Shown in pieces: positions 1 through 64,000 of a DNA stretch of 64,000 bases. Below the pieces are notes generated by a model. The model was not told where the DNA came from and did not search any database. It saw only the letters and a list, made by a program, of their open reading frames with translations. The stretch covers positions 248,001 to 312,000 of the forward strand of contig NZ_QKLU01000001.1 of NCBI RefSeq assembly GCF_003208655.1, written 5' to 3'. Position numbers and translations under genes: made by a program. How positions within the stretch are numbered: the first letter of the stretch is position 1; each line of letters begins with the position of its first letter. The stretch comes from Pedobacter nutrimenti. Lineage in GTDB: Bacteria; Bacteroidota; Bacteroidia; Sphingobacteriales; Sphingobacteriaceae.

Positions 1-630
1 TTCCAGTTGGGTGCTTCTTTTTCCGGCGCAATAAAAAATGGGCCGGTCCCGATCACCTATGCCATTGGTGTATTTAATGGAAACAACAGGAACCAGGTAG
101 ACAATGACAACGGAAAAATTGTGCCGGCAAGGGTGGTGATGGAGTTTAATAAAAGCTTACAGCTGGGACTCAACGGGGGTTATGGAAGCAATACCCGTAA
201 GGAAATATGGGCATATGGTGTAGATATTGACTATAAGAAACCGCTAAATGAAGACTGGAGTTTTGAGCTGGTCTCGGAATATAAACAGGGAATCAACAGC
301 CAGATGTTTTTTGCAGCTACTACCCCGACTTCTATCGGAGACTATCAGATGAGGGGGATTTATGTCCTGCCAAACCTGGTCCGGAAAATCAGGAATACCC
401 GTTTAAAATCTCTTGAATTTGCTTTTCGCTATGAATACCTGGATTCTGACTTTAAGCGGGCCGGAAATAGCAGAAACAGTTATGTTCCAATGGTCAGTGC
501 TTCCTTTGCAGAATCTTATGCAATCAGGGTACAGGCTGGTTATTTAATAGACCGTTATCAGAACAATATCCCTGGAACCGCTCAGTACAATGGAAACAGA
601 CTGATCTGCCAGGTACAGGCACGTTTTTAA
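1..630 (+). CDS. Outer-membrane porin, phosphate-selective porin O/P-like (5' end missing)
   Basis: The frame is open from the first base, so only the last 209 residues are visible. The visible part is a run of alternating polar and aromatic beta strands with Gly/Asn-rich turns and ends in ...QVQARF. A terminal Phe is the usual C-terminal signature of outer-membrane beta-barrels. The pattern fits the phosphate-selective porin O/P family, although the substrate cannot be read from sequence and the family name is no proof of phosphate transport. It lies 22 bp upstream of a dicarboxylate carrier and the complex II genes on the same strand, so a role in uptake of organic acids is a reasonable inference. 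Confidence 0.75.
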   Translation, partial: FQLGASFSGAIKNGPVPITYAIGVFNGNNRNQVDNDNGKIVPARVVMEFNKSLQLGLNGGYGSNTRKEIWAYGVDIDYKKPLNEDWSFELVSEYKQGINSQMFFAATTPTSIGDYQMRGIYVLPNLVRKIRNTRLKSLEFAFRYEYLDSDFKRAGNSRNSYVPMVSASFAESYAIRVQAGYLIDRYQNNIPGTAQYNGNRLICQVQARF

Positions 631-652
631 CCTCTTATTTAAATCATCTTTT

Positions 653-2083
653 ATGAAAGAAATCAATTACAAAATGATGCTGCTGACCCTGATCTTTGGG
701 TTGATTATTTGGTTTATCCCTGTTCCCGATGGTGTTAAACCTGAAGCATGGCATTTATTGGCTATTTTTTTAGGAACCATTCTTGGGATCATTTTAAAGG
801 CAGCCTCAATGGGCACCATGTCTATGATTGCTATTGCACTGGTTGCCCTTACCGGTGTTTTGGCTCCCGGCAATCCCGGCAAATCCATTTCCATGGCCTT
901 AAGCAGTTTTGGCGATAAGGTCATTTGGCTGATCGGGATTTCCTTTTTTATAGCCAGGGGTTTTATTAAAACAGGACTGGGCAGCAGGATTGCTTATCTT
1001 TTTATAAGGGTATTTGGCAGAAGTTCTTTGGGCCTGGGTTATGGTCTTGGGCTCGCCGATCTGGTTCTGGCACCGGCCATTCCAAGCAATACCGCCAGAG
1101 GAGGGGGGATCATTTATCCGATTATGAAATCCATGGCCATCAATTTTGGCTCCATGCCGGATAAACCGGAAACACATCGTAAACTGGGTTCTTATCTGAC
1201 ACTCAACTGTTACAACATCAACCTGATTACCTCTTCGATGTTCCTGACAGGTACTGCGAGTAATCCAATGTGCCAGAAGTTTGCAAAAGACCTGGGCATA
1301 GACATTACCTGGATGTCCTGGATGTGGGCGGCAATTATCCCGGGGATCATTTCTTTAATTGCAATTCCTTTTATTTTATATAAGATTTATCCGCCCGAAC
1401 TGAAAAAAACAAATGGCGCAACCCAAATGGCTTCTGAAAAGTTAAAGGAAATGGGGGCGGTGAGCCGTAATGAATGGCTGATGCTGACCGCTTTTGTATT
1501 GTTGCTTATTTTGTGGGTAACGGGCGACATTTTTAAAATAGATGCGACCACCACGGCTTTTTTGGGACTTGTATTTTTATTGCTTTCACAAGTATTGACC
1601 TGGGACGATGTAAAAAGCGAAAAAGGGGCCTGGGATACTATCGTGTGGTTTTCTGCATTGGTCATGATGGGCAGTGCATTGAACCAGCTGGGCTTAATTC
1701 CCTGGTTTAGTGGTTTGGTAAAGGCAAAAATAGGGGGCATGAGCTGGACAATGGCTTTCCCGATTCTGATTCTGGTTTATTTTTACAGTCATTATATGTT
1801 TGCCAGTGCAACAGCCCATGTGGCCTCTATGTATGCGGCCCTTCTTGGTGTGGGTATTTCAGTAGGTGTCCCGCCCATGCTTCTTGCGCTTTCCCTTGGT
1901 TTTTGTGGCGGTATTTATGGTACATTGACCCATTATGGCCATGGGCCTGCACCAGTTTATTTTGGAAGCGGCTTTGTAGATGTGAAAAGCTGGTGGTCCA
2001 GGGGATTTATTTTAAGTATTGTTTTTCTGGTGATCTGGATGGGCATCGGAGGGCTATGGTGGAAAGCAATAGGCATTTATTAA
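653..2083 (+). CDS. DASS-family anion:sodium symporter (dicarboxylate/tricarboxylate carrier)
   Basis: This 476-residue inner-membrane protein has about 12 hydrophobic segments and no signal peptide. It carries two Ser-Asn-Thr-like signatures expected in the two inverted halves of DASS/CitT carriers: SNTARGGG near residue 145 and SATAH near residue 384. The length is normal for the family. Family members move succinate, malate, fumarate, 2-oxoglutarate, citrate or tartrate, either with sodium or by exchange. It sits 22 bp after a porin gene and 13 bp before sdhC, so a C4-dicarboxylate such as succinate or fumarate is the best guess for its substrate. Whether it is a symporter or an antiporter (as for CitT and TtdT) cannot be decided from sequence. 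Confidence 0.85.
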   Translation: MKEINYKMMLLTLIFGLIIWFIPVPDGVKPEAWHLLAIFLGTILGIILKAASMGTMSMIAIALVALTGVLAPGNPGKSISMALSSFGDKVIWLIGISFFIARGFIKTGLGSRIAYLFIRVFGRSSLGLGYGLGLADLVLAPAIPSNTARGGGIIYPIMKSMAINFGSMPDKPETHRKLGSYLTLNCYNINLITSSMFLTGTASNPMCQKFAKDLGIDITWMSWMWAAIIPGIISLIAIPFILYKIYPPELKKTNGATQMASEKLKEMGAVSRNEWLMLTAFVLLLILWVTGDIFKIDATTTAFLGLVFLLLSQVLTWDDVKSEKGAWDTIVWFSALVMMGSALNQLGLIPWFSGLVKAKIGGMSWTMAFPILILVYFYSHYMFASATAHVASMYAALLGVGISVGVPPMLLALSLGFCGGIYGTLTHYGHGPAPVYFGSGFVDVKSWWSRGFILSIVFLVIWMGIGGLWWKAIGIY

Positions 2084-2096
2084 AAAAGGAGATCCA

Positions 2097-2765
2097 ATGA
2101 AAAAAGAACTGATATCTACCTTGTCCAGGAAATACCTGATGGCACTGACCGGATTGTTTCTGTGCTTTTTCCTGGTCATCCATTTGCTGGGCAATTTCCA
2201 ACTTTTTCTGCCTCCTGATCAGGCCAGGGAAAGCTTTAACGGTTATTCTAAACTTTTATCCGGGAATATTTTTATCAAAGCAATTTCTTATATCCTGTAT
2301 GCTTCCATTATTATCCACAGCCTGGATGCTTTGCTGATCACCCTATTTAACCGTAAAAAAGCAGGTAAATATGAATATGATAAACGAGGGGCGGCGAGTA
2401 AATGGTATTCCAGGAATATGGGAATTCTTGGAACCATTATTCTGGTGTTCCTTATCTTTCATTTTAAAGACTTCTGGTACCAGTATAAATTTGGGGCGCT
2501 GCCGGTAGATGCTGCTGGTAATAAAGACCTCTATGAAATTGTGATCCGTGCTTATGCAGATCTGTGGTATGTCCTTTTTTATGTGCTGGCTATGTTTGCA
2601 CTGGGTTATCACTTGTTACATGGATTTTATAGTGCTGCACGGACTGTAGGCCTTTATCACCCTAAATATGTAAACCTGGTCAGGGTATTTGGAACCTGGT
2701 ACAGCTATATCATCACTTTTGGCTTTGCTGCGATACCCTTATACATTTATTTTACTCATTACTAG
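2097..2765 (+). CDS. sdhC: Succinate dehydrogenase/fumarate reductase cytochrome b subunit
   Basis: This 222-residue membrane anchor has five predicted transmembrane helices and several His residues within or near helices (for example VIHLLG near residue 25, IIHSLDA near 70 and YHLLHGFY near 170). These suit the two haem b ligand pairs of the cytochrome b558 family found in Bacteroidota, Campylobacterota and Bacillus. It would bind menaquinone and anchor the flavoprotein and iron-sulfur subunits to the inner membrane. The sdhA start codon follows after 2 bases, so translation is probably coupled. There is no separate sdhD gene, which is normal for this type. Confidence 0.93.
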
Positions 2766-2767
2766 CT

Positions 2768-4684
2768 ATGGAATTAAATGCAAAAATCCCTCCTGGCCCG
2801 TTAAAGGATAAATGGAGTTATTATAAAGACCATGCAAAACTGGTCAATCCGGCCAACCGGAAAAAACTGGAGGTCATTGTGGTTGGTACAGGGCTGGCGG
2901 GAAGCTCGGCCGCTGCTTCATTAGCAGAAATGGGCTATAAAGTTAAATCTTTTTGTTTTCAGGATTCTGCACGCAGGGCCCACTCGGTTGCGGCCCAGGG
3001 TGGGGTAAATGCGGCAAAAAATTATAAAAACGATGGGGACAGTGTGTACCGGATGTTTTATGACACCATTAAAGGTGGTGATTTCCGGTCCAGGGAAGCC
3101 AATGTTTACCGCCTTGCAGAGTGCTCACTGGCACTGATAGACCAGGCCGTTGCCCAGGGGGTGCCTTTTGGCCGGGAGTATGGAGGTTATCTGAATAACC
3201 GCTCTTTTGGAGGCGTGCAGGTGAGCAGGACCTTTTATTCCAGGGGCCAGACCGGACAACAGCTTTTACTGGGGGCTTATCAGGCCCTGATCCGTCAGGT
3301 TGCAGCAAAAACAGTCCATCTGCATACCCGGCATGAAATGCTGGAACTGGTGGTGGTAGAAGGTAAGGCGAGGGGCATTATTGTCCGAAATCTGGATACC
3401 GGAGAAATAGAACGGCATAGTGCCCATGCAGTGATCCTGGCAACAGGCGGATTCGGGAAAATTTATTATTTATCTACCCTGGCAATGGGTTGTAATGCTT
3501 CAGCCATCTGGCGTGCCCACAAAAAGGGTGCTTTAATGGCCAGTCCAAGCTGGACACAGATTCATCCGACCTCTCTTCCCCAATCGGGCGGCTATCAAAG
3601 TAAATTGACGCTGATGTCGGAATCATTAAGAAACGACGGGCGGATCTGGGTACCCTTAAAAAAGGAAGATCCCAGAAAACCGAACGATATTCCCGAACAG
3701 GAGCGGGATTATTATCTGGAACGCAGGTATCCTGCTTTTGGTAACCTGGCCCCCCGTGATATTTCTTCCAGGGCAGCCAAGGAAAGAATAGATGCCGGTT
3801 TTGGGATCGGTGCGCAAAAAAATGCAGTTTATCTGGACTTTTCAAAAGCCATCCGGGAACAGGGAAAAGAAAAGATTAAGGAAAAATATGGGAACCTGTT
3901 TAGCATGTACCAGAAAATCACAGATATAGATGCTTATGCAGAGCCCATGATGATTTCTCCGGCAGCGCATTTTTCTATGGGGGGCTTATGGGTCGATTAT
4001 GAACTGATGACAACCGTACCTGGCTTGTTTGCCCTAGGCGAAGCCAATTTTGCGGATCATGGGGCCAACAGGTTGGGCGCCAATTCTTTGTTGCAGGCAT
4101 GTGTAGATGGTTATTTTGTGGCTCCCTATACCGTTTCGAATTATCTGGCAGAAGAAATAAAAACCGGTGCAATAGATGCAAACAGACCGGAATTTATCGC
4201 TGCAGAAAACAATGCAAAAGAATTACTGAACAGACTGGCCTCGATAAAAGGAAATAAAACAGCAGATTATTATCATAAAAAACTCGGCAAGCTTTTATAC
4301 GACCATTGTGGCTTATCCAGAAACAGGGAAGGTTTAAATTATGCGATTGCAGAGATTAAAAAACTGCAGGAAGATTTTTACGCGAACCTGGCCGTTCCCG
4401 GTTCCGCACAAGAAATGAACGGGGAATTGGAAAAAGCCGGAAGAGTGGCCGATTATCTGGAGGTTGCCCAGCTGATGTGCTATGATGCCTTAACAAGGGA
4501 AGAATCCTGTGGGGCTCATTTCAGGGAAGAACACCAGACCCCCGAAGGAGAAGCCTTAAGAAATGATGAAAAGTTTTGTTTTGTATCGGCCTGGGGCTGG
4601 AATGGTCCGGATGAAGAACCTTTACTGGTCCCTGAACCGCTCACCTTTGAAAATGTAAACCTGACCGTAAGGAGTTATAAGTAA
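2768..4684 (+). CDS. sdhA: Succinate dehydrogenase/fumarate reductase flavoprotein subunit
   Basis: The 638-residue catalytic subunit interconverts succinate and fumarate with covalently bound FAD. Visible features are the N-terminal dinucleotide-binding [15 protein letters not shown] (residues 40-54) and the flavinylation region [11 protein letters not shown] with His72 as the expected FAD attachment site. The substrate-site block [10 protein letters not shown] lies near residue 266, followed by SESLRNDGR, and the conserved [12 protein letters not shown] lies near 402. Its length matches the Bacteroidota/Campylobacterota group (about 640) rather than the shorter E. coli SdhA. It is flanked directly by sdhC and sdhB. 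Direction in vivo (succinate oxidation or fumarate respiration) cannot be told from sequence. Confidence 0.96.
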
Positions 4685-4714
4685 AAAATTTTACCCTTAA
4701 AAAGCATTAAAACG

Positions 4715-5458
4715 ATGAAAGTATTTCTGAAAATATGGCGCCAAAAAGATGCAAAAGCGGAAGGAAAACTGGTCGACTACGAGATGGACGATGTAATTCC
4801 GCATATGTCTTTTCTGGAAATGATGGACACGCTCAATGAAAAATTGATTGTACAGGGGGAGCATCCCGTGGAATTTGATCATGACTGCCGTGAAGGTATA
4901 TGTGGCCAGTGTGGTGTGATGATCAATGGCCGTGCGCATGGACCACTTAAAAATACAACCACCTGCCAGCTGCATATGAGATCTTTTAAAGATGGGGATA
5001 CCATTTATATAGAGCCTTTCCGGGCAGAGGCCTTTCCGGTTAAAAGAGATTTAAAAGTAGACCGTTCTGCCTTTGACCGCATTATCGGAGCAGGAGGTTT
5101 TGTTTCTGTAAATACGGGGCAGGCTCCTGAGGCGAACAGCATTCCTGTTACTCATGAAATGGCCGAATCGGCTTTTGATTCCGCTGCCTGTATTGGTTGC
5201 GGGGCTTGTGTGGCTACCTGCAAAAATTCCAGTGCAGCCTTATTTACCTCGGCTAAAATCTCACATCTGGTGAAACTTCCCCAGGGAAAATTAGAGGCAC
5301 GTAAACGGGCATTAACGATGGTGGCACAAATGGACCGGGAAAACTTTGGACATTGTTCCAATACAGAAGCCTGTGAGGTCGAATGTCCACAGCATATTTC
5401 GGTACTCAATATCGCCAGAATGAACTGGGAGTTCGCCAAAGCGAAGGTGTTAAAATAG
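4715..5458 (+). CDS. sdhB: Succinate dehydrogenase/fumarate reductase iron-sulfur subunit
   Basis: This 247-residue protein carries all three cluster motifs of complex II. The plant-ferredoxin [2Fe-2S] set is CREGICGQC with a distal Cys in TTTCQLH. The [11 protein letters not shown] set serves the [4Fe-4S] cluster, and the C-terminal Cys residues in [12 protein letters not shown] complete the [3Fe-4S] cluster. The fourth Cys of the middle motif is followed by Lys-Asn rather than Pro, as I recall for this class of enzyme. It passes electrons from FAD to the haem/quinone subunit. It is last in the run, and a strong hairpin begins right after its stop codon. Confidence 0.96.
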
Positions 5459-5499
5459 TTTTACAGGTTCCGTAAAACAGATCAGCGGAACCTGTAAAA
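5459..5499. terminator. Bidirectional terminator hairpin between sdhB and the nucleotidase gene
   Basis: A 14-bp perfect inverted repeat (TTTTACAGGTTCCG at 5459-5472, CGGAACCTGTAAAA at 5486-5499) with a 13-nt loop has A/T runs on both edges. It sits between two converging genes, so it can end transcription in both directions. Confidence 0.85.
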
Positions 5500-5500
5500 A

Positions 5501-6052
5501 TCAATTTAGGGCGGCCAGTTCTTTCTGAAGCAGGGATTTTACTTCTTCCCAGCTGTGTACACGCTGGTGACGATCGGTGGTTGCATTGTGTGCTGCATGA
5601 AAAAGAATGGCTTTTCCTTTGCAAAAGTCGAGATTCTTAAAATGATCATCGATCATATAATCGGTATCTATAATGCTTTTGTCGCCGCAGAAAACAATGT
5701 TTTTCCAGGAAATGAATGGGAAATGTTCCTGGAGCCATTCCTTTTTCTCGGAGAGTGATTGCGGAAATTCCATTGCTGCAGAAACAATGTAAATTTCAAA
5801 ATCTTTCATCAATTCCTGTATGACTTCCACCGCACCTGCCATGACTGGTAAGGTTCGGAAAAAACCAGGGCTGTGGACAAATTTCAATACGGCCTCTTTG
5901 TTCGGGAAAGCCTCGGATTCGGGTTTGCCAAACAGCTCTGCCCGGTTGACCAGAACACCATAGTCCTTGTAGTACCAGGTGATAAAATGCGATTCTGTAT
6001 CTGCAATAACGCCATCCATATCGATGGCAATGCTTGGTTTTTTTATTTTCAT
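5501..6052 (-). CDS. 5'(3')-deoxyribonucleotidase-like HAD phosphatase
   Basis: This 183-residue cytosolic protein opens with IAIDMDGVIADTESH (residues 8-22). That is the HAD motif I DxDGV, with Asp11 as nucleophile and Asp13 as general acid. A later IDTDYMIDDH near residue 130 fits the motif IV acidic pair. Size and N-terminal wording fit the 5'-nucleotidase type C (NT5C) group, which dephosphorylates deoxynucleoside monophosphates. It reads away from a DeoR-type regulator, and the two share a 126-bp spacer that holds a paired palindrome. Control by that regulator is therefore likely but inferred. Confidence 0.8.
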   Translation of the reverse strand: MKIKKPSIAIDMDGVIADTESHFITWYYKDYGVLVNRAELFGKPESEAFPNKEAVLKFVHSPGFFRTLPVMAGAVEVIQELMKDFEIYIVSAAMEFPQSLSEKKEWLQEHFPFISWKNIVFCGDKSIIDTDYMIDDHFKNLDFCKGKAILFHAAHNATTDRHQRVHSWEEVKSLLQKELAALN

Positions 6053-6107
6053 TCTTATCGTTGTTTTAAATAATAATGCAAAAATCTGTGATTTTTTTAA
6101 ACTTATA

Positions 6108-6155
6108 TTGCAATATTATGCAACGAATGTACTGTTTATTTGCAATATATTGCAA
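6108..6155. promoter_or_regulatory. Paired palindromic operator in the nucleotidase/DeoR spacer
   Basis: TTGCAATATATTGCAA at 6140-6155 is a perfect 16-bp palindrome. A close copy, TTGCAATATTATGCAA, lies at 6108-6123 and matches it at 14 of 16 positions. The copies start 32 bp apart, close to three helical turns, so two dimers would bind the same face. The right copy lies just upstream of a TATATTTG element (6167-6174) that fits the Bacteroidota -7 box and is only 4 bases from the DeoR start codon. This arrangement suits autoregulation and control of the divergent nucleotidase. Confidence 0.7.
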
Positions 6156-6178
6156 ATATTATTATTTATATTTGCAGC

Positions 6179-6928
6179 ATGATAAAGGCCGAAAGACAAA
6201 ATTTAATTCTTGAGTACCTGACAAAAGACAAAAAAGTATTACTGGACCAGATCAGTAAAATACTGAAGGTGTCTGAAGATACTGTTCGCAGGGACATCAA
6301 AGAATTGTCTGATAAAGGCCTTTTAAGAGCTGTCAGGGGCGGGGCTGTACACCGTTCGCCGATACCATTGCATTTTAAGGAACGCCAGTACATCGATGTG
6401 GAACATAAGCAGATCATTGCCGGAAAAGTTTTGGACTACATTAAACCAGATATGGTCGTTCTTATCGATTCAGGAACCTCTGCGCTCGCAGCAGTTGCAA
6501 ATTTACCAAAAGACATTGCCCTGACCGTGGTGACCAATAGTTTTCCGGTGGCTTCGGTTCTGGAGGACCATCCAAAAATAGAGGTGTTGTTTATGGGCGG
6601 AAGATTGAACAAAACTGCCTTTTCTACCAGTGGCTTTGAAACCATAGAGGCCATCAGGAACATTAGAGCAGACATCTGTCTGCTGGGGATATGCAGTATT
6701 GATTTGAACTGGGGGGTTACCGGCGCGGATTATGAAGACAGTTTGATCAAAAAAGTAATGGTAGAGACTTCCAAATATATTATTGCACTCTCCACCTCCG
6801 ATAAATTAGGGACTTCTGAGTCTTTTTACATTTGTGCGGCCAACCGGCTGGATGTGATCATTACAGAGGCCGATCCGGCAGAAGTCGATTTGACCGCTTA
6901 TTCCCAGGCCGGTATTGAAATCCGCTAA
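6179..6928 (+). CDS. DeoR/GlpR-family transcriptional regulator
   Basis: With the start at MIKAERQ the protein has 249 residues, the usual size for the family. A start at 6140 is possible, but it would place the operator palindrome inside the gene. The N-terminal winged helix (KVSEDTVRRDIKELSDKG, residues 31-48) is the classical DeoR recognition helix. The rest is the DeoR C-terminal sensor domain, related to ribose-5-phosphate isomerase-like folds, with IDSGTSALA and FMGGRLNK. Such proteins usually repress sugar-phosphate or nucleoside genes until a phosphorylated sugar binds. A deoxynucleotidase as divergent neighbour hints at nucleoside metabolism. Confidence 0.92.
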   Translation: MIKAERQNLILEYLTKDKKVLLDQISKILKVSEDTVRRDIKELSDKGLLRAVRGGAVHRSPIPLHFKERQYIDVEHKQIIAGKVLDYIKPDMVVLIDSGTSALAAVANLPKDIALTVVTNSFPVASVLEDHPKIEVLFMGGRLNKTAFSTSGFETIEAIRNIRADICLLGICSIDLNWGVTGADYEDSLIKKVMVETSKYIIALSTSDKLGTSESFYICAANRLDVIITEADPAEVDLTAYSQAGIEIR

Positions 6929-7029
6929 GCTTTAGCTTAAGGTCCAAAACTTTTTTAAACAGCAGTTGTTATTCTGTAAGTGATCCTGGGAAAGGAACTC
7001 CTTCCCTGTGGTGTTTATGTTTGTAGAAG

Positions 7030-7404
7030 ATGGAAAAGCGGATATTAATAGTGGAAAATGACCTGGAAATGGAAGATGTCTTTAAAGAGATTTTTCAGGG
7101 TGATGATTATACAGTTTTCTTTTACGAAGAGACGGAAGATATTATAGAGCTGCTTGAAAAACATGAGCCTGGTATTGTGATTCTGGATTACAATCTGAAT
7201 GGCCTGAATGGCGGCGAGCTTTGCAAATTGGTGAAAGCACATTCCAAATTTAAAGATATACCGGTCTTACTTTTATCTGCCTTTCCGAAGTTCATTTATA
7301 ATAAGGAAAATGTTGGCTATGACGCTTTTCTGGAAAAACCATTTGACGTGGAGGAATTGCAGAATATTGTAAAACATAAAATAGTTAATGGACGCTCAAA
7401 ATGA
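7030..7404 (+). CDS. Stand-alone response regulator receiver protein
   Basis: The 124 residues form a single CheY-like receiver domain with no output domain. The acidic pocket is Glu9/Asp11, the phospho-acceptor is Asp53 in VILDYN, and Lys103 lies in LEKPFD. A TATGTTTG element at 7016-7023 fits the -7 box and would give a very short leader. The gene overlaps the following histidine kinase by 17 bp, so the two are co-translated partners. As there is no DNA-binding domain, it probably acts through protein contact or as a phosphorelay intermediate. Confidence 0.9.
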   Translation: MEKRILIVENDLEMEDVFKEIFQGDDYTVFFYEETEDIIELLEKHEPGIVILDYNLNGLNGGELCKLVKAHSKFKDIPVLLLSAFPKFIYNKENVGYDAFLEKPFDVEELQNIVKHKIVNGRSK

Positions 7405-9622
7405 TTTTTTATTCAAATATTTTCTGGAAAAAAGCCTGTATGGGCTGGTGCTGAAAAGGCAGGGGCCTTCCTTTAGCATTTATGCGGTCAGTAATGAATA
7501 CCTGTACATTACCGGAACAGCAGAAGAAAATCTGATTGGGAAAGACATCTTAGATTTACCCGAGGGGATTTTTCCTTTTTTTATCAGAGAACTTCTTCAT
7601 AAAGTTACGGCAAGTAAAACAGAAACCGATGTTCAGCCTTTTGTATTCAGGGCACAGCATCAGAGCGAAAACATCTGTATTTCAGCCAGGATTTCTCCTG
7701 TTTTAAATGAAGCTGCCGAAGTTGTTTTTCTGATTTATTCTATAAAACACGTTGACCAGACCATTTGTACCGAAGGGGATCAGTCAAACCGGGACTACTT
7801 TATACAGATGATTGATCAGGCTCCGGTAGGCATAGGTGTGCTCAGGGGTAAGGAAATGATTGTAGAATCAGCCAATCAGATTTTGCTGGAACTTTGGGGA
7901 AAAACAAAAAGTATTTTGAACCTGCCCATGAAAGTTGCTTTGCCCGAACTGGAAGGGCAGTCTTTTTTAAGGTTGCTGGAAGATGTTTATACCTGGGGAG
8001 AGGCTATGGTCGGCAATGAATCCAAGGCTTACCTGATGCGCCAGGGAAGACTGGAACCGGCCTATTTTAACTTTGCCTACCAACCCTTGAGTAACAACAA
8101 AGGGGAGACAACCGGGATTATGATTATTGCTACCGATGTTACGCCCTTGGTTGCCATTAAACAAAGGCTGGAAGAAAGTGTGGCCAATTTCAGAAACCTG
8201 GTCATGACCACGCATTATGCCCTGTTGGTCCTTAAAAGTAAAGACTGGATTGTGGAAATAGCCAATCAGTCTTTATTTGATTTATGGGGCAGGCAAAAAG
8301 AAGAAGTGTTGGGACTGCCCTTAATGAAAATTATGCCCGAACTTCAGGGACAGTCTTTTCAGGAGCATTTAAGCAAAGTATACCAGACCGGCTTATCGTA
8401 TGGGCCTGATGAGGAAATTTTTTTTTACAATACGTCATCAGGTATTGGGAAAAAGTACGTGAGTTTTTTTTACGACCCTATGCTGGATACCGAAGGTAAT
8501 GTCTATGGGGTCATAGTCGGGGCGGAAGACATTACGGCTAGGGTCGAAAACAGACAAAAAACCGAGCGTGCAGAAGAAATGCTTCGGATTGCGATTGAAT
8601 CGGCCAACTTGGGTACCTGGCATTACGATCCGCAGAGCAAAAGGCTAACCGTTTCTCCAAGGTTGAAAGAACTGTTTGGTTATAAATTAGGTGAAGAAAT
8701 GACCTACGATACGGTGATTGCCCAGGTGACGGATGAATACAGAAGTATTGTGCAGCGCGCCATTCAGTCTTCGGTGCTTAAGGGCGAAAGCTTTAACCTG
8801 GAGTTTTCGATTAAGGGCTATTATGATCAGAAATTGAGGTGGATGAGGGCTACAGGCCGGATCTACAGAGATAAGGAGAACATTCCGGTCCGGTTTTCCG
8901 GTATCCTCATTGACATCACAGAGCATAAACAAGATGAGATCCGGAAGAACGATTTCATTGCCATGGTCAGTCATGAGTTAAAAACGCCATTGACCTCCTT
9001 AAAAGCCTATGTACAATTACTGGGCTCAAAGGCCAGACAAAATAAAGATGAAGCTGCGGTCAATTCCCTGAGCAAGGCCGAAGGACAGGTCAATAAAATG
9101 AACAATATGATCCGGAGTTTTTTGGATCTGTCCAGGTTAGAGGCAGGAAAAATCAATCTGGAAAAACAAGTATTTCCTTTGGATGAACTGATTGAGGAAA
9201 TTATCGAAGAAGTTACCCTTACCGATAAAAGCCATAACATTTCAATTTCTGAATGCGCCTCAATTGAGGTGGATGCCGACCGGGAAAAAATAGGGCAGGT
9301 TATTAATAATTTAATCGGTAATGCCATTAAATATTCCCCACAAGGTAAAATTGTAGAAATCAGGTGCCTGTTGATTGATCAGAGGGTGCAGGTAAGCGTA
9401 AGGGATGAGGGGCTGGGGATCCCGAAAGAAGACCTGGCCATGTTGTTTGATCGTTTTTATAGGGTCGAAAGCCGCAAACTCAAAACGATTTCCGGTTTTG
9501 GAATTGGTTTATACCTGAGTTCTGAAATTATTAAAAGGCATAATGGTCAGATCTGGGTGGAAAGTGAAGAAGGAAAAGGCTCTACCTTTTATTTCAGTCT
9601 GCCAGCAAAAGAGCCTGTTTAA
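7388..9622 (+). CDS. Multi-PAS hybrid-type sensor histidine kinase (soluble)
   Basis: The 744-residue protein has no clear transmembrane segment. About four PAS units occupy residues 10-515. The second and third resemble each other (LWGKTK and LWGRQK, followed by PELEGQSF and PELQGQSF), which indicates internal duplication. The last carries a PAC tail ending in IDITEHK. The HisKA domain has phospho-acceptor His529 in MVSHELKTPLTS. The ATPase domain has NNLIGNAIKYSP, DEGLGIP and GFGIGLYLS. Overlap with the receiver gene upstream suggests a cytosolic signalling pair sensing a small molecule or redox state. The signal is unknown. Confidence 0.92.
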   Translation: MDAQNDFLFKYFLEKSLYGLVLKRQGPSFSIYAVSNEYLYITGTAEENLIGKDILDLPEGIFPFFIRELLHKVTASKTETDVQPFVFRAQHQSENICISARISPVLNEAAEVVFLIYSIKHVDQTICTEGDQSNRDYFIQMIDQAPVGIGVLRGKEMIVESANQILLELWGKTKSILNLPMKVALPELEGQSFLRLLEDVYTWGEAMVGNESKAYLMRQGRLEPAYFNFAYQPLSNNKGETTGIMIIATDVTPLVAIKQRLEESVANFRNLVMTTHYALLVLKSKDWIVEIANQSLFDLWGRQKEEVLGLPLMKIMPELQGQSFQEHLSKVYQTGLSYGPDEEIFFYNTSSGIGKKYVSFFYDPMLDTEGNVYGVIVGAEDITARVENRQKTERAEEMLRIAIESANLGTWHYDPQSKRLTVSPRLKELFGYKLGEEMTYDTVIAQVTDEYRSIVQRAIQSSVLKGESFNLEFSIKGYYDQKLRWMRATGRIYRDKENIPVRFSGILIDITEHKQDEIRKNDFIAMVSHELKTPLTSLKAYVQLLGSKARQNKDEAAVNSLSKAEGQVNKMNNMIRSFLDLSRLEAGKINLEKQVFPLDELIEEIIEEVTLTDKSHNISISECASIEVDADREKIGQVINNLIGNAIKYSPQGKIVEIRCLLIDQRVQVSVRDEGLGIPKEDLAMLFDRFYRVESRKLKTISGFGIGLYLSSEIIKRHNGQIWVESEEGKGSTFYFSLPAKEPV

Positions 9623-9647
9623 GATTTTTATAAACAGGCTCCTTTTT
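9611..9647. terminator. Terminator hairpin spanning the kinase stop codon
   Basis: GAGCCTGTTTA (9611-9621) pairs perfectly with TAAACAGGCTC (9631-9641) across a 9-nt loop, followed by CTTTTTA. The kinase stop codon at 9620-9622 lies in the stem and loop edge. On the other strand it follows the small lipoprotein gene that ends at 9650. Confidence 0.8.
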
Positions 9648-9649
9648 AT

Positions 9650-9775
9650 CTAATGATAGTAATAACCATGGTAGTAACGATGGTAATGCCTGTAACCGCC
9701 CCGGCCTTCTACAATACAGGAACTAAAGCTTACAGCTACTGCAAGCAAAAGCAAAACATATTTAACTGTTTTCAT
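9650..9775 (-). CDS. Small Tyr/His-rich lipoprotein
   Basis: A 41-codon frame reads MKTVKYVLLLLAVAVSFSSC and then a tail of 21 residues rich in Gly, Tyr and His. The start is a basic and hydrophobic signal peptide with Cys20 at a lipobox-like site (FSSC). After cleavage only about 22 residues would remain, with five His and seven Tyr, which suggests metal or surface binding. The frame is complete, an A-rich stretch precedes its ATG, and it ends next to the shared terminator hairpin, so it looks like a genuine gene. No function can be assigned. Confidence 0.6.
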   Translation of the reverse strand: MKTVKYVLLLLAVAVSFSSCIVEGRGGYRHYHRYYHGYYYH

Positions 9776-9879
9776 GATAAAGTTTTTTTGTGTGTACAGG
9801 TAAGACCTTTTCTGCTTTAAAAGGTTTAGTACCGGGTTAAAATATGTACTTTAGATCGTCATCTCTTATTTTGTTTTGT

Positions 9880-10647
9880 ATGCCTTCTTTTGATTTTGCA
9901 AGAGCCCCTCATTTTGATAACCTGGAGCTTTTTTCGTCAGAAAATGAAAATGATTATTTCCCATTCCATTTTCATGACTTTTATTGTGTTTCATTGATCA
10001 CCAGCGGAACAGAGATCTTAAAAAATACAGAACAGGAGTTTATAGCTCCATCCGGTACCATTAGCATTACCCAACTGAACGAAGTACACCGGAATTTTTC
10101 GTTAATAGACAGTGGATACAGCTATAAAACATTATACCTGAATCCGGAGCTTCTTCGGTATTTCAACAAAGACAAGCCTGTGCAGGCCCTGGAAAGGGTT
10201 ATATATGATCCTGAGCTTTTTCAGAACCTTTCCCGTTTGTTCGATGTGGAAAATCAAAATACGACCTTATGGGAAGATGGTTTTAAGGCATTAGTCAAAT
10301 ATAGTGTCAGACCTGACCAGAAAAATTTATGGACAAAATCTTTTTCACTTATTGATGAGATTATTGAAAATTACCCCAATAAACAGGTTGATACCGAGTG
10401 GCTCAGCAAAAAGTTTTGTATGAGTAAATTTCATTTTATCCGTGAATTTAAAAAAGCAAAAGGCGTAACCCCCCAGACTTATGTGATGCTTTACCGTCTG
10501 GGCAAAGCAAAAAAAATGCTTTTGGAAAATATTCCTTTGAATGATATCGCTTATCTGAATGGCTTTTTTGATCCAAGCCATTTTACCAATAGCTTTAAGA
10601 AGTATTTTGGAGTTAATCCAAGTAGCTACAGGGGGCCGCTACTTTAA
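9880..10647 (+). CDS. AraC-family transcriptional regulator
   Basis: The start at MPSFDFARAPHFD gives 255 residues. An ATG at 9844 would add 12 hydrophobic residues that look unlike a regulator N-terminus. Residues 1-150 form a cupin-type sensing domain (HFHDFYCVSLITSG, IAPSGTISI). The last 100 residues hold two helix-turn-helix units (LSKKFCMSKFHFIREFKKA and FDPSHFTNSFKKYFGVNPSSYR). The 3' end overlaps the converging acyltransferase gene by 4 bp. Ligand and targets are unknown, and no adjacent co-directional gene suggests itself. Confidence 0.88.
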   Translation: MPSFDFARAPHFDNLELFSSENENDYFPFHFHDFYCVSLITSGTEILKNTEQEFIAPSGTISITQLNEVHRNFSLIDSGYSYKTLYLNPELLRYFNKDKPVQALERVIYDPELFQNLSRLFDVENQNTTLWEDGFKALVKYSVRPDQKNLWTKSFSLIDEIIENYPNKQVDTEWLSKKFCMSKFHFIREFKKAKGVTPQTYVMLYRLGKAKKMLLENIPLNDIAYLNGFFDPSHFTNSFKKYFGVNPSSYRGPLL

Positions 10648-11789
10648 TTTTTCAGATATCTGTAAATAAATTTCTTTCCAAAAGACACCCCACCATTTTC
10701 AATTTTAGAATAACATATTGACGATACGCCTATTATTAATGCTGTACATGGCACCATTAAGAGCCAAAATGTAAGTTCATTTTGTTTTACGAGTTCATAT
10801 AACACTGAAATTTTAAAGAAAAGATAAATTATAACCAAATGTAATAAGTATAAACTATAACTAATGTTACCTAATCTAAGGATCCCTTTAAGAGATAATA
10901 ATCCAAATAATGTTGCACCATTTGCCACTAGAAAAAAGAAAATCGATAATAACATTATTTGTAGAATGCCTATAGCATCGTTAAAAAAAATGAAAACTGA
11001 AAATAAGCAGACTAAGGCAATAGAAGAATTAATAACCTGATTATTATAATTGTAGAATTGTTTTTTTATTAATGTGACGCATAACATTCCGCTAAAAAAC
11101 AAAGGCAGTGCAGCATGGATAGGGGGAGTGATTTGTATAAATAAAAGACCGGAAACCAAGCCTGTTATGCAAAATAGTAATGCTGTTTTCTTTCTGATAA
11201 AGAAAGATGTCAATGGCAATGAAAAATAAAATAGCCATTCAAACCTAAGTGTCCAGGCGACACCTAGGATTTTCATTGTGGGAAATTGGTTAATATCCAG
11301 GCAACATTCAAAATAACCAATAGCAAGCCATTTGAGGAGGGAATTTTTAAGTTCGGATGGTGGACCAAGTATCTTAAAATGACTTTCAAAAGCGATAATA
11401 ATCAAAGCAATAAGAAAGACAGTATAATAAACCGGTGCAATTCTGAAAATTCGGTTTACATATAAAATTTTCCAGTTCATAGTTCCGTTAGACTCAAGAA
11501 GTTTTCCCCAGAATAGGAAAGCGGTTAACATAAAGAATAAGGCAACCCCAATAGAGCCTAATAAACCATTGAAAACATATTCTGTAGCCCAGAATTTAGT
11601 TTTAATTAAATGAAAGTTTGCATCAAAATGATTAACGACTACACTAAAAGCTAATAGTCCTCTTAATCCATCTAAGGTTTTTACTTTTTTTTTTTCGGAA
11701 GTTAATGATTCGTCTAGTTTGTTGAAAATTGGCAAAGATATAAAGACAATAGTGAAGATAATTAAAATAAAGAATGTTAAAGCTGGCAT
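10644..11789 (-). CDS. Membrane acyltransferase (acyltransferase family 3, OafA/YrhL-like)
   Basis: The 381-residue protein has about ten hydrophobic segments and the family signature LDGLRGLLAFSVVVNH at residues 40-55, with the conserved Arg and His thought to bind the acyl donor. RIAPVYYTVF (near 126) and WTLRFEWLFYFSLP (near 180) are also typical. Members move acetyl or other acyl groups onto O-antigen, exopolysaccharide, peptidoglycan or antibiotics. The gene is markedly AT-rich compared with its neighbours, and so is the 319-bp spacer upstream, which points to possible horizontal acquisition of a surface-modifying gene. Confidence 0.88.
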   Translation of the reverse strand: MPALTFFILIIFTIVFISLPIFNKLDESLTSEKKKVKTLDGLRGLLAFSVVVNHFDANFHLIKTKFWATEYVFNGLLGSIGVALFFMLTAFLFWGKLLESNGTMNWKILYVNRIFRIAPVYYTVFLIALIIIAFESHFKILGPPSELKNSLLKWLAIGYFECCLDINQFPTMKILGVAWTLRFEWLFYFSLPLTSFFIRKKTALLFCITGLVSGLLFIQITPPIHAALPLFFSGMLCVTLIKKQFYNYNNQVINSSIALVCLFSVFIFFNDAIGILQIMLLSIFFFLVANGATLFGLLSLKGILRLGNISYSLYLLHLVIIYLFFKISVLYELVKQNELTFWLLMVPCTALIIGVSSICYSKIENGGVSFGKKFIYRYLKN

Positions 11790-12108
11790 TTACTAAAAAT
11801 TATATGATTTTTTTATTAGAGTGATTTTAATTATTTATTTATTTGTATATTTTTTCTTAAACGATTTTTTTTATGTTTTTTGTATTCTTAAAGGGAAATA
11901 TATTTTTTAATTGTGTTTTAAGTTTCTTTTATTGTAATTGTTGCTGGTGATTTGTGAAGTTTATTTTAATGGATGACCATGCTATATTGATTGTGGGGCC
12001 TGTTTTTTACATCAGGTTCCCCCAATTGTTCATATTTACCCACGATTAGTCTATCTTTTCCTGCGGTTAAGCAAGTAAATTGTATGCCTTTAAGGTCCTG
12101 ATATTTAT
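11790..12108. other. AT-rich intergenic spacer (319 bp)
   Basis: No reading frame of use is visible. The left half is strongly AT-rich with T runs and should hold the promoter of the acyltransferase gene, which reads left. The right half turns to ordinary composition and must hold the promoter of the AraC gene at 12109. I see no convincing hairpin or -7 box to place either precisely. Confidence 0.4.
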
Positions 12109-12963
12109 ATGAAGCAAAAACCAGAGATTCCAATACATCACCTGCAGGAGCGTGCAGTGAAAAATTACGAGATAACTACCCTGGAAGGGTTTAAAAGGCT
12201 TGCGCACTGGAACCAGGCACACCGCGATGACAATTACCTGTTTATCTTTCAGTACGGCGGATCAACTAAAATGATGGTCGATTTTCAGGAAATCGTATTG
12301 TCCGGATGCGTGGTTTATTGCATTCTTCCGGGGCAGGTACATTATGGAATTTTTTCACATCAGGCTTCAGCCTGGGTGCTGGCTGCGGATGCTGCCTGGA
12401 TTAAGGAAAAATACCGCACCGTGTTTACAGAATTTGCGATTAAAAATAAACCGGTTTCTTTGAATTCTTCCCGATGTAAATTGCTTAGGGAAAGTTTTAC
12501 GCTACTCAGCCATATGGACCAGCAAATTTCCAAAAATCCAAATGATCAGACGCTGAATGCGATGCTTGAGGTTTGCATCTGCCTATTTGTAGCAGCCTGC
12601 AGAGGTGATCTTGATGCCACTGTCTCTGTTGTGCTGCGACCGCAACTGATCACCAGGCAATTCAGGGGCTTGCTGCTGCTGAGTTTTCGGGAAATGAAAA
12701 GCCCCAGGGAATATGCCGCCGCACTTCACATCTCGGCATCCTATCTTAATGAGGTGGTTAAAGATACAACAGGTTATCCGGTGAGCTACTGGATACAACA
12801 GGAAATCGTTCTTGAAGCTAAACGTATGCTCTTTTATACGGACCATACCGTGAAAGAAATTGCGTATCGGCTTGGCTATTTGGAAACGCCCTACTTTATC
12901 CGGCTTTTTACTAAAACCACAGGTATTTCCCCGCTGCGCTTTCGAAATAACTCCCGCAAATAG
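12109..12963 (+). CDS. AraC-family transcriptional regulator
   Basis: The 284-residue protein has an N-terminal cupin-like sensing part (residues 40-120, with IFQYGGSTKMMVDF and CILPGQVHYGIFS). Its C-terminal AraC domain contains YAAALHISASYLNEVVKDTTG and IAYRLGYLETPYFIRLFTK. It is followed after 140 bp by a siderophore-interacting flavoprotein gene and then an amidohydrolase on the same strand. It may control these, but the spacer is long enough for a separate promoter. Confidence 0.9.
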   Translation: MKQKPEIPIHHLQERAVKNYEITTLEGFKRLAHWNQAHRDDNYLFIFQYGGSTKMMVDFQEIVLSGCVVYCILPGQVHYGIFSHQASAWVLAADAAWIKEKYRTVFTEFAIKNKPVSLNSSRCKLLRESFTLLSHMDQQISKNPNDQTLNAMLEVCICLFVAACRGDLDATVSVVLRPQLITRQFRGLLLLSFREMKSPREYAAALHISASYLNEVVKDTTGYPVSYWIQQEIVLEAKRMLFYTDHTVKEIAYRLGYLETPYFIRLFTKTTGISPLRFRNNSRK

Positions 12964-13103
12964 TCCATACATTTCCAGCAATCCGGTATTGATCCGCTGC
13001 ATCAGGCTGTCGTTCTTTGTTTTATTCAAAACAAGACAGAAATGCTTATGAACTGGTTTTGGCCAAACCGAGTTGCAAGAAGTGGAATATTAATCAATAA
13101 ATT

Positions 13104-13832
13104 ATGCCAAACGTACCTAAGTGGATTGCCGATCAGATGGAGAATTTATTATCCTCCAAATATTTTGAAATTGAGGTGATGGAGACGATCAAATACAATC
13201 CGGAAATCAAAAAAATAAAATTCCATGCAGATTTGGACCTTATAGCGTATTATCCAGGTTCTTCGATGGTCTTTAGGGCCAGTGAGCGCGAACTGCGCCA
13301 TTATACACCCTCAGACTTTGACCCCGGGCAGGGAATGTTTGAAATACTGTTTCATATTCATGGTCATGGTCCTGGGAGTAAACTCGCAGATCGTTTGGAG
13401 GCTGGGGACCGCTTAAAAGTATCTGTTCCCGCTGGCAAAAATCTGTATCAGAAAGACAAAACTTTTCATTTCTTTTTTGGCGATGAAACCAGTCTTAGTT
13501 TTTATGTGGCACTGCTCAGGGAAATCAAGAACAACAACCAGTGGGCGGAGGGAATTTTTGAACTGAACGGGATGAATATGGATACCGTAGGAGATATGGA
13601 CTACGATATAAAAACCGTGATTAAAACACCCAATGACCCTGCAAGGGCCGCCATCGTTTTACTGGAAGCCTGGATCGCTGCCAAGCCTGAGCTGTTTAAA
13701 CATGCTGTATTTTATCTGACGGGGAATGTTGCTTCGGTACAAAAATTCAGGACCGTACTCAAAAAGCATGGTGTCAGCTCTAAAAATATAAAATTACAGG
13801 GGTATTGGGCAGAAGGGAGTATAGGTTTGTAG
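13104..13832 (+). CDS. Siderophore-interacting protein (FAD/NAD(P)H-dependent ferric reductase family)
   Basis: The 242-residue protein follows the SIP/ViuB plan. An N-terminal FAD-binding barrel contains RHYTPSDFDP near residue 66, the RxYT flavin motif, and HIHGHGPGSKLADRLEAGD near 88-106. A C-terminal pyridine-nucleotide domain contains FHFFFGDETSLSFY near 125. Family members reduce ferric siderophores in the cytoplasm to release iron. No siderophore receptor or biosynthesis gene lies nearby. Its partners here are an AraC regulator and an amidohydrolase, so a role as a more general flavin reductase is possible. Confidence 0.85.
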   Translation: MPNVPKWIADQMENLLSSKYFEIEVMETIKYNPEIKKIKFHADLDLIAYYPGSSMVFRASERELRHYTPSDFDPGQGMFEILFHIHGHGPGSKLADRLEAGDRLKVSVPAGKNLYQKDKTFHFFFGDETSLSFYVALLREIKNNNQWAEGIFELNGMNMDTVGDMDYDIKTVIKTPNDPARAAIVLLEAWIAAKPELFKHAVFYLTGNVASVQKFRTVLKKHGVSSKNIKLQGYWAEGSIGL

Positions 13833-13899
13833 TTTTATGGTGATGTATTTATAGCTATATTTATCGTCAGGGCAGGGACCTTTTAACCTTAAATTCAAT

Positions 13900-14886
13900 A
13901 TGCGGATCGTTACACTTGAAGAACATATTTCTTTCCCGGAAATGGCTAATCAAATACCCATAGAAGCGCTTGGCGGTTTTGGACAATCTGAGGCCATGAA
14001 GCGGATGGCTCCAAAGCTTGCCGATGTTAAACAGGAACGTTTAAAATCAATGGATGCCAATGGCATTTCGATGCAGGTACTTTCTGTAGACAGTTCAGGT
14101 GCTAATTTGTTGACTGCCGAGCAGGGCCCGGCCTTTGCCAGGCAATACAACGATCTGATTGCCGAGCGGATTTCGGGTCTGGAAAACAGGTTTACTGCTT
14201 TCGCCCATTTGCCAATGACCGCGCCACTGGCCGCTGCTGACGAATTGGAACGAGCAGTAAAAACATACAATTTCCGGGGCGCGATGATCCGTGGCTTGAC
14301 GCAGGATCAGTTTTTGGATCAGGCCAGGTTTGCACCAATATTTGAACGCGCAGAAAAATTGGATGTCCCGATTTACCTTCATCCAGGCTTGCCACCCAAA
14401 GGAGTTGCTGATATTTATTACAGCGGGCTGCCCAATTATTCAGGTATGGCAGAGGCATTGGGTTGTTACGGCTGGGGCTGGCACTCGGAAACAGCATTAC
14501 ATGTTTTAAGACTCCTTTTTGCAGGTATTTTTGATCAGTATCCAAAATTAAAGCTTATTATCGGGCACATGGGCGAAATGTTGCCCATGATGATGGTAAG
14601 GTCCGAACGGGCATTCAAGCCAGGAAATGGCGGGGCCAACCAGCGGACATTGACCGAAACCTTCCATGAGCAGGTGTACATCACCACCAGTGGCTTTTTT
14701 ACCCAGCCACCATTAAGAATCGCTTTAGATACATTTGGTATTGACAACATCATGTTTTCAGTAGACTATCCTTTCAGTACAAATGAAATGGGTATTGAAT
14801 TTCTAAATGGGATTGAGCTTCCACAGGAGCAGCTGGCTAAAATTGCACATGGCAATGCAGACCGGCTGCTGAAGTTGGCAGTGTAG
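13900..14886 (+). CDS. Amidohydrolase family 2 protein (aromatic-acid decarboxylase-like)
   Basis: The 328-residue TIM-barrel protein resembles gamma-resorcylate, 2,3-dihydroxybenzoate and ACMS decarboxylases. Expected metal ligands are visible: Glu7 and His9 in LEEH, His161 in IYLHPG and Asp289 in FSVDYP. His223 in IIGHMGE is the usual active-site base. Length is normal. The upstream gene encodes a siderophore-interacting flavoprotein 67 bp away, which would fit a catechol or dihydroxybenzoate theme, but this link is inference. The exact substrate is unknown. Confidence 0.83.
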   Translation: MRIVTLEEHISFPEMANQIPIEALGGFGQSEAMKRMAPKLADVKQERLKSMDANGISMQVLSVDSSGANLLTAEQGPAFARQYNDLIAERISGLENRFTAFAHLPMTAPLAAADELERAVKTYNFRGAMIRGLTQDQFLDQARFAPIFERAEKLDVPIYLHPGLPPKGVADIYYSGLPNYSGMAEALGCYGWGWHSETALHVLRLLFAGIFDQYPKLKLIIGHMGEMLPMMMVRSERAFKPGNGGANQRTLTETFHEQVYITTSGFFTQPPLRIALDTFGIDNIMFSVDYPFSTNEMGIEFLNGIELPQEQLAKIAHGNADRLLKLAV

Positions 14887-14983
14887 GATACTTTGAATAT
14901 AGATTTTATAGAATCACTGCACAGAATCCTAAAATGCTTCTGATCTTTATGTCATTAACAATCAAACTAAACCGGGCAGTTTT

Positions 14984-15856
14984 ATGAAAAATCTATTAAT
15001 ACCAGGAAATCTTATTAAATTACTCCTAATCGCAATTATTATGGCTACATCGTCTATATCCAATGCACAAAAAATAAAACCTGGCAGCAGTGGTTACGCA
15101 GCAGCCAATGGCACCAAAGTTTATTACGAAGTATATGGTGAAGGTCAGCCCATTGTTTTACTACATGGTGCTTACTATACGATTGAGATGAATTGGGGCC
15201 AATTGATACCTGAACTGGCAAAAACCAGAAAAGTAATTGCTGTTGAATTGCAAGGACATGGACATACACCCTTTTCGGATAGAAAATTATCAAGGGCAAC
15301 TTTAGCCAGCGATGTAGAGAAAGTAATGGATTATCTGAAAATTGACAGCGCAGATGTAGCAGGATATAGTTTTGGCGGCCAGGTGGCCTACCAGTTTGCA
15401 ATACAAAGCCCTAAGCGGTTGAAAAAACTGGTCATTATTTCTTCAGTTTATAAAAGTGATGGTTGGGTGAGCGGAGTAAACGATGTGTTTAAAATGATGA
15501 AGCCTGAATTTTTAGCTAATTCACCGCTGCAAGTTGCCTATGATGCTGTCGCTCCGGATAAAACAAAATGGAACAAGTTCCTGGAACAGATGATGACTTT
15601 AGCCCGAGAGCCATTTGATTTGGGGGACGACAATGTTGCAAAAATCACTGCACCTGTATTGATCATATCAGGCGACAATGATGGCATGGATAAAATTGAA
15701 CTGGCAAAAACATATAAATTGTTGGGAGGGGGTGTTTCTGCTGATTTGCAAGCTATGCCAAAATCACATCTGGCCATTATTCCCAATCAAAGCCATGTTA
15801 GCTTAATGCGGCAAACAAAAGAAATATTCGGTTATATGGATCGTTTTTTACAATAA
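14984..15856 (+). CDS. Exported alpha/beta hydrolase
   Basis: The 290-residue protein has an N-terminal signal peptide (hydrophobic residues 10-27, ending SISNAQK). The hydrolase core then shows LLHGAYY (oxyanion region), GYSFGG with nucleophile Ser129, SGDNDG as acid region near residue 229, and a catalytic His271 in NQSHVSLM. It should act in the periplasm. Ester, lactone or similar substrates are possible and none can be named. It lies 97 bp after the amidohydrolase on the same strand and may belong to the same functional group. Confidence 0.88.
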   Translation: MKNLLIPGNLIKLLLIAIIMATSSISNAQKIKPGSSGYAAANGTKVYYEVYGEGQPIVLLHGAYYTIEMNWGQLIPELAKTRKVIAVELQGHGHTPFSDRKLSRATLASDVEKVMDYLKIDSADVAGYSFGGQVAYQFAIQSPKRLKKLVIISSVYKSDGWVSGVNDVFKMMKPEFLANSPLQVAYDAVAPDKTKWNKFLEQMMTLAREPFDLGDDNVAKITAPVLIISGDNDGMDKIELAKTYKLLGGGVSADLQAMPKSHLAIIPNQSHVSLMRQTKEIFGYMDRFLQ

Positions 15857-15930
15857 GGGCAGCTGGAAGGGCTAAAATAAATCATTTTTAAACGCTGCAA
15901 ACATTTGCTGGATTTAAGCAACTGTTAGAG

Positions 15931-16560
15931 CTATGAATATTGTAAGGTAAGCAATCCAGTATTGTTTGATGGATTGTAGAAAACATACAGCACGCCCCCC
16001 ATAAATATATTCTTATGATGAGGAATCACTTTCCCAAAATACAGTCCAGAAATTTGCAGAACGAATTCATAACCTGTATAATTAAATCTGTCTTGAAGCC
16101 AATTGGGCCGGCCACCGATTTTATCATCTATATCTTCAGAAAATTCATCTTCATCTGTTTCAACATTCAGATTTAATTCTAACTTTTTAATACTGGAAAT
16201 GGGGGATTCGAATTCCTGTCTTGGTTCTGTTGGGAAATGAGCAACAACATATCCATTTTCCCTACCTCTTGCCATATCGATAGCGCACTCTATATCGTCT
16301 TCTTTGTAAGGACAAAAAATAGATAAAATTTGTCCTTCCGGGACAATGATATTACATTGTGATTTTAGCAAATCAGAGGATAAAGAAGCCAAAAATAGCA
16401 TTTTTCTTCCGTGACGATCAGTTGGCCAGTTTATGGCTGGGGGCAGTAAAGAACTACCCCCAATTCTATCGTGATCACGATCATCAGTGCTTTTTTCGTA
16501 TGTGGTATAACTTGCCATTTGATTGAAGCTTACATTCGCTTTATGGATAGCATTATCCAT
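15931..16560 (-). CDS. DUF1963 (YwqG-like) family protein
   Basis: The family hallmark appears twice: RIGGSSLLPPAINWP followed by KMLFLASLSSD near residues 32-60, and DDKIGGRPNWLQD near 145. This fits the DUF1963 fold, whose biochemical role is not known. The first ATG gives 209 residues, but its opening 14 codons lie across a 20-bp inverted repeat. Initiation at Met15 (16518, MASYTTYEK) would leave the hairpin upstream and is a real alternative. No operon partner is evident, and the downstream hydrolase at 15856 converges on it. Confidence 0.75.
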   Translation of the reverse strand: MDNAIHKANVSFNQMASYTTYEKSTDDRDHDRIGGSSLLPPAINWPTDRHGRKMLFLASLSSDLLKSQCNIIVPEGQILSIFCPYKEDDIECAIDMARGRENGYVVAHFPTEPRQEFESPISSIKKLELNLNVETDEDEFSEDIDDKIGGRPNWLQDRFNYTGYEFVLQISGLYFGKVIPHHKNIFMGGVLYVFYNPSNNTGLLTLQYS

Positions 16561-16573
16561 AAAGCGAATGTAA
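16530..16573. repeat. Perfect 20-bp inverted repeat at the start of the DUF1963 gene
   Basis: The arm at 16530-16549 is exactly complementary to 16554-16573, with only 4 bases between. The longer candidate start codon of the DUF1963 gene (16558-16560) lies in the right arm. No T run follows on the minus strand, so a simple terminator is unlikely. An mRNA-leader hairpin or a protein-binding palindrome is more likely. Confidence 0.85.
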
Positions 16574-16660
16574 ACAATAAATTAAAGAGAAATAATTCTC
16601 TCGCATTTAAATAGGTAAGTTCATCTTTTTGATGCAGATTTTTTGGGAAGGTTTTGGGTA

Positions 16661-16724
16661 GGATTACCTCGCTGTGTTTGCTGATCCCTGAAGAGGGAGG
16701 CTTCGGCTCTTGTTTTTTCTTCTG
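16661..16724 (+). repeat. Dispersed GC-rich repeat, copy 1
   Basis: It begins GGATTACCTCGCTGTG, continues CTGATCCCTGAAGAGGGAGG and ends in CTTCGGCTCTTG plus T-rich sequence. Related copies start at 21827, 25635, 25711, 25817 and 37544, all in the same orientation. It lies in the 180-bp spacer between the DUF1963 and epoxide hydrolase genes. Confidence 0.85.
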
Positions 16725-16740
16725 ATTTTAAAATAACACG

Positions 16741-17880
16741 TTAATGCTCATAGACCAATCCTGAAAAAAAATTTATAATATCTTTTGAAAGTAATTCTGG
16801 CTGTTCCATTGCAGCAAAGTGCCCGCCAGCAGGCATTGTTGTCCAATGTTGGATATTATTAAAACCTCTCTCTATATATGACCGGGGCGGAGTGGGCAAT
16901 TCTTTTGGAAATTTAGCAAAGCCAAGGGGTACTGTTACCTGCTCATTTTTTTTAAATACCAATGGATTCTTACTGTTTTCGTTATAAATACGCATAGAAG
17001 AATGTATGGTTTGGGTGATCCAGTATAAGGTAATATTGGCAAGCAGCTCATCTTTGGTAAAACTATTTTCAATATTTCCGTTATGATCACTCCAACCTTT
17101 GAATTTTTCAACGATCCATGCGCATAGTCCAACAGGAGAATCATTTAGCCCATAAGCAGCTGTCAGTGGTTTGGTAGCTTGTATAGAAGCATAGGCGCCT
17201 TCCCTTGCAGACCACTCCGCTCCAGCTTTCTGAAAAGCTAAAATCTCCTCAGAAAGCCGCTCTCCATCTGCTATATAAGGTTTATAAGAACCAGAGATGT
17301 AGTTAAGGTGCAAACCAATAATAGGAGATGGATATTTTAAAGACAACCATGTGCTGATCCCCGAACCTATATCACCACCTTGTGCTCCATAACGTTGATA
17401 CCCAAGTTCCATCATTAACTGATGCCAAATGTCGGCAACAAATTCGCTGTCGCAACCGGGATGAATAATTTTACCAGAAAAGCCAAATCCTGGAACAGAA
17501 GGGATAACCAAGTCAAAAGAAAAGTAAGGGTCTTCAGTCAACAGGGGTATAAGTTTCACCATTTCCAGAAATGATCCAGGCCATCCATGGGTAATTATCA
17601 ATGGTACTGATCGCTTACCCTTTCCTTTGATGTGCATAAAATGAATCTGATGCCCATCAATATCAGCCATGAAATTGGGATAAGAATTGATTTCAGTTTC
17701 AACTTTTCGCCAATCAAATGTTTTCTGCCAGTACTCAACCAATTCTTTCAAGTAAGAAAGATCAGTACCATAATTCCATTCAGATCCTGTTATCTGATCT
17801 GGCCATCGGGTTAGATCTAACCTTAATTTTAGATCATCCAAAACTTGTTGTGAAACATGGACTGAAAATGGTTTAATCAT
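16741..17880 (-). CDS. Epoxide hydrolase (EHN-type, juvenile-hormone epoxide hydrolase-like)
   Basis: The 379-residue protein starts with the epoxide hydrolase N-terminal domain (PFSVHVSQQVLDDLKLRLDL). The alpha/beta hydrolase core follows: HGWPG at 98-102, nucleophile Asp170 in QGGDIGS in place of the usual Ser, and catalytic His354 in GGHFAAMEQPE. An Asp nucleophile marks hydration of epoxides through a covalent ester. From this ATG the protein is cytosolic. Immediately upstream lies a twin-arginine leader in another frame (see next entry). The gene is last in a minus-strand run with an alpha/beta hydrolase, an MFS exporter and an MBL-fold hydrolase, which suggests catabolism or detoxification of a small organic compound. 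Confidence 0.88.
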   Translation of the reverse strand: MIKPFSVHVSQQVLDDLKLRLDLTRWPDQITGSEWNYGTDLSYLKELVEYWQKTFDWRKVETEINSYPNFMADIDGHQIHFMHIKGKGKRSVPLIITHGWPGSFLEMVKLIPLLTEDPYFSFDLVIPSVPGFGFSGKIIHPGCDSEFVADIWHQLMMELGYQRYGAQGGDIGSGISTWLSLKYPSPIIGLHLNYISGSYKPYIADGERLSEEILAFQKAGAEWSAREGAYASIQATKPLTAAYGLNDSPVGLCAWIVEKFKGWSDHNGNIENSFTKDELLANITLYWITQTIHSSMRIYNENSKNPLVFKKNEQVTVPLGFAKFPKELPTPPRSYIERGFNNIQHWTTMPAGGHFAAMEQPELLSKDIINFFSGLVYEH

Positions 17881-18001
17881 CTTGGCAGGTGTTGAAAGCT
17901 CTATAAATGAATGATTTGTTTTTTGTGATAAAAGGTAGCGAAAAACCGATTAAGGTTAAGCTGCTCTTTCTAATTAATTTCCGTCTGGTTAGATGATTCA
18001 T
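17873..18001 (-). pseudogene. Out-of-frame Tat signal leader of the epoxide hydrolase
   Basis: A 42-codon frame starting MNHLTRRKLIRKSSLTLIGF shows a twin-arginine motif and a hydrophobic core, then ends at a stop that overlaps the epoxide hydrolase ATG. Reading through the T6 run at 17919-17924 (A6 on the coding strand) with one base fewer would join the leader in frame to the hydrolase, giving TKTNHSFIELSTPAKMIKPF across the junction. The leader alone would be useless as a protein. It is therefore a genuine frameshift, a slippage site or a sequencing error. The preceding gene ends at 18045, leaving a normal 43-bp spacer to this start. Confidence 0.7.
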
Positions 18002-18044
18002 TGGCATAAATTCAATCCTATATTGAAATAGTCCTAAGGTCAAT

Positions 18045-18743
18045 TTATTCGGATGATTTTGCAGCTTCAAGAATCAACTGAGCTACTTCTTGAGGTCTGG
18101 AAGCTAATGAAAAATGGCTGGCTTCTAAATAAATTATTTTTTTAGATTTCATTCTTTCTGCCATTTCTCTCTGTGTTTCTGGCAAAATCATATGATCGTT
18201 TGAAGACACCTGATACCAGGTTGGTTTATTCTGCCAGGCAGGATTGCCCATTATTCCATCAAAACATTTACTATGGATTGGTTTTTGTGCCAAGGACGCC
18301 ACTAGGGCATCAGCTTCATTTAAATCATGACAAAAACTTTTATGGTGCTCATCATATTTAATCCACAAAAATCCCTTGCTATCAGGGTATATGCTCGTTC
18401 TTCCAGCCGGCTGCTCTATCTTTTCTGCTGATATACTTCTTAAACTCTCTCCTTTGTCAGGTGCAAATGCGGCAACATAAACCATACCTACTACCTTGTC
18501 ATTATTTCCGGCACCAGAAATCACTGCCCCCCCATACGAATGACCCACCAACAAAACCTTGCCATCTTGCGCATCAATTAAATCGTTTGTTTTTTGGATA
18601 TCGTCCTCTAAAGAGGTTAAGGGATTTTGTACACTCCTGACTTTATATCCTTCTTTGTGCAACAGCGGAATAATGTATCTCCAATTAGAGCCGTCCGACC
18701 ATGCTCCATGTACCAATATAATGGTTAAATTTTTTGTTTTCAT
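18045..18743 (-). CDS. Alpha/beta hydrolase (esterase EstC / hydroxynitrile lyase-like group)
   Basis: The 232-residue protein lacks a signal peptide. It shows VHGAWSDGSNW at 11-21, VGHSYGGAV with nucleophile Ser69, and a C-terminal His210 in EASHFSLAS. It belongs to the plant-like salicylate esterase/EstC group of short alpha/beta hydrolases. Its ATG overlaps the stop of the MFS gene (ATGA, 4 bp), so it is translationally coupled to it and is probably co-expressed with the epoxide hydrolase downstream. Confidence 0.88.
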   Translation of the reverse strand: MKTKNLTIILVHGAWSDGSNWRYIIPLLHKEGYKVRSVQNPLTSLEDDIQKTNDLIDAQDGKVLLVGHSYGGAVISGAGNNDKVVGMVYVAAFAPDKGESLRSISAEKIEQPAGRTSIYPDSKGFLWIKYDEHHKSFCHDLNEADALVASLAQKPIHSKCFDGIMGNPAWQNKPTWYQVSSNDHMILPETQREMAERMKSKKIIYLEASHFSLASRPQEVAQLILEAAKSSE

Positions 18744-19951
18744 TTTTTGATTTTTATTAATTTTTTTGATTTTATTCTTTCATCTATAGCTTGTTTATGG
18801 CGGCTTGGGAATGCAAACTTACGCCCCATAGCCACCAGCGAAATCACGATAACCATTAACAGGAAACTTGTCCATGGTATTGCGCCCGGACCTGTATAAT
18901 CCAAAATCAACCCACCTATAAATGCCCCGGAAAAAACGCCTATATTATAAACAGTTACAGTAATGGAACTTCCTATTTCAGGAAGCCCCTTTGCCGCATT
19001 GATAGTTGCGGTTTGCAATAGCGAGGGCAGGCCCCCGAAGGAAATGCCCCAGAATACAATACATGTATAGAAAACAAAATAAAAATGAGCTGCCAAAGAA
19101 ATGATAAATAATGCACTCGCTCCCAGAAGTATGAATAATAGTAAAGTGGATCTCCTATGAGTATCAATAAATCTTGCAGTAATGAGAATTCCCAGCACCG
19201 CCCCGATACCGAATAATCCTAAAGCAAGACCTGCATTGTCTTTAATTCCATTAGTGACCATGATTGGCGACAGATAAGTGTAGGTTACATAAATAGCAAG
19301 TGAGGTTGTAAATGTTGTGGCCATGACCAGAAATACACCTGGCATTTTGAATAGCTTAACGGGTATGTCCATCTTCTTTTCATCAGCTTTAACGCCAGGA
19401 ATTTTCCATGCTATCCACACAAGGAGTATAAATATCAATGCAGACAAGGCTGCAAAAGTGCCCCGCCACCCGATAATCTGACCTAAAAAAGCGCCTATTG
19501 GCAGTCCAAGGGAAAGCGCAATCGTACTGCCGGCCATGACCATTGATATGGCCTTCCCTGTATTGTTTTCATTCACCAATCTCGCTGCATAACCAGCCAT
19601 GAGCGGCCATAGGATACCACCAAAACCTCCCGCCAATATTCGCATTATTACGGTAACCCAGTAGTTTTGTGAAAAAGTGGTAATGACATTTGACAAAAAA
19701 AAGCCGAAAATAACAGCTAGCAGCAAAGGCTTACGGGAGAGATTTCTTGTTAATGTGGTAGCGGGAAAAGCTGTTAAAACTGTACCTAGCGCATAATAGG
19801 AAACCAGTCTTCCTATACTTGAAGCATGAACTTGTAGATCAGTCGCCATATCAAGCAGGAGGCCTGCAGGCAGAAGCTCTGTTAAGATCGCTGAAAAAGC
19901 AACCATTGTGAAAGCTAACAACGAAAAGAAAGGAAATTTTTCTCTTGACAT
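18740..19951 (-). CDS. MFS transporter (AraJ/YdhP-like drug or metabolite exporter)
   Basis: I start it at the ATG of MSREKFPFFS (403 residues). A GTG at 19966 is in frame but overlaps the previous gene. Twelve hydrophobic segments are visible. The N-terminal half contains TELLPAGLLLDMATDL and RLVSYYALGTVLTAFP, which resemble the DHA1-type efflux carriers AraJ, YdhP and YdeA. It starts 8 bp after the MBL-fold gene and overlaps the next hydrolase by 4 bp, so the three are tightly coupled. Export of a toxic compound or its breakdown product is a reasonable reading. Confidence 0.88.
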   Translation of the reverse strand: MSREKFPFFSLLAFTMVAFSAILTELLPAGLLLDMATDLQVHASSIGRLVSYYALGTVLTAFPATTLTRNLSRKPLLLAVIFGFFLSNVITTFSQNYWVTVIMRILAGGFGGILWPLMAGYAARLVNENNTGKAISMVMAGSTIALSLGLPIGAFLGQIIGWRGTFAALSALIFILLVWIAWKIPGVKADEKKMDIPVKLFKMPGVFLVMATTFTTSLAIYVTYTYLSPIMVTNGIKDNAGLALGLFGIGAVLGILITARFIDTHRRSTLLLFILLGASALFIISLAAHFYFVFYTCIVFWGISFGGLPSLLQTATINAAKGLPEIGSSITVTVYNIGVFSGAFIGGLILDYTGPGAIPWTSFLLMVIVISLVAMGRKFAFPSRHKQAIDERIKSKKLIKIKK

Positions 19952-19959
19952 TTTTTTTA

Positions 19960-20766
19960 TTACCACAATTCAAACCAATCACCTGGTTCTTTAACCATAA
20001 TACCTGTTTTTAAATTTGTTAAGCTGGCACTCAATCGCTCTACCGGGTTTGAAGTCTCCATATAGATAGGAGGGTTATGCATGGTATGGTAATGTATTGG
20101 AACTACAAAGTCGGTCTTAAGGATGTTTGCGGCTACAGCTGCCTGCTCCGGAGTCATTACAGCTTCAATTGAACTCATTGGCCTAAGTGGTGGAAAATCT
20201 ACAATGGGGGCATTTATTGGCAGGAATCCAACATTGAAGGGGCCAAATCTGTGAAAAATTCTCCACCACAAACCATGATACAAGGTGTCTCCGGCATGAA
20301 TGATTCTAAATCCCCCGCACTCTACAACCCAGCTGAGCTGGGGATCTCCGAATCCATCAACAGCAGGCACCGAAAAAATCCGAAACGGCCCGACTTTTCT
20401 TTCTTCCCACTCCCGGACAATTTCAGTTCTGAGTTTGTACTTATTAAATTCGAGCTCGGCATGCTTTGTCAGTGCCAGATCAGCATCATTGCCCATGGCG
20501 GCAATCGGTCTAAAAACCGGCGCACCTTTACTAAGGGCCACATTTAATGCCCCAGGGTCTGCGTGGTCATTGTGTAAATGCGTTAATAGCGCGACTGAGG
20601 CTGCGCCTGGTTTAGACGATGCCGGAAACCGCTCGGCAGGATTACGCATCATCGCCAACTGCGAAATATCTTGAACATAATCTATCAAAAGCGTTTCACC
20701 TGCACACTCTATTTCCACTCCGGCCCAACCCAGTCTCCGCATCCTAACTTTTTCCTCAGTACCCAT
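19960..20766 (-). CDS. MBL-fold metal-dependent hydrolase (UlaG-like)
   Basis: The 268-residue protein carries the zinc motif HLHNDHAD, with His63, His65, Asp67 and His68. It also has HAGDTLYHG near residue 145 and a terminal VPIHYHTMHNPP near 222, typical of the UlaG/RomA branch of the metallo-beta-lactamase fold. Lactones, phosphodiesters and N-acyl lipids are known substrates of this branch, so no exact reaction is offered. It is the first gene of the MBL-MFS-hydrolase-epoxide hydrolase run. The AraC gene upstream (135 bp) points the same way. Confidence 0.87.
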   Translation of the reverse strand: MGTEEKVRMRRLGWAGVEIECAGETLLIDYVQDISQLAMMRNPAERFPASSKPGAASVALLTHLHNDHADPGALNVALSKGAPVFRPIAAMGNDADLALTKHAELEFNKYKLRTEIVREWEERKVGPFRIFSVPAVDGFGDPQLSWVVECGGFRIIHAGDTLYHGLWWRIFHRFGPFNVGFLPINAPIVDFPPLRPMSSIEAVMTPEQAAVAANILKTDFVVPIHYHTMHNPPIYMETSNPVERLSASLTNLKTGIMVKEPGDWFELW

Positions 20767-20901
20767 AATTTTTTCTCATTTTTTATTGACAAGGCAAATG
20801 TGCAGGTAAAAAAGGAGCTGTTGATAGGCAGATATTCCTTAAAAGTTAGCAATTCTTCCTGTGCCGGGTAAACGGAAATACTATAGGGATTAAAGAAGGG
20901 T

Positions 20902-21741
20902 TTACTTGTGCTGCGAGGCGCATTTATCACGGTATTGAATGGGAGATATGCCTTCTCTATTGCGAAAAAACCGACTAAATGTCTGAAGATCATTGTAGCC
21001 CAATTGATGGGCAATTTCCTTGATGGAGGAGTTGCTGTAATTAATCTGCCTTCTGGCATGGATCATAATCCTGTCATGGATAATTTCACGTGGAGTACGT
21101 TTCAAGATAACAGAAAATAAATTGGCCAGTGTTTTTGGTGATTTGTTTAATTTTGACGCATAAAAAGCAACATCATGGTGTTTGAGGAAGTGGGAGTCGA
21201 CCAGATAATTAAATTCCCTGATGATATCTAGTTGTTTTTTCTCCAGGTCTTGTAAATAGGTGGATTTAGTTAAAATCCTGACAGAGAGAATTAGCATTCT
21301 CTTAAGCATAGTTTCCAACATTTCTTTCTTCAGGAGACTTTCCTTAAGCATTTCCTTGGAGAAAATTTTCCATGAAGTCTCAAAATCCTCAACTTCATTT
21401 GCATTTAAAAGCAGCCTTGGGACGTGTGTGGCACTATAAAACAACAATCCTTTGCTTCCCACCTGGCTATCTTGATCAATCATGCAAAAAAAAGATTTAT
21501 TGAACCGAATCATACGGGCACTACAGAGCCTTACATCATCGATTTTGTGAAATTCCGTTAAAAAGATAATCTCATTTTTTGCAAGTTGATAAGGAACCTT
21601 ATCAATGGTTATTGCTAAACTGTCTGCTGTATTCCAGATAAAAGTCTTGTCCAATTTCCGGGCCTGAAAAACACTATCCTGATTTTCACTATCAAGTTCA
21701 GTAAGGCTGAGAAATTCTTTCGAATCGTTTTCGAAAACCAT
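20902..21741 (-). CDS. AraC-family transcriptional regulator
   Basis: The 279-residue protein has a poorly conserved N-terminal sensing domain (residues 20-120) and a clear C-terminal AraC domain with VAFYASKLNKSPKTLANLFS and IAHQLGYNDLQTFSRFFRNR. It reads in the same direction as the MBL-MFS-hydrolase genes 135 bp downstream and is the obvious candidate to control them. The 135-bp spacer probably holds the operon promoter. Confidence 0.9.
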   Translation of the reverse strand: MVFENDSKEFLSLTELDSENQDSVFQARKLDKTFIWNTADSLAITIDKVPYQLAKNEIIFLTEFHKIDDVRLCSARMIRFNKSFFCMIDQDSQVGSKGLLFYSATHVPRLLLNANEVEDFETSWKIFSKEMLKESLLKKEMLETMLKRMLILSVRILTKSTYLQDLEKKQLDIIREFNYLVDSHFLKHHDVAFYASKLNKSPKTLANLFSVILKRTPREIIHDRIMIHARRQINYSNSSIKEIAHQLGYNDLQTFSRFFRNREGISPIQYRDKCASQHK

Positions 21742-22097
21742 GATTACAAATATAACTCCGTTTTTGAAATAGTCAAGTACCTGACACCATTTGTCGGTCC
21801 TGGTGCCATTTTGTTTTGAGGAGATAGGATTACCGCGCTGTGCCCGGTGGTCCCTAAGGGGAGGAGGCTTCAGTTTATTTTTTAAACGCCGCTTTAATAG
21901 GACGTGTGGATGGTTTGTGGTTGTTCACTCAACCGATCTTAAATTTCTTTTCATAGCTGCAAACGCTATGTCCCTGATCTATATGTTAAATTCTTATTTA
22001 TGCTATGAATTTGGTTTCTATAACTGAATTCACAGTCAGAGGGTCTGTTCTCACAGTGTGCTTTTTTTGGCAATATGTCCGTATTTAATTTTGGACT
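21742..22097. other. Intergenic region (356 bp) between AraC and TlpA genes
   Basis: This spacer holds copy 2 of the dispersed repeat (21827-21890) and the divergent promoters of the AraC gene and the thioredoxin-like gene. I find no convincing gene. The sequence TTTGTTTTGAGGAGATAGG just before the repeat has no start codon at a useful distance. Confidence 0.5.
21827..21890 (+). repeat. Dispersed GC-rich repeat, copy 2
   Basis: It reads GGATTACCGCGCTGTGCCCG, then GTGGTCCCTAAGGGGAGGAG and GCTTCAGTTTATTTTTT. It is the most diverged copy in the window yet keeps the paired GGATTACC/GGTGGTCC stem and the GGAGG-CTTCAG tail. Confidence 0.8.
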
Positions 22098-23378
22098 ATG
22101 AAAAAAAATAAATCAATCATTACTTTATCAATAATTTTGCTCTTTAGCCTCTCATGGAATGCAAAAGCGCAAACTAAACAAACCATGCAAAGCCGGATTC
22201 AATCCATGAATGAAGAAACGGATCCAGAAAAAAATGTGGTTTCGATGCACAGTATTATCAGGGACTTCAAGCTTGACATGGTCAACAACTCTGAGGATAT
22301 TGACAATCTAAAAGGACTGGTGGCGATTTCCTTTCTTAAAGCCGGTGCTTTTCAGAAATTTGAAGTCTACCTCGGTTTGATAAGCAACAAGTTTAATCAA
22401 ACCTCTTATTTGAATTTTGCAGCATGTGATTTGTTTGAGAGGAAAATCAATCTCGATTACGCGAAGGTTCTGGCACAAAGGACTGTTGAACTGTATGATT
22501 CTTATAAGAATGACCCTTCAGCCAGGCCAGTAAATTTTCCTTTGGAAGATTGGACCTGGTTTATGCGAAGGGCGGCATATCCATATTATGAGACCTATGC
22601 AGAAATCCTTCATGAAAAGGGTGAAGACAAAACCGCATTATTCTTCGAAGAGAAAGCATTAAAAGGTATTGATCTGGAAGATGCGGGGACGTCATCAGTA
22701 TCACTTTATACCGCTCTTTTAGCGTCACAGGGGCAAGAGGATAAAGTGTATGAGATCTTGCTGAAAAGGGCCAGTATTGGTAAATCAAGCTTAGATATGA
22801 ATCTTCGACTCCGAAAACTATGCCTAAAGAAAATGGGTAGCGATAGGACATCTGTGTTTTTGGATTCTATTCAAAGAAACATCAATAATACGTACAAGGT
22901 TAAGATTGCTAAGAAAATGATGATTAATTTGAAAGCCCCGGATTTCAGTCTTTCAGACCTGAATGGAAAGCGTATAACACTTGCTAGTTTAAAAGGGAAA
23001 GTTGTTGTACTTGACTTCTGGGCCACATGGTGTACGCCTTGCATTGCTTCAATGCCTGCGATGGAAAAAATAAGTAAAGCACATCCCGAAGTCGTTTTCT
23101 TGTTTGTAGCTACAGGCGAGAATGGAAAAGGTGCGGTGCAACGCGTAGCATCCTACGTTAAAAAGACAAAGTTTCCCGTTCATGTGTTGATGGATATCCC
23201 TCTAAAGGGAACTCCGGAACTATTCCAGGTGGCATCGGCCTATAAAGTTGATGGAATTCCCACTAAAATAGTCATCGACAGAAAGGGCAAACTTAGGTTT
23301 TCGACAACCGGATACCCATCAGATACTGAGCTGATCAATGAACTGGAAGCGATGATCGCTGTAGCCAAGGGCCAATAG
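22098..23378 (+). CDS. TlpA-family thioredoxin-like protein with long N-terminal region
   Basis: The 426-residue protein has a signal peptide (residues 1-25, ending AKAQ). A roughly 260-residue alpha-helical region with TPR-like spacing follows, then a thioredoxin domain from about residue 275. The redox site is Cys312-Thr-Pro-Cys315 in FWATWCTPC, and the cis-Pro loop is in VDGIPTKIVID. It should act in the periplasm as a disulfide reductase or redox partner. Such large TlpA-like proteins are common in Bacteroidota. It lies just upstream of a LytS-type kinase (51 bp) and may share its transcript. Confidence 0.87.
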   Translation: MKKNKSIITLSIILLFSLSWNAKAQTKQTMQSRIQSMNEETDPEKNVVSMHSIIRDFKLDMVNNSEDIDNLKGLVAISFLKAGAFQKFEVYLGLISNKFNQTSYLNFAACDLFERKINLDYAKVLAQRTVELYDSYKNDPSARPVNFPLEDWTWFMRRAAYPYYETYAEILHEKGEDKTALFFEEKALKGIDLEDAGTSSVSLYTALLASQGQEDKVYEILLKRASIGKSSLDMNLRLRKLCLKKMGSDRTSVFLDSIQRNINNTYKVKIAKKMMINLKAPDFSLSDLNGKRITLASLKGKVVVLDFWATWCTPCIASMPAMEKISKAHPEVVFLFVATGENGKGAVQRVASYVKKTKFPVHVLMDIPLKGTPELFQVASAYKVDGIPTKIVIDRKGKLRFSTTGYPSDTELINELEAMIAVAKGQ

Positions 23379-23429
23379 GCGGCCAAAAAAATTATATATA
23401 ACATTATATTAGTAGTTTAAGAAAGGGAT

Positions 23430-24821
23430 ATGAATTTAGGTGTGTTTATTTTATTTTTTGTTACCTGTGTTCAAAATGTTTATTGCCAGCAGGTTCAGCC
23501 AGGAAAATCATACCTGCGTTTTGAAGCTACAGAACTGCCAGGCAGTCAGGTTAAGGAAATTGGAGAGGGAAAGCTGATTAAGGTTTATACCTCAGGTGGT
23601 TTTATTCGCGTTCATACCACTGCTGCATTCGATGAAGTAGCTCACAAGCTTTCAGTAAAGGGCCTCACAAAAGAAACTAAAGTCCGGGAGGGGATTGTTG
23701 TTTATCTAGCTGCCAATCAGACGTTTTCTATTGATGTATTGGACAAAAAGACCGATGCCATCCTGAGCAGCTATGTCATCAAAAGACCGAAGCTAATTCC
23801 TGAAATCAAGTTTTACCATCAGACAAAAAATAGCGAAAATCCTTTCTATATTTCATCCTTGAAGAATGATACTGATGAGCTCAGAACATCAGCAGGAGAA
23901 ATAAAATTAAGCATTTCTGACAGAACTGATTTTAAGAATATGGAAGTGGAATATGCTTTGATAAACTTAAAAACAAGAAGATCTCTGCGTGGACTGGGCA
24001 AAACCGATTTAGCTTCTTTAAAGTTAATTGCAAACACAGATTATGAATTAAGGGTTAACTATGTGGTTCAAAAGGAAGGTCAACACATGATCTACATCCA
24101 TGTAGAACCTTATTGGTATCAATCCGAGATCATCCATATGATATTGCCGGCCATCATTGTAGCTCTTGGTTTTCTTTTGATCATAAGAGGTTTAAGGCAC
24201 AAGATCAAATCCTCAGAAAAGGAACAGCAAAAAAAGGAAGAGGCGGCGATCAGATTGCAGTCATTGCTAAATCCGCATTTTACATTTAATGCACTCAGTT
24301 CCATTCAGGGCCTGATGAATACCGATCGTATTGAGGAAGCCAATGAGTATTTGCAGGAATTCGGTTCTTTATTAAGAAAAACACTGGCTAAAAGTCAGCA
24401 GGTTTTTAACAATCTTGATCAGGAGCTGGAAATGATGCGCATGTATATACACCTGGAAGCTTTACGATTTAATTTTTCCTGGGATATAGAGCTTTCCAAA
24501 ACGCTCCATACCTCCGATATAGTAATACCTACTTTGCTTTTACAACCCCTGATTGAGAACGCGATTAAACATGGTCTTTCAGGTCTTGGCGACAAAGGAC
24601 GATTGCTGATCATTTGCAGGGAAGGGGAGAAAAAGGATACTTTTGTGATTATAATAAAGGACAATGGGACCTGGCTGGATAAAAAACCAGATTCAGGTTA
24701 TGGCCTTTCTTTAACTGCAGAACGAATCCTGACCATTAATAAGCTGAAAGAAGAACAGGCAATTGTGCTTGATTTCAATATACAATCCGGCACTGAAGCT
24801 ATTTTGACATTTCACAATTGA
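23430..24821 (+). CDS. LytS/YehU-type sensor histidine kinase
   Basis: The 463-residue protein has an N-terminal signal or anchor helix (residues 1-19) and an extracytoplasmic domain of about 210 residues made mostly of beta strands. A transmembrane helix lies at about 232-253, and a short coiled coil leads into the His_kinase domain with phospho-acceptor His283 in LNPHFTFNALSS. The ATPase part has LLQPLIENAIKHG and GYGLSLTAERI. The partner response regulator starts 12 bp downstream. The extracytoplasmic domain is not one I recognise. Confidence 0.9.
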   Translation: MNLGVFILFFVTCVQNVYCQQVQPGKSYLRFEATELPGSQVKEIGEGKLIKVYTSGGFIRVHTTAAFDEVAHKLSVKGLTKETKVREGIVVYLAANQTFSIDVLDKKTDAILSSYVIKRPKLIPEIKFYHQTKNSENPFYISSLKNDTDELRTSAGEIKLSISDRTDFKNMEVEYALINLKTRRSLRGLGKTDLASLKLIANTDYELRVNYVVQKEGQHMIYIHVEPYWYQSEIIHMILPAIIVALGFLLIIRGLRHKIKSSEKEQQKKEEAAIRLQSLLNPHFTFNALSSIQGLMNTDRIEEANEYLQEFGSLLRKTLAKSQQVFNNLDQELEMMRMYIHLEALRFNFSWDIELSKTLHTSDIVIPTLLLQPLIENAIKHGLSGLGDKGRLLIICREGEKKDTFVIIIKDNGTWLDKKPDSGYGLSLTAERILTINKLKEEQAIVLDFNIQSGTEAILTFHN

Positions 24822-24833
24822 ATCAATAATTAA

Positions 24834-25586
24834 ATGATAACTGCAATAATAGTCGATGATGAGCGCATCAATATAGATAACCTGCAAGCTTTACTTGCCC
24901 GCCACTGTGAAGATATTGAGGTTGTGGCTACAGCGATAAATGCAGATGAGGCAAAAGTACTGATCCTGGAATTAGGACCGGACGTGGTTTTTCTTGATAT
25001 AGACATGCCCGGAAAGAATGGTTTTGATCTTTTGAGATTGATAAAAGATCCCGCTTTTGATGTTGTTTTTGTTACTGCTTATGATGCTTATGGGATTATG
25101 GCGGTTAAATTTTCAGCACTTGACTATTTGTTGAAGCCAATAAATATTGCAGATCTTAAAGATACAGTCGCGAGAATAGTCCAATCCGTCCATGCCAAAA
25201 GATACAACCTGCGACTAAATAATCTGCTCAAACTGTTAGACAGCACCTTGCCGTATGAGCAGCAAAAAATTGCTTTGCCTACCCTGAAAGAAACCTATTT
25301 GGTTCCGGTAAGGGATATTATCCGCTGTAGCTCTTCAAATAACTATACCACGTTTTTTTTGACCAATGGGACGGAACATCTGATTTCAAAACCCTTATAC
25401 GAATATGATGAATTGCTAAGTCCTTACGGATTTATACGATGTCATCAGTCACATTTGGTAAACAAGGCACATGTTATAAGTATTCTTAATGAAGATTCCG
25501 GATACCTGGTTATGGATTACGGGAATCAGAAGGTCCCTATTTCAAAACAGAAAAAAAGTTCGATCAAAATGTTGTTAAAATTATAA
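24834..25586 (+). CDS. LytTR-family response regulator
   Basis: The 250-residue protein has a receiver domain (phospho-acceptor Asp55 in FLDIDMPG, Lys in LLKPINI near residue 105) and a C-terminal LytTR DNA-binding domain (residues 145-250, with RCSSSNNYTTFFL and RCHQSHLVN). It is the evident partner of the kinase encoded just upstream. LytTR regulators bind direct repeats upstream of their targets. I did not find a clear repeat pair near this operon. Confidence 0.93.
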   Translation: MITAIIVDDERINIDNLQALLARHCEDIEVVATAINADEAKVLILELGPDVVFLDIDMPGKNGFDLLRLIKDPAFDVVFVTAYDAYGIMAVKFSALDYLLKPINIADLKDTVARIVQSVHAKRYNLRLNNLLKLLDSTLPYEQQKIALPTLKETYLVPVRDIIRCSSSNNYTTFFLTNGTEHLISKPLYEYDELLSPYGFIRCHQSHLVNKAHVISILNEDSGYLVMDYGNQKVPISKQKKSSIKMLLKL

Positions 25587-25634
25587 CTTTTGAAGTTTGG
25601 CCGTCAATCTCATTGTTAGTGATACGTGCGTGAG

Positions 25635-25858
25635 GGATTACCTCGCTGTGCTCTCGGTTCAGATTTTCTTTCTTTCTTTTGGGGAAATTTTTGGGTTAGT
25701 ATTTTGTTAGGGATTACCTCGCTGTGCTCAGGGATTACGTTGACGTACTCGGTGCAGATTTTCTTTCTTTCTTTCTTTCTTTCTTTGGGGAGATTTTTGG
25801 GTTAGTATTTTGTGAGGGATTACCTCGCTGTGCTCGGTGATCCCTGAGGGGGGAGGCT
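25635..25858 (+). repeat. Dispersed repeat copies 3-5 in tandem with TTTC microsatellites
   Basis: GGATTACCTCGCTGTGCTC occurs at 25635, 25711 and 25817. Between the copies are CAGATTTTC followed by TTTC runs (25670-25680 and 25759-25786), then a TTTTTGGGTTAGTATTTTGT spacer. The unit repeats with periods of 76 and 106 bp. Only the last copy carries the full GGTGATCCCTGAGGGGGGAG and GCTTCAG tail and then runs into the tRNA-linked palindrome. The 409-bp stretch from 25587 to 25995 holds no gene. Confidence 0.85.
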
Positions 25859-25860
25859 TC

Positions 25861-25996
25861 AGCTTATTTTTTTACAAATGCTGCGTCGCTACGCTCCCTG
25901 GCATTTTTTATTTCAGATGCTCTCCCGAATGAATTCGGGTCGCCATGAAATAAAAAATGCCGCCCTTCGGGGCAGCATTTGTAAAAAAAATAAGCT
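25861..25996. repeat. Nested palindrome abutting tRNA-Ser copy A
   Basis: The outer arms (25861-25884 and 25972-25996) are complementary over 24 bp apart from one extra A. The inner arms (about 25900-25913 and 25945-25960) carry GGCATTTTTTATTTCA and its complement, and a smaller CCCGAATGAATTCGGG palindrome sits near 25924-25939. The right outer arm touches the CCA end of the tRNA gene. In the tRNA transcript it would fold as a long hairpin with a U-rich arm, so it could serve as terminator or processing signal. Confidence 0.85.
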
Positions 25997-26083
25997 GGCG
26001 GAGAGTGAGGGATTCGAACCCCCGGAGCTATTACACTCAACAGTTTTCAAGACTGCCGCAATCGACCACTCTGCCAACTCTCC
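25996..26083 (-). tRNA. tRNA-Ser (anticodon TGA), copy A
   Basis: The 88-nt gene reads GGAGAGTTGGCAGAGTGG at its 5' end and closes with ACTCTCC, discriminator G and an encoded CCA. The acceptor stem is 7 perfect pairs. The anticodon loop is CTTGAAA with TGA at 26047-26049. There is a long variable arm as expected for serine, and the T loop is TTCGAAT. It is identical to the copy at 37722-37809. Confidence 0.97.
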
Positions 26084-26087
26084 GGCG

Positions 26088-26117
26088 CAAAAGTACAAAT
26101 CCTGCTTGATTTTGCAA
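26088..26117 (-). promoter_or_regulatory. Promoter of tRNA-Ser copy A
   Basis: On the minus strand, TTG (in TTTGCAAAA), exactly 19 nt, then TACTTTTG (26095-26088) fit the Bacteroidota -33/-7 consensus. The -7 box ends 4 bases from the tRNA 5' end, so the leader is only a few bases. The same boxes and spacing precede copy B, although the spacer between them has diverged. Confidence 0.85.
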
Positions 26118-26436
26118 ATTCTGATTTGCTATTCTCTTTATTGGGGCTGATCCTCAGTGAATTTAAATTCATTTTTACTTCTGAAATTGGCTTTTTATCC
26201 GATTGAGCACTTCTGTCGCGCTAATTTTTTCAGCTTAATTATACGCCAGGCTAAATTTTAAATATATTTCATTTTTCTTGTAACGATTTATCCGTTACGT
26301 ATACTTATTGGGTGTAAAATTTTTTAAAGGGCCCTGAAAACAAAAAATGAATGCAAATCAAAAGAGGATGATCATTTTAAATGTGTCGTAAACCAGTTTT
26401 TAAAAAAAATTATATAATGGACTAAATACATAAAGA
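26118..26436. other. Intergenic region before the sigma factor gene
   Basis: No gene is visible in this 319-bp stretch. It contains GTAACG (26280-26285) and CGTTAC (26293-26298), an inverted repeat across a 7-nt gap, followed by GTATACTTATT. TAAC and CGT-type elements are typical of ECF sigma promoters, so an autoregulated promoter is possible. The spacing between AAC and CGT is shorter than usual, which weakens this. Confidence 0.35.
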
Positions 26437-26940
26437 GTGCAGCACAGGGAAAGGGAATTTCTTACACTTATAGAAATCCATAAAGGGATCATTCACAAGA
26501 TGACCAGAATGTATATGGATTACAGAGAAGATCAGCAGGATCTTTTTCAGGAAATCATTTGTCAATTGTGGAATTCTTTTGATTCCTTTAAGGGCAACAG
26601 CAAGTTCTCTACCTGGATGTACCGTGTTGCATTAAATACTGCAATTGTTTTTCTTAAAAAAGAGAAAAGGAAACTGGACACCAGCCCGGAGCTTCCTGAA
26701 AATATGGCGGGGGAACAGGACCATTCCACAGAAAAAGAAATTCAGCTGAAACTTTTTTACCATGCAGTGCAGCAACTGGATAATATCGAAAAAGCAATTA
26801 TATTTTATCATCTGGAAAACTATTCCCATAGGGAAATAGGAGATAACCTGGGGATTATGGAAGGGAATGTAAGGGTAAAGCTCAATCGGGCCAAAACAAA
26901 AATTAAAGAACTGATAAAAAAACAAGGATATGAATTTTGA
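26437..26940 (+). CDS. ECF-type RNA polymerase sigma factor
   Basis: The 167-residue protein has region 2 (MYMDYREDQQDLFQEIICQLW and FSTWMYRVALNTA) and region 4 (AIIFYHLENYSHREIGDNLG, then VRVKLNRAKTKIKEL), the standard ECF plan. The only start in frame is GTG at 26437, because a stop codon lies two codons upstream. It overlaps the next gene, a membrane protein, by 11 bp, which fits a sigma/anti-sigma pair. Target genes are not known. Confidence 0.9.
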   Translation: MQHREREFLTLIEIHKGIIHKMTRMYMDYREDQQDLFQEIICQLWNSFDSFKGNSKFSTWMYRVALNTAIVFLKKEKRKLDTSPELPENMAGEQDHSTEKEIQLKLFYHAVQQLDNIEKAIIFYHLENYSHREIGDNLGIMEGNVRVKLNRAKTKIKELIKKQGYEF

Positions 26941-27550
26941 TGATTTAAAATCTGCCTGGGAAGAAGAAACTAATGAGGAACAAGGGCCAATAGGCCTGGA
27001 GGAGCTTAAAACAGCCAGGATGCCTTTAGAGCAATTGCGCTCAAAGATAAAATGTGAGTTTTGGGCGCATTGTGTGGCGATCCTGTTTACGGGATTGCTT
27101 CCTCAGATCGCAGGTTTTGCTGCGGGGCTGCTGATGCCTTTTTATGCATTATTTACCGTATATCTGGCCATCTGCATTTATTACTCACTCAAATTCTATT
27201 CCTTCTATAAGGGACTGTCGGTACAGTCTCTTCGTACCAAAGACAGCCTTTATGAGACGTATTATGGCATCAGGCTTCACCTGGAAATGTATAAGTCATA
27301 TACCTACTCCTTACTGCCCTTTGCTGTTATTTTTGCATTGATGTTCATAGCGAGCGTAAACAATGGTAAGCTTATGACTATGGTGCTCAAAGAGCAGGCC
27401 GTTCAAAAAGAACTCCTGTTTGCGATTGTGACCAGTCTGATGGCCACATTGCTGGGCGTGATGCTGGTCACAGAGTTTTGGGTAAAGAAACAATATGGAA
27501 AATATGCAGACCAGATCAGAGCATTACTTGATCAGCTGAACGAAGCTTAA
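26930..27550 (+). CDS. Membrane protein, putative anti-sigma factor
   Basis: The 206-residue protein begins with an acidic soluble segment (MNFDDLKSAWEEETNEEQG), a common opening of membrane proteins paired with ECF sigma factors in Bacteroidota. Four hydrophobic segments follow, at about 47-65, 68-88, 128-145 and 162-182. It overlaps the sigma gene by 11 bp. I infer that the soluble N-terminus holds the sigma factor at the membrane, but no zinc-binding anti-sigma motif (HxxxCxxC) is present. The 3' end overlaps the converging desaturase gene by 35 bp. Confidence 0.65.
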   Translation: MNFDDLKSAWEEETNEEQGPIGLEELKTARMPLEQLRSKIKCEFWAHCVAILFTGLLPQIAGFAAGLLMPFYALFTVYLAICIYYSLKFYSFYKGLSVQSLRTKDSLYETYYGIRLHLEMYKSYTYSLLPFAVIFALMFIASVNNGKLMTMVLKEQAVQKELLFAIVTSLMATLLGVMLVTEFWVKKQYGKYADQIRALLDQLNEA

Positions 27551-28619
27551 CAGCCGGTTCAGCGACCTGCTCCTGGACTTCATCATTTTCCTGTTTTTTC
27601 CGTTTATAGGGTTTGGCATAACGGTGATGAAAATCCTTTTTTGAATCGTGATAGGAAGTCACCAGACCAAGCTTGTTCAACACCCATATGTAATACCAGG
27701 CAAAATCAATTTGATGCGGTAAAAAACCAGTCCTGGCACTTTTAGGATATAAATGGTGGTTGTTGTGCCACTCACCGGCAACAAATCCGGGCCACAACTG
27801 GTTGATGGACATGTCTTTCTGGTTAAAGTCTATTCCTGTTCTGCGTTTGTCTTCGCCTTTTCCATGTCCTTCGTAATTAAAAGTACGGACACCAACCGCC
27901 CAAAAAGCAGCAGAGGCAAATATAGTGCAGCCCAGGGCATGACCACCAATTAAAAAGAACAGCACATACCAGAAACTCCAGTTCATCACGCAGTACATTA
28001 AAGCCAGGCCTGGATGGGTCACAGAACCCCATTTAAGATATTGGGTATAGTTATTCGCATTTACCCCGGTATGCTTCATCAGGCCAACAGTGCGGTTATA
28101 ATCTTCTTCCGAAAGACTTTTTGCAATGGGCTGGTGGTTGACATCTGCAAGAAAACAATATAAAAAACCACCTGAGGCATTGTAAGGATCTCCGGGCTGA
28201 TCAGATTTTGCGTGATGCACATGGTGTGAAACCACATAAATCTCTTCAGGTATCATACTAATGGTTAAGTTCTGGGTCAAAAAGCGCCAGAATTTATTCC
28301 GGAAGGTATAGGCCTGGTGGGTGCAGTACCTGTGGTGCCAGATGGTACCATGCGTACCCATTGCGATCATGCTGTATATGAAAAATACAACCAGCAGCGG
28401 AATAGTGAAAAACTTAAAAAAGAATAAAAAAACAAGAGGTACCAGCAGGATTACCCTTGACCAGCTAAAAAAAGCCAGCCAGTTTTTTTTACAGCGAAAA
28501 ATATTGAGTCTCTTAAAAAACTCTGTCAGCAGTTGTTTCGAAGTTGGCTTACTCAGCATCCCCTCACTATCGGACCAGCCATACACCGGCGGATCTAGTA
28601 CTCTGTCCAAATAGGCCAT
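27516..28619 (-). CDS. Acyl-CoA/acyl-lipid fatty acid desaturase
   Basis: From MAYLDRVLDPPVYGW the protein has 367 residues (an ATG 9 codons earlier is also possible). It is a membrane di-iron desaturase with three histidine boxes: HHRYCTHQ, HHVHHAKSD and EWHNNHHLYP. Four hydrophobic helices lie between them. A highly basic C-terminus follows. It inserts a double bond into fatty acyl chains, adjusting membrane fluidity. It converges on the sigma/anti-sigma pair with overlapping ends. Confidence 0.9.
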   Translation of the reverse strand: MAYLDRVLDPPVYGWSDSEGMLSKPTSKQLLTEFFKRLNIFRCKKNWLAFFSWSRVILLVPLVFLFFFKFFTIPLLVVFFIYSMIAMGTHGTIWHHRYCTHQAYTFRNKFWRFLTQNLTISMIPEEIYVVSHHVHHAKSDQPGDPYNASGGFLYCFLADVNHQPIAKSLSEEDYNRTVGLMKHTGVNANNYTQYLKWGSVTHPGLALMYCVMNWSFWYVLFFLIGGHALGCTIFASAAFWAVGVRTFNYEGHGKGEDKRRTGIDFNQKDMSINQLWPGFVAGEWHNNHHLYPKSARTGFLPHQIDFAWYYIWVLNKLGLVTSYHDSKKDFHHRYAKPYKRKKQENDEVQEQVAEPAVKLRSADQVML

Positions 28620-28894
28620 TAAAATATAATTTTGCTGAAAGTACACCTAAATTTTGACATTATCATGATTATTCGGTGTTAATTGATTGTTAAGCTTTGA
28701 TTTGCCTGTGCATAAAAATGATTATATGGCTTTTAAATAGCCATGATAAGGTTTTTACCGGACTTTGTAATATTGTAGTTAGCCGGAAAAACGTTCGCAG
28801 GGCAAGCTATATACAGGATGTCAGGAAATATGAAAATACATTTTCTGATGCTGATCGAAGATCAATCAAAGAAGATAATGAAAGGGAGCTTTAA

Positions 28895-29299
28895 TTATTC
28901 TATTTTAACATACCGGGTGCCGCAAGCCTCTATACACATAATTGGACCAGCAGGGCTCATACTCAATACGCCTTTATCGATTTTATACCTGTAATTTTGT
29001 ATAGATTTATCTTTTTTAATGAAAGAGAGTGTCACGCTGTCTTTTAGGGTGTAATTGGTATAGTCCGGATACATATTGCCATCCATTTGACCATTGTCCT
29101 TAAAACTTACATAATAAACAGGATTGGCTGAAACAGGCGCCCATTTTGCTGTGCCACTACCCGGATCATTGAGGCTTTCTGAAAGTTTCCACCGGCCACC
29201 AGTCAGTTTCTCATCAAGAACGAGTTTGTCCTTACTTTTACTGCAGGAAATAGTAAAAAGAATGGTTGAAAGCAAGAGTAATTTAGAAGTCTTTTTCAT
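28895..29299 (-). CDS. Lipoprotein with lipocalin-like domain
   Basis: I start it at MKKTSKLLLLSTILFTISCS (134 residues). Upstream codons exist in frame but precede a typical lipoprotein signal and are unlikely to be translated. Cys19 is the lipidated residue. The mature part contains GGRWKLSESLND and alternating strands, reminiscent of small lipocalin-like lipoproteins of Bacteroidota. It ends in two Cys residues (CIEACGTRYVKIE), possibly a disulfide. Function is unknown. Confidence 0.75.
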   Translation of the reverse strand: MKKTSKLLLLSTILFTISCSKSKDKLVLDEKLTGGRWKLSESLNDPGSGTAKWAPVSANPVYYVSFKDNGQMDGNMYPDYTNYTLKDSVTLSFIKKDKSIQNYRYKIDKGVLSMSPAGPIMCIEACGTRYVKIE

Positions 29300-29685
29300 A
29301 ATGGAGTTTTTGATAGAAACGGAATGTTTTCTTAAAACGCTACAGGATTGAAAGTTATAATAAACCTTTTTAAGGTAAAAAAAATTGTTTGAAATTTTAA
29401 TTTCAAAAATGCACTGATGAAGAAATTCAATCTGTACGGGCAAAGTTAAATCTACAGAAAAAACCGAAATCAGGCCGGAGGTTAGCCGGATAGATAAGCC
29501 GGATCTGGGCTGGGTCTGGGTTGGATCTCCTTCGTGTATGGTTCGTTGGGATGCAAAGAAAAGCTAAACAGCAGCCATGCTTCTGCAGGGGGATGTTCAG
29601 GGGGCTGTTCCGGCCCATTTTCTTTTTTAAATTTTTGTCCCCTTTGTGAATTTGCAATCGTCATGGACTTAAAAATACATAAGCA
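29300..29685. other. Intergenic region (386 bp) between lipoprotein and azoreductase genes
   Basis: The two flanking genes diverge, so both promoters should lie here. A quasi-repeat of CCGGATCTGGGCTGGG followed by GTCTGGGTTGGATCTCC occurs near 29500. A 60-codon proline-rich frame on the minus strand (29482-29664) exists, but nothing supports its expression. Confidence 0.4.
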
Positions 29686-30303
29686 ATGAACAAGACATTA
29701 ATCGTAAGTTATACACCCAGGAATGGTTCGTATACAAAAAAAGTACTGGGTGAATTTATAGAGCAGGTTAAAGAAAAAACAGAAATTACAGAGCTGGATT
29801 TACTGGATTCACCTCCCGACCTGTTGTCTGCAGCACATATAGCGTTGACGATGAAGTGGAACGCAGGGCAAAGGGAATTTACACCACAAGAATCTGTCAT
29901 TCTGGAGCGCAACCATGGCATGGCCAATCAGCTGTTGAAGGCAGATTACCTGGTGCTGGCCAGTCCGGTGTATAATTTCAGTTTGCCTGCCATGGTAAAG
30001 GCCTGGATAGACGCCATTATTGTGAGCAATAAGACCTTTAGCTTTAATCCGCAGGAAGGTTTTAAGGGGCTGTGCGGTGATAAAAAGGCGCTTGTACTTT
30101 TAACAGGAGGTTTTGATTATGAAAATGGGTCAAGTGGTGCAAAGCAGTTTGCATCTGCTTTACTGACAGAAAACTTTAAGTTTATGGGCATGGAAACCAC
30201 ACAGATTTCGGCTTTTGGTTTGAACGAAAACTGGGATAAAGCAAATGCGATCGTTGAACAGGCTAAACAGGAAGTCCGGGCATTGGCAAATAAATGGTAT
30301 TAA
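29686..30303 (+). CDS. azoR: FMN-dependent NADH-azoreductase / NAD(P)H:quinone oxidoreductase
   Basis: The 205-residue flavodoxin-fold protein shows the AzoR signature ASPVYNFSLPAMVKAWIDAI near residues 87-106 and LLTGGFDYENG near 140. It would bind FMN and reduce quinones, azo compounds or nitroaromatics with NAD(P)H. The first strand ends in YTPRNGSYTKK, where SxT for phosphate binding is visible. The gene stands alone, with a LytTR operon converging from the right. Confidence 0.85.
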   Translation: MNKTLIVSYTPRNGSYTKKVLGEFIEQVKEKTEITELDLLDSPPDLLSAAHIALTMKWNAGQREFTPQESVILERNHGMANQLLKADYLVLASPVYNFSLPAMVKAWIDAIIVSNKTFSFNPQEGFKGLCGDKKALVLLTGGFDYENGSSGAKQFASALLTENFKFMGMETTQISAFGLNENWDKANAIVEQAKQEVRALANKWY

Positions 30304-30360
30304 TCCATTGTGGAGGTCATCAAAAGGAGTAAATTAAAAGCAATGTAGCAGGTTAACATT

Positions 30361-31134
30361 TTACAACAACAATAGCCTGGTTTTAATCGCTTCACTAAAG
30401 GAGGCAGCACTTTTAATTCGGGTTTTATCTTTATTGTTTAAGATAAAGATAAAGCCACCCTTAAAATACTTTTGTATTTCCAGGATTTTGTGTTTGTTGA
30501 TGATGTAGCTCCGGTGGATCCGGATAAACTCAGGTGGCAGACGGTCTTCCAGGTAACTTAAAGAGTTGTCTAACAGTTTTTCGTCATCATGGGTGTGCAG
30601 GTATACATATTTGTCTTTCGCCTCAAAAAAGCAAATGTCACTTACCTGTATTAGAACGATCCGATGACCGGATTTAACGGGAATGGTGGTGATGTGGGCT
30701 TTTTTTTCTTCCCCTTTGATGAGCTCCTGTATTTTCGAAAAAACATCGGTCTGCTCATTTTTTCTGTCTATGGTTCGTTGGATCGTTAAGGCAAGCCGTT
30801 CAGAAGCGACGGGTTTAAGCAAATAGTCAAGGGAATTTTTTTCAAAAGCGGCCACCGCATATTCATCGTAAGCGGTTACAAAAACAACCAGAGGGCGGTG
30901 GGTAATTTGATTGACGACATCAAAACCGCCAATTTCGGGCATTTGTATATCTAAGAATACCAAATCCGGACATGTGGAATCAATAAGCGCTATTGCAGAC
31001 TGCCCGTCTGAAGCGGTCCCGGTAATATTGATTTGCGGAAATGCCTGAAGCTCATTTTGTAAACGCTCTATAGCAACGGGCTCATCATCTACGATTACGG
31101 TATTAATTGCTTTGAGGGAGGCTAATGCGCACAT
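30361..31134 (-). CDS. LytTR-family response regulator
   Basis: The 257-residue protein has a receiver domain with Asp16/Asp17 pocket and phospho-acceptor Asp62 in VFLDIQMPE, Lys in LLKPVAS near residue 112, and a LytTR DNA-binding domain (about 150-257, with FFEAKDKYVYLHT and RIHRSYIIN). Its start lies 32 bp inside the upstream kinase gene. No other ATG suits, so the overlap is probably genuine. It forms the third gene of a membrane protein-kinase-regulator run. Confidence 0.92.
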   Translation of the reverse strand: MCALASLKAINTVIVDDEPVAIERLQNELQAFPQINITGTASDGQSAIALIDSTCPDLVFLDIQMPEIGGFDVVNQITHRPLVVFVTAYDEYAVAAFEKNSLDYLLKPVASERLALTIQRTIDRKNEQTDVFSKIQELIKGEEKKAHITTIPVKSGHRIVLIQVSDICFFEAKDKYVYLHTHDDEKLLDNSLSYLEDRLPPEFIRIHRSYIINKHKILEIQKYFKGGFIFILNNKDKTRIKSAASFSEAIKTRLLLL

Positions 31135-32125
31135 GTTTATAGGGTTTATTGATGAGTTCCAAAGAATAGTTGTTTTGATAAAGCAGGTTTAATTTGCTGA
31201 TAATGATGGAAAGTCCATGCCCTGTTCCGGGAACATCCGGAAAATCCGGGCCCGAATCTGCTATAATTAATTGAAGTTGTTGATCTTCCGTATGAAGCTT
31301 AAGGGTAATGGAGCCCTCTCCGGCAGATTTTTCAATCCCGTGTTTCACGGCATTTTCAACCAGTGGCTGTAACAGAAAGGATGGAATGGGATAGGGCAGA
31401 AGTTCAGGGGCGGCCTGGATGTGATAGTTTAGCCGCTTCTCGTATCGGATTTGTTGTAATTGCAAATAGGTTTCTACAATATCGAGCTCGTCTTTAATGG
31501 GATGAAAACCTGTACTTGCTTTGTTTAAGGTAAACCTGAAAAAACTGGAAAGCAACAAGATCATTTTTTCGGCCTTCATCGGATTAGAATGAATCAGACC
31601 GGCTATGGTATTGTGGACGTTGTATAAAAAGTGGGGGTTGACCTTTGCCCTAAGAAGTTCGAGTTCGGCCTCGGCCTGTTGCTTTTCCAGTTGCAATAAA
31701 CGGTATTGTTGGCTCATGAGCCTGGTATTTAAGCTTTCTTTTGTTTCCTCACTGACATACATCGGGATGCCGGTAACCAGTACAATCAATAGGTTGAGTA
31801 CATAAATATTACCCCCGCTCAATAACACATACCGGCCGTCAGGTTTTAGCAACTCCTGGGAAAAAAGGGTAAATTCCGTACCAATAAGTGCGGCTGCACA
31901 AAGCAATACGATCATCATTAAAACCTTTAGGCTTTGGTGAGGGCTAATCCACAAGATGTGGCGGCGTTGATAAATACAGGCCATCATTAAAGCACCTATG
32001 GTGACCGCAGAAATTAAAGAGGTCGCAATGCGCTGCCAGTGTGGATCATAAACGATATACAGGTAAATCCCAAAAGAGAGGCCAATAAACAGGCTAGCCA
32101 GCAATGTTTTAAGGATTAGATGCAT
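31103..32125 (-). CDS. LytS-type sensor histidine kinase
   Basis: The 340-residue protein has four transmembrane helices in the first 122 residues, a short coiled coil (YRLLQLEKQQAEAELELLRA) and a His_kinase domain with phospho-acceptor His165 in VNPHFLYNVHN. ATPase motifs are LLQPLVENAVKHG and GTGHGLSIIISKL. It lacks a large extracytoplasmic sensor, so it probably senses within the membrane. It overlaps the regulator gene and starts 2 bp after the membrane gene upstream. Confidence 0.92.
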   Translation of the reverse strand: MHLILKTLLASLFIGLSFGIYLYIVYDPHWQRIATSLISAVTIGALMMACIYQRRHILWISPHQSLKVLMMIVLLCAAALIGTEFTLFSQELLKPDGRYVLLSGGNIYVLNLLIVLVTGIPMYVSEETKESLNTRLMSQQYRLLQLEKQQAEAELELLRAKVNPHFLYNVHNTIAGLIHSNPMKAEKMILLLSSFFRFTLNKASTGFHPIKDELDIVETYLQLQQIRYEKRLNYHIQAAPELLPYPIPSFLLQPLVENAVKHGIEKSAGEGSITLKLHTEDQQLQLIIADSGPDFPDVPGTGHGLSIIISKLNLLYQNNYSLELINKPYKHVRISLPQSN

Positions 32126-32127
32126 GA

Positions 32128-32799
32128 TCAGTTAGCGGATATGGGTTTGATAAGTTGTTTTTGCCGGGATTTTGTTTCCTGGTTCAATCTAACGAAAATA
32201 ATAAGAATCCAGCAAAAACCGATCACCGAAGGTAGGAATTGACTATAGGGATGGTATTGTGGGAATACGGTGCCGGCAAAGGCCGAAGACAATCCGCTTA
32301 GGGCGCTGATCATTTTGTAGGCATGTTCATATTTTGATGCCTTTTGTCGGAAATTAAAACTGAGGTAATTTTTAAGCAGATCGTAACAGGTAATCAGCCA
32401 TAAAGCCCCGAGGGTCGAGTAAACGACAAGCGCTGACCAGTATAGTGCCGATGATTGTAAGCTGTACCAGTACAGACCGCCGGTTGTGATGACAATGAGG
32501 GGTAAAATGACATCTATCGGTTTGGCTTTAGCTCCATTTAACCGTATAGCCCGGATACCGCTAAAGCAATTGTAGCCACTGAGCAAAGTGATCACAAGTA
32601 AAAAACTGTTCCGCTGGAAAACAAAAATTCCGATCAGTCCGGTAGCGACCACCAGGCCCATCATCCAAAGAAACCATCGGCCCAGTTGAACGTGCCATCT
32701 TTTCCTTTTGTATAAGATTGCCGTAATAAAGCCCAGGACCAGTGCAAGCGTACCTGCAGCGACATGAATAATGATATTGGTGTGGTGAAAGAGTTGCAT
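32128..32799 (-). CDS. Multi-spanning membrane protein (DUF2306-like)
   Basis: The 223-residue protein has about seven hydrophobic segments. The N-terminus (HHTNIIIHVAAGTLALVLGF, then RWHVQLGRWFLW) resembles DUF2306-type membrane proteins, though this is a weak match by eye. It lies 2 bp upstream of the LytS-type kinase, so it is likely co-transcribed and could act as its sensor partner or target. Function is unknown. Confidence 0.65.
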   Translation of the reverse strand: MQLFHHTNIIIHVAAGTLALVLGFITAILYKRKRWHVQLGRWFLWMMGLVVATGLIGIFVFQRNSFLLVITLLSGYNCFSGIRAIRLNGAKAKPIDVILPLIVITTGGLYWYSLQSSALYWSALVVYSTLGALWLITCYDLLKNYLSFNFRQKASKYEHAYKMISALSGLSSAFAGTVFPQYHPYSQFLPSVIGFCWILIIFVRLNQETKSRQKQLIKPISAN

Positions 32800-33045
32800 G
32801 TGTTTGTTTTAGGTTTTACTGCGAAGTACCTGGTTTATCCGGATTGGTTAAAGGTTTTTCCGACAGGATCGTTGATCGGGGCGATGAGTTCAGAAAAATA
32901 AAGGTTGTTTTCCTGAAAGGATTGGTCTCATTCGTCCTCTTATAAACTGTTTTGGGCGGATAATTGCTGTTGCTCATCATTTTTTTAATAGACCGCCGCC
33001 ATAGAAAAAATACTTTAGCCCCAGAGAATTAACAAAATTTTTAGA

Positions 33046-33495
33046 ATGATGAAAAAAATTAAGGGGCTCAGATGGAGCCTGTTTTTGGGATTTTTATGGA
33101 GTGTTTCTTTTTGCTATGGTCAAGGTGCAGAAACACAGGTCAGGGTATTTGGAATAAGGTCTGGAAATGGGAATGTCGTTTTGACCTTCTTTAAAAACAA
33201 GGAAGGTTTTGAAAAAAGGCAAGCCTTTAAAAAGATGGTCTTTGACAAAAAAACAATTTCCTCGGGACATTTAACCCTGGCGTTTAAAATTGAACCTGGA
33301 GTTTATGGCATTACCTTACTGGATGATGAGAATGGAAATGGAAAAATGGACAAGAATTTTATCGGAATGCCTAAGGAGGGATTTGGATTTTCAAACTTTT
33401 ATATGGAAAGATGGAAAAGACCTACGTTTGATGATTTTAAAGTTAACCTGACAGCAGCTGAAAACACGGTGGAGGTTAAAGTTAAATACATGTAA
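33046..33495 (+). CDS. DUF2141 domain-containing secreted protein
   Basis: The 149-residue protein has a signal peptide (residues 1-25, ending CYGQG) and the DUF2141 pattern: VRVFGIRSGNGNVVLTFF, a central LDDENGNGKMDKNFIGMP and EGFGFSN. The repeat of acidic and Asn residues looks like a calcium-type loop. Two ATG codons lie side by side (33046 and 33049), so the start is uncertain by one residue. Function is unknown. It stands alone between two converging or diverging regulatory genes. Confidence 0.85.
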   Translation: MMKKIKGLRWSLFLGFLWSVSFCYGQGAETQVRVFGIRSGNGNVVLTFFKNKEGFEKRQAFKKMVFDKKTISSGHLTLAFKIEPGVYGITLLDDENGNGKMDKNFIGMPKEGFGFSNFYMERWKRPTFDDFKVNLTAAENTVEVKVKYM

Positions 33496-33504
33496 AAAGC
33501 TTTT

Positions 33505-34368
33505 TTATAGTTTTTCCCTGAATTGGGTAGGCGTAGCTCCGGTCTGGCTTTTAAAAAAATTGGAAAAATAAGCATGGTCTACAAATCCAAGATCAAAGGA
33601 GATCTCTTTTATGGAAAGATCTGTTGAGCGCAGCATTCGTTTGGCTTCCAGTAAAACCCGTTTCTGAATGACTTGCGTGGCAGATGTATGGAGGTTTTTT
33701 TTGCAAAGTATGTTTAGGTAATTGGCAGATATATGGAGTTTTGATGCATAAAAAGCAACCAGTTTTTGTTCTTTAAAATGCCCTTCTATTAAGGCATTAA
33801 ACCTGGTCAGCTTTGGATTGAGGGGATGCATTCTAAAATCATCAAAAAGATCTTCAGATGCTTTGCTGACCAGGGCCGCAATAACTGCGGCCCTGGCACT
33901 AATGAGATCTTTAAGCGGATGGGTACTGTGCAGTTCTTTTTTTATGGCATCAAATTCGTAGTTCAGCAACCTGAAATCATCGCCAGACAAAGGAATTACC
34001 GGATGGTTCATATAATTGCTGTGCGAAAAACGTAAGTAGGAGGCAAAACGTTGAAAAAAAACGCGGTCAATCATTAACTGATGTCCAATCGTTTGGGCAC
34101 CAATGGCCCATTGATGTACCTGGCCCGGAAACAGCAGATGTATTTGTCTGTTTTCGATCTGGTAATCCCGAAAATCAATGGTATGGGTGCCCTGGGCCTG
34201 ATCAAACAGAATGATGATAAAGAAATCATGTTTGTGCGGTTTTTCTATATGCCTTTCTCCATGCAGGTCGTTAAACAGCAACTGATCCGGGTCTGTCAGT
34301 TGGCCTTTTCTGAATTCCTGTATGCCAATAAGCGGTACATATTTACTTTCTGCTGCTGCCTTTGTCAT
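33505..34368 (-). CDS. AraC-family transcriptional regulator
   Basis: The 287-residue protein has a cupin-type N-terminal domain (KPHKHDFFIIILFDQAQGTH, and LLFPGQVHQWAIG) and a C-terminal AraC domain (LHISANYLNILCKKNLHTSA, then ISFDLGFVDHAYFSNFFKSQ). A ~37-bp motif (34488-34524) lies 120-156 bp upstream of its start, and a similar one precedes the amidohydrolase gene at 35968. This suggests that the protein controls itself and that gene. Confidence 0.9.
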   Translation of the reverse strand: MTKAAAESKYVPLIGIQEFRKGQLTDPDQLLFNDLHGERHIEKPHKHDFFIIILFDQAQGTHTIDFRDYQIENRQIHLLFPGQVHQWAIGAQTIGHQLMIDRVFFQRFASYLRFSHSNYMNHPVIPLSGDDFRLLNYEFDAIKKELHSTHPLKDLISARAAVIAALVSKASEDLFDDFRMHPLNPKLTRFNALIEGHFKEQKLVAFYASKLHISANYLNILCKKNLHTSATQVIQKRVLLEAKRMLRSTDLSIKEISFDLGFVDHAYFSNFFKSQTGATPTQFREKL

Positions 34369-34487
34369 TAAAACTGTTTTCCGTTTTTATTTTTCAGGGA
34401 AATTAATAAAAAACCACGAATGAACAGGAAAAGAACCTTCCCCGGCTATGGCTTTTACAAGACGGTTTTTTGTGTAATAGTTTTAGG

Positions 34488-34524
34488 GTTCAAGACTTGA
34501 AATGAATGTTACCTGTAATTTGGC
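34488..34524. promoter_or_regulatory. Shared upstream motif, copy 1
   Basis: TTCAAGACTTGAA (34489-34501) is an odd 13-bp palindrome, followed by ATGAAT and ACCTGTAATTTGGC. A related block lies at 35892-35940. Two matching blocks upstream of the AraC and amidohydrolase genes point to a common regulator binding site. Confidence 0.5.
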
Positions 34525-34530
34525 GTGCAA

Positions 34531-35733
34531 TTAGCGCTGTATAAATAAGTAATCCAGACTTTTGATCCTTGCCATAATTCCCCATCCATAATTTTTGGCA
34601 GCTATTCCGATCAACACCTCGTTATCTCCTTCCTTTAAGGGTAAATCAAACTCCGTATTGCCAATATCTAAAAGTCCGCCAGGGTATTTTTGCAACCGCT
34701 CTTCGGCTGAATTTTTATCGATATAGATTAATCTTTTATTCAGAAAAACATAGACTTCTTTGTTGAAGCCCAACTGCATGCCTACATGTTGTTGTTTTAA
34801 TGACCTGATGGTTGTTTTAAGCCATACGTAACGCCTTTCTTTGGGATAACTAGTCAGTTCCCCTTTGAATCTCCGAATGAGGTTTATTAATCCGCGTCTT
34901 TCTGCATCTATGGGTTGCCATGGAGTGGCTTCTGAGGGAAGGTCTTCTGCTGTTAGTTCCCGTCCTTTTTCGAGCGTTTTAGGTGCAGTTACCATCCATT
35001 TGCGCATATAGGAGGGGTCATTGTCCGTCCAGTCGGGGCCTTCAAGCGGAGACAATTGCTCGGTAGCGCCAGGTTTGATCACCAGGTTTGCAAAATAGGC
35101 TTCTCCATCGAATGAGATGCCTCCCGTAGGGTCATTGCCCTCCAATCTTGACACTTTCAAAGCCGGCTTTTTAAAATCATTTACATACACCATCATCTGT
35201 AAACCTGAAATGACCAGTTTTATATGGTTCCATTCCTTGTTATGAATGGTGGCATATCCTCTAAAAGGTTTCATCATGTCCCAGAGGTTAACACCATGTA
35301 TATAAGGGGTATATTGAATGGCATCATCCCTTTGACTGGTTTCATCTGGCTCCAGGCGCAGATATACGGTTTCAAAATTAAACGGATCCTTTTGATGAAA
35401 ATTAATCGCAATCCCGTCATTGTAATTATCGGAAGGAGGAATCGCATCAAACTCTATAGTTCCATCCTGAAACGTGATGCCTTTTAGACCAACCGGGATG
35501 GTTTGCCTGCCAGGTGATTTCGAAATTTTCATTGCTTTAAACCCTTTGTAGGTCAGAAAGTCTGCTTTTCTCTGGGTAGTATCAAAGTATCGGGCATCAA
35601 AATTTACAACTATTTTTTTTCCGTTATCTTGTCCATGAGCAGGAAGAATAAACAGTGTGAACAGGGCAAACATGACCGTACAGCAGGGTATAAGACTCGT
35701 TTTTAACGCTACAGAAAATTTACTTTTTTTCAT
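34531..35733 (-). CDS. Secreted protein with DUF1080/LamG-like domain and C-terminal jelly-roll
   Basis: The 400-residue protein has a long signal peptide (residues 1-34, ending LPAHGQD). The middle (residues 50-235) looks like a concanavalin-type beta sandwich of the 3-keto-disaccharide hydrolase group: EWNHIKLVISGLQMMVYVND is its typical strand pair. A second domain near 300-400 (VWLKTTIRSLKQQ, EVYVFLNKRLIYID, NEVLIGIAAKNYGWG) resembles a galactose-binding jelly roll. It might bind or cut a glycan at the cell surface. No substrate can be named. It diverges from the amidohydrolase gene. Confidence 0.7.
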   Translation of the reverse strand: MKKSKFSVALKTSLIPCCTVMFALFTLFILPAHGQDNGKKIVVNFDARYFDTTQRKADFLTYKGFKAMKISKSPGRQTIPVGLKGITFQDGTIEFDAIPPSDNYNDGIAINFHQKDPFNFETVYLRLEPDETSQRDDAIQYTPYIHGVNLWDMMKPFRGYATIHNKEWNHIKLVISGLQMMVYVNDFKKPALKVSRLEGNDPTGGISFDGEAYFANLVIKPGATEQLSPLEGPDWTDNDPSYMRKWMVTAPKTLEKGRELTAEDLPSEATPWQPIDAERRGLINLIRRFKGELTSYPKERRYVWLKTTIRSLKQQHVGMQLGFNKEVYVFLNKRLIYIDKNSAEERLQKYPGGLLDIGNTEFDLPLKEGDNEVLIGIAAKNYGWGIMARIKSLDYLFIQR

Positions 35734-35891
35734 GGTATTTTCTTGGCACCAGGCCTAAAGCTAAATATATTAATAAAGCATTTTAATTATTCCCCTCTCC
35801 TTTATATTTAACATTTAAATAATGTTGAACACCGGTTTTATCTGGTAAATGATCCTGTTTTGTAGTTTGTAAATTTTAGATAGTAATAAAT

Positions 35892-35940
35892 GTTTCAAGT
35901 CTTGGAATGAATCCTACAGGTGGCGGGACCTGTAATTGGC
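35892..35940. promoter_or_regulatory. Shared upstream motif, copy 2, with inverted repeat
   Basis: It contains TTTCAAGTCTTGGAATGAAT, then TACAGGT (35915-35921) and ACCTGTA (35928-35934) as perfect arms across GGCGGG, and AATTGGC. It lies 28 bp upstream of the amidohydrolase start codon and shares most of its sequence with the block at 34488. Confidence 0.5.
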
Positions 35941-35967
35941 TAGTTTTGTAATACATATTTTCAAACC

Positions 35968-37314
35968 ATGCACAGATCAGACATATCGCGTAAAGACTTT
36001 TTAAAAAAATCGGGATTGGGTTTTGCCGGAATGGCTATTGCGCCCGGACTATTAAATGCCATGGACATCTCGGCCCAGGGGCCGGTTGATAGAGAACACA
36101 AGCTTGGGAGCAAAGACTTTACTTTAAAAAATGTAAGGCTGGAAACAGGCTTTGAATATGAAGGCGATGAAGTTATTCATACCAAAACAGCATTGTTTTC
36201 TGTTGTGGTCAGCGAGGGGAAAATAAAAAGTATTTCGGCCAATTCGCCTAATGACGCCATGGCTTACGACGCAAAGGGATTGCTGATGCTTCCGGCTTTT
36301 AAAGACATGCACATTCATTTGGATAAAACTTTTTATGGTGGACAGTGGCAGGCAACCAGGCGAAGAACGGGGGGCGTAAAGGGAATGATTGCGCTGGAGC
36401 AGCAAATTTTACCTCAGATGCTTCAAAGCTCTACTGCCCATGCAGAGAAACTGATCGAGTTGCTGCAGTCAAAGGGCTCCTCTTTTGCCAGGAGCCATGT
36501 CAATATTGAACCGACCTCAAAACTCGAATCCCTGAAAAATTTGCAGAAAGCGCTTGAAAATAAAAAAGACAGCTTTGGTGCAGAATTGGTCGCATTTCCA
36601 CAACATGGTGTTTTTTATACCGATTCAGTGCCTTATTTAAAGGATGCTGTGCAGATGGGAATTGATTTTATCGGTGGCCTGGACCCTTATAGCATTGATG
36701 GTTCAATTGAAAAAACGATAGATTTTACAGTCCAGCTGGCATTGGATCATGGTAAAGGTATAGACATACACTTGCACGAATCAGGAGAATCCGGACTGAA
36801 AACGGTAGAGTATCTGATCAAAAAAGTAAACGAAAACCCTGCTTTAAAGGGAAAGACATACATCAGCCACTGTTTTGTTTTAGGTAAACTGGAAAAAACA
36901 AAACAGGAAGAAATCGCTGAACAACTCGGTGCGGCAAATATGGGGATTGTTTCTACCATACCATTTGGCGGGTTGATCATGCCAATACCTGTTTTATATA
37001 AACACAACGTGACCGTGCTGACCGGGAATGACAGTATTATTGATCATTGGAATACCTGGGGTAGTGGAAGTGTTTTGCAGAAGGCCAATCTTATGGCGCA
37101 GCTTTATGGTTATTCTACTGAATTTTTGTTGTCAAGAAGTTTGAAACTGGCAACAGCCAATGTTCTGCCTTTAGATGATAAAGGGGTGCAGCAATGGCCT
37201 AAAGCGGGTGATGTGGCCGATGTGGTGCTTGTGGAGGCCAGTTGTTCAGCAGAGGCGGTTTCAAGAATATCGCCGGTAAAATCACTGATTACTAAAGGAC
37301 GGGTTGTTTTTTAG
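35968..37314 (+). CDS. Tat-type exported amidohydrolase (cytosine deaminase-like)
   Basis: The 448-residue protein opens with SRKDFLKKSGLGFAGMAIAP, a twin-arginine-like leader with Arg-Lys instead of Arg-Arg. The catalytic barrel has HIHLDKT near residue 112, HLHESGESG near 267, ISHCFVLG near 299 and a metal-ligand Asp in GNDSIIDHW near 352. This is the cytosine-deaminase/N-isopropylammelide branch of the amidohydrolases. If exported, it would act in the periplasm on a cyclic amide or amine. Its possible regulator (AraC, 33505-34368) is close by. Substrate unknown. Confidence 0.82.
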   Translation: MHRSDISRKDFLKKSGLGFAGMAIAPGLLNAMDISAQGPVDREHKLGSKDFTLKNVRLETGFEYEGDEVIHTKTALFSVVVSEGKIKSISANSPNDAMAYDAKGLLMLPAFKDMHIHLDKTFYGGQWQATRRRTGGVKGMIALEQQILPQMLQSSTAHAEKLIELLQSKGSSFARSHVNIEPTSKLESLKNLQKALENKKDSFGAELVAFPQHGVFYTDSVPYLKDAVQMGIDFIGGLDPYSIDGSIEKTIDFTVQLALDHGKGIDIHLHESGESGLKTVEYLIKKVNENPALKGKTYISHCFVLGKLEKTKQEEIAEQLGAANMGIVSTIPFGGLIMPIPVLYKHNVTVLTGNDSIIDHWNTWGSGSVLQKANLMAQLYGYSTEFLLSRSLKLATANVLPLDDKGVQQWPKAGDVADVVLVEASCSAEAVSRISPVKSLITKGRVVF

Positions 37315-37377
37315 GGGAGTTTTTTTGGGTGGTTATTTTCTTTCTTTTGGGTTCTTGTTTTGGTTGCTTGCTTACAG

Positions 37378-37500
37378 GGCTTGTTTTTCTTTTTTGGTGT
37401 TCATTTTCTTGGTTAGTTGCTTAGGGGGCTTGTTTTTCTTTTTTGGTGTTCATTTTCTTGGTTAATTGCTTAGGGGGCTTGTTTTTTCTTTCTTTTTTTT
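37378..37500 (+). repeat. 49-bp tandem repeat
   Basis: Units start at 37378, 37427 and 37476 (GGCTTGTTTTTC...). The first two are full length and differ from each other in a single base near their ends. The third breaks off into a T-rich run. The unit is T- and G-rich on this strand and lies between the amidohydrolase stop and dispersed repeat copy 6. The 407-bp region 37315-37721 holds no gene. Confidence 0.85.
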
Positions 37501-37543
37501 GGTTAGTGTTTTGGGTTAGTATTTTGGGTTGGTATTTTGTGAA

Positions 37544-37587
37544 GGATTACCTCGCTGTGCTCGGTGATCCCTGAGGGGGGAGGCTTC
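37544..37587 (+). repeat. Dispersed GC-rich repeat, copy 6
   Basis: It begins GGATTACCTCGCTGTGCTCG and continues with GTGATCCCTGAGGGGGGAGG before CTTCAGC, identical in this core to copy 5 at 25817. It lies next to a second nested palindrome and a second tRNA-Ser gene. Confidence 0.88.
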
Positions 37588-37722
37588 AGCTTGTTTTTTT
37601 ACAAATGCTGCGTCGCTGCGCTCCCGGGCATTTTTTATTTCAGATGCTCCCCCGAATGAATTCGGGTCGCCCTGAAATAAAAAATGCCGCCCTTCGGGGC
37701 AGCATTTGTAAAAAAATAAGCT
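37588..37722. repeat. Nested palindrome abutting tRNA-Ser copy B
   Basis: The outer arms (37588-37611 and 37699-37722) are complementary over 24 bp with one G:T-type mismatch. The inner arms carry GGCATTTTTTATTTCAG and its exact complement. Compared with copy A, the inner stem is one pair longer and the loop bases differ, so pairing is kept while loops vary. Confidence 0.85.
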
Positions 37723-37809
37723 GGCGGAGAGTGAGGGATTCGAACCCCCGGAGCTATTACACTCAACAGTTTTCAAGACTGCCGCAATCGACCACTCTGC
37801 CAACTCTCC
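37722..37809 (-). tRNA. tRNA-Ser (anticodon TGA), copy B
   Basis: This copy is identical over 88 nt to the gene at 25996-26083, with encoded CCA, 7-bp acceptor stem, long variable arm and anticodon TGA at 37773-37775. Two genes for the same anticodon in one 12-kb stretch reflect a duplication that includes both flanks. Confidence 0.97.
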
Positions 37810-37813
37810 GGCG

Positions 37814-37843
37814 CAAAAGTACAAATACAGACTGGTTTTGCAA
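37814..37843 (-). promoter_or_regulatory. Promoter of tRNA-Ser copy B
   Basis: On the minus strand, TTG (in TTTGCAAAA), 19 nt, then TACTTTTG (37821-37814) match the -33/-7 boxes of copy A at the same spacing, while the bases in between differ at several places. This conservation marks the two boxes as functional. Confidence 0.85.
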
Positions 37844-37919
37844 ATTATGATGTAGATTTTTTAATGTAAACTTGATAACAACTTAAAACAGAGCATGAAA
37901 AAATGTGTTTTAAAGTTCG

Positions 37920-38876
37920 TTAATCCTTTTTGAATACGTTAAAATTAGGTTTAATGATTTTGACACTTCTTTTTGACAGGTCAACACTGGCATTCAGTTC
38001 AAAACCCATTAACAGGATAAAAGAGTTTAAATAAAGCCAGATCATAATGACAATCAGTGTACCGATGGAACCATAAACTTTATTATAGGAGCCAAAGTGG
38101 TTGATGTAAAAAGAAAAACCCCAAATGGAAATGAAAGCCAGAATGGTTGCAAGCCAGGACCCCGCGCTAAACAACCTCCATTTTTTGGCATGGGCCGGAC
38201 CATAACGGTATAGGATGGATATGGTTATAAAATACAGTGCAGCAAGTAGGGTCCACCTGGTGAGCTGTATTAAATAGTAAGTGAAATTTCCTTTAATGTG
38301 CAGGCCGTTTTTAATGTAATTTAAGGCGACTTCACCAAGGGTCATGGCACCAATACAAATGATAACGGATACGAATATGGTTAAAGTTAAAATTAAAGCG
38401 ATAAACCTTCTTTTTAACCAGGAACGGGTTTCTATAATTAATGAAGATTTGTTGAAGGCCATCATGAGGTTATGGACCCCATTGGTGGCAAAATAGATGG
38501 AAAATATAAAACCGAAAGAAAGCAGTTTCCCATTCTGTTTTTTAATAATTTCTGTTAAGGTTGTTTCAAAGGCATCAAATGCTTTATGCGGAAGAACAAG
38601 GGCAATTAAAGACATCAGCTGGTCCTGGAAACCATTGGGTAAAAAGGGGATCAGGGTAAACAAAAAGATAATCCCTGGAAATATTGCCAGCATAAAGTTA
38701 TAAGCCAGTGAGGAGGCTTTATTTACCAGTGCATCTTTTTGAATTTCCTTAAAAAAAAAGGAAGCAACCGTATAGAGCGGAAGCGGACTGAAACCGGGCA
38801 GTACATATACCTTGGTCCAGTCAATAAACAGGGCATAAAGTTTTATCCGAAGTAATTGCTTGTGTACCCAGTCCAT
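37920..38876 (-). CDS. YihY/BrkB-family inner-membrane protein
   Basis: The 318-residue protein has six hydrophobic segments. The family signature is visible: KASSLAYNFMLAIFPGIIFLF near residues 54-74 and TLIVIMIWLYLNSFILLMGFE near 272-292. These proteins have been called ribonuclease BN or BrkB, names that are not supported functionally. The real role is unknown, perhaps transport. It is the last of four genes on the minus strand (PASTA protein, MltG, thioesterase). Confidence 0.88.
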   Translation of the reverse strand: MDWVHKQLLRIKLYALFIDWTKVYVLPGFSPLPLYTVASFFFKEIQKDALVNKASSLAYNFMLAIFPGIIFLFTLIPFLPNGFQDQLMSLIALVLPHKAFDAFETTLTEIIKKQNGKLLSFGFIFSIYFATNGVHNLMMAFNKSSLIIETRSWLKRRFIALILTLTIFVSVIICIGAMTLGEVALNYIKNGLHIKGNFTYYLIQLTRWTLLAALYFITISILYRYGPAHAKKWRLFSAGSWLATILAFISIWGFSFYINHFGSYNKVYGSIGTLIVIMIWLYLNSFILLMGFELNASVDLSKRSVKIIKPNFNVFKKD

Positions 38877-38932
38877 ATCTCAAATCTACTTAAAGGATCA
38901 TCAACTTGCAACCCACCCCCAGGGCGGTTTGC

Positions 38933-39337
38933 TTAAAAATATTTGGCCAATTTCTCCATGAAATTCTCCGGGGGCTGGCAGGGTTTTTTCTTGAGCATAT
39001 CAAAAAATACAAGTATGGTAGAGCCAATGTTGATCAGCTCGTTTTCTTCATTGTACAGTTCGTAGTCAAAATGGATACGTACGCCCGGAAGCTCCTTAAC
39101 CGTTGTTTTAATGGTGAGCTCCTGGTCATAGAAAGCGGGCCTGATGAATTTACATTTGAGCTCCAGCAGTGGCATCATAACCCCGGAACTTTCCATAGAA
39201 CCATAGGTCATGCCCAGGCTCCGGAGCATTTCTACACGGCCGACTTCATAGTACTGGGCGTAATTTCCATTATATACATAGCCCATCTGATCTGTTTCAC
39301 TATACCTGACCCTTATTTTCGTACTGTGGGTATACAT
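38933..39337 (-). CDS. Acyl-CoA thioesterase, YbgC-like hotdog protein
   Basis: The 134-residue hotdog-fold protein opens with IRVRYSETDQMGYVYNGNYA, where the conserved Asp (SETDQMG) is the catalytic residue of the 4-hydroxybenzoyl-CoA thioesterase group, and RVEMLRSLGM follows. It hydrolyses acyl-CoA thioesters. Exact chain length preference cannot be read. It lies 2 bp downstream of the MltG gene and is co-transcribed with it. Confidence 0.88.
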   Translation of the reverse strand: MYTHSTKIRVRYSETDQMGYVYNGNYAQYYEVGRVEMLRSLGMTYGSMESSGVMMPLLELKCKFIRPAFYDQELTIKTTVKELPGVRIHFDYELYNEENELINIGSTILVFFDMLKKKPCQPPENFMEKLAKYF

Positions 39338-39339
39338 AT

Positions 39340-40395
39340 CTATCTGAAAATATTACGCTTGTTCAGGGCATCCCTGTATTTTTTTGCGTTGATTTCGTGC
39401 TGTTCTTTTGTAGCTGCAAAGTTATGATAGCCGGAAAAATCGTCTTTGGCACACATATACAGGTAATTGTTGTTGTCCTTGTTCAGAACAGCGTCTATGG
39501 CATTGATGCTGGGCATCATAATCGGGCCCGGAGGCAGGCCAGCATATTTGTAGGTGTTGTATTTGGATTCTACCCTAAGCAGGGCATTGGTTACCCTTTT
39601 AACCGTAAAGTCCCCATTGGCAAAAATGACCGTTGGGTCTGCCTGCAATAGGATGCCTTTGTTTAAGCGGTTGATGTACAGTCCGGCAATAACAGGCATC
39701 TCTTTATCAAAAATAGCTTCCCCGTCAACAATAGAGGCCAGAATGGTTACCTGTACCGGGGTCATATTTAAAGCTTCTGCTTTCTTTTTCCGCTCAGGGG
39801 TCCAGAACTTATTGTATTCCTTTAACATTTTGTCAAAAAACTCTGATGGACTGGTGTTCCAGTACATATCATAAGTATTTGGAATAAACATGGTGTAGAT
39901 ATTATCTGTTGTAAAACCATGTTTTTCAACCAAAGCGGCTGAATCCAGCAGGTGAATAAAGGACAGGGAATCTGCTTCCAGGTTTTTGGACAGGTAACCG
40001 GCAAATTCTTCTTTACGACGGATGTTTTGGAATTTTAATTTTACGGGGTCCTGATTACCTGATTTAATTTTATTGATTAAAGTACGGTTGTTCATTCCTT
40101 TAGCCAATTTATAACGGCCCGGTTTTAATTTATCGGCCAGGTCCATTTTTTCAGCAGCTTGTGTAAAGGCGGCCTGATCAATCAGGATGTCTTTTCGTTT
40201 CATTTCCTCCAGCAGCTGAGGAAGCTGGTCATTTGTTCTGATGTACAAATATTTTTCTTTCTCTGTAATATTTGGGGCAAAATAAACTTTATAGAATTTC
40301 AGTCCAAAAAATGCAGCTACTGCTGCGATGATTAAAAATATAATTAAAGCGGCTTTTGTTCCTGCCTTAACATTTTTCTTTTCGTTAGTCGTCAT
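39340..40395 (-). CDS. mltG: Endolytic transglycosylase MltG (YceG-like)
   Basis: The 351-residue protein has an N-terminal membrane anchor (residues 15-36), a LysM-like region (about 40-120) and the YceG domain (about 130-345, with NTYDMYWNTSPSEFFDKML and YINRLNKGILLQADPTVIFA). It cuts nascent glycan strands in the periplasm. In the catalytic loop the sequence is ASIVDGEA: position 224 is Asp where the E. coli enzyme has the catalytic Glu of SIVEKE, with Glu226 two residues on. The start codon follows the PASTA protein gene by 11 bp. Confidence 0.92.
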   Translation of the reverse strand: MTTNEKKNVKAGTKAALIIFLIIAAVAAFFGLKFYKVYFAPNITEKEKYLYIRTNDQLPQLLEEMKRKDILIDQAAFTQAAEKMDLADKLKPGRYKLAKGMNNRTLINKIKSGNQDPVKLKFQNIRRKEEFAGYLSKNLEADSLSFIHLLDSAALVEKHGFTTDNIYTMFIPNTYDMYWNTSPSEFFDKMLKEYNKFWTPERKKKAEALNMTPVQVTILASIVDGEAIFDKEMPVIAGLYINRLNKGILLQADPTVIFANGDFTVKRVTNALLRVESKYNTYKYAGLPPGPIMMPSINAIDAVLNKDNNNYLYMCAKDDFSGYHNFAATKEQHEINAKKYRDALNKRNIFR

Positions 40396-40406
40396 ATGAG
40401 GAAATC

Positions 40407-41189
40407 CTAGTTTGGTTTGTTCGTTGCTTTGTTAGACAATACAATATTTATTGGTGTTCCGATCTTCACTTTTGATACCGAGTCAGAGAGTACGGGTGTT
40501 TGCATAACAATAACTGCATTTGCACTATCTGTAATGGCACCTTCATAAGTAATATTTCCAAGCATCAACATAGAGCCTTTTAGTGAAAATCTTGCTTCAT
40601 CTTTTGTCAATCCTATTAAATTAGGGATGTCGACTTCTTCATTTCCGCGTCCATCTCCCAGTACCAGGTCTATCCTGGAGCCTTTTGGTAAAATACTTCC
40701 GGGTTTGATCGGTCTTCCGCCAAAAGAAGCTTCCAGTACCACATCTTTACTGACATCCGGTTTGTAGGTCGTATCCCCAACTTTCAGGCCAAAACTTTCC
40801 AGCATCGGCTGTACTTCACGGAGGGTTTTAAGTTCTATGTCCGGAAATTTTACATTTGGTGCCTGAGCAGTGTTTATGGTTAAATATATGGTCCTGTTGT
40901 CTTTTACAAAAGTATTGGCATCCGGATCCTGGTCAATCACAATCCCCGGAGGTTTATCCATAATAAAAACCGAATCGACCTCGTAACGCAAACCAAGTTC
41001 TTCCAGTTTGCTTACAGCCTGTGTAAAGGCTAGTCCTTTTAGAGCAGGTACATTAAGCCCCTGACCATGTTTTGTATAATACCTTAAACTAAAAAAAGCA
41101 ATGAATAATATAGCGATTACAGTCAGAACAGCTGTTATGAGGTTGTTTCTGAAAGATTTAGTTTTTAGATAGGTGGTGAATTTGCTCAT
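40407..41189 (-). CDS. PASTA-domain membrane protein
   Basis: The 260-residue protein has a short cytosolic start, a transmembrane helix (about 14-35) and three PASTA repeats outside the inner membrane (LNVPALKGLAFTQAVSKLEE, then FPDIELKTLREVQPMLESFG and IPNLIGLTKDEARFSL). Unlike Stk1-type kinases it lacks a kinase domain. PASTA modules bind peptidoglycan fragments or divisome proteins. The next gene encodes the transglycosylase MltG, so a cell-wall role fits. Confidence 0.9.
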   Translation of the reverse strand: MSKFTTYLKTKSFRNNLITAVLTVIAILFIAFFSLRYYTKHGQGLNVPALKGLAFTQAVSKLEELGLRYEVDSVFIMDKPPGIVIDQDPDANTFVKDNRTIYLTINTAQAPNVKFPDIELKTLREVQPMLESFGLKVGDTTYKPDVSKDVVLEASFGGRPIKPGSILPKGSRIDLVLGDGRGNEEVDIPNLIGLTKDEARFSLKGSMLMLGNITYEGAITDSANAVIVMQTPVLSDSVSKVKIGTPINIVLSNKATNKPN

Positions 41190-41371
41190 TGCGTTTTCTT
41201 ATATCCTGAATATTTCAGCCAAAAATAGACTAAAAAAATATTTTATCGGAATTTAAATAACATCTGTGTTACTATTTATATTTTTGATGCAGGTACAGCA
41301 GAAGGAAGCGAAGGAGGTATTGATCATAACCTGAACGGAGGCTGTATGTTTAAAATAAATAGACAATTCTA

Positions 41372-42358
41372 ATGAAAAAAATAATAGCGTTACTCACTGG
41401 AGGGACAACAGGCGAGTGGGTCGTTTCAGTTAAAAGTGCAGCAACTATAGCCCAAAACCTGGATCCGGATAAGTTTGATGTATATAAGATTATGCTGACC
41501 CAGCAGGGCTGGTTTTATGAACCGGCTGATTCTGTAAAGATAGAGGTGGACAGAAATGATTTTTCAGTGACTCTTAAAGGAAGAAAAATAAAGTTTGACG
41601 GTGTGTTTATTGCTATACACGGATCTCCGGGTGAGGATGGAAAATTGCAGGGTTATTTTGACATGCTGGGTGTCCCTTATACCACTTGTGATGCCTTAAC
41701 GTCGGCCATCACGATGAATAAGGGCTATACCAAAGCGATTGTTCAGGGGATTGAGGAGTTGTTTGTCGCCAGGTCTGTACAGATTTTTAAAAACGGGGCT
41801 TATAAAACCGAAGAGATTAAAAAAGAGCTAAAGCTACCTTATTTTGTAAAGCCAAATAATGGGGGCAGTAGTATTGGCATGAGCAAGGTAACCAATCAGT
41901 ATGATCTGCAAACCGCACTAGATAAGGCTTTTAATGAAGATAACCAGATTCTGATAGAAGAATTTATAGAGGGAAGAGAGTTTACTGTTGGTGTGGTTAA
42001 ACTTGATGGTAAAATTACGGTATTACCAGTTACCGAAGTGGAAACGGCAAAAGAGTTTTTTGATTTTGAAGCCAAATATACACCTGGGGTAGCTACAGAA
42101 ACTACACCTGCAGCTTTGAAAAAAGAGAGCCGGGAGCGGATAGAAAAAATAGTTACCCAGGTCTATCAGAAACTGAACTGCCGGGGGATTGTGCGCATAG
42201 ACTTTATTTTGCAGGGCGGTGAAGGTGATTTTTATTTTATAGAGATCAATACCATACCGGGGCAAACGGCAACCAGTTTTATTCCCCAACAGGTTGCGGC
42301 CATGGGGATGAAACTCAATGATTTTTATACCAAACTGATTAAAGAAACAATAGGCTAA
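41372..42358 (+). CDS. ddl: D-alanine--D-alanine ligase
   Basis: The 328-residue ATP-grasp enzyme joins two D-Ala residues for peptidoglycan. It shows IHGSPGEDGKLQGYFDMLG (residues 77-95) as the typical N-terminal loop, PYFVKPNNGGSSIGMSKV near 155 in the ATP-grasp domain, and the metal-binding FIEINTIPGQTATSFIPQQ near 290. It diverges from the PASTA/MltG genes across a 182-bp spacer with a TATTTTTG -7-like box at 41279-41286. Size is normal for the family. Confidence 0.96.
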   Translation: MKKIIALLTGGTTGEWVVSVKSAATIAQNLDPDKFDVYKIMLTQQGWFYEPADSVKIEVDRNDFSVTLKGRKIKFDGVFIAIHGSPGEDGKLQGYFDMLGVPYTTCDALTSAITMNKGYTKAIVQGIEELFVARSVQIFKNGAYKTEEIKKELKLPYFVKPNNGGSSIGMSKVTNQYDLQTALDKAFNEDNQILIEEFIEGREFTVGVVKLDGKITVLPVTEVETAKEFFDFEAKYTPGVATETTPAALKKESRERIEKIVTQVYQKLNCRGIVRIDFILQGGEGDFYFIEINTIPGQTATSFIPQQVAAMGMKLNDFYTKLIKETIG

Positions 42359-42366
42359 ATCTTTTA

Positions 42367-42407
42367 AACAAAAAAGCCGCTCTGAATTTCAGAGCGGCTT
42401 TTTTGTT
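42367..42407. terminator. Bidirectional terminator between ddl and the MATE gene
   Basis: GCCGCTCTGAA and its complement TTCAGAGCGGC form an 11-bp stem around one base, with flanking A6 and T6 runs that extend it. It ends both converging genes. Confidence 0.9.
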
Positions 42408-43834
42408 TAAACTTTAATGGTTTTCCACTTGCCTTTTTTAAACAGGATAAAACCTGTAATGGCTATGCCTGTTTCGGAAATCGGAACAGCCATAAAGACC
42501 CCGGTGGGGCCCATATTAAAATGTTTTGCCAGAACATAGGCCAGAGGGATCTGAAAAAGCCAGAAGCCGAAAAAATTTACCCAGGTTGGTGTCCAGGTAT
42601 CACCCGCGCCATTAAACGTGCTGATGAGTACCATTCCGATACCATAAAAAATATAGCCCAGGCTTAAAATGTGAAGTGCATTTACCGCAACTTCCTGTAC
42701 CATTTTATCGTTGCTGAAAAAAGCGACAAAATAAGGCGCTCCGATAAAGGTCAGCACCATCACGCAGCCCATGTAAATGACATTGTATTTTACCGTTTTC
42801 AGGACAGATTTTTCAGCCCTCCCGAGTTCTTTTGCGCCCAGGTTTTGTCCGACCAGGGTTGCCGCCGCATTACTCATTCCCCAGGCAGGCAGCATAAAAA
42901 ACATCATGAGCCTTAAAGCGGTCTGGTACCCGGCAGAGCCATGGTCACCACCGGTAGTGGCCACCAGCTGGGCTAAAAAGATCCAGCTGCAGGATGCAAT
43001 GATAAACTGGAAAATTCCTGGTGTGGCTATTTTTAAAAGCGCTTTTATTTGCTCCCATTGCGGTTTGAAATAGTGCAGCTTTATTTTTAAGGCACTTTTT
43101 CCGCTGGTCAGGTGATACACCTGATAGGCAACCCCAATTCCTCGTCCCAATGTGGTGGCAATTGCTGCTCCGGTTAAACCAAAAGCAGGAACAGGGCCAA
43201 AACCATTGATAAATATTGGGCATAAGATGATGTTGGCCAGGTTAGCCAGCCATAAGCTTTTCATGGCGATAGCGGCATTACCTGCACCCCTGAAAATTCC
43301 GTTGATCAGGAACAGGAGCATAATCACCAGGCTGCCGCCCATCATTAGTCTGGTAAAAGGAGTGCCATGGGCCGCTGTTTCTGCAGAAGCACCCATTAGC
43401 ATTAAAATATCTTTTGCAAAGATAAATCCGGCAATACTGATCAGGATGTTAAATGTAATGGCAATCAGGATGGCCTGCATACCCGCTTTTGCCGCGGCAG
43501 CAGGATCTTTTTCTCCAATTCTCCTGGCCACAACTGCGGTTGCAGCCATACTCATTCCAATGGCAATGGAATAGATGATGGTCAGTACGGATTCTGTTAA
43601 ACCTACGGTTTGAATGGCATGACTGCTGTTGGGCAGATGTCCGACAAAGAAAAGGTCAACGAGTGCAAAAATAGACTCCATGGCCATTTCCAACATCATT
43701 GGAATGGCCAGCAGCAATACAGCCCTGCGTATGCTGCCTTGGGTATAATCTAGTTCTTCGCCTTTAAGCGCTTGTTTTAAAAGTGTAAATATTCTGGATA
43801 GCTTGCCGGGGGCAGCTGTTTCCTGTTGTAGCAT
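42407..43834 (-). CDS. MATE-family efflux transporter
   Basis: The 475-residue protein has 12 hydrophobic helices in two homologous halves, with the motifs VGLTESVLTIIYSIAIGMSM and NAAATLVGQNLGAKELGRAE typical of the MATE/NorM fold. An N-terminal extension of about 30 residues (LLKQALKGEELDYTQGSIRR) is longer than in E. coli NorM. It exchanges sodium or protons for drugs or metabolites. The precise substrate is unknown. Confidence 0.93.
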   Translation of the reverse strand: MLQQETAAPGKLSRIFTLLKQALKGEELDYTQGSIRRAVLLLAIPMMLEMAMESIFALVDLFFVGHLPNSSHAIQTVGLTESVLTIIYSIAIGMSMAATAVVARRIGEKDPAAAAKAGMQAILIAITFNILISIAGFIFAKDILMLMGASAETAAHGTPFTRLMMGGSLVIMLLFLINGIFRGAGNAAIAMKSLWLANLANIILCPIFINGFGPVPAFGLTGAAIATTLGRGIGVAYQVYHLTSGKSALKIKLHYFKPQWEQIKALLKIATPGIFQFIIASCSWIFLAQLVATTGGDHGSAGYQTALRLMMFFMLPAWGMSNAAATLVGQNLGAKELGRAEKSVLKTVKYNVIYMGCVMVLTFIGAPYFVAFFSNDKMVQEVAVNALHILSLGYIFYGIGMVLISTFNGAGDTWTPTWVNFFGFWLFQIPLAYVLAKHFNMGPTGVFMAVPISETGIAITGFILFKKGKWKTIKV

Positions 43835-44056
43835 AATAAAAAAATAAGAATGTTGAACCTTGATTCAGCAGAAAGCTGAATGATAAAAAAATGCGGGAAA
43901 GGGGAGTCCTTTAAGCAGTTAAAAGGACAGCTGATGAAATCATATGCTGTATATTTTAAAGTTCAGAAACAAATATATATTCTTTTTTCGGATATGCTTT
44001 CTTTTTTTTAAAAATAACTAAATAGAACAGAAGCAATGATTTATGGTGTTTCCAGC

Positions 44057-44476
44057 TTAAACGCTGTAGGTTTTAATCATTTCTTCACTGACCCGGCTTG
44101 CCCTTCCGCTTGCAATATCAATCATCACATAGTCGAACCAGCCATCGGAAGAAATTTTTGCAGTTCGTTTGTTTTCGATTTCAAACTGTACCCTGCAGCC
44201 TTTTTCGTTAATGCTCAGGATTCCGGTACGGATCAGCAGGACATCGCCCAATGTTAAAGGCCTTTTAAAATCAACATGTGCGGTTTTGACCACCCAGCCA
44301 AAACCGCTTTTTAGAAAATCTTCCATGGGCATTTTATAAAATTTTTCCATCTGTTCGTACCTTGCGGCGAGTACATAGTCAAAATACTTGCTGTTGTGTA
44401 CGTGATTAAACATATCAATATCATCTGGTCTGACCTTAAGTTCTGTTTCAAATATGCTGTAGCCCGTTTTTTCCAT
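44057..44476 (-). CDS. Acyl-CoA/acyl-ACP thioesterase, hotdog fold
   Basis: The 139-residue protein has VRPDDIDMFNHVHNSKYFDY at residues 16-35, where Asp of DIDMFNHV is the expected catalytic residue. It belongs to the 4-hydroxybenzoyl-CoA thioesterase-like group and is a second such enzyme in the window (see 38933-39337). It diverges from rpsO across 119 bp. Exact substrate unknown. Confidence 0.85.
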   Translation of the reverse strand: MEKTGYSIFETELKVRPDDIDMFNHVHNSKYFDYVLAARYEQMEKFYKMPMEDFLKSGFGWVVKTAHVDFKRPLTLGDVLLIRTGILSINEKGCRVQFEIENKRTAKISSDGWFDYVMIDIASGRASRVSEEMIKTYSV

Positions 44477-44520
44477 GAAAAATGTTTTTTACAAATTAAC
44501 GGAAATTGAATTGGTAATTA

Positions 44521-44551
44521 TTGCTAATCATCAAAACTTACACTATCTTTG
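44521..44551 (+). promoter_or_regulatory. rpsO promoter
   Basis: TTG at 44521, 20 nt, then TATCTTTG at 44544-44551 fit the Bacteroidota -33/-7 consensus. The transcript would start near 44557, giving a leader of about 40 nt, long enough for the S15 autoregulatory structure known in other bacteria. Confidence 0.75.
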
Positions 44552-44595
44552 CATCCAATTAATTAATTTATAAACACTTTAGTATCATTCAAGAA

Positions 44596-44874
44596 ATGTA
44601 TTTAAGTAAAGAAAAGAAAGCCGAAATCTTTAAACAACACGGCGAAGTAGAAACCAATACTGGTTCTGCAGAAGGTCAGGTAGCGTTATTTACATATCGT
44701 ATTGCGCATTTAACAGAGCATTTAAAGAAAAACCGTAAGGACTTTTCTACTCAGCTGGCTCTTCAAAAACTGGTAGGTAAACGCCGCGGTATTTTGGCAT
44801 ATCTATTCAAAAAAGATATTGAGCGCTATCGTGCTATCATCAAGGCTTTACAGCTAAGGGATATCATCAAATAA
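44596..44874 (+). CDS. rpsO: 30S ribosomal protein S15
   Basis: The 92-residue protein shows the S15 fingerprint: FKQHGEVETNTGSAEGQVAL, then RIAHLTEHLKKNRKDFSTQL and LVGKRRGILAYL. It binds 16S rRNA early in assembly and serves as a translational self-repressor in many bacteria. The pnp gene follows after 116 bp, the classical order, but a terminator hairpin lies between them. Confidence 0.98.
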   Translation: MYLSKEKKAEIFKQHGEVETNTGSAEGQVALFTYRIAHLTEHLKKNRKDFSTQLALQKLVGKRRGILAYLFKKDIERYRAIIKALQLRDIIK

Positions 44875-44890
44875 AAGTACTTATATCGTT

Positions 44891-44920
44891 AAAAGCCATT
44901 CTATAAGGGATGGCTTTTTT
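44891..44920 (+). terminator. Terminator or attenuator between rpsO and pnp
   Basis: AAAAGCCAT (44891-44899) pairs with ATGGCTTTT (44910-44918), followed by more T. The stem is only 9 bp and half A:T, so read-through into pnp is likely. Confidence 0.8.
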
Positions 44921-44990
44921 ACTTTAAAAATAAAATAACCACATAAATCCGGTGTGTAGAAAGAGGAAAACACACCACAACAAGTTTTAA

Positions 44991-47138
44991 ATGAATGTAA
45001 TAAAAAAAGCGTTCGACCTCGGTGACGGAAGAACAATTGAAATCGAAACAGGAAAGTTAGCTAAACAGGCAGATGGTTCTGTCGTTGTCAGAATGGGCGA
45101 TACCATGCTATTGGCCACTGTAGTTTCTACGGTAGGTGCTAAGGCAGGTGTTGATTTTTTACCTTTATCGGTAGATTATCAGGAAAAATATGCCGCTGCA
45201 GGACGTATTCCTGGTGGTTTCCTGCGTCGTGAAGCCAGGTTATCAGATTATGAGGTATTGATCTCGCGTTTGGTTGACCGTGCGTTGCGTCCGATGTTCC
45301 CGGAAGATTATCACTCTGATACACAGGTGATGATTACTTTGATTTCATCTGATAAAAATATAATGCCTGATTGTTTGGCTGGTCTGGCAGCTTCAGCTGC
45401 TATTGCGGTTTCAGATATTCCGTTTAACGGACCAATCTCTGAAGTACGTGTAGCAAAAATTGATGGCAAACTGGTGATCAACCCATACGTTAGTGATTTA
45501 GAGCGTGCAAGCATCGACTTTTTAGTTGCAGGTACAGAAAAAGACATCGTAATGGTAGAGGGTGAGGCCGATGAAATTTCTGAAGTAGAAATGGTCGAAG
45601 CCATTGAGTTTGCACACAAAGCGATCATTGTTCAGGTTCAGGCACAAAAAGAACTTGCAGAGCTGGTTGGTAAAACGGTAAAACGTACTTATTCTCATGA
45701 AGACAGCAACCCGGAATTAAAAGAGCAGGTTTATAAAGCGACTTATGACCAGGTTTATGCTGTTGCTAAAAGCCAGACTTCCAAAGGCGAGCGTGGTGAA
45801 AAATTCGCAGCAATTTTAGAGGAATTTACAGCGACTTTAGGAGAAGAAGTGGATGATGTAACCAGCTTTTTAACTAAAAAATATTTCCATGACGTACAGT
45901 ACGATGCGATCAGGAATTTGGTGTTGGATGAAGGAATGCGTTTGGATGGCCGTGATGTGCGGACCGTACGTCCAATCTGGAGTGAGGTAGGTTATTTGCC
46001 TTCTGCTCACGGTTCTGCGGTATTTACCCGTGGTGAGACCCAGTCTTTAACTACGGTGACTTTAGGATCTAAAGATGATGAGCAAATGATCGACGGTGCT
46101 TTCATTAACGGATACAACAAATTTCTGTTGCATTATAACTTCCCTGGTTTTTCTACTGGCGAGGTTCGTCCCAACAGAGGTGCCGGACGTCGTGAAATTG
46201 GACATGGTAACCTTGCCATGCGTTCTTTGAAAAAAGTATTGCCAGGGCTGGAAGAAAACCCATATACCATCCGTATCGTTTCTGATATCCTGGAATCAAA
46301 CGGTTCGTCTTCTATGGCAACAGTTTGTGCGGGTACTTTAGCGCTGATGGACGCTGGTATTAAAATCAAAGCACCAGTGTCTGGTATTGCAATGGGCTTA
46401 ATCACCGACGAGAAAACAGGTAAATATGCCATCCTTTCTGATATTCTTGGAGATGAGGATCATTTGGGAGATATGGACTTTAAAGTAACCGGTACTGAAA
46501 AAGGTATTGTTGCCTGTCAAATGGACTTAAAGATCAATGGTCTGAAATGGGAAGTGTTGACTGCTGCATTGAAACAAGCCAATGAAGCCCGTTTGCACAT
46601 TCTTAATGAAATGAAGAAAACAATTGAAGTACCACGTGCAGATTACAAAGATCATGCGCCTCGTATTGTTTCTTTAACAATTGATAAAGAATTTATTGGT
46701 GCTGTAATAGGACCAGGTGGAAAAATCATTCAGGAAATGCAACGTGAAACCGGTGCAACCATTTCTATTGAAGAAGTTGGTAACAAAGGTATCGTTGAAG
46801 TTTTCGCGGATAATAAAGCAGCTATTGATGCTGCTGTTGGTCGCATCAATGCGATTGCTGCAAAACCTGAAATTGGTGCAACTTATGAAGGTAAGGTAAA
46901 ATCAATTATGCCATTTGGTGCATTCGTTGAAATTATGCCAGGAAAAGATGGTTTATTGCACATTTCAGAAATAGACTGGACCCGTTTGGAAACAATGGAC
47001 GGTGTATTTAAAGAAGGTGATAAGGTGACCGTTAAATTACTGGATGTAGATAAACAAGGTAAAATGAAACTGTCCAGGAAAGCTTTGATGCCGCGTCCTC
47101 CTAAACCGGAGGCTGCTGCTGAAAACAAACCTGCATAG
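44991..47138 (+). CDS. pnp: Polyribonucleotide nucleotidyltransferase (PNPase)
   Basis: The 715-residue enzyme degrades RNA with phosphate from the 3' end. Two RNase PH domains (about 5-230 and 310-540) flank the helical domain. A KH domain ([17 protein letters not shown] near 564) and an S1 domain ([20 protein letters not shown] near 631) follow. The N-terminal RRE and LRPMFPED elements of the family are present ([20 protein letters not shown]). Length is typical. A strong terminator follows the stop codon. Confidence 0.98.
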
Positions 47139-47152
47139 TCTACGACAATTAT

Positions 47153-47179
47153 AAAAACCCCGCCCTGGCGGGGTTTTTT
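47153..47179 (+). terminator. pnp terminator
   Basis: AAAAACCCCGCC and GGCGGGGTTTTT pair perfectly (12 bp) across a 2-nt loop and run into T6, a strong intrinsic terminator 15 bp after the pnp stop. Confidence 0.92.
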
Positions 47180-47272
47180 GCTTTAAAGTTTTCTTTATCT
47201 TTACTGCACAAAACCAATGGTGCAGTTTGCTTGAAGACAAATGAACCAAATCACACAATTGAAAAATAAAAG

Positions 47273-47944
47273 ATGAAACCTATAATTGCCCCATCCGTGC
47301 TTTCTGCTGATTTTGCCAACCTTCAGCGCGATATAGAAATGATGAATTCAAGTGAGGCCGACTGGTTTCATGTTGATGTTATGGACGGGGTTTTTGTACC
47401 CAATATTTCCTTTGGTTTTCCGGTGATGGAAGCCATTAAAAAATATGCGGTAAAGCCATTGGATGTGCACTTAATGATCGTTAATCCCGATCAGTATATA
47501 GAGCGCTTTGCCCAGGCAGGGGCCACTGGTATTACCGTTCATTATGAAGCTTGTGTGCATTTGCACAGGACCGTTCAATCTATTCATCAGTCCGGATGTA
47601 AAGCCGGAGTTGCGATTAACCCCCATACTCCAGTTGAATTGTTAAAAGATATTTTATCCGATCTGGACCTGGTACTGGTCATGTCCGTTAACCCTGGTTT
47701 TGGGGGTCAGAAATTCATTCCCAACACCTTGTCCAAGGTAAAGGAACTTAGGGCAATGGCTGCCAGGTTAAACCCCGACTTGATTATAGAAGTTGATGGT
47801 GGCGTTGGGATACAAAATATAGAAAGCCTTATTCAGGCGGGTGCAAATGCTTTTGTTGCCGGTAATGCTGTTTTTGCTGCTGAATCGCCTTCAAAAATGA
47901 TTTCTGATTTGAAAAATATTTCTGTCGGGGACATTCGGATCTGA
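47273..47944 (+). CDS. rpe: Ribulose-phosphate 3-epimerase
   Basis: The 223-residue TIM-barrel enzyme shows IAPSVLSADFANL at the start, HVDVMDGVFVPNI near 33 and DVHLMI near 66, with metal ligands His33, Asp35 and His67 plus the catalytic Asp in EVDGGVG near residue 177. VMSVNPGFGGQKF near 140 completes the phosphate site. It acts in the pentose phosphate pathway, interconverting ribulose and xylulose 5-phosphates. It stands alone. A TATCTTTA element near 47196 may be part of its promoter. Confidence 0.97.
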   Translation: MKPIIAPSVLSADFANLQRDIEMMNSSEADWFHVDVMDGVFVPNISFGFPVMEAIKKYAVKPLDVHLMIVNPDQYIERFAQAGATGITVHYEACVHLHRTVQSIHQSGCKAGVAINPHTPVELLKDILSDLDLVLVMSVNPGFGGQKFIPNTLSKVKELRAMAARLNPDLIIEVDGGVGIQNIESLIQAGANAFVAGNAVFAAESPSKMISDLKNISVGDIRI

Positions 47945-48121
47945 CTTGAAAAAATCTGATTAATGCCATCGGAAAGCGCCTGTTTTCCGGGGATATCCTG
48001 CTGCGTTTCTCTCTTGTTTTGAGGGCTGGTTTTATTGAAAAAAATGCTGTTAAAGTTTAAGATTAGTGTCCGATTACTAATTTAAAACTATTACATTTAC
48101 GCTCAATAAAATAGTATAAAC

Positions 48122-49186
48122 ATGAGACATAATTTTGGCGCAGGCCCCTGTATTTTACCTCAGGAAGTATTTAAACAAGCATCCAGGGCGGTTTTAGATT
48201 TCAAAGACGGCTTATCTATACTGGAGATTTCGCACCGTACACCAGAGTTCGAGGGTGTAGTGGAAGAAGCCGGAAAATTAGTGAAAGAATTGCTGAATGT
48301 GCCTGAAGGTTATTCGGTATTGTTTCTACAGGGTGGTGCCAGTTTACAGTTTGCAATGGTTCCTATGAATTTGTTGCCTGAAGGTAAAACGGCAAGTTAT
48401 CTGGAGACTGGGGTTTGGGCAAATAAAGCAATTAAGGAGGTCGCGACTTTCGGAAAAGCAAATATTGTCGCTTCATCGAAAGACTCAAATTACACTTTTA
48501 TTCCTAAGGATTTTACAATCCCTGAGGACAGCGCTTATTTTCACTGCACATCAAACAATACGATCTATGGAACAGAAATGTTCTCTGTTCCTAAAACAAA
48601 TGTGCCTGTGGTTTGTGACATGTCTTCAGATATTATGAGCAGAGTGGTTGATGTCTCTGAGTATGATCTGATCTATGCTGGTGCGCAAAAAAATATAGGC
48701 CCCGCAGGACTGACTGTGGTGATTGTAAAAGATGAAATACTTGGAAAGACGGATAGAAAAATCCCTTCCATGCTCGATTATAAAGTTCATATTGAAGGTG
48801 GGTCCATGTACAATACCCCTCCTGTATTTTCTATCTATGTAGCCATGTTAAATTTGAGGTGGTTAAAGTCTAAAGGTGGCGTTGCTGAAATTGAAAAAGA
48901 AAATATTGCAAAAGCGAATGCTTTATATACAGAAATCGACAGAAATCCATTGTTTAAAGGAACTTGTGCGGTAGAGGACCGATCCAGAATGAATGTTTGT
49001 TTTGTAATGAACAATCCGGATCTGGAAAAACCTTTCCTGAAGTTTGCTGAAGATAATGGTATTGAAGGAATAAAAGGACACAGAAGTGTAGGAGGGTTCA
49101 GGGCCTCCATGTATAATGCATTGCCGATTACCAGTGTACATGCTTTAATTGAATTAATGCAGGAATTTGCAGAAAAACACCAATAA
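48122..49186 (+). CDS. serC: Phosphoserine aminotransferase
   Basis: The 354-residue PLP enzyme carries the opening [14 protein letters not shown] and the PLP lysine Lys190 in [18 protein letters not shown] near 37 and RASMYNALP near 326 contribute to substrate binding. It transfers the amino group from glutamate to 3-phosphohydroxypyruvate (serine) and may also serve vitamin B6 synthesis. serA starts 9 bp downstream, so the two are co-transcribed in reverse pathway order. Confidence 0.97.
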
Positions 49187-49195
49187 ATTAGATTA

Positions 49196-50146
49196 ATGAT
49201 AAAGATACTCGCAAACGACGGGATAGATCCCGTTGGTAAATCGTTGTTAGAACAAGCTGGTTTTGTTGTAGATACAGAAACAGTTCCTCAGGATAAACTT
49301 GCCCAGGCCCTTAAAAATTACGACGGTTTAACGGTGAGAAGTGCTACAAAAGTCCGTCAGGACCTGATCGACCAATGTCCAAACCTTAAACTGATTGGAC
49401 GTGGCGGGGTTGGTATGGACAATATTGATGTGGAATATGCCAGAAGTAAAGGACTGGCTGTTGTAAATACGCCTGCTGCATCTTCATTGTCTGTTGCGGA
49501 ACTGGTTTTTGCTCATTTGTTCACTGGTATCCGTTTTTTACAGGATGCGAACAGAAAAATGCCTTTGGAAGGGAATACCAATTTCAATAACCTGAAAAAA
49601 GCTTATGCAAAAGGAATTGAACTTAAAGGTAAAACCCTTGGTGTAATTGGTTTTGGCAGAATTGGCCGTGAAACTGTTGCGATTGGCCTTAGACTGGGAA
49701 TGAATGTTCTGGCCTATGACCTTTATCCATTTAGTGGAAATATAAGTTTATCTTTCCAGGGCGGGGTATCTGTTGATATTCCGGTGCAGACGGTCTCTTT
49801 GGAAGAAGTCATTGAAAAAAGTGATTTCATTAGCTTGCATACACCTTTCGCGGATCAACCGATTCTTGGTGCAGCGGAATTTGGCCGGATGAAACAGGGT
49901 GTTGGTATTGTCAACTGCTCAAGAGGTGGAACAATAGACGAGCAGGCACTGATTTCGGCTTTGGATAGTGGAAAGGTTGCTTTTGCCGGATTGGATGTTT
50001 TTGATCATGAACCTACTCCGGAGCAAGCCCTACTCAACCACCCTAAAATTTCCCTGACCCCTCATATTGGTGCTTCTACCAACGAGGCCCAGGAAAGAAT
50101 CGGAACAGAACTTGCGAATTTAATTATCGCACATTTTAACAAATAA
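49196..50146 (+). CDS. serA: D-3-phosphoglycerate dehydrogenase (short form, no ACT domain)
   Basis: The 316-residue D-2-hydroxyacid dehydrogenase has TVRSATKVR near 48, the NAD motif GVIGFGRIGRETVAIG near 149 and active-site residues in NCSRGGTIDEQ and TPHIGASTNE. At 316 residues it lacks the C-terminal ACT domain that gives serine feedback control in E. coli SerA, so regulation must be elsewhere. serC lies just upstream and a DUF1015 gene just downstream, the usual Bacteroidota order for serine synthesis. Confidence 0.93.
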   Translation: MIKILANDGIDPVGKSLLEQAGFVVDTETVPQDKLAQALKNYDGLTVRSATKVRQDLIDQCPNLKLIGRGGVGMDNIDVEYARSKGLAVVNTPAASSLSVAELVFAHLFTGIRFLQDANRKMPLEGNTNFNNLKKAYAKGIELKGKTLGVIGFGRIGRETVAIGLRLGMNVLAYDLYPFSGNISLSFQGGVSVDIPVQTVSLEEVIEKSDFISLHTPFADQPILGAAEFGRMKQGVGIVNCSRGGTIDEQALISALDSGKVAFAGLDVFDHEPTPEQALLNHPKISLTPHIGASTNEAQERIGTELANLIIAHFNK

Positions 50147-50154
50147 TAGAAATC

Positions 50155-50182
50155 ATAAAGGGCCCCTGTAAGGGCCCTTTAT
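50155..50182 (+). terminator. Terminator hairpin after serA
   Basis: ATAAAGGGCCC (50155-50165) pairs perfectly with GGGCCCTTTAT (50172-50182). The T run is short. The DUF1015 gene starts 16 bp further, so termination is probably partial or the hairpin guards the serA mRNA end. Confidence 0.8.
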
Positions 50183-50197
50183 TGGTTATTGATCTCC

Positions 50198-51442
50198 ATG
50201 CCAAATATAAGACCTTTTAATGCTTTAATTCCTGCGGTGCAGCTTCAGGAAAAGATTGTCACACGTCCTCTGGAGGATTACAGTGTCGGGGAAGCGAAAT
50301 TAATTGCTTCTGAAAATGATTGCAGTTTTTTGCATTTGATTAACCCTGAGCTTGAAAATCCTTATTTAAGGGGTACACGGCAGGAACTGATTTTTAAAAG
50401 GATAGGAGAGAACGTGGATACTTTTTTAGAACGGAAAGTATTGGTAAAGCTGGACCGGCCTGCCGTATTCGTTTACCGGGTTATCCATGATGGCCTGCTG
50501 CAAACCGGTATCTGGACACTTACCCATATTAATGATTACCTGGAGGGAAACATTAAAAAACATGAACATACGGTAGAGAGAAGGGAACGGCTGCTTGCAG
50601 ACTACCTGCAGCAGACAGGGCTGGATGCAAATCCGGTGCTGATTACCTACCACCCCGATCCGGTTATAGAAGAAATCATAGGCAAACACCTGCTGGAAAC
50701 GCCTTTGCTTGACTTTTGCTTTAAAGATGGGACCCAGCACCAACTATGGGCCATTACAGGGGCCACTGAGATAGAAAGACTGGTTGAAGCCTTTGCAACA
50801 ATGCCCTCTGTTTATATTGCAGACGGACACCACAGGATTGCCTCTATGGCAAAAATGGGTTTGCATAAAAAACACCTGCAGGGAGAGAGACATCAGGGCA
50901 CCGAACTGTATAATTTCTTTACGACAGTGTACATGAGCACTGCAGAGGTAAAGGTCCTGGAATTTAACCGGCTTGTACGTGACCTTGGTGCTTTAAGTGA
51001 AGGGGATTTTATGGAAAGCATTAAAATTTCTTTTCACATTGAAACGGCTTCAGAACTTGTGAAACCTGCTGTACTGCATGAAATCGGAATGTATTTTAAT
51101 GGTCAATGGTACAAGTTAAAACCTAAAAAGGGCTGCTTCGATGAAAAAAATCCGGTGGAAGTACTTGATGTAAGTATTTTGCAGAACCTGATCCTGGAAC
51201 CCCTACTGTCCATTGATGATCCAAGAACAGATGCCAGGATTACCTTTAGCGGTGGGCGGATTCCTGTATCTAAATTACAGGAACAGGTAGATAATGGTTT
51301 GTTTAAAATTGCTTTTACTTTGTTCCCGACATCAGTAGAGCAGCTGATTGCTGTTGCAGATGCAAATGGGGTAATGCCTCCTAAATCCACCTGGGTAGAA
51401 CCTAAATTTCTGGTCGGCTTGATTACCAATTATTTTAACTAA
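50198..51442 (+). CDS. DUF1015 family protein
   Basis: From MPNIRPFNALIP the protein has 414 residues (an in-frame TTG lies three codons earlier). It shows YIADGHHRIASMAKMGL near 208, the DUF1015 core with HHR, and RPFNALIP at the start. The family is of unknown biochemistry but is often found with serine biosynthesis genes, as here, and some members have been proposed to act on phosphoserine-related metabolites or as kinases. A serine-linked role is inferred from context alone. Confidence 0.85.
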   Translation: MPNIRPFNALIPAVQLQEKIVTRPLEDYSVGEAKLIASENDCSFLHLINPELENPYLRGTRQELIFKRIGENVDTFLERKVLVKLDRPAVFVYRVIHDGLLQTGIWTLTHINDYLEGNIKKHEHTVERRERLLADYLQQTGLDANPVLITYHPDPVIEEIIGKHLLETPLLDFCFKDGTQHQLWAITGATEIERLVEAFATMPSVYIADGHHRIASMAKMGLHKKHLQGERHQGTELYNFFTTVYMSTAEVKVLEFNRLVRDLGALSEGDFMESIKISFHIETASELVKPAVLHEIGMYFNGQWYKLKPKKGCFDEKNPVEVLDVSILQNLILEPLLSIDDPRTDARITFSGGRIPVSKLQEQVDNGLFKIAFTLFPTSVEQLIAVADANGVMPPKSTWVEPKFLVGLITNYFN

Positions 51443-51590
51443 GGAAGCGGGTCAGTGCCCAATACCTGTATCCCAGTATAAGTTTTTGAAAAGGGCTCAG
51501 TTTAAAAGGATCCTTCTTGGAGTAACTTGGAAGCAGGGCGTTATTTAACCTGACCAGTATTTTGAAAAATATCTTCAGGAGACCGGTCAT
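51435..51590 (-). CDS. Conserved small basic protein (51 residues)
   Basis: An ATG at 51590 preceded by a perfect GGAGG (51600-51596) opens a 51-codon frame: MTGLLKIFFKILVRLNNALL and then a basic tail with LPSYSKKDPFKLSPFQKL and LGYRYWALTRFLS. Short proteins with this layout (hydrophobic N-terminus, LPS..SKKD and a W/Y-rich C-terminus) occur throughout Bacteroidota, sometimes mislabelled as SsrA-binding protein. It lies 3 bp after a coiled-coil protein gene and overlaps DUF1015 by 8 bp. Function unknown. Confidence 0.72.
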   Translation of the reverse strand: MTGLLKIFFKILVRLNNALLPSYSKKDPFKLSPFQKLILGYRYWALTRFLS

Positions 51591-51593
51591 GAT

Positions 51594-52115
51594 TTACCTC
51601 CTTATTTTTTTGATTTTCATCCATAAGATATAGACCGCACTCAACAGCAGAAGCACTAAAAAGGCGGTAACATACTGCCATATGCGGGTTTGTCCCTGTT
51701 GTTTTTCAGCTTCCTGCTTTAGTTGCTGGTTTTTATCCTGCAATTTTTTAATGGCCAGCATATAACGCTGTATCCGGTCATTGTTAATTAATGCTGTATT
51801 TTGTACCTGTTGCACCTGTACATCTTTATATTCCATTAATACTTTCAGTTCCCTGAAAATATTGTTGTCATTTAAGGCGATTTGTCTTAAAATCTCATTG
51901 GAATTTTTAATGTCGTTTTTGGTTTGAAAACCAAAAATTCCGGTTCTTGCGTTAAGGCTTTGTTCGTATTGACCAAATTTTGCGCTCCGCTGCGCAAGCA
52001 AAGTATTAATTTTTACACGTTGCAACTGATAGGCGGTGCTGTCGTCCTGTGCCATGGAGTTCAAAGAAACTACAACAAATAAGAGCAGCAGCAGGGGTTT
52101 AATTTGTTTAATCAT
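51594..52115 (-). CDS. Exported coiled-coil protein with C-terminal membrane anchor
   Basis: The 173-residue protein has a signal peptide (residues 1-22, ending LNSMAQDD), a mostly helical middle (about 30-145) with heptad-like leucines and many Gln residues, and a transmembrane helix near 147-166 followed by a basic tail (MKIKKIRR). It would therefore sit in the inner membrane with most of it outside the cytoplasm. I do not recognise the family. It is followed directly by the 51-residue protein. Confidence 0.65.
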   Translation of the reverse strand: MIKQIKPLLLLLFVVVSLNSMAQDDSTAYQLQRVKINTLLAQRSAKFGQYEQSLNARTGIFGFQTKNDIKNSNEILRQIALNDNNIFRELKVLMEYKDVQVQQVQNTALINNDRIQRYMLAIKKLQDKNQQLKQEAEKQQGQTRIWQYVTAFLVLLLLSAVYILWMKIKKIRR

Positions 52116-52174
52116 TCTTTTATTATAGAAGCAAATTTTATGCCTTAAACCTGCTGTTAAAGTTCTTTACAGCC

Positions 52175-52954
52175 CTAAGGATGAAATTCTACCCGTACAA
52201 TGTCTCCTAAATGGAGGCCAAGTAAACCACTGGCTTTGCCTTTATTTATGGCAATTTCCAGGTGATTGCTAATGCCAAACAGACAGAGTTTTTCTCCTTC
52301 GGGGACCTCATTATAGTGCCAGCTGAGCTGGGTGATGGTTTCACTTTTTCTAAAATAAAGGGTAAAATCCCGGTTGCGCTGTACCTTTGTGAAAAGGTCT
52401 TTGGTAATATTGGTAATGACGTTGCTAAAGGTGTCTATATAGATCACGCTTCCCCGGATGATGTCTCGTTCTATTACAGGATGCAAAAGCATGCGTTCTT
52501 CAATGTTTTCAGTGGGTACACCAATGTCTTTTAGCTTGTTGCCTTTGGCCAGGTGTACCGCTGCTTTAACAAAAATATCCACCAATGGAAAATGGAGGTA
52601 CTTAAGGTCCTGCATAATATTCAATTCTACCAGTTCTTCGGGTTTGTGGTCAAACAACAAAGAGAAAATGCCATTATCTGCACCGACAAAAAAATGATCG
52701 TTATATTTTAAGGCAATGTATTTGGTGTTTTCACTAAAGACAGAATCAATACCAATCAGATGTACGGTTCCCTTAGGAAAATAAGGATAAACATTTTTTA
52801 GAACGAATGCCGCGTAGGAAATATTAAAGGAAGGGACCTCATGGGTGATATCAACAATATTGACTGTAGGCAAGATACTCAGGATACTACCTTTTAAAGC
52901 AGCCTGATAGAAATCTTTGGAACCTAAATCTGTCGTTAAAGTGATAATGGCCAT
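52175..52954 (-). CDS. SAM hydroxide adenosyltransferase (DUF62, fluorinase-like family)
   Basis: I start it at MAIITLTTDLGSKDFYQAAL (259 residues). An ATG 20 codons earlier adds a non-conserved basic stretch. The opening is the family mark, and VDITHEVPSFNISYAAFVL and GADNGIFSLLF near 100 are also typical. This family splits S-adenosylmethionine with water into adenosine and methionine. True fluorinases and chlorinases differ in a loop that cannot be judged here, so the hydrolase is the likeliest activity. It diverges from phoH. Confidence 0.88.
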   Translation of the reverse strand: MAIITLTTDLGSKDFYQAALKGSILSILPTVNIVDITHEVPSFNISYAAFVLKNVYPYFPKGTVHLIGIDSVFSENTKYIALKYNDHFFVGADNGIFSLLFDHKPEELVELNIMQDLKYLHFPLVDIFVKAAVHLAKGNKLKDIGVPTENIEERMLLHPVIERDIIRGSVIYIDTFSNVITNITKDLFTKVQRNRDFTLYFRKSETITQLSWHYNEVPEGEKLCLFGISNHLEIAINKGKASGLLGLHLGDIVRVEFHP

Positions 52955-53056
52955 TAAAAATTGAATATTTATTCTTAACCTTGCGTAAGCGGCAAATCGC
53001 CTACAAATATTCAATTTTTATATCAAAATATACACCTATATCTAAAAAACAATATT

Positions 53057-54019
53057 TTGAACGAATTAAAACTAACACTGGAATCGGTAGATCCGGCACA
53101 ATTTTGGGGAACCAACAATGAGCATTATGAGTTGATCAAACATGCTTTTCCGAAACTTAAAATTGTTGCCAGAGGAAATGAAGTAAAGGTATTGGGTGAG
53201 GAGCAGGAACTTAGCATTTTTGAGCTTAAGTTTAACCAGTTGATCCGGCATTTGGAGCAGTATAGCTCTTTAAGTCCGAATGAAGTGGAGTCTGTTTTGT
53301 CTATCCGTAAGAAGGCGGCAGAAGCTGAGCCTGCCCCGGAAAAAAATAATTCTGGAGGCGGCGAGGTGATTGTTTTCGGTACCAATGGCCTGATGGTAAA
53401 AGCACGTACGGCCAATCAGCGGAAAATGGTAGACAGTATTGTAAAGAATGATGTTTTGTTTGCAATTGGACCAGCCGGAACCGGTAAAACCTATACTGCT
53501 GTCGCTTTGGCTGTAAGGGCATTGAAAAATAAAGAAATCAAACGGATCATTCTCACCCGGCCTGCGGTAGAAGCAGGAGAAAGCCTTGGCTTTTTGCCTG
53601 GAGACCTGAAAGAGAAGGTAGATCCCTATTTGCGCCCTTTGTACGATGCACTTGATGATATGATTCCTGCAGAAAAACTAAAGCTTTATCTGGAGAACAG
53701 GACGATCGAAATTGCGCCCCTGGCCTTTATGAGGGGAAGAACGCTTGACAATTGTTTTGTGATCCTGGATGAAGCCCAAAATGCAACGGATTTACAGTTA
53801 AAGATGTTTTTGACCAGGATGGGGCCAACTGCAAAATTTATTGTTACGGGTGATGTGACACAGGTGGACTTACCCAAAAAACAAATGTCAGGTTTGTACA
53901 ATGCATTAAGGATCCTGGACGACATACCAGGCATTGACATCATCTATCTTACCGGTGAAGATGTGGTCCGGCATAAACTTGTAAAAAGAATTTTAAAGGC
54001 TTACGGCGATATTCAGTAA
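53057..54019 (+). CDS. PhoH-like ATPase (YbeZ family)
   Basis: The 320-residue protein starts with TTG (no ATG in frame nearby) and then NELKLTLESVDP. It carries Walker A GPAGTGKT at 138-145, Walker B VILDEAQNA near 233, and TGDVTQVDLP near 272. YbeZ-type PhoH proteins act with the endonuclease YbeY and ribosomes in rRNA handling. The next gene, purC, begins 10-28 bp downstream and shares its transcript. Confidence 0.93.
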   Translation: MNELKLTLESVDPAQFWGTNNEHYELIKHAFPKLKIVARGNEVKVLGEEQELSIFELKFNQLIRHLEQYSSLSPNEVESVLSIRKKAAEAEPAPEKNNSGGGEVIVFGTNGLMVKARTANQRKMVDSIVKNDVLFAIGPAGTGKTYTAVALAVRALKNKEIKRIILTRPAVEAGESLGFLPGDLKEKVDPYLRPLYDALDDMIPAEKLKLYLENRTIEIAPLAFMRGRTLDNCFVILDEAQNATDLQLKMFLTRMGPTAKFIVTGDVTQVDLPKKQMSGLYNALRILDDIPGIDIIYLTGEDVVRHKLVKRILKAYGDIQ

Positions 54020-54047
54020 ATAATAATAAATGCCATTTGGCGAAACA

Positions 54048-55001
54048 ATGAAAGCGATAAAAGAGACAAATTTTAATTTTCCAAAACAGACGAACTTTTA
54101 TAAGGGCAAGGTAAGGGATGTATATACCATCGATAACCAGTATATGGCCATGGTGGTTACAGACCGTATTTCGGCATTTGATGTGGTATTGCCCGAAGCG
54201 ATCCCATATAAAGGGCAGGTACTGAATCAGATTGCGGCCAAGTTTTTAACTGCGACCAGCGATATTGTACCAAACTGGGTTATTGCAGTGCCCGATGAAA
54301 TGGTTACCGTTGGCCGTATCTGTGAGCCTTTTAAAGTAGAAATGGTCATCAGGGGGTATTTGGCTGGTCATGCCTGGAGGGAATATAGTGCAGGAAAAAG
54401 AAGTGTATGCGGAGTTTCTTTGCCTGAAGGATTAAAAGAAAATGATCCTTTGCCAGAGCCCATCATTACACCAACAACAAAGGCTGCTGTAGGACATGAT
54501 GAAGATATTTCAAGAGCAGATATTCTAGCAAAAGGCATTGTTTCGATAGTTGATTACGACCAGCTGGAAAAATATACAAGGGCCTTATTTCAAAGAGGGA
54601 CAGAAATGGCGGCTGAACGCGGATTAATTCTGGTGGATACCAAATATGAATTTGGCAAAGTAGGAGAGGACATTTATCTGATTGATGAAATTCATACTCC
54701 GGATTCTTCCCGTTATTTTTATGCAGAAGGCTATCAGCAAAGACAGGCTGCAAATGAACCTCAGAAGCAACTCTCCAAAGAATTTGTCCGTAAATGGTTA
54801 ATTGAAAATGGTTTTCAGGGGAAAGACGGACAGGTTGTGCCCGAGATGACTACGGCGGTGATTGAATCCATTTCTGAACGCTATATTGAGTTGTTTGAAA
54901 AAATAACCGGTGATCAGTTTGTGAAGAATGCCTCTGATAATGCCATTAAACGAATTGAACAGAATGTGACAAATTGCATCAGCGATCTGGAATCCAAATA
55001 G
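54048..55001 (+). CDS. purC: Phosphoribosylaminoimidazole-succinocarboxamide synthase
   Basis: From [11 protein letters not shown] the enzyme has 317 residues (an ATG at 54030 adds six). It has [19 protein letters not shown] near 16, [14 protein letters not shown] near 37 and [20 protein letters not shown] near 104, the SAICAR synthase fingerprint. It performs an ATP-driven step of purine synthesis, joining CAIR and aspartate. Bacteroidota have this longer (about 315-residue) form. It follows phoH closely. Confidence 0.96.
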
Positions 55002-55080
55002 GAGGTATAAAGATTGTTGGGCAGGATAGCGGATTAATAAGTATAAAATCTTATTTTCGTAATAAATAAAATTCAATACT

Positions 55081-55470
55081 ATGAGGTTTTCAGTAGATAA
55101 ACATGAAAAGTATGTCGTGATCACATTAAATGAAAGCAGTTTCAGTAATGAGATTACGCCAAAGTTGAAGTCTGAGTTTATTTTATTGAACGCAGAGGGA
55201 TATTGTAACATTGTGCTGGACCTGTCTATGGTCCAGGAGTGCAGTGATTGTCAGGATTTGAGTAGTTTACTGGTGGGCGACCGCCTTTGTAAAAAAGCAA
55301 ATGGTCTTTTTATTGTGACCGGTATTCATCAGCAAATTGCAGAAATTATAGAAATATCAAACCTGGGGCAATCCCTGAATATTGTTTCAAAACTGGATGA
55401 GGCGACTGATCTGATCTTCATGGAAGAGATAGAGAAAGAGTTATTGGGCAGTTTTGATCAGAAGAATTAA
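55081..55470 (+). CDS. STAS-domain protein (anti-anti-sigma-like)
   Basis: The 129-residue protein has the STAS fold pattern: VVITLNESSFSNEITPKLKS at 12-31, then IVLDLSMVQECSDCQDLSSL near 44-63, where the usual phospho-Ser/Thr region reads CSDCQDLSSL. It might work as a partner-switching antagonist, but no anti-sigma kinase gene is nearby. Its stop codon overlaps the ribonuclease Z start by one base (TAATG). Confidence 0.75.
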   Translation: MRFSVDKHEKYVVITLNESSFSNEITPKLKSEFILLNAEGYCNIVLDLSMVQECSDCQDLSSLLVGDRLCKKANGLFIVTGIHQQIAEIIEISNLGQSLNIVSKLDEATDLIFMEEIEKELLGSFDQKN

Positions 55471-56381
55471 TGAAATTTGAAGTTACTATTTTAGGCAGTA
55501 GTTCTGCAACACCCGTATACAATAGAAATCCAACTGCCCAACTTTTAAATTGTAATGAAAAATTTTATTTAATTGATTGTGGTGAGGGTACCCAGCAGCA
55601 GCTGATCAGGTATGGTATTAAAGCCAGTAAAATAGATTATATTTTTATCAGCCATTTACATGGCGACCATTATTTTGGATTGGTCGGTTTGTTGTCCAGC
55701 ATGCATTTAAACGGACGAATTAAACCACTTCGTTTGTTTGGGCCTAAGGCATTGCTGGAAATACTGGAATTACAGTTTAAATATTCTGAAACTGTAATCA
55801 GGTACGCGCTGGAATTTGTTCCGGTAGAAGCTGACCATTCCCGGATGATTTTTGAAAATGCAGACCTGACGGTGGAAAGTATTATTCTAAATCACCGGAT
55901 TCCCTGTACAGGCTACAAATTCATTCAAAAGAAAAGACTGCGTAAACTCCTTATTGAAAAACTGGAAGAGGCGCAGATTACTGTAGAATATTTTCCTCTT
56001 TTAAAAAGAGGGGCCGATTTAACCTTTCCCGATGGAAGGGTGATTCTCAATAAAGAGTATACCATGGACCCGGATGAACCAAAAACATATTGTTATTGTT
56101 CAGATACTTTGGCTGACGGGAGCTATATGGCGCAAATTAAGGGTGCTACAGCTTTATATCATGAGGCAACTTTTCTTCATGACATGTTGGACCGGGCAAA
56201 TCAAACGCACCATACCACAGCCCTGCAAGCCGGAGAGATTGCAAAAGAGGCAGGAGTGGAGCATTTGCTCATCGGACATTTTTCATCCAGATATAAGGTT
56301 TTACAGCCTTTACTGGACGAAGCGAGGTCTGTTTTTGAAACGACAGAACTGGCTATAGAAGGAAATACTTTTCAGATCTAA
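55470..56381 (+). CDS. rnz: Ribonuclease Z
   Basis: The 303-residue metallo-beta-lactamase fold enzyme opens with FEVTILGSSSATPVYNRNPT. It carries the zinc motif SHLHGDHYFG (His62, His64, Asp66, His67), a second-site CYCSDTL near 207 and HHTTALQAGEIA with GHFSSRY near 265. It removes the 3' trailer of tRNA precursors that lack CCA and can act on others. Its stop codon lies in the base of a long hairpin. Confidence 0.95.
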   Translation: MKFEVTILGSSSATPVYNRNPTAQLLNCNEKFYLIDCGEGTQQQLIRYGIKASKIDYIFISHLHGDHYFGLVGLLSSMHLNGRIKPLRLFGPKALLEILELQFKYSETVIRYALEFVPVEADHSRMIFENADLTVESIILNHRIPCTGYKFIQKKRLRKLLIEKLEEAQITVEYFPLLKRGADLTFPDGRVILNKEYTMDPDEPKTYCYCSDTLADGSYMAQIKGATALYHEATFLHDMLDRANQTHHTTALQAGEIAKEAGVEHLLIGHFSSRYKVLQPLLDEARSVFETTELAIEGNTFQI

Positions 56382-56425
56382 TAAAAAAGGCTTCGTAATT
56401 TACGAAGCCTTTTTTATTAGATCTG
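56373..56425. terminator. Long perfect hairpin after ribonuclease Z, bidirectional
   Basis: Positions 56373-56398 pair perfectly with 56400-56425 (26 bp) around a single base. The core GGCTTCGTAA is flanked by A6 and T6. The rnz stop codon at 56379-56381 lies in the stem. It also ends transcripts of the converging mlaD gene. Confidence 0.92.
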
Positions 56426-56436
56426 ATCTCAGATGA

Positions 56437-57390
56437 TTATTTATCTTTTTTGTTCCCTCCACCAAATACAGAGAAGTGAACATAACGTTTTGGATTCTCT
56501 TTAAGATCAATTAACAGGTTATCCAGATTTTTAGATGCATTGTTCAGGTTGTCGTACATTTTGGTGTCATTGATGAGCAGCCCAAGGGTGCCATTACCAT
56601 TGTTGATTTTACTGACAACTCCTTGAAGTTCATTCATCGCTTTATTGGCGTTGTCTATGGTTTGCTTGAAGTTTGCAGCTGCAATTTGATCCGTAGCCGT
56701 GTTCAGGTTTTTCATAATGGCATTGATTTGCACATTATTGTCTTTGAAGTTTTTGGAAATAGATTCCACATTAGCCAGGATGGCTGAAATTCTTGTTCCC
56801 TCAGAACCCACCAGATGGTCCACCTTTTTGGAAGTACTTTCCAGAGAACCTAAGGTAGCGGCAATGCTATTGAAGCTTTTATTGACATTTTTCTGGAAAT
56901 CAGGATTCATAATGGCATTGACACTGGTCAGGATCGAATCCATTTTATCAATAATCAGTTCTGCTTTTTTCTGAACAGGTTGTACAGCCTCCATTAAATT
57001 TTTAGCCACATTGGCATTTAATGTATCACCGTCTTTTGCATAAATCTTTCCATTTCCCAGCGCCATGATAATTGCCTTGCTGCCCAGCAGGTCTATACTT
57101 TCCAGACGGGCAACACTATTGGTTGGAATTTCATATTTGCCTTTAATCTTTAAAGTGGCCAGAATTGTACCATCTGGTTGTAACTGGAGTTTATCTACAC
57201 GGCCAATCTGATACCCATTAATTAAAACCGGTTTGGAAACATTAAGACCATCTACACGTGAATATTTCGCATAGAGAACAGTTTCATTCGAAAAGATGGC
57301 ATTTCCTTTAAGGAAGTTATATCCAATAATTAATAAGGCTATGGAGAAGGCTGCTAGTATGCCAACTTTAGTTTCGTTTGCTATTTTCAT
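56437..57390 (-). CDS. MlaD/MCE-family lipid-transport protein
   Basis: I start it at MKIANETKVG (317 residues). A TTG six codons earlier is in frame but weak. A transmembrane anchor (about 8-27) precedes the MCE domain (FLKGNAIFSNETVLYAKYSR, then DGLNVSKPVLINGYQIGRVD). A long helical tail (about 110-290) holds many Asn and Ile. MCE proteins carry phospholipids across the periplasm. The permease and ATPase are not in view, so this one may be an independent copy. It follows two amidase genes. Confidence 0.9.
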   Translation of the reverse strand: MKIANETKVGILAAFSIALLIIGYNFLKGNAIFSNETVLYAKYSRVDGLNVSKPVLINGYQIGRVDKLQLQPDGTILATLKIKGKYEIPTNSVARLESIDLLGSKAIIMALGNGKIYAKDGDTLNANVAKNLMEAVQPVQKKAELIIDKMDSILTSVNAIMNPDFQKNVNKSFNSIAATLGSLESTSKKVDHLVGSEGTRISAILANVESISKNFKDNNVQINAIMKNLNTATDQIAAANFKQTIDNANKAMNELQGVVSKINNGNGTLGLLINDTKMYDNLNNASKNLDNLLIDLKENPKRYVHFSVFGGGNKKDK

Positions 57391-57429
57391 ATTTTTTACT
57401 GCTCTCAAGAGCCTGGTGGTCTGGATATT

Positions 57430-58275
57430 TTAGTTTGTCTCGTTTCCTTTTTTGTATTCTTTAACTGCCTTAAAAATAGAATTTACAATTTCTGCCTGTC
57501 CTTCTGCAGAGTTCATGTATCTCTCCTCCTCGGGGTTGCTGATAAAACCAATTTCGGTTAAAACAGCAGGTAAGCCACAGCGCTGTAAAATCAAAATCCC
57601 CTGTTCTTTAATCCCTCTGCTTATCCTGTTGTCATCTTTGGAATAATTGCGTTGGATTAACCGGGCCAATTCCATGCTTTTGTCCCTGAACTTATTCTTA
57701 AACAAAGATAAGATAATAAATGTTTCGGGATCATTGGGATCATAACCATTATAGTTTTGTTTATAGTTCTTTTCCAGTTTAATATCTGCATTTTCTCGTA
57801 TGGCCACATCCTGCTCATTGATCCTGTGCATACCCGCAACAAAAGTTTCTGTACCTTTGGTCGTTTTGTTTTTAACATATTCATAAACAGGAACTTTTTT
57901 GCCTTTTTTGTAGGTGTAATCTGTTACAACCCTCTCATCTGGCATAGAATTGCAGTGAATGGAAATAAAAAGGTCTGCCTTTGCTTCATTGGCGATTTCT
58001 GCCCGGCGGTAAAAATCAACATCCACGTCTTTTTTTCTGGTATACAGGATTTTTACATCCGGCATATCCTCTTCAAATTTCTTCCCCAGTTTTAAGGCCA
58101 CTTGTAAAGCAATGTCTTTTTCATAGGAAAAAGCACCGTGGGCACCGGGTTTTCTTCCGCCGTGTCCGGCATCGATAACAATTGTTTTAACTCTGTATCC
58201 GGTTTGAGAGAAAGCAGCAAGGGAAACAATCAATAATAAAAGCGAAACTGTGCATGTTTTTAACCGGAACGTCAT
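57430..58275 (-). CDS. N-acetylmuramoyl-L-alanine amidase (Amidase_3)
   Basis: The 281-residue protein has a signal peptide (1-24, ending AAFSQT). It carries the zinc ligands of Amidase_3: His in VIDAGHGGRKPG, Glu in RRAEIANEAKAD, His in ISIHCNS, with the catalytic Glu in LTEIGFISNPEE. An insertion after HCNS (YTYKKGKKVPVYEYVKNKTT) lengthens a loop. It cuts the amide between muramic acid and the stem peptide. A homologous gene lies directly upstream. Confidence 0.93.
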   Translation of the reverse strand: MTFRLKTCTVSLLLLIVSLAAFSQTGYRVKTIVIDAGHGGRKPGAHGAFSYEKDIALQVALKLGKKFEEDMPDVKILYTRKKDVDVDFYRRAEIANEAKADLFISIHCNSMPDERVVTDYTYKKGKKVPVYEYVKNKTTKGTETFVAGMHRINEQDVAIRENADIKLEKNYKQNYNGYDPNDPETFIILSLFKNKFRDKSMELARLIQRNYSKDDNRISRGIKEQGILILQRCGLPAVLTEIGFISNPEEERYMNSAEGQAEIVNSIFKAVKEYKKGNETN

Positions 58276-58317
58276 CTATATTTTTGTTTAGGTAATCCTT
58301 GTTGGTTAAAATAAATT

Positions 58318-59199
58318 TTAGTTTCGCTCTACAGAGGCTTTATAGTTTTGAATGGCTTTTAGAATTCCATTCGTGATTTCAATTTGACCCGCTTCGGAGT
58401 TCATGTAATCTTCTTCTGTCGGATTACTGATGAAACCAATTTCGGTAAGCACAGCAGGCATACCGGCCCTGGCCAGAACAGCAAGACTTTTTTCCTGAAC
58501 ACCACGATCTATTCTGCCTGCATTAATGTACTGGTCCTGAATAAATTTGGCCAACTTTAGGCTCTGGGTCCTATAGGCATTTTTCATCAGGGAAAGAATA
58601 ATATAGTTTTCCGGATTGTTCGGGTCAAAACCTTCATAGTTTTCTTTATAGTTTTCTTCCAGTAAAATGGCCTCGTTTTCTCTTTTGATCACATCATCCT
58701 GCTCGTTCATCCGCCCTATACCGGAAACAAAGGTTTCTGTTCCTCTTGTAGAGGTACTTTTTCTGCTGACACTTTCGGTAATCGGAATTCTTCTGCCTTT
58801 TTTTCCTTTTCTGTATCCGGTAACAATTGTTGACCTGTAGACAGGCATATCATTACAATGTATAGAAATGAAAAGATCGGCTTTTACCTTATTGGCCAGA
58901 CCGATTCTATCATAAAGAGGTACAAAAACATCTTCTGTTCTGGTGTAAACCACTTTAACATCTTTTAGGTTTTCTTCAATGGCCTTACCCAGTCTTAATG
59001 CTGTTTTTAACGCGACATCTTTCTCTGTGGAATAGAGCCCTCTTGTGCTCCCGTCCTTGCCTCCATGACCTGCATCAATAACGATAGTTTTTATTTTATA
59101 ATCTTGCGTAAATCCTTGATAGTTAGAAGATATAATAATAAGTACAGAAATAAATGCGATCAATATTACATTTGGTCTAACCAATGCTATATTTTTCAT
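58318..59199 (-). CDS. N-acetylmuramoyl-L-alanine amidase (Amidase_3), second copy
   Basis: From MKNIALVRPNVILIAFISVL the protein has 293 residues, with a signal peptide or anchor ending near FTQD. It keeps VIDAGHGGKDGST, RIGLANKVKADLFISIHCND and LTEIGFISNPTEED. One aligned ligand position differs from the neighbour: Glu in AEIANE is Gly in IGLANK, so the zinc-site Glu may be lost. Both carry similar insertions (GYRKGKKGRRIPITESVSRK). The pair is a tandem duplication with diverged duties. Confidence 0.9.
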   Translation of the reverse strand: MKNIALVRPNVILIAFISVLIIISSNYQGFTQDYKIKTIVIDAGHGGKDGSTRGLYSTEKDVALKTALRLGKAIEENLKDVKVVYTRTEDVFVPLYDRIGLANKVKADLFISIHCNDMPVYRSTIVTGYRKGKKGRRIPITESVSRKSTSTRGTETFVSGIGRMNEQDDVIKRENEAILLEENYKENYEGFDPNNPENYIILSLMKNAYRTQSLKLAKFIQDQYINAGRIDRGVQEKSLAVLARAGMPAVLTEIGFISNPTEEDYMNSEAGQIEITNGILKAIQNYKASVERN

Positions 59200-59255
59200 T
59201 AATTTTGAACGTTTTGGATTAAACATTAATGCAAAAATAACATTCACAGACGAAT

Positions 59256-61916
59256 TTGAAACTTTTACGCAATATCATTTTATTAAAATCATTTCTTTTA
59301 CTGTCCGCTATTGGCAATTACGCTGTTGCGTTTTCTGGTTTTTCGGCCTTTCAGGTTCCTCAAAAGCAGGATACACTTAAAAGGGACACTACAAAAAATA
59401 AAGCCAAAAAAGATGCCGAGCTGGATTCCAAAGTAGAATATAAAGCACAAGACTCTACAAAATATAGTAAGGATAGAAGTATTATTTATCTGTATGGAAA
59501 AGCGAGGGTTATTTATCAGTCCTTTGAACTTGATGCGGATTACATCAGATACGATTCAAAAACCAATGTTATTTTTGCAAGCGGACGTAAGGATGCTAAG
59601 GGGCACTATATTGGAAAGCCGATTTTCAAAATGGAAAAGGATGGCTCTTCTGTAGCTGATTCTTTGTTTTATAATACCAAAACAGGAAAGGGAACGGTTT
59701 TTAATGCCTTTACAGAACAACAGGGGAGTTTCTTTTCGGGGGGACAAAGTAAAAAACAACCCGATAATGAAGTGCATGTAAAAAACATGATTTACAGTAC
59801 CTGTAATTTGCCCCATCCGCATTTTGGCTTTTTTATTACTAAAGGGATCGTGACCGAAAGACAGGTGATTACAGGACCAGTCTATCTGGAGATAGAGGAT
59901 ATTCCATTGCCGCTGGCACTTCCATTTGCTTTTTTCCCCAAGCCTAATAAAAAATCTTCAGGAGTAATCCTGCCCAGCCCTGGTGAAGATGCGAATCAGG
60001 GCTTTTTTCTTAGGGATGGGGGCTATTATTTGGGCATTAGCGATAACTGGGATGCCAAACTGCTCGGAACAATTTATACCAAGGGATCTTACAGCTTATC
60101 AGGTGCTTCCAATTACTTAAAGCGCTATAAGTATGGAGGGAATATCCTTTTAACCTATACCAGTACAAAGTCGGGTGTAGAAGGAACGCTGGAAAACAGG
60201 CCAAGAAAGGATTTTAACATTACCTGGAACCATAGCCAGAACCCTAATGCGCATCCGGGCTCGACGTTTAGCGCCTCGGTGAATGCGGGTACTTCTTCAT
60301 TTTATCAGAACAGTGTTGCCACAACCAATTATAATCCCAATGCGATTTCTACAAATGTTTTACGGTCCAGTATCAGTTACAGTAAAACGATGGGCATCTT
60401 TAACTTGAGCACTAACGTGGGTGCCAGTCAGGAAACCCAAAGCAAAACCGTGAGTTTGACTTTGCCGCAAATTAACCTGAGTATGACCAGTATAAATCCT
60501 TTTGACTCAAAAAATAGGGTGGGCGAGCAAAAGTGGTATCAGAAATTCAACCTGGGGTACAATATGGATGCGACCAACTCGGTCAGTACCAGGGAAGACC
60601 TTTTGTTTGGAAAAGGTGGACTGAAAAGATTTCAAAACGGATTTAACCATAACCTGACCGGGTCATTGCCTTTTAACGTTGCGAAGTATTTTAATTTTAC
60701 GGTAAGTGCAAATTATAATGAACAATGGCATTTTCAAACCTTGCGCCAAACTGCCCTTAGAATTTTAAACAGGCCCGATTCTATTGTGTATGATACCATT
60801 TCAGGATTCAAAAGATCTGGTGAATATAACTTGAATTTAGGTTTGACCACCAAAATTTACAACACACTTCAATTTAAAAAAGGGGGAAAAATTCAGGCCA
60901 TTCGTCATGTGATGACCCCTAATATTGGTTTTAGCTATAAACCGGATTTTTCAACTTTCAGCAAAGGATATTATAAACCTTTATTATACCAGGATGGCAC
61001 ACCAGTCTGGGACCCTAGTTTTAATGCTCCCAAAAAATATTCTATTTTTCAAAATACACGTTACACAGGACCCGGACAGGGACAAACCGCTGCAATTAAT
61101 TTCGGTTTGACAAATGATGTGGAGTTGAAGGTACTGTCTTCCAAGGATACCACAGGAACGGGAACCAAGAAAATTCCGATCATACAGGGTTTAAATATTA
61201 ACAGTGGTTATAATTTTTTGTTACCGGCTTATAAACTGGCCGATTTTAGCTTCAGTGGAAGATCCCAGTTTACGGAAAAGATTGGGATTAACTTTAGTGG
61301 CTCTTTGACACCTTATGATACCAAAACAGTTCCGGATTCCATTACCCATATTGGTAATACGAAAGTTTTGATAGACAGATACGTTTGGCAGAATGGCAAA
61401 TTGCCAAGGTTAACTGCCTTTGGCTTTTCATTTGATTATAGCTTTAACCCTGCTTCCTTCAAAAAAAGACAGGATAACCTCGATAAAATGCAAAACGGGG
61501 TTGCAAAACAAGGTCTGTCCCCGGAACAGGCCGCAGAGCTGGCAGCCATTAGCCGCGATCCAAATGCCTTTGTGGATTTTAATATTCCCTGGAACTTTGC
61601 ATTTGCCTATAGTTTTCAGTATAGTGCAGACAGAACTGGGTTAAACGGAAGAACCTATAATACCTTAACCTTTAACGGGGATTTTAATGCAACTCCAAAA
61701 TGGAAGGTGCAGTTCAATTCCGGCTATAACTTTGAGACAAAAAACCTCGCCTTAACCACCTTTTCCATTTACAGAGATTTGCATTGCTGGGATATGAGTT
61801 TTCAATGGGTCCCTTTTGGTACCTATAGGATGTATTCTATGACGTTAAGGGTTAAAGCTTCTATTTTACAAGATCTTAAACTGAGTAAACAGGCGAGTTC
61901 CAATTCCCGCTTTTAA
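59256..61916 (+). CDS. lptD: LPS-assembly outer-membrane protein LptD (Bacteroidota type)
   Basis: The 886-residue protein starts with TTG, then KLLRNIILLKSFLLLSAIGN as signal peptide. An OstA-like domain (about 65-190, with DSTKYSKDRSIIYLYGKARV and FELDADYIRYDSKTNVIFA) is followed by a large beta barrel ending in SNSRF with terminal Phe. It would insert lipopolysaccharide into the outer leaflet. The divergent amidases and mlaD make this an envelope gene cluster seen in many Bacteroidota. Confidence 0.88.
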   Translation: MKLLRNIILLKSFLLLSAIGNYAVAFSGFSAFQVPQKQDTLKRDTTKNKAKKDAELDSKVEYKAQDSTKYSKDRSIIYLYGKARVIYQSFELDADYIRYDSKTNVIFASGRKDAKGHYIGKPIFKMEKDGSSVADSLFYNTKTGKGTVFNAFTEQQGSFFSGGQSKKQPDNEVHVKNMIYSTCNLPHPHFGFFITKGIVTERQVITGPVYLEIEDIPLPLALPFAFFPKPNKKSSGVILPSPGEDANQGFFLRDGGYYLGISDNWDAKLLGTIYTKGSYSLSGASNYLKRYKYGGNILLTYTSTKSGVEGTLENRPRKDFNITWNHSQNPNAHPGSTFSASVNAGTSSFYQNSVATTNYNPNAISTNVLRSSISYSKTMGIFNLSTNVGASQETQSKTVSLTLPQINLSMTSINPFDSKNRVGEQKWYQKFNLGYNMDATNSVSTREDLLFGKGGLKRFQNGFNHNLTGSLPFNVAKYFNFTVSANYNEQWHFQTLRQTALRILNRPDSIVYDTISGFKRSGEYNLNLGLTTKIYNTLQFKKGGKIQAIRHVMTPNIGFSYKPDFSTFSKGYYKPLLYQDGTPVWDPSFNAPKKYSIFQNTRYTGPGQGQTAAINFGLTNDVELKVLSSKDTTGTGTKKIPIIQGLNINSGYNFLLPAYKLADFSFSGRSQFTEKIGINFSGSLTPYDTKTVPDSITHIGNTKVLIDRYVWQNGKLPRLTAFGFSFDYSFNPASFKKRQDNLDKMQNGVAKQGLSPEQAAELAAISRDPNAFVDFNIPWNFAFAYSFQYSADRTGLNGRTYNTLTFNGDFNATPKWKVQFNSGYNFETKNLALTTFSIYRDLHCWDMSFQWVPFGTYRMYSMTLRVKASILQDLKLSKQASSNSRF

Positions 61917-61926
61917 TTGATCATTT

Positions 61927-63177
61927 ATGTTAGCTGAAATTATTACTATAGGCGATGAAATTCTAATCGGACAGATTGTAGATACCAATTCTGCCTGGAT
62001 GGCCAAACAGCTTAACCTGATTGGAATGAAAGTAAAACAGATTACTTCGGTTTCCGATGATGCTGAGCATATTATGCAGGCACTTTCTGAAGCAAGAAAA
62101 AGGGCCGAAGTGGTATTGATTACCGGTGGGCTTGGTCCAACAAAGGATGATATTACCAAAATAACGCTGGCCAAGTATTTCAATATGGGTTTCAGACGGG
62201 ATGAGCAAACTTTAAAACATGTAGAATCTATTTTTGAAAGGTTCAAAAAGCCCATGCTGGACATCAATAAAAAACAGGCAGATGTTCCCGATGGCTGTCT
62301 GGTGATTCAAAATAAGAATGGGACAGCCCCCTGTATGTGGTTTGAGCATCAGGGGACAATTTTTGTGTCTATGCCAGGCGTACCTTTTGAAATGATGTAC
62401 CTGATGGACGATGAAATTTTGCCAAGATTGAAAAAGGCTTTCCAGCTTCCGGTGATTTATCATAAAACCATTTTGACTGTAAATATTGGTGAGTCTTTTC
62501 TGGCCCAGGAAATAGAAGAAATTGAAAACAGTCTGCCCTCATTTATTAAACTTGCTTATTTGCCAAAATTAGGGCAGTTGCGTTTACGGTTAAGCGCCTC
62601 AGGAGAAGACGAAGTATTGCTTAAAAAAGAAGTTGATCATTATGCTGCACTGATTATAAATAAGATAAAGCCTTTTGTGGTCATTGATCAGGACCTGCCA
62701 CTTGAAAAAGCTTTGCTTGATCTGATGGAGTCAAAAAACATAACCCTTTCAACTGCAGAAAGCTGTACAGGTGGATACATCGCCCATCTGATTACACAGC
62801 ATCCGGGATGTTCTGTTGTATATCAGGGCGGTGCAGTAACCTATTCTTATGAACTGAAAGAGTCGGTTTTGGGCGTTTCTAAGAAGACTCTTGATCGTTA
62901 TGGAGCAGTAAGTGAGCAGACGGTTGAAGAAATGGCCCTGGGGGCTTTAGCGCATTTCAAAACGGATTATGCAGTTGCTGTAAGTGGCATTGCCGGACCC
63001 GATGGCGGAACAGAGGATAAGCCGGTTGGAACAGTATGGATAGCTGTTGCAGGTGAGGGAAAAGTAAAAGCTAAATTGTTCCATTTTGCAGGGAAAAGAC
63101 TTCAGAATATAGAACGTTCTGCGGTAGCTGCATTGGGCATGGTCTTAAATCTGGTCAGAGAAAACAGACCAATATAA
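61927..63177 (+). CDS. cinA: CinA-family protein (nicotinamide-nucleotide amidase / MocF domains)
   Basis: The 416-residue protein has an N-terminal molybdopterin-binding-like domain (GDEILIGQIVDTNSAWMAK at 10-28, TGGLGPTKDD near 66, MPGVPFEMMYL near 150). A C-terminal CinA domain contains LSTAESCTGGYIAHLI near 275 and VSGIAGPDGGTEDKPVGTVW near 355. CinA proteins deamidate NMN or split ADP-ribose in pyridine-nucleotide recycling. It starts 10 bp after lptD but shares no known pathway with it. Confidence 0.93.
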   Translation: MLAEIITIGDEILIGQIVDTNSAWMAKQLNLIGMKVKQITSVSDDAEHIMQALSEARKRAEVVLITGGLGPTKDDITKITLAKYFNMGFRRDEQTLKHVESIFERFKKPMLDINKKQADVPDGCLVIQNKNGTAPCMWFEHQGTIFVSMPGVPFEMMYLMDDEILPRLKKAFQLPVIYHKTILTVNIGESFLAQEIEEIENSLPSFIKLAYLPKLGQLRLRLSASGEDEVLLKKEVDHYAALIINKIKPFVVIDQDLPLEKALLDLMESKNITLSTAESCTGGYIAHLITQHPGCSVVYQGGAVTYSYELKESVLGVSKKTLDRYGAVSEQTVEEMALGALAHFKTDYAVAVSGIAGPDGGTEDKPVGTVWIAVAGEGKVKAKLFHFAGKRLQNIERSAVAALGMVLNLVRENRPI

Positions 63178-63299
63178 ATTTTGTTATTTTATGGATTTGA
63201 AGAATAAATAACAATCTGTTTCAACTTGGCTATCATTAAGTCTGTAAAAAGATTTACTTTTGCAGCGGATAACGAATTATAAATTTACTGTAAACCAAA

Positions 63300-64000
63300 A
63301 TGGCTCAATACGAATTACTGTTACCCAAAATGGGAGAGAGTGTTGCTGAAGCAACCCTGATTAAGTGGGTAAAACAACCCGGTGATATGATACTGCTGGA
63401 TGACACTATATTGGAAATAGCTACCGATAAGGTTGATTCTGAAGTACCCTCACCAGTTGCAGGGAAACTGGTGAAACAGTTGTTCAAGGAAGACGATGTC
63501 GTTCAGGTCGGTGCGGTAATTGCCATTATAGAAACGGATGCTGCCGATAGTCCGGTGACCAAAGAAGAAGTTGCTGAACCACACATTGAAGAAGTGGTAC
63601 AGAACATTCCAGGAACTGAGCAACTGAGCGCTACACCACAAGTATCTTTTTCTGAAACTGACCGTTTTTATTCTCCTTTGGTGAAAAGTATTGCGGCGCA
63701 GGAGAACATCAGTGTTCAGGAACTGAATTCCATTAAAGGAAGTGGGGCAGATGGACGTTTAACCAAGGACGATTTACTGAATTATATTCAGCATAAAACA
63801 GGTGCAGGAAAAATGGAAAGTACGCCTGTAGCGGCTGTTCAGGTCTCTCAGACAGAAACACAGGCAAGTGCATTGCCAACTGCGGTTAAAGCCCCGGCAC
63901 CTCAAAGCGTTAGTCTGAATGGCGGTGATGAGCTCATTGAAATGGACAGAATGAGAAAACTTATTGCCGAGCACATGGTTATGAGTAAACAGACCTCTCC
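63300..64000 (+). CDS. 2-oxo-acid dehydrogenase E2 (dihydrolipoyl acyltransferase), 3' end outside window
   Basis: The frame is open to the last base. It starts MAQYELLLPKMGESVAEATL, the lipoyl domain, with lipoyl Lys44 in ATDKVDSEVPS. An acidic, Ala/Pro-rich linker and the peripheral-subunit-binding domain (FYSPLVKSIAAQENISVQEL, then GSGADGRLTKDDLL) follow, then the start of the catalytic domain (LIEMDRMRKLIAEHMV). It is a core of a pyruvate, 2-oxoglutarate or branched-chain dehydrogenase. The SPxV form near the binding domain and MGESV leave this open. TACTTTTG at 63255-63262 is a likely -7 box. Confidence 0.92.
   Translation, partial: MAQYELLLPKMGESVAEATLIKWVKQPGDMILLDDTILEIATDKVDSEVPSPVAGKLVKQLFKEDDVVQVGAVIAIIETDAADSPVTKEEVAEPHIEEVVQNIPGTEQLSATPQVSFSETDRFYSPLVKSIAAQENISVQELNSIKGSGADGRLTKDDLLNYIQHKTGAGKMESTPVAAVQVSQTETQASALPTAVKAPAPQSVSLNGGDELIEMDRMRKLIAEHMVMSKQTS

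Follow-up and report, generated by a model that had tools for sequence, protein, structure and literature searches.

Two identical tRNA-Ser(TGA) genes in a 64,000-nucleotide stretch of Pedobacter nutrimenti DNA (the window) are each followed directly by what is probably a non-coding, non-autonomous integrative element of about 145-195 bp, which uses the 3' end of a tRNA gene, mainly tRNA-Ser, as its attachment site. Recombination in the T-arm/acceptor end would put the element directly behind the tRNA and restore the tRNA intact, and the original tRNA 3' end would remain beyond the right hairpin, as a direct repeat. The tRNA would then be terminated at the element's first hairpin, and the remainder would be a DNA palindrome whose arms vary freely while staying complementary. 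The unit is non-coding and too short for an integrase gene, and no integrase lies beside most copies. Thus, we infer mobilisation in trans, most likely by tyrosine integrases of islands at the same tRNA ends. The mobilising enzyme, a circular intermediate and current activity are presumed parts of this model; neither a circular form nor a transposition event was seen.

The ~325-bp modules around the two genes are 96% identical in a pairwise comparison within the window. As the initial annotation had noted, the tRNA and the promoter boxes (-33 box ATTTGCAAAA, -7 box TACTTTTG) are the same in both modules and the inter-box spacer differs. Behind each CCA, without a gap, lie a nested palindrome of ~138 bp, which indeed touches the CCA end (it starts at the first base after it), then GAAGCCTCCCCCC, then a 28-bp hairpin, P6 (Table 1). 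Palindrome and P6 form one element of ~178 bp. The GC-rich repeat that had been described as a feature of its own near each tRNA is P6, and is real (four matches within 3 mismatches in the window, and not even one in window shuffles) but part of this element. As single-stranded DNA the palindromes fold at -45 to -47 kcal/mol (z about -10 and -9.5; no shuffle as good). With gathering and E-value thresholds, the Rfam library gave only tRNA/tmRNA above gathering scores in the window, and on seven phylum-wide loci no family likewise reached its gathering score on the element. A genome search found the full element at these two sites only. In element A the right-hand tRNA-end repeat has decayed to about 10 bp; full-length repeats occur in relatives. 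Beyond both elements there are CTTT-rich low-complexity stretches and short repeats (25660-25790 and 37330-37500).

Table 1. Features of the two tRNA-Ser(TGA) loci and of the element remnants in the window
Feature	Position	Strand	Detail and basis
tRNA-Ser(TGA), copy A	25996..26083	-	CCA encoded; ARAGORN, Rfam
tRNA-Ser(TGA), copy B	37722..37809	-	ancestral site, behind yihY; ARAGORN, Rfam, congeneric comparison
Promoter of copy A, Bacteroidota-type	26084..26119	-	-33 box ATTTGCAAAA 26119-26110, -7 box TACTTTTG 26095-26088; read directly
Promoter of copy B	37810..37845	-	-33 box 37845-37836, -7 box 37821-37814; read directly
Element A, 179 bp	25817..25995	-	nested palindrome, GAAGCCTCCCCCC and right hairpin P6, directly after CCA
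Element B, 178 bp	37544..37721	-	
Left hairpin of element A, predicted intrinsic terminator of tRNA transcript	25955..25980	-	AAATGCTGCCCCGAAGGGCGGCATTT and T-rich tail
Left hairpin of element B, predicted terminator	37682..37707	-	
Terminator-like site facing the opposite way, element A	25844..25862	+	from GC-rich stretch and outer arm
P6 of element A	25817..25844	-	GGGATCACCGAGCACAGCGAGGTAATCC
P6 of element B	37544..37571	-	
Right-hand direct repeat	25812..25821	-	AATCCCTCAC, matches start of tRNA 3' end AATCCCTCACTCTCCGCCA (26014-25996); read directly
Decayed P6 copy behind element A	25711..25729	-	weak in profile (E 0.49), clear in sequence comparison
Decayed P6 copy	25635..25653	-	followed by AATCCCTCAC
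Right-end element remnant	21827..21872	-	profile E 8e-5
Right-end element remnant	16661..16704	-	profile E 1e-8

The near-identical modules had been read as a single duplicated module with its promoter. This does not hold, because the mobile unit begins at the tRNA 3' end and the -33/-7 boxes recur at congeneric tRNA-Ser genes whether the element is present or absent. The yihY-tRNA-Ser site (copy B) is ancestral and conserved in the genus, and is followed by many different downstream sequences: among 37 readable species, seven carry a full element, one (G007) the left hairpin only and 29 other sequence. On the yihY tree this implies at least six label changes, a count that includes the left-hairpin-only G007. 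At this site G019, G065 and G023 have an island in the element's place and element copies further on. The CCA is encoded in 7/7 element-bearing tRNAs vs 6/29 without an element (Fisher about 3e-4, computed with 6 of 28), which would be expected of an element that brings in a new tRNA end. Hairpins behind element-less tRNA-Ser genes are not all native terminators; several are the left ends of integrase-bearing islands, and therefore not all element-less genes are ancestral empty sites. Some tRNA-Ser genes (L107, L110, L167 and other congeners) have the left terminator hairpin only, perhaps a domesticated remnant.

A filled and an empty site occur within one genome, G018. At L173 the tRNA-Ser behind yihY is directly followed by AGATAGCAATATC, and at L102 a second tRNA-Ser is followed by the element, then by TCCCCCACTCTCCGC, then by the AGATAGCAATATC sequence. 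The difference is exactly 175 bp and includes a 15-bp direct repeat, TCCCCCACTCTCCGC, equal to the tRNA's own end; ~300 bp beyond the insert are nearly identical. This pair consists of two paralogous tRNA genes, and insertion of an island at the element's distal repeat is an alternative explanation for it. Behind a tRNA-Ser(GGA) in G047 there are two units of exactly 168 bp, each closed by a 19-bp AATCCCGCTCTCTCCGCCA identical to the end of that tRNA, and G068 has a pair of units similar to this array. An intact tRNA at one end and a direct-orientation 3' tRNA fragment at the other bound the elements at L102, L109, L058 and L042. Most right-hand repeats are decayed, and the repeat signal over 50 elements is modest (permutation p about 0.013). 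Taken from these comparisons, the element appears to be an insertion at the tRNA end. At L108 in G068, behind a tRNA-Ser(GCT), a longer 3' tRNA piece is repeated with a second left hairpin, which suggests a crossover further upstream in the tRNA.

P6 has the sequence GGGATCA...TAATCCC, against GGGTTCGAATCCC in the tRNA T-arm, and in fresh copies the tRNA acceptor end follows P6. The T-arm is one known crossover site of tRNA-targeting integrases (PMC4383910), and recombination there would give the observed arrangement of P6 and acceptor end.

Structural statistics were computed on 50 excised elements. Within an element, the initial 22 nt pair with the right arm, but not with the right arms of other elements (summed score 334 over 26 distinct arms, vs 223 in the best permutation; 0 of 20,000). 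Covariation points the same way: among 28 Pedobacter elements, 69 cells changed on both sides vs 24 +/- 4.6 when shuffled (0/500 as high). Irregular pairs in the left hairpin across the genus are 33 G.U vs 0 A.C on the tRNA strand, and this hairpin with its T run is predicted to be the intrinsic terminator of the tRNA transcript. In the long inner stem the counts are 31 G.U vs 27 A.C, and since this stem lacks strand bias it looks like a DNA palindrome and not like RNA from the tRNA strand.

The distribution of the element was followed in 99 congeneric genomes, searched once for the whole module and once for the element by itself. Its parts recur in the same order (145-195 bp) at the 3' ends of tRNA-Ser of three isoacceptors: TGA in many species, GCT in four genomes read and GGA in G047, and sister elements were found at both TGA and GCT genes. 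Among congeneric copies that lack a tRNA, most come after a fragment of a tRNA 3' end, apparently because an island has separated tRNA and element; others are broken by an insertion sequence. One element (G023 L101, about 12075-12958, minus strand) contains an insertion of ~0.9 kb with ends GGATCAAGTCATAAACTTGTGG / CCACAAGTTTATGGCTTGATCC, probably an insertion sequence; ends similar to these adjoin broken copies in L095 and L104.

Beyond the genus, a scan of ~85,000 species with P6 alone, a query that carries no tRNA information, returned 40 stretches. Apart from a few records without a taxon name, all are Bacteroidota (Pedobacter, Olivibacter, Dokdonia, Robiginitalea, Flavobacterium, Bacteroidales and others). 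In 34/40 a same-strand tRNA or tmRNA gene ends no more than 400 nt before P6, the partners being tRNA-Ser, -Arg, -Tyr, -Met and tmRNA; of the other six, five come after a tRNA-end fragment and the sixth extends an array. This association is not due to chance, the rate of which we estimate at no more than about 0.5%. The initial annotation had proposed looking for the palindrome at other tRNA genes, with its absence there as grounds for rejection, and had also proposed examining empty sites; the element was found at tRNA-Ser, -Arg and other tRNA genes and at a tmRNA gene across Bacteroidota, and L173 lacks the insert that L102 carries. A strict tRNA-to-P6 pattern, too strict to measure prevalence, matched only the window genome among 395 Bacteroidota genomes. 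P6 was absent from the viral contigs searched; a looser motif gave 38 matches there, two of which, identical to each other, lie behind a tRNA-Gly without a repeat, and we took these as chance. In Robiginitalea aurantiaca (L144, 1920-2091) an element lies behind a tmRNA gene, with a sequence similar to the tmRNA 3' end following P6. Tandem arrays of the right part only, with periods of roughly 50 to 130 bp, lie behind tRNA-Tyr, -Ser and -Arg in L111 (Flavobacterium MAG), L133 (Olivibacter), L120/L136 (Dokdonia) and L148 (Lentimicrobiaceae).

Islands share these tRNA ends. In G023 a gene encoding a tyrosine integrase (PF00589, PF13102, PF17293; arm-binding, SAM-like and catalytic domains) begins ~250 bp behind the tRNA; 16 kb further on comes a second copy of the tRNA end, CCCCCACTCTCCGCCA, with the element behind it. 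The order of element and island in G018 is the opposite. Relatives of the G023 integrase are absent near most element copies. In the window, remnants of the element's right end extend behind copy A as far as 16.66 kb, and the two most distant ones bracket a 5-kb gene block that two other species have at tRNA-Ser sites. The block (16.75-21.79 kb) shares 88-89% DNA identity with blocks near tRNA-Ser sites in G006 and G077, and its proteins are 86-95% identical, whereas proteins on the yihY side are mostly 74-84% identical in the same two species. Bounded by remnants and with identity above that of the yihY side, it points to an integration hotspot with traded cargo; the block (16755-21792) is best read as a traded island, more alike between species than core genes. 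Its five genes encode an AraC-type regulator, a metallo-hydrolase-like protein, an MFS protein, an alpha/beta hydrolase and one more.

Such gene blocks also bear on an alternative that we consider unlikely, namely that the element is no independent unit but a CIME-type remnant, in which loss of the interior joined the left end of a larger integrative element to its right end. Islands occupy these tRNA ends too, gene blocks such as the 5-kb one in the window and in G006 are flanked by att-like copies and remnants of the element, and CIMEs that keep only att sites are known (PMC5704250). Like CIMEs, the element is att-bounded, lacks a recombinase and stacks with islands. However, CIMEs are decayed islands, whereas the element is a uniform structured unit whose size, P6 and arm complementarity are conserved wherever it recurs in the phylum. 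Different hairpins mark the island left ends that we observed, and the loci read contain no large element that shares both ends of the unit. It is equally possible that a CIME-like remnant gave rise to the element by becoming standardised.

We find it improbable that the element is a host-owned bidirectional terminator or insulator of tRNA genes, inherited vertically, with end repeats that are by-products of tandem duplication. It does combine a terminator on the tRNA strand with a terminator-like site in the other direction, and most congeners have an ordinary terminator at its place at the yihY-tRNA-Ser site. This reading conflicts with its sporadic presence at a single orthologous site, with the precise filled/empty difference that includes a tRNA-end repeat, and with stacking with islands in either order. 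Unequal recombination might, without a recombinase, have amplified a tRNA-end-bounded unit in tandem, as could hold for the E. coli tyrT repeats. This would account for the arrays of near-identical units and fits the tandem tRNA-Ser genes in several genomes; it does not explain how the element first reached Ser, Arg, Tyr, Met and tmRNA genes, and we regard it as very unlikely. Scarcely credible is a structured RNA processed from the tRNA transcript (a trailer signal or small RNA, like RttR of E. coli). Although the location directly downstream of the tRNA and the stable fold would suit it, a strong terminator lies inside the first ~40-50 nt of the element, the long stem is unbiased and no Rfam family matches, and this reading was dropped. 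Thus, among the three roles initially offered for the palindrome, terminator (the left hairpin) and mobile unit at tRNA ends stand, and trailer-processing signal does not.

The mobile-element reading can be set beside known systems. Islands of the Islander type and IMEs such as the Bacteroides NBU elements share with it a regenerated tRNA gene, a displaced 3' fragment as endpoint and accretion at one tRNA (PMC4383910; PMC5704250); unlike them, the element is tens to hundreds of times smaller and has neither integrase nor genes. It works like the E. coli tyrT repeats, the nearest known system, by analogy and not as a claimed member. In the K-12 sequence itself, on which this comparison rests, the tyrT/tyrV (RttR RNA) units are 175/178 bp long, close to the 168 bp of G047 and the 175 bp of G018, lie behind the tRNA and are each bounded by a 19-bp tRNA-Tyr 3' end, AATCCTTCCCCCACCACCA, as are the G047 units by their 19-bp tRNA ends; at the end of the unit both systems show T in place of G before AATCC. 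They differ in phylum and tRNA, and no long outer palindrome is evident in folds of the E. coli units. The element profile has no significant similarity to K-12 tyrTV (E at least 0.2), and Rfam RtT matches neither the window nor the seven phylum-wide loci. REP/BIME sequences and MITEs are also short, palindromic, non-coding and non-autonomous, and are dispersed in intergenic DNA, REP/BIME being linked to a REP-associated tyrosine transposase; the element differs from REP/BIME in not being dispersed, given the position of P6 behind tRNA/tmRNA genes in most stretches.

Our literature searches found no description of the element. The Islander island finder rejects candidates that are shorter than 2 kb or lack an integrase (PMC4383910); islands in tRNA genes are usually sought as large elements with an integrase, and hence units this small escape such searches. 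We tentatively raise the possibility, leaning against it for now, of an unrecognised class of minimal mobile DNA: gene-free palindromes of ~170 bp that home to tRNA ends phylum-wide via a T-arm-like hairpin. Their arms would be free to vary, with recognition by shape and not by sequence, and the long-known E. coli tyrT repeats would be of this kind too. As a 170-bp insert at tRNA ends that replaces the terminator and shares its sites with islands, such a unit would be among the very small users of the attachment-site system and, if true, could explain the tRNA-end repeats of E. coli tyrT. In Bacteroidota, the element is a candidate substrate for island integrases.
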